Of a stretch of 11,316 bases of DNA, positions 1 through 11,316 are shown in pieces. The stretch's first letter is position 1. Each line of letters starts with the position of its first letter. Source of the stretch: Sphingobacteriales bacterium (GTDB lineage Bacteria; Bacteroidota; Bacteroidia; Chitinophagales; Chitinophagaceae); assembly GCA_024640385.1 (NCBI GenBank), contig JAHEFC010000095.1, positions 1 to 11,316 on the forward strand, in the 5' to 3' direction. The notes under the pieces are model-generated. The model was not told the origin of the DNA and did not search any database. It saw nothing but the letters and a program-made list of their open reading frames with translations. Position numbers and translations under genes: made by a program.

Positions 1-644
1 AGGTTCCAGAAAAACTTTTTTTCAGGAAGAAAGCCCATCCATTTAACACCGTCGGCAAGTATGGGTATTACGTCCAGGGCCATCATTCTTTCAAATCCCC
101 ACCCGAAATAACCATTCATGACTTTATTGAGTGAGTAACCCTCCTTTGTTCTACCTACAAAGAATATGCTTTTGATTTCCGGAACATGAATAGTCAGGCC
201 CGTCTCCCTCACCAGCCAACTCTCCTGGGTTGCATCGTACATAAGACCAACCTTCCAACTGATGGTACGCCTGGTTTTAAACTGGCCACTGGCGATCAAC
301 CTGAAATCGCGGACTTTGAATTTCGTCTCTAACGGCGTACCAAGTGAGTCCATCTGCTTCCGACTATTTTCGTCAGGGGCAAATGCGGCAAAATCGTAAA
401 GGAATCCACCTCCAAATTTAAATGTGGTCAATCTCCCATTGAATAGTCTCCATCGTTTATCCCTCCATTTTAATCTGGAAGAATCTGATTTGACTACTTC
501 CAGTTCCTCACCTTGTGTACCATCAGGTATCAGATCCTTTTCCTGGCCTTGTAACCCAATGGTAAAAAGAAGAAAAACTGCTGACAGCATAAACGGCAGG
601 ATGGTTCCACCCTGCCGTTTTGCTATAATAACCACTTTATTCAT
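1..644 (-). CDS. Phosphate-selective porin O/P-like outer-membrane protein (3' part outside window)
   Basis: The frame stays open from an ATG at 644 to the window edge, giving the first 214 residues of a longer protein; members of this family are usually about 400 residues or more. Residues 1-33 look like a signal peptide: Lys9/Arg10, a hydrophobic stretch at 14-31, then a likely cut before Gln34. The rest is rich in alternating beta-strand patterns. The segment around residues 163-183 (VGRTKEGYSL and following) and the stretch ending in GVKWMGF resemble the Porin_O_P family of trimeric outer-membrane anion channels; this is a recognition by pattern, not a search. The gene lies 25 bases after the asparaginase gene, so it is probably the last gene of the asparagine/aspartate unit and may admit acidic amino acids or dicarboxylates (inference). 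A second possible start is ATG at 590 (Met19), which would place the 591-620 hairpin upstream of the gene; 644 is preferred because it supplies the positively charged n-region. Confidence 0.75.
   Translation of the reverse strand, partial: MNKVVIIAKRQGGTILPFMLSAVFLLFTIGLQGQEKDLIPDGTQGEELEVVKSDSSRLKWRDKRWRLFNGRLTTFKFGGGFLYDFAAFAPDENSRKQMDSLGTPLETKFKVRDFRLIASGQFKTRRTISWKVGLMYDATQESWLVRETGLTIHVPEIKSIFFVGRTKEGYSLNKVMNGYFGWGFERMMALDVIPILADGVKWMGFLPEKKFFWN
591..620 (-). promoter_or_regulatory. Strong hairpin inside the porin 5' end (possible attenuator)
   Basis: Read on the minus strand, AAACGGCAGG is matched by CCTGCCGTTT. The stem extends inward to 14 pairs, including one G-U pair, with only two unpaired bases at the tip. 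The A-flanked and T-flanked arms resemble a Rho-independent terminator. Codon 19 (ATG, 590-588) follows directly. It could terminate or attenuate transcription after the asparaginase gene, slow translation of the porin signal peptide, or mask the alternative start. The hairpin is seen directly; its role is inference. Confidence 0.5.
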
Positions 645-669
645 AACACCTCATTATAGCCACTTGCGG

Positions 670-1737
670 TCAATAGTCCATGAAGATCTTCTGAACTTCA
701 TCAAGCTTTCTTGGCTTCAGCAATGCCACTGACAACAATACCCTTGATTTCTGCGGATTCAGATTATAGGATGCCACCAGACCTAACTCATCATCATTGC
801 ATTCTACATTGCGGCCTACCGTACCTGTAGCCACACGTGTGCTGCGCACTACGATCACTCCTTTCTTACTGGCTCTTGAACAGGCGTCCAGTGCTGCTTT
901 TGGCATGTTGCCATTACCTACACCGGCAATCACAATACCTTTTGCGCCACGTTCCACAGATGCATCGATAAGATCAGCTGGCATATCAACATCAGCATAT
1001 ATAATATCAACGCGGGGAAGTTTAGTTACACCTTCAACAGAAAATTCTGACTTGAGTCCGAATTTCTGGTCAGGATAACGATAATAATCATTTACGCCAT
1101 AGGCTGTTGTACCGATAAGTCCGCGTATGGGCGACATGAAAGTCTGAACAGCGGTAGTGCTGACCTTGGTGAGCGTTTGTGCAGAATGGATCCAGTCGTT
1201 CATCACCAGCAGCACACCCCTGCCCTTTGCATTTGGATCAGCAGCTACAGCAACGCCATTATAAAGATTAAGCGGCCCGTCAGCGCTGATCGCTGTGGAA
1301 GGACGCATTGAACCAACCAGCACAACCGGCATATCAGTTTTAACCACCAGGTTCAGAAAATAAGCAGTTTCTTCCATAGTGTCAGTACCATGTGTGATCA
1401 CTACTCCATTGGTTGCTTTCGCTGCAGCCAACTCGTTGATCCTTTTTGCGAGTTTGAGCATGATCTCAAAACTCATGTCCTGGGAACCCACATTGGATAT
1501 TTGCTCACCCTTGATAGTGGCAAGCTTCATTACATCAGGAACTGCATTGAGCATGGCATCAATGGTGACCTGGCCCGAAGTATAGCCCGATTGAACGCCT
1601 GAACCTGCTGCACCGGCAATGGTGCCACCTGTTGCCAGTATAACAACGTTTGGTTTGGTCTGTGACATGGCAGCCATGCCTGCTACAACCAAAAAGATCG
1701 TCAGTACGCTTCGAATATTCATTGAATTCTTTTTCAT
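670..1737 (-). CDS. ansB: Type II (periplasmic) L-asparaginase
   Basis: The product hydrolyses L-asparagine to L-aspartate and ammonia. It has 355 residues, normal for the family. Residues 1-25 form a signal peptide (lysines, then a hydrophobic core, cut near MAAMSQ), so the enzyme should be periplasmic. The catalytic landmarks of bacterial type II enzymes are all visible: ATGGTIAG with nucleophile Thr39, the flexible-loop Tyr52 in GYTSGQV, Ser85 in the GSQDM motif, Thr118-Asp119 in THGTDTMEET, and Lys191 in the TLTKVSTT stretch. The gene starts 32 bases after the full-length aspA frame and ends 25 bases before the porin, so co-transcription is likely. A second ATG six codons in would give a slightly shorter signal peptide. 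It ends in TGA, which matters for reading the internal TGA of its neighbour. Substrate preference for asparagine over glutamine is inferred from neighbouring aspA. Confidence 0.95.
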   Translation of the reverse strand: MKKNSMNIRSVLTIFLVVAGMAAMSQTKPNVVILATGGTIAGAAGSGVQSGYTSGQVTIDAMLNAVPDVMKLATIKGEQISNVGSQDMSFEIMLKLAKRINELAAAKATNGVVITHGTDTMEETAYFLNLVVKTDMPVVLVGSMRPSTAISADGPLNLYNGVAVAADPNAKGRGVLLVMNDWIHSAQTLTKVSTTAVQTFMSPIRGLIGTTAYGVNDYYRYPDQKFGLKSEFSVEGVTKLPRVDIIYADVDMPADLIDASVERGAKGIVIAGVGNGNMPKAALDACSRASKKGVIVVRSTRVATGTVGRNVECNDDELGLVASYNLNPQKSRVLLSVALLKPRKLDEVQKIFMDY

Positions 1738-1910
1738 GATCGGTCAATTAAATTTGTGTTGGTTTATATTTATTTCTGGCCTGTCATTGCCTTGGGATCC
1801 AGTAATTTTTTGATCTGGTCTTCAGTCAGCAGTTTCTTTTCACGGATCAGTTCAATGATGCCCTTGCCGGACTGCAGTGCTTCCTTAGCCAGCTCAGTTG
1901 TTTTTTCATA

Positions 1911-1913
1911 TCA
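1911..1913 (-). other. Premature TGA codon in aspA (expected GGA, glycine)
   Basis: The codon sits between ALNPVL and YEKTTE, where the family has a conserved glycine (N-P-x-x-G). A single G-to-T change of GGA would create it. No base is gained or lost, because the frame continues unbroken to a family-typical C-terminus. Confidence 0.85.
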
Positions 1914-3161
1914 CAGTACCGGGTTCAGTGCAGTCACTATCCCCACACTTCTTTCAATATACCGGTTAAGCACATCTTTATTGGCTGTTATGCCATCAAT
2001 ACATTGCTTACGGAATAAAGGCAGGGATTTAAAGAATAGCCCCTGTGATTCCATAATGGCAATGGCTTCCACCGGTTCAAATGCATTCAGCTGAAGCAGG
2101 CCTGAATGTGCTGCCAGGGTAACGGTAACGTCATTACCGATCACTTTAAAACAGATCTCATTCATCAGTTCAGGCATCACCGGGTTAACTTTTCCCGGCA
2201 TGATGGATGAACCCGGCTGCAGGGCAGGAAGATTGATCTCAAAGATACCTGTGCGCGGACCGGAAGCCAGGAAGATCAGGTCACCACTGATTTTAGACAG
2301 GGTGATCGCAAGGCTTTTCAATGCTGATGAATACACCACAAATCCCTGCTGGCTGCTGGTAGCGGCGATCAGGTCCTTGCTCATGATGATAGGCTTGCCC
2401 ATGATCTTTGCAAGATGCACGGCACATTTCTCTGCATAACCCGGCGAAGCAGTTATCCCGGTTCCAATTGCTGTTGCTCCCATGTTCTGCTCATACAGGA
2501 AAGTTTCTGCTTTACGTAAAGCAGTGATCTCTGCATCAAGCTGGTTCGCAAATGCATGGAATTCCTGACCAAGGGTCATAGGCACAGCATCCTGGCCTTC
2601 TGTGCGTCCCATTTTCAGGATATCCTTGAACTCCTCGCCTTTCTGATGCAGGGATTTTGATAATTCTACTGCTTCTTTCACCAGTTTGTCGTTATGCAGG
2701 ATCAGGGCGATCTTGATGGCAGTCGGGTATACGTCATTGGTTGACTGCCCCATATTCAGATCATCGTGCGGCTCCACATACTGGTATTCACCTTTCTTAT
2801 GGCCACTGAGTTCCAGTGCCACATTGGCCAGCACTTCGTTGGCATTCATATTTGCAGAAGTACCTGCGCCTCCCTGGTACAGGTCAACCAGGAACTGGTC
2901 GTGGTATTTACCTTCCATCACGGCCTGGCAGGCTTTTTCGATGGCAGCCAGTTTCTCTTTGCTCAGTCTGCCGTCTTCAGCATTGGCCCGGGCGGCAGCC
3001 AGTTTCACGATGGCATAGGCCTTGACATAATCGGGATAGAATTTCGTTGTTACTCCACTTACCTGGAAATTCTCCAGGGCCCTGGCTGTTTGAACACCAT
3101 AATATGCATCTGCCGGGATCTTTTTTTCTCCCAACAGGTCTTTCTCCGTCCTGAATTGCTG

Positions 3162-3224
3162 AGCTGCAGCTGTACCGGTAATGAAGCTCAGCAAAACGAA
3201 CATTATAGATCTTGAATTTTTCAC
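3162..3224 (-). other. Signal peptide of the aspartase
   Basis: Residues 1-21 have a short charged start (Lys2, Arg5), a hydrophobic core (IMFVLLSFITG) and an Ala-Ala-Ala end before Gln22. The residues that align with the start of E. coli AspA (RTEKDLLGEKKIPADAYYG) begin only at about residue 25, so the hydrophobic stretch is an added export signal. The absence of a Cys after the core argues against a lipoprotein. Confidence 0.8.
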
Positions 3225-3242
3225 TTTGTTATATTTTAAGCA

Positions 3243-4598
3243 TTATAAAAGAATTTTCTGGAGAAGCAGCCCTGCCAGCACTGAAGCAATGGTGGTAACA
3301 ATGCCGGGCAGCATAAAACTATGATTGAGTACATATTTCCCTATCCTGGTGGTACCCGTTCTGTCGAACTGAATGGCTGTCAGCAGGGTTGGATATCCGG
3401 GCACAAAAAAATGCCCGTTCACTGCGGGGAAGATCCCAACCAGGTATGCCGGAGGAAGGCCTAATGCCAGCCCAAGCGGCATCAGGGCCTTAGTAGTTGC
3501 AGCCTGGCTAAACAGAAGGATGCTCAGGGTGAACAAGGCTACTGCAAAAGACCATGGGTAGCTGGTGACCATTTCGCCCAAACTGGTTTTGATCACTGTG
3601 TAATTGTTATCCATGAACGTACTGCTCATCCATACCACACCAAAAACGGCGATGGTGGCCTGCCCTGCGGATGCGAACAAACTTGCTTTTGTTACCTGCG
3701 CAGCCGTGGTTTTACAGAATAAGATGATAAAGCCCGCCGACGCCAGCATGATCATCATGATCATGGATGGCATTTGCACCTGACCGGAGGCGTTCACTGC
3801 AAAATTAGGTGCAAACCCTTCCATATCGCCGAACGAGGGAAGCAAAGCAGGGAATGAACCCAGGACTACAACAAGCAACACTGCAATACCGAATATGATC
3901 ACAGAAGGGATTGCTCCTTCTTTGAGTTTCAATTCTCCACCGGATCCACCTTCTTCCATACTCTTCGCAAATACAGGATCTTTCATGCGCTCCAGGAATT
4001 CAGGATCTTCTGACAGTTCCTTGCCTCTTTTCAATACGAAAAGCACACCTACGATCACACCAAAAAGTGTGGCCGGGATGCAAACCATGAGAATGTCTGC
4101 CAGTTTAACACCGCTTGCGCCCAATACGGTAAGAAGGGCTGCAGAAGCCGCAGAGACGGGGCTTGCCGTGATTCCCATGTGGGCGGCGGTCACACTCATG
4201 CTCAAAGCTCTTTCGGGGCGGATCTTTTTCTTGATCGCCACTTCGGCAATAATGGGCATGATAGAATAAGAAATGTGAGCAGTACCCGCGAACAAAGTGA
4301 AAAAATAGGTTACCAGGGGCCCCAATATCGTAATTTGTTCCGGCCTGCTTCTTAATAATTTACCAGCCAGGTTGACCAGGTAATCCATGCCACCGGCCGC
4401 CTGTAACGCTGCGGCAGCAGTGACTACACTGAGAATGATCAGCATCACTTCCAATGGGGGGTCGGATGGTTTCAACCGGAAAATAAACAAGAGAATCAGT
4501 AATCCTATCATTCCCATAACACCCAGTCCAATACCAGACATTCTCGCTCCGATGAATATACAAACCAATAATACCAGGAGTTCAAGAGCAATAACCAT
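3243..4598 (-). CDS. dcuB: C4-dicarboxylate transporter, DcuA/DcuB family (DcuB-like)
   Basis: A 451-residue inner-membrane carrier made almost entirely of hydrophobic segments. In E. coli, DcuB exchanges external fumarate, malate or aspartate for succinate; the substrates here are inferred. The N-terminal part (IGARMSGIGLG, LKPSDPPLEVMLII, ALQAAGGMDYL), the central IRPERALSM and ITASPVSAA motifs, and the C-terminal FDRTGTTRIG followed by NHSFMLPG match the Dcu family; several of these phrases are closer to DcuB than to DcuA. A charged soluble loop lies near residues 195-225. It is the first gene of the minus-strand unit, followed 18 bases later by aspA, a pairing also seen in other bacteria. 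The ATG at 4598 is the first start in frame with the family N-terminus; no Shine-Dalgarno is visible, which is common in Bacteroidota. E. coli dcuB is an anaerobic gene, but nothing in this window shows oxygen control. Confidence 0.93.
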   Translation of the reverse strand: MVIALELLVLLVCIFIGARMSGIGLGVMGMIGLLILLFIFRLKPSDPPLEVMLIILSVVTAAAALQAAGGMDYLVNLAGKLLRSRPEQITILGPLVTYFFTLFAGTAHISYSIMPIIAEVAIKKKIRPERALSMSVTAAHMGITASPVSAASAALLTVLGASGVKLADILMVCIPATLFGVIVGVLFVLKRGKELSEDPEFLERMKDPVFAKSMEEGGSGGELKLKEGAIPSVIIFGIAVLLVVVLGSFPALLPSFGDMEGFAPNFAVNASGQVQMPSMIMMIMLASAGFIILFCKTTAAQVTKASLFASAGQATIAVFGVVWMSSTFMDNNYTVIKTSLGEMVTSYPWSFAVALFTLSILLFSQAATTKALMPLGLALGLPPAYLVGIFPAVNGHFFVPGYPTLLTAIQFDRTGTTRIGKYVLNHSFMLPGIVTTIASVLAGLLLQKILL

Positions 4599-4786
4599 GT
4601 AACAATTTTAAGTATTGATCATTCGCACAAGTATAGAACCTGAGACATATTCACTTCCGTAAAATTCATTAATAACCGCCACTTAACGATAATTTTACCG
4701 TAAACTGAAGTGTTAACAGGAAAACTGATTTTGATCATTTATCAGCAAGGCGTTACTATTAAAATTTGAATCCAAAAAAGAACGAC
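4599..4786. promoter_or_regulatory. Divergent promoter region between dcuB and the L,D-transpeptidase gene
   Basis: This 188-base region must hold the promoters of two outward-facing transcription units. It contains an 8-base perfect inverted repeat, GTAAAATT (4659-4666) with AATTTTAC (4691-4698), and a partly symmetric stretch at 4725-4745 where CTGAT is mirrored by ATCAG around TGATCA. The word TTGATCATT occurs at 4615-4623 and again at 4731-4739. On the minus strand, TATACTTG at 4635-4628 is one base off the Bacteroidota -7 consensus TAnnTTTG and would give a leader of about 25 bases for dcuB; no convincing -33 partner is seen. On the plus strand, only a poorly spaced match lies near 4760-4768. 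The repeats are seen; their role as operators is inference. Confidence 0.4.
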
Positions 4787-6403
4787 ATGATCATGAAAAA
4801 GATGGGTGCAACTTGGGTGATCATTATATTGGCCCTGATCCTGGGATGCGGCCAGGCCCAAAATAACAAGGATAAAACAGCCGTACCCGCAGCTGTAAAA
4901 ACAGATACCATTGCACCTGCTGATATCGCTGGTAATTTCAGTGACCAGGCTGAATTGCGATTCGATAGTTCCGAGATCAGCAAATTCATTCACACACATC
5001 CTTCGTTCAAATCTTATTATAAAGACTATATCCGTTTCTATTCGGGCCGCAGATATACTTATGCCTGGCATAATAAAGCCGGCCTCATCGAACAATCAAA
5101 TATTCTTTATAACAGGATCATTCAGCTCAGGGATAACGGCGTGGCAGATGTTGCACCCTATATGGAGGAATATGCCGGGATGATGGAAGAACAGTCAGCG
5201 GGTGTTTCAACCGAACGCGAGCTGATGCTTACTGGTCAATACCTGTTCTATGCAGGGAAAGTACTTTCCGGTGTTCCCGAATCGGATACCCGTCAGATGC
5301 AATGGTATATCCCCAGGAAAAAAATGGATTATGCAACACTGCTGGACTCTTTGTTAAAAGGCAAAGCGGATACCAATAAACTCCTGCTACCTCAATATTA
5401 CAAACTGCAGAAAAAACTCAAAGCTTATTACGACATCGAAAAAAATGGATCCTGGGTGACCATAAAGCCAGACAAAAAGAAATATCAATCCGGGGACTCC
5501 TCGCCTGTGATCAGGGAGATCAGAAAGAAACTGTTTCTTGCCGGGGACATCAGGGAGGATAATCAAAGTGCTGTATTTGACGAGGATATCGTTGCCGGCA
5601 TCAAAGAATTCCAGAGGAGATATGGTTTGAAAGAAGATGGTGTAGCCGGCCCAGGCGTGTTGAGGGAGATGGCTGCCCCCCTGTCCAGGAGAATAGAACA
5701 GATCGCAGTCAATATGGAAAGATGCCGATGGTTACCTAATGAAACCAGTGAAGATTACCTTTTTGTCAATATACCCCAATTCAAACTGGTGGCTATGGAA
5801 AGGGATTCTATCGTTTTCAGTTGCGATGTAGTGGTGGGAACCACAACCAATAAGACGGTAATTTTCAAGGGCGACATGAAATATGTGGTTTTCAGCCCCT
5901 ATTGGAATGTTCCCAAGAGTATTATCAATAAGGAGATCCTCCCCGCCATGAAAAGGAACCCGAATTACCTGGAAAAACACAATATGGAATACAACGGGGG
6001 GAAGATCAGGCAGAAACCCGGGCCCAACAACTCGCTGGGACTGGTCAAATTCCTGTTCCCAAACAGTTACAACATATACCTGCACGATACTCCTTCAAAA
6101 AGCCTTTTCAATGAAAATAAAAGGGCTTTCAGCCACGGATGTATCAGGGTTTCCGAGCCTTTTCAACTTGCCAACTACCTTTTGAGATATGATCCTTCCT
6201 GGACGCAGGAAAAGATCAAAGCAGCCATGAATAGTGGTAAAGAACAATATGTTACGCTGAAGAAAACAGTTCCGGTATACATCGTCTATTTTACAGCCTT
6301 TGTAGATCCCAGGGGGAAACTGAATTTCAGGGACGATATCTATTCCCGGGATCAGGCCATAAAAGAAATGCTTTTCTCAAAAAATCATACTGTAATTAAG
6401 TAA
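4787..6403 (+). CDS. Lipoprotein L,D-transpeptidase, YcbB/LdtD type, with peptidoglycan-binding domain
   Basis: A murein crosslinking or remodelling enzyme that forms peptide bonds at meso-diaminopimelate through a catalytic cysteine. From ATG 4787 it has 538 residues. Residues 1-20 are a lipoprotein signal with lipobox LILGC and lipidated Cys21, so it should be membrane-anchored facing the periplasm. The N-terminal and middle part (about 50-230) fits the scaffold region of YcbB-type proteins. A PG_binding_1 domain lies near 238-297 (VIREIRKKLFLAG, IKEFQRRYGL, GVAGPGVL). The YkuD catalytic domain spans about 320-475, with the NVPKSI block, His433 in YLHDTP and the SHGCIRV signature containing His450 and catalytic Cys452. 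The frame is open upstream to a TTG at 4766, but the lipobox spacing favours ATG 4787 or ATG 4793. It is a single gene, divergent from dcuB and 96 bases ahead of the RRM gene; the stop is TAA. Confidence 0.93.
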   Translation: MIMKKMGATWVIIILALILGCGQAQNNKDKTAVPAAVKTDTIAPADIAGNFSDQAELRFDSSEISKFIHTHPSFKSYYKDYIRFYSGRRYTYAWHNKAGLIEQSNILYNRIIQLRDNGVADVAPYMEEYAGMMEEQSAGVSTERELMLTGQYLFYAGKVLSGVPESDTRQMQWYIPRKKMDYATLLDSLLKGKADTNKLLLPQYYKLQKKLKAYYDIEKNGSWVTIKPDKKKYQSGDSSPVIREIRKKLFLAGDIREDNQSAVFDEDIVAGIKEFQRRYGLKEDGVAGPGVLREMAAPLSRRIEQIAVNMERCRWLPNETSEDYLFVNIPQFKLVAMERDSIVFSCDVVVGTTTNKTVIFKGDMKYVVFSPYWNVPKSIINKEILPAMKRNPNYLEKHNMEYNGGKIRQKPGPNNSLGLVKFLFPNSYNIYLHDTPSKSLFNENKRAFSHGCIRVSEPFQLANYLLRYDPSWTQEKIKAAMNSGKEQYVTLKKTVPVYIVYFTAFVDPRGKLNFRDDIYSRDQAIKEMLFSKNHTVIK

Positions 6404-6499
6404 ATTAGTTATCTTTAAGAAGGACCACTTAGGGACCATATGTTTTTAAGCATCATCGTTCTAATTGTTCCAAGTTATTAATTCAGTAAATCCTCAGTA

Positions 6500-6880
6500 A
6501 TGAACATTTATGTAGGTAACATGAACTTCAATCTCGGAAACGATGATTTGTACAATTTGTTTTCTCAGTTTGGAGCAGTAACATCTGCCAAGATCATTAA
6601 CGACAAAGTTACCGGTCGTAGTAAAGGTTTTGGTTTCGTAGAAATGGAGAACGATGAAGATGCCCGCAAGGCTATTGCTCAGTTGAATGAATCAGAAGTG
6701 CAAGGCCGAAAGCTCATTGTAAACGAAGCCCGTCCTCAGGAATCAAGGCCTGGCGGAGGTGGCGGAGGCGGCTTTAAGAAACGCAGCTTTGGCGGCGGCG
6801 GCGGTGGCGGTGGCTATCGCGGCGGAAATGGCGGTGGAAACAGGAGCGGAGGCAGCAGAGACCGCTTTAATGAATATTAA
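6500..6880 (+). CDS. Glycine-rich RNA-binding protein with a single RRM domain
   Basis: A 126-residue RNA-binding protein. One RRM covers residues 1-78, with RNP2 IYVGNM (3-8) and RNP1 KGFGFVEM (42-49); the aromatic residues that stack on RNA (Tyr4, Phe44, Phe46) are all present. The tail (84-126) is low-complexity, dominated by glycine with scattered Arg, Lys and aromatic residues including YRGG, like eukaryotic glycine-rich RNA-binding proteins and the Rbp proteins of cyanobacteria. Such bacterial proteins are often linked to cold or stress response; that role here is inference. The 96-base leader (6404-6499) is AT-rich and holds GGACCA twice (6422-6427, 6433-6438). TATCTTTA near 6410-6417 resembles a -7 element but has no clear -33 partner. 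A strong terminator follows three bases after the stop, so it is probably transcribed alone. Confidence 0.95.
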   Translation: MNIYVGNMNFNLGNDDLYNLFSQFGAVTSAKIINDKVTGRSKGFGFVEMENDEDARKAIAQLNESEVQGRKLIVNEARPQESRPGGGGGGGFKKRSFGGGGGGGGYRGGNGGGNRSGGSRDRFNEY

Positions 6881-6882
6881 TT

Positions 6883-6912
6883 CAAAAATGCTTCCTTCGG
6901 GAAGCATTTTTG
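6883..6912 (+). terminator. Rho-independent terminator after the RRM gene
   Basis: A perfect 13-pair hairpin, with CAAAAATGCTTCC at 6883-6895 and GGAAGCATTTTTG at 6900-6912, is closed by the very stable TTCG tetraloop at 6896-6899. The 3' arm carries the T-run. It begins two bases after the TAA of the RRM gene. Confidence 0.93.
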
Positions 6913-6928
6913 TTTAGAGATATTTTTT

Positions 6929-6969
6929 GCAAGTTGCAGGTTGCAAATAATGTATTCTGCAACCTGTAA
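6929..6969. repeat. GCAGGTT-type repeat forming an inverted pair upstream of the aldo/keto reductase
   Basis: The left side reads as near-tandem heptamers (GCAAGTT, GCAGGTT, then GCAAATA). TTGCAGGTTGCA at 6934-6945 is the inverse of TGCAACCTGTAA at 6958-6969 with one G-T pair, around a 12-base loop. The minus-strand reading of 6957-6969, TTACAGGTTGCAG, recurs exactly at 8751-8763. It lies between the terminator and the start at 7002, so it would be in the promoter or leader of that gene. Confidence 0.7.
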
Positions 6970-7001
6970 ATGGTAACTTTACATTCACCGATCGTCTTAA
7001 C

Positions 7002-7877
7002 ATGAACTTTTCACCTGTTATTGCAGGCTGCATGAATTGGGGCCAATGGGGCGCTAAATTCAATACGCAACAATATCTTACTGCCATCAAAGAATGCCTG
7101 GAGCTGGGCGTCGCATGGTTTGATCATGCTGATATCTATGGCCATTACACTACCGAAGAAGAATTCGGAACAGCACTGAAAATAGAGCCTGGCCTTCGGT
7201 TGAACATGAAGCTGATCACTAAGTGCGGCATCAAAATGGTGACGCCTCACCGCCCGGACCACAAAATAAAATCTTACGACACCAGCAGCGAACACATTAT
7301 TGGTTCTGCTGAGCGGTCTTTATCGAATTTACGAACTGATCATATCGATCTTCTGCTGATCCATCGTCCCGACCCGATGATGGATGCTTCTGAGATCGCA
7401 GAGGCCATAGATAAACTAAAAACCCAGGGGAAGGTTCTGCATTTCGGAGTATCCAATTTTCTCCCTCACCACATGTCTCTGCTGAGGCCCGTAATCAAAG
7501 TTGAGGCGAACCAGTTTGAATTCTCTGCATTCCATACCACACCATTGCTTGACGGCACCGCCGAATATTGCCAGCAACACGGGATCGCATGCATGGCCTG
7601 GTCGCCACTTGGGGGAGGTGCACTTACTTCAGAAGAAAAAACTGACCAGGCCAGGCGTGTAATAGCCGTTGCTGAATTACTGGGAGAAGATCTTGGTCTG
7701 AGTATAGACCAGGTGTTGCTGGCATGGTTGTTTTCACACCCCATGAGGATAGTGCCCGTGCTGGGTACCACTAAAACAGCCCGCATTAGAGCCGCTGTTG
7801 AAATATCAAAACTCAGATTATCGAGGGAGCAGTGGTTCATGGTGTATAGGGCGTTTTTGGGGAAAGAAATAGCTTGA
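7002..7877 (+). CDS. Aldo/keto reductase, YdhF-like oxidoreductase
   Basis: An NAD(P)H-dependent oxidoreductase of the aldo/keto reductase superfamily (291 residues, TIM barrel, cytoplasmic, no signal peptide). The catalytic tetrad is visible: Asp41 and Tyr46 in DHADIYG, Lys74 in ITKCG and His121 in LLIHRPDP. Further family landmarks are the SAERSLSNL-DHIDLLLIH block, GKVLHFGVSNF (155-165 region), the NQFEFS strand and the MAWSPLGGGAL stretch near the cofactor site. The wording of several blocks (DHADIYG, SKCGI/TKCGI, LLIHRPDPLMDA) is closest to E. coli YdhF; its physiological substrate is not known to me, so no substrate is proposed. The start at 7002 gives the expected short N-terminus. No Shine-Dalgarno is seen. 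The TGA stop overlaps the first bases of the next repeat. Confidence 0.93.
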   Translation: MNFSPVIAGCMNWGQWGAKFNTQQYLTAIKECLELGVAWFDHADIYGHYTTEEEFGTALKIEPGLRLNMKLITKCGIKMVTPHRPDHKIKSYDTSSEHIIGSAERSLSNLRTDHIDLLLIHRPDPMMDASEIAEAIDKLKTQGKVLHFGVSNFLPHHMSLLRPVIKVEANQFEFSAFHTTPLLDGTAEYCQQHGIACMAWSPLGGGALTSEEKTDQARRVIAVAELLGEDLGLSIDQVLLAWLFSHPMRIVPVLGTTKTARIRAAVEISKLRLSREQWFMVYRAFLGKEIA

Positions 7878-7951
7878 GGCGAAAGGCGAAAGGCAAAGCT
7901 TTTGCAAAATGAAACAATATACCTGTCGCCTCTCGCCTATTACCTACCGCC
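7876..7951. repeat. GGCGAAA heptamer repeat with an inverted partner
   Basis: GGCGAAA occurs twice in tandem followed by GGC (7878-7894), starting at the stop codon of the aldo/keto reductase. About 36 bases on, TCGCCTCTCGCCT (7926-7938) is the inverse of AGGCGAAAGGCGA (7877-7889) with a single mismatch, and further degenerate units (ACCTACCGCC) run to 7951. The transcript could fold into a long hairpin before the rhomboid gene. The repeat structure is seen; its role as terminator, processing site or mobile repeat is open. Confidence 0.75.
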
Positions 7952-7984
7952 TTAATACTTAATTTTAAAGCTAAACCACTGCCT

Positions 7985-8746
7985 ATGTTCCCCATCAGTG
8001 ATGATAATTCAGACCGGCATCTTACACCCTATGTCAATTATATCTTCATCGCGATAAACTTTTTTGTATTCATATTCCTGCAGGGAATGGGAACCAATTA
8101 TTTATTCACTTATGCGTTTTCAACCGTTCCTGCGGAAATTCTTACCGGAACTGATATTGTTACTGCGGGGGAAATTATCCGCGATCCCAATACCGGGCAA
8201 ACCTTCCAGTTACCGGGATTACAGGTCACCCCTATCCATCCCTGGCTCACAATCATTACCTCCATGTTCATGCACGGCGGATGGGGGCATATTTTGGGCA
8301 ATATGCTTTTCCTATGGATATTCGGAGACAATATTGAGAACAGGTTGGGACATTCCAGATATTTCACTTTTTATATGGTCTGCGGCATACTGGCGTCATT
8401 AAGCCATGTGTTCTTAACTGCTTTCCTGGGCCAAAATACCGAGATTCCCAGTCTTGGTGCTTCAGGCGCTATTTCAGGTGTAATGGGAGGATATCTGATC
8501 CTTTTCCCGCGCCGTAAGGTGAATGTATTGCTGATCAGATTTATTGTTGCCGTCCCCGCTATTGTAGCACTGGGAATGTGGATCCTGTTCCAGATCATCA
8601 GTGGCATGGGTATGTTGGGTGGCCAGTCAGATGGTGTTGCCTACGCCGCACATATTGGAGGTTTTCTGGCTGGCATGTTATTGGTCAAACTGTTTGACCG
8701 GGGGCAGGGGTTTGTTCGTGACGGCCTTCTTAGGAGAGACAGATAG
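7985..8746 (+). CDS. Rhomboid family intramembrane serine protease
   Basis: An inner-membrane protease that cleaves transmembrane segments. It has 253 residues with about six membrane helices, the first at 16-33. The family motifs are complete: the HGGWGHILGNMLFLWIFGD block (97-115) with oxyanion Asn106, nucleophile Ser160 in LGASGAISG, the GxxxG-type packing nearby (GVMGG), and general-base His223 in YAAHIGGFLAG. The loop between helix 1 and helix 2 is long (about 45-85) with a polar DPNTGQTF stretch, as in several Bacteroidota homologues. The C-terminus is a short basic cytosolic tail ending in LLRRDR. The ATG at 7985 fits the helix-1 position. It is spaced 107 bases after the aldo/keto reductase, with the GGCGAAA repeat between, so co-transcription is uncertain. 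Its natural substrate cannot be told from the sequence. Confidence 0.95.
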   Translation: MFPISDDNSDRHLTPYVNYIFIAINFFVFIFLQGMGTNYLFTYAFSTVPAEILTGTDIVTAGEIIRDPNTGQTFQLPGLQVTPIHPWLTIITSMFMHGGWGHILGNMLFLWIFGDNIENRLGHSRYFTFYMVCGILASLSHVFLTAFLGQNTEIPSLGASGAISGVMGGYLILFPRRKVNVLLIRFIVAVPAIVALGMWILFQIISGMGMLGGQSDGVAYAAHIGGFLAGMLLVKLFDRGQGFVRDGLLRRDR

Positions 8747-8774
8747 CAGGTTACAGGTTGCAGGTTACAGTTGC
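8746..8774. repeat. Tandem (G/A)CAGGTT heptamers at the end of the rhomboid gene
   Basis: Units GCAGGTT (8746-8752), ACAGGTT (8753-8759) and GCAGGTT (8760-8766) are followed by a degenerate ACAGTTGC. The array begins with the last base of the rhomboid TAG stop and fills most of the 36 bases between the convergent rhomboid and apbE genes. It is the same unit as the repeat at 6929-6969, in the opposite orientation relative to that repeat's right arm. Confidence 0.75.
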
Positions 8775-8782
8775 GGAATTTC

Positions 8783-9766
8783 TTATTGAAGCAAGTTTTT
8801 GAATCCAACTGTAGATGTATCTTTTACTTTTCCGTCTTTGTCCCGGTAAATAATATAAGCTTCGAGATCTGTTCTCGTTTTCAAATATTTCATCGCCTTC
8901 TCTACCCCCATCACATACAAGGCATTGTCCCAGGCATCTGCCTTCATGGCTTCTGACGTTACCACAGTTACTGCAATGATACCGTTGTCGACAGGCCTCC
9001 CTTTTATCGGATCAATTACATGCGAATACATTTTTCCGCCTGCATTGAAATAATTCCTGTAGTTACCTGAGGTAGTCACCGATGCATCCCGCAAACCGAT
9101 CACCTGTTGCACCGGATGCCAGTCGCCCGCCAATACATCAGGCGATTCAACACCTATTCGCCATGGTCCCTTGTCGGGATGTTCACCTTTGACCCGGATC
9201 TCGCCACCCAATTCCACCATCAACTGATTAATTCCGTGCCTGCTCAAAAAATCTGTAACCAGGTCCACCGTATACCCCTGTGCTATCCCGTTGCAGTCTA
9301 CCTTTATTCCTTTTTTTAAAGCGATCAGGCTATCCCCTTTCACCAGCAGGTATCTACTACCGGTTATGGATAGTTGCTTTTTCACCCGTTCTGATGAAGG
9401 AATATGCTGATGCCGAACCATGCCGAATCCCCAGAGTTCTGTCAATCCATCCGTAGTTATGTCAAAACATCCGTTTGATTCCCTGAAGCACAACAGCGAT
9501 TCATGGATAACATTCTGCATATGCCCATCCATCTTCACCCGGCCTTCCCTGTTGAATATATTGATCAGGGAGGCCGGTTCATATAGTGAAAGAGACAGAT
9601 CTACAACACGGAATATACTGTCCAGTTCACTCTTTGTTACCTGTCCTTTTTCTCCCACATACTTCACACTATAACTGGTGCCTTGTGCAGCACCGGTTAT
9701 GACCTGGAAATCCGGGAATGCAGTTATGTGTAAATGAAGAAAAAACAATAATATTACCATATTCAC
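8783..9766 (-). CDS. apbE: ApbE-like FAD:protein FMN transferase
   Basis: ApbE enzymes split FAD and attach FMN covalently to a Thr or Ser of periplasmic or membrane redox proteins, using Mg2+. The 327-residue product begins with a short hydrophobic segment consistent with export. Visible landmarks are AAQGTSYSV (26-33), the [14 protein letters not shown] block (58-72), CFDITTDGL (100-108), [13 protein letters not shown] (156-168), [11 protein letters not shown] (184-194), [10 protein letters not shown] (231-240), [12 protein letters not shown] (248-259) and the metal-binding region [12 protein letters not shown] (276-287) with Asp277. Salmonella ApbE has Thr where this has Asn281, so metal binding may differ slightly. 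The start is GTG at 9766, overlapping the TGA of the upstream gene, or ATG at 9760 two bases after it; both imply translational coupling. The flavinylated partner is not evident in the window. Confidence 0.93.
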
Positions 9767-11316
9767 TTTATCATTATCGCAGGCACATTGGCATCCTGGT
9801 ATTTCTTATTGAATGAATTGACTGCATTCTTTATATCCGTATCATACTGCTTCTTATAATTTGTCCATTCCGCTTCCAGGTCCGCCATTCTCTTTTTTAC
9901 TCCATCAGTGATCCTCGGATCATGGGCATTGGCATGGCTCCGTATATTAAAAAATTCTGCGTCGAGTTTGCTGGGCCAGTTGATCACATCCTGCCCATTT
10001 GTGATCCTGTCTTCCACAATATTCTTCTCCCAGGATTCCATGGACTTTGTCAACGCATTGCCCTCATCCACCAAAGCTTTATACTGGGGCATGTCTTTAA
10101 GATCCGCAATTCGCGCTTCCACCTGCTTTCTCGCCTTTCTTACGCTATTTACTGCCAGGTGCATTTCCGTGATGTCTTTATCCAGACGTTCCAGTATCTG
10201 TTGCTGCTCATTCCAAACTGCAGCATCAACCTTCAGATTCGGATCTGCCAGAACCGTAAGATCTGTTTCTGCCTTCGAATCTTTGTACGTTAACAGGGCC
10301 TTGTAACTCCCCGGTGCCAATGCATTGCCGCGATAATCACCGTAAATAAACACTCCTTTTACATCCTGCACCTGTTCTCCCCTGATATCCCAGAGAAAAC
10401 GATTCATACCCTTGGATCCCGGTATCAGCGCTTTAGGGGCCGGCCCTCCGGGATATGATGTGTAATCAGGATCTTTTTTGTTGGAATAGGTTCTTACCAC
10501 TTTTCCAGAAGTATTCAGTATTTCAAGTTTTATTACATTGGTATCTGCGTCTTCCGGCATATAATAATCCAGGATCAGGCCGCCGGGAGCGCCTGTACCT
10601 TCATAAGGATCAGGTTTACCAGGAAGAGGGCCACCGCCATATTTGTATGCCGGTTTAGGTTTGAAAATTTCCAGTTTTTTAGCATAGGTGAACTGCTGCA
10701 ACGCGCTGAGGTCATCGAGTATCCAGAACGCACGCCCGGCGGTAGCTGCAACCAGGTCGTTATCCCTGAACGTAAGATCAGTTACCGGCACATTGGGCAA
10801 ATTCAATTGCATTTTCTGCCAGTTTGCCCCGCCATTGTCTGATATATAAAAGGCCCTTTCTGCACCACCATAGAGAAACCCTTTGCGCTTCCTGTCTTCC
10901 TTGATCACACGGAGAAAATCATCTGCTTGTATGCCCGTATTGATCTTTACCCAGGTTTTTCCATAGTCAGATGTTTTATAAGCATATGAACCGAAATCAT
11001 TGAACTTGTAACGGGTAGCTGCAACATAAGCAACTCCTTTATCATGGGGCGAAACTTCAATGCTGTTGATCAGGCACTCCGGTAATCCGGCCGGTGTTAC
11101 ATTCTTCCATGATCTGCCGCCATCAGTTGTGATATGAACCAGTCCGCAATCACTCCCAGTCCAGATCACTCCTTTTTCCAGGGTCGATTCTATAAGATAC
11201 ATAATGGTATTATAATTCTCGCCGCCCGCGCCTTCATTGGTAATGGGTCCACCACCCGACCCTTGTTTATTAGAATCATTTCTTGTGAGATCACCACTGA
11301 TCTGCTCCCAGCTCAT
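9763..11316 (-). CDS. VPS10/sortilin-like BNR-repeat protein (5' part outside window)
   Basis: The last 517 residues of a large beta-propeller protein; relatives known as BNR-repeat or glycosyl hydrolase-like proteins usually have about 1000 residues. An ATG lies exactly at the window edge but is internal: [13 protein letters not shown] is a conserved mid-protein motif. Asp-box repeats (S/T-x-D-x-G-x-S/T-W) appear at 62-70 (TTDGGRSW), 115-122 (TSDYGKTW) and 159-166 (SDNGGANW). Next come the [15 protein letters not shown] propeller-closing motif (188-202), a beta-rich domain (about 230-365), and a helical, charged C-terminal region (about 375-510) of likely coiled-coil character. The protein is probably secreted or surface-associated, as its relatives are, but the signal peptide is out of view. 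Despite the frequent annotation as glycosyl hydrolase, no catalytic residues can be identified, so no enzymatic role is claimed. Its TGA overlaps the apbE start. Confidence 0.85.

Follow-up and report, generated by a model that had tools for sequence, protein, structure and literature searches.

A Candidate Periplasmic Route from Asparagine to Fumarate Centered on an Exported Aspartase-Family Lyase in Bacteroidota

Introduction

Aspartase is a textbook cytosolic enzyme. The window analyzed here, an 11,316-nucleotide stretch of DNA from a Sphingobacteriales bacterium, carries an aspartase-family gene that appears to encode an exported protein, flanked by genes for an asparaginase, a porin, and a C4-dicarboxylate carrier, which raises the question of whether asparagine could be degraded to fumarate outside the cytoplasm. 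In the pathway that we propose, the porin would admit asparagine and aspartate across the outer membrane, a type II asparaginase with a signal peptide would convert Asn to Asp and ammonia, and an exported aspartase-family lyase would convert Asp to fumarate and ammonia, also in the periplasm. A Dcu carrier (SLC13-type in other genomes) would then take the C4-dicarboxylate inward, the purpose being carbon use with nitrogen shed. We consider it probable that the operon encodes such a pathway. Gene order, export signals, a distinct clade, conserved linkage, and catalytic residues are read from the sequences themselves, while we infer the substrate and direction of the lyase, the acid moved by the carrier, and the purpose.

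Results and Discussion

Operon Layout and Gene Assignments

The operon and its features are as follows.

3243..4598, minus strand: dcu, leading gene of the operon, encoding a 451-aa C4-dicarboxylate carrier of the Dcu family; PF03605, 475 bits
1911..3224, minus strand: aspA, exported-type aspartase (aspartate ammonia-lyase) by family assignment, GTG start, 437 aa to an in-frame stop; PF00206, 310 bits
3162..3224, minus strand: aspA signal peptide, 21 codons; cleavage predicted at AAA↓QQ by our own heuristic, not SignalP
2598..2600, minus strand: aspA Glu209 codon, exported-clade signature; aligns with Gln191 of E. coli AspA and with His of fumarase-like proteins
1911..1913, minus strand: aspA in-frame TGA; Gly at the aligned position in relatives
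1770..1910, minus strand: the aspA frame stays open beyond the TGA for 46 codons, followed by TAA; without them the predicted protein has no C-terminal FumaraseC_C domain
670..1737, minus strand: ansB, encoding a 355-aa exported L-asparaginase of type II; PF00710 and PF17763
1663..1737, minus strand: ansB signal peptide, 25 codons; predicted cleavage AMS↓QT
3..644, minus strand: gene fragment for the N-terminal 214 residues of an outer-membrane porin, cut off where the contig ends

The preliminary description of this DNA had noted four closely spaced minus-strand genes, and ORF coordinates and profile matches bear out their strand, order, and spacing. The gaps are 18 nt between dcu and aspA, 25 nt between ansB and the porin gene, and 32 nt between aspA and ansB when counted from the usual family aspA stop at 1770-1772. 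The signal peptides that it assigned to both enzymes also hold up; each is of the Sec type with Gln at +1. The 202 nt up to the dcu start contain no match to the Bacteroidetes promoter consensus, and scans for tRNAs and Rfam families found nothing in the window.

The ansB product, the sole full-length copy found in its genome, combines a signal peptide with a TIGR00520 score of 427.3 bits (cut-off, 314.3), as expected of a type II asparaginase; against the narrower L-asparaginase 2 equivalog PRK11096, it scores 413, below the 506 cut-off. The porin fragment has no Pfam match of its own. Its phmmer matches include ORFs adjoining exported aspA in other genomes, and all four full-length porin relatives tested match PF07396 (Porin_O_P). 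The aspA product has the Lyase_1 domain (PF00206), the SS-loop serines, the loop Lys and Asn, and the Thr contacts of the aspartase/fumarase superfamily, and its PRK12273 score of 610 bits exceeds the 510 cut-off for the aspartate ammonia-lyase subfamily. An intact exported-type relative, P0002, scores 659.5 bits with PRK12273 vs 451 with fumC_II. We rejected a fumarase identity for the window lyase: fumarase models score lower, and the GRTH motif belongs to a fumarase-like homologue on another contig (C139) of the same genome.

An In-Frame Stop in the Window aspA

The preliminary description overlooked the in-frame TGA in aspA. The site is Gly in 119/119 other listed proteins, and translated comparison with relatives places one TGA within the window's match. 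Owing to this stop, the window protein lacks PF10415 (FumaraseC_C), which spans 430-482 in P0002. We set aside an alternative genetic code as the reading of the TGA. A search of the window's genome, a 585-contig draft that is 94% complete, found no other aspartase, the remaining two matches being the fumarase-like protein (38%) and a distant lyase. Given the in-frame TGA and the lack of a second aspartase in that search, the asparagine-to-fumarate route may be broken in the window's strain, or the TGA base may be an assembly error; because of the stop, the lyase step is doubtful in this strain.

There is a real, if lesser, chance that aspA is freshly broken here, in which case the operon would only yield periplasmic aspartate for uptake by the carrier or by others. 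The invariance of the Gly site, the loss of the C-terminal domain, and the search of a nearly complete genome all favor such a break. On the other side, the 46 residues encoded past the TGA are identical to the end of P0002, so no decay is visible, and a one-base error in so fragmented a draft would give the same picture. Moreover, a solved 401-residue Bacillus aspartase chain (3r6y), which we take to be a protease-treated form, indicates that the core can fold without the C-terminal domain. For the family, comparative evidence from signals and linkage supports the proposed periplasmic conversion of Asn via Asp to fumarate well; in the window's strain it may be compromised by the interrupted aspA.

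Conserved Linkage to Asparaginase

The neighborhoods of exported-type aspA were surveyed at 80 named loci, the best 80 of 157, of which 28 are Flavobacterium by title. An ansB gene lies within 5 kb at 76 of the 80 and at every one of the 61 loci for which both 5-kb flanks are present, and the median aspA-ansB gap is 32 nt. The synteny expected from the preliminary description therefore stands for ansB (61/61) and for some porin (57/61), and is only partial for the carrier, a Dcu (21 loci) or SLC13 (11 loci) gene being present at 27/61. Of the 34 loci whose 5-kb flanks contain neither a Dcu nor an SLC13 gene, 25 are from Flavobacterium; with this genus excluded, the counts become 33/33 for ansB, 24/33 for a carrier, and 32/33 for a porin. 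A glutaminase gene is near at 13/61 loci.

Cytosolic aspartase genes differ in this respect. Exported-type loci outside the 80-locus set have ansB within 5 kb in 7/7 cases vs 2/41 cytosolic loci (Fisher p 4.9e-7), where the 41-locus control has all non-exported matches of the genome survey added and 7/41 have <5 kb on one side. In the author-chosen control set, ansB is near at 1/25 cytosolic loci. The cytosolic loci with a nearby ansB are L156 and L192, and those with a Dcu gene are L156 and L206. Around 17 other homologues, 8 of them GRTH-typed, none of ten neighbor families was found.

The Dcu Carrier

With 482.6 bits against TIGR00770 (cut-off, 331), the window carrier is a Dcu protein, and it is the sole Dcu found in its genome. 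The more specific label DcuB was a guess that we have dropped, since the protein forms a separate branch and is no closer to E. coli DcuB (40.7% identity) than to DcuA (40.9%). Dcu genes are rare: matches at E 1e-60 occur in 4/296 genomes, 3 of which also have the exported aspartase. In a tree restricted to Dcu ORFs longer than 380 aa, the window protein groups with others from exported-type operons in a clade of 25 rows. The sister clade comprises 5 distinct genes, among them the two from genome G324, which lie beside cytosolic aspartases, those of L072 and L105, where both types occur, and the Dcu of L176, which comes from an exported-type operon. The exported-type Dcu proteins of L107, L111, L114, and L174 are placed separately, near E. 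coli DcuA, on long branches. Dcu genes thus do not divide cleanly by aspartase type.

In its most specific form, our proposal is that an undescribed exported ammonia-lyase clade (Glu209, His153, Ile317), together with a mostly own, fumarate-tuned Dcu branch, puts the whole pathway in the periplasm of Bacteroidota and relatives, with two ammonia discarded before carbon entry; we advance it tentatively, at somewhat short of an even chance. It is unlikely, though less so than the readings considered further on, that the operon chiefly supplies fumarate as a low-oxygen electron acceptor, with any carbon or nitrogen gain secondary. Dcu family members do support fumarate respiration (PMC10634366), but SLC13 carriers and glutaminase recur at the loci above, in keeping with a general use of carbon and nitrogen.

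A Distinct Clade with an Altered Pocket

The exported-type lyases form a single clade (SH-aLRT 100) of 60 rows in a tree from which 30 of the 127 rows, all of exported type, had been dropped as near-copies or duplicates. The two SS-loop serines and the catalytic Lys, Asn, and Thr are kept in 90/90 exported-type rows. The position of Glu209 is Glu in 90/90 exported-type, Gln in 29/29 cytosolic, and His in 8/8 fumarase-like rows; with it, His153 and Ile317 are fixed throughout the exported type, where all 29 cytosolic rows have Gln, Asn, and Arg at the three positions. An AlphaFold model of P0002 has the aspartase/fumarase fold, with aspartases among the best Foldseek matches; the model is of middling quality (pLDDT 72.9) and shows no pocket detail.

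Bacillus sp. YM55-1 AspB (1j3u, 3r6v), a cytosolic enzyme, has the fold and the SS-loop motif in common with the exported clade. From the GRT motif, we take Glu209 to correspond to AspB His188. In PMC11744663, His188 is described as a carboxylate-pocket residue that contacts the amine group; the exported clade would have Glu in its place. Both intact exported-type members tested fall below the 681.2-bit cut-off of the aspA equivalog TIGR00839 (P0002, 604.6 bits; L174, 628.4 bits), as does the window aspA (561), whereas the cytosolic L156 enzyme (713.6 bits) and E. coli AspA (915.4 bits) pass. For this reason we treat the substrate of the exported type as inferred; given these scores and the altered pocket residues, the clade might not act on aspartate. 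We regard it as quite improbable, however, that the lyase acts on another amino acid or amide and shares only a transport system with the neighboring asparaginase: the remaining substrate-contact residues are kept, aspartate ammonia-lyase scores best among the subfamily models, far ahead of fumarase, and the gene is closely linked to an asparaginase, whose product is aspartate.

Export Signals across the Lyase Family

A hydrophobic stretch followed by a small residue and Gln is present in 89/90 exported-type rows (84 distinct mature sequences, some genomes being present twice), in 2/29 cytosolic rows, and in 0/8 fumarase-like rows; in the mature parts, only 7% of A/G/S/C residues precede Gln. 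The small residue at -1 with Gln at +1 matches the Bacteroidetes Q-rule (PMC5837995). The signature recurs in 76/77 related ansB products. By our own heuristic score, 76/82 exported-type ORFs have a signal-peptide-like start vs 0/3 cytosolic paralogues. Cysteines average 4.1 per exported-type protein and 7.0 per cytosolic aspartase; we give this little weight, as fumarase-like rows are also low (4.6).

We rejected a start-site artefact at the aspA N-terminus in view of the Q-rule signature. That the lyase is cytosolic, its extension being a wrongly called start or else a membrane tail, is very hard to credit, even though characterized aspartases are, to our knowledge, cytosolic and one exported-type member (L040) has no recognizable signal peptide, because the cleavage signature far exceeds the Gln background and the extension stops just ahead of the residues where cytosolic enzymes begin.

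Relation to Known Systems and Distribution

The proposed periplasmic pathway has close relatives. In E. coli, aspA-dcuA and the periplasmic AnsB likewise provide an asparaginase, an aspartase, and a Dcu carrier for the three steps. E. coli AspA has no export signal and carries Gln191, whereas the window-type lyase is exported with Glu209, and unlike aspA-dcuA the window operon includes ansB and a porin gene. The G324 operon dcu-aspA-ansB (L156) is like that of the window in gene set, tight spacing, and asparaginase signal peptide; it differs in that its aspartase has no signal peptide and carries GRTQ, and in its Dcu, which falls within the sister clade. DcuA of Actinobacillus succinogenes is tied functionally to aspartate catabolism, as we propose here, but imports aspartate itself, where deamination is predicted to precede import in our case (PMC10634366). 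Among the matches listed in the open-access literature, we found none on an aspartase that is exported or periplasmic, or on such an operon; the phrase "secreted aspartase" matches a Candida auris paper there.

The trait is patchy in distribution. Exported-type aspA, defined in the survey by an author-chosen cut of >650 bits, occurs in 6/296 sampled genomes and in 2/25 genomes of the genus. Cytosolic aspartate use coexists with it: 6/18 author-chosen genomes additionally have a cytosolic aspartase, and at L072 and L105 the exported and cytosolic enzymes are encoded in tandem beside an AspT aspartate exchanger.

If the model is correct, this would be a periplasmic route of amino-acid catabolism in which ammonium is freed outside the cytoplasm and fumarate is fed inward, bearing on nitrogen release in soil and freshwater and on why Dcu-type carriers exist in these bacteria; the clade would also interest enzymologists as an altered-pocket aspartase. 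The model is open to direct testing in culture, for example with Flavihumibacter solisilvae, in which the exported type is the sole aspartase found and for which L-Asn and L-Asp are listed as sole carbon sources (PMC4575449, Table 5).

A four-gene operon with an interrupted aspA

The four-gene operon in the window is real, and the order dcu, aspA, ansB, porin proposed for its minus strand in the preliminary description is borne out by the gene calls and domain matches:

3243-4598, minus strand: dcu, Dcu-type carrier
1911-3224, minus strand: aspA, exported-type aspartase
670-1737, minus strand: ansB, asparaginase
3-644, minus strand: start of the porin gene, open at the contig end

Gaps of 18 nt (dcu/aspA), 32 nt (aspA/ansB, counted from the usual family aspA end) and 25 nt (ansB/porin) separate the genes. 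The window is the entire contig C84 of a draft genome (4.08 Mb, 585 contigs, 94% complete) that shares its genus with genome G019. An ApbE-type flavin transferase gene (PF02424; 8783-9766, minus strand) lies on the same contig.

The aspA frame is closed by a TGA at 1911-1913, a detail that the preliminary description missed. The frame stays open for 46 codons past it, and their product is identical to the C-terminal 46 residues of P0002, an intact relative that is 94% identical; Gly occupies the TGA position in all 119 other listed relatives. The FumaraseC_C domain spans residues 430-482 of P0002, and the TGA leaves the protein predicted from the window without it. The stop may be a real mutation or an assembly error. 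No second aspartase was found in this 94% complete genome; of the other two matches, one is fumarase-like (38%) and one a distant lyase.

Conserved gene linkage

Among 80 exported-type loci, the best 80 of 157 matches, ansB lies within 5 kb of aspA at 76, with a median aspA-ansB gap of 32 nt; the other four (L098, L106, L109, L110) lie near a contig end. In the 61 of these 80 loci with 5 kb on both sides, ansB is always present (same strand in 59), accompanied by a DcaP (PF19577) or Porin_O_P (PF07396) porin in 57, a Dcu carrier in 21, an SLC13-type carrier in 11 (either in 27), a glutaminase gene in 13, an amidohydrolase in 8 and AspT in 3. Removal of 28 Flavobacterium loci leaves 33, with ansB in 33, either carrier in 24 and a porin in 32. 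At L102, ansB adjoins a cytosolic paralogue on the opposite strand.

As a control we took all non-exported matches of the phylum sample, with up to 6 kb fetched per side. Within 5 kb, the 41 cytosolic-type loci have ansB twice (L156, L192), Dcu twice (L156, L206) and a porin once (L206). Of seven exported-type loci fetched in the same way, five from the phylum sample and two from genus relatives, all have ansB, as against 2/41 (Fisher p 4.9e-7), and the aspA-ansB synteny is conserved in the exported type (61/61 against 2/41). The dcu-aspA-ansB operon at L156 matches the gene set of the window operon, but its aspartase is cytosolic.

The window genome also carries, on contig C190 (L189, L190 2557-7535), genes for a DcaP porin, a glutaminase whose start resembles a signal peptide, a conserved protein (cluster 13; a relative's copy has no Pfam match) and an amidohydrolase. 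These four gene types lie directly upstream of exported aspA at L036 and L078 and flank its operon at L093. Acinetobacter is reported to require DcaP porins in order to grow on certain di- and tricarboxylic acids (PMC12338516). Taken together, these genes resemble a set for periplasmic deamidation and deamination, in which Gln, Asn and Asp would shed nitrogen before import.

Export signals

By our own heuristic (a hydrophobicity cut-off and a charge rule), 76 of 82 exported-type aspartase ORFs have a signal peptide, as do 75 of 77 ansB products (one further row, missing the motif, was omitted) and none of three cytosolic paralogues. Six exported-type aspartase ORFs fall short: L040 shows no signal, L069, L071 and L088 have a hydrophobicity just below the cut-off, and L105 and L106 fail the charge rule. 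The Bacteroidetes Q-rule, Gln immediately after the signal peptidase site (PMC5837995), is independent of this heuristic; its signature appears in 89/90 exported-type aspartases versus 2/29 cytosolic ones (the long fusion proteins L153 and L154) and 0/8 fumarase-like proteins, and in 76/77 ansB products. The signal peptides first noted on both window enzymes are near universal in their relatives, and comparison gives the export model good support at the family level. Mean cysteine counts (exported 4.1, cytosolic 7.0) say little on export, since fumarase-like rows are low too (4.6).

At L040 (6962-8419), the aspartase has the exported-type Glu signature and no recognisable signal peptide; export lost or a draft-genome error are both possible.

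A separate subfamily

In a tree of 97 rows, 60 exported-type rows form a single group (SH-aLRT 100), and the clade takes in bins labelled Ignavibacteriota, Calditrichota and Acidobacteriota. At the position of E. coli AspA Gln191, Glu is found in 90/90 exported-type rows and His in fumarase-like proteins; His153 and Ile317 are likewise fixed in 90/90, and the remaining contact residues are unchanged. By its motif, we take the Glu position to be that of AspB His188. With 605 and 628 bits, two intact exported-type proteins fall short of the 681-bit cut-off of the aspA equivalog model, which cytosolic L156 and E. coli AspA exceed. These scores and the changed residues indicate that, by sequence, the exported-type lyase is an aspartase-family enzyme in its own subfamily, with aspartate as putative substrate. 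AspB His188 is described as a carboxylate-pocket member that interacts with the amine group (PMC11744663).

Exported-type genes L106, L107 and L109, from bins labelled Pyrinomonadaceae, Calditrichaceae and Acidobacteria, cluster with L110 on the tree; their placement may reflect transfer or mis-binning.

The Dcu carrier

The window carrier is 41% identical to DcuA and DcuB alike, so the name DcuB given to it earlier is conjecture. At E 1e-60, 4/296 phylum-sample genomes have Dcu. Three of them (G225, G333 and that of the window) have exported-type aspartase; in the fourth, G324, both Dcu genes adjoin cytosolic aspartases. The Dcu tree places 25 rows of exported-type operons, window included, in one clade; the sister clade holds the two G324 genes, the Dcu genes of loci L072 and L105, and an exported-type exception, L176. 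Exported-type rows L107, L111, L114 and L174 stand apart on long branches next to E. coli DcuA. This topology hints that the carriers might differ in substrate. L072 (5564-8455) and L105 (5562-8455) encode a cytosolic and an exported aspartase in tandem, with the AspT aspartate exchanger upstream and ansB and dcu downstream.

Distribution and physiology

Counting matches over 650 bits, the exported type is present in 6/296 sampled genomes, the window's own included, and in 2/25 genomes of the window genus, several of them incomplete. Searches of open-access literature for an exported or periplasmic aspartase, or for such an operon, found no description. Of 18 hand-picked genomes, 6 also have a cytosolic aspartase and 12 have no second match above 430 bits, making the exported type the only aspartase found there. 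Flavihumibacter solisilvae is among the 12, and its KIC93060 and KIC93059 are presumably the genes of locus L037. Aspartate is also usable by transamination, so growth data for this species are support, not proof. Its sole carbon sources include L-asparagine and L-aspartic acid, according to a genome paper in which KIC93060 is named asparaginase and KIC93059 aspartate ammonia-lyase (PMC4575449).

Some Bacteroidota cytosolic aspartases are about 620 aa long (L146 5551-7419, L151 5989-7848; by length also L147, L152-L155, L158, L182, L192-L194 and L197). An N-terminal cyclic-nucleotide-binding domain (PF00027) is fused in both tested, L146 and L151, which suggests that these enzymes may be ligand-regulated.
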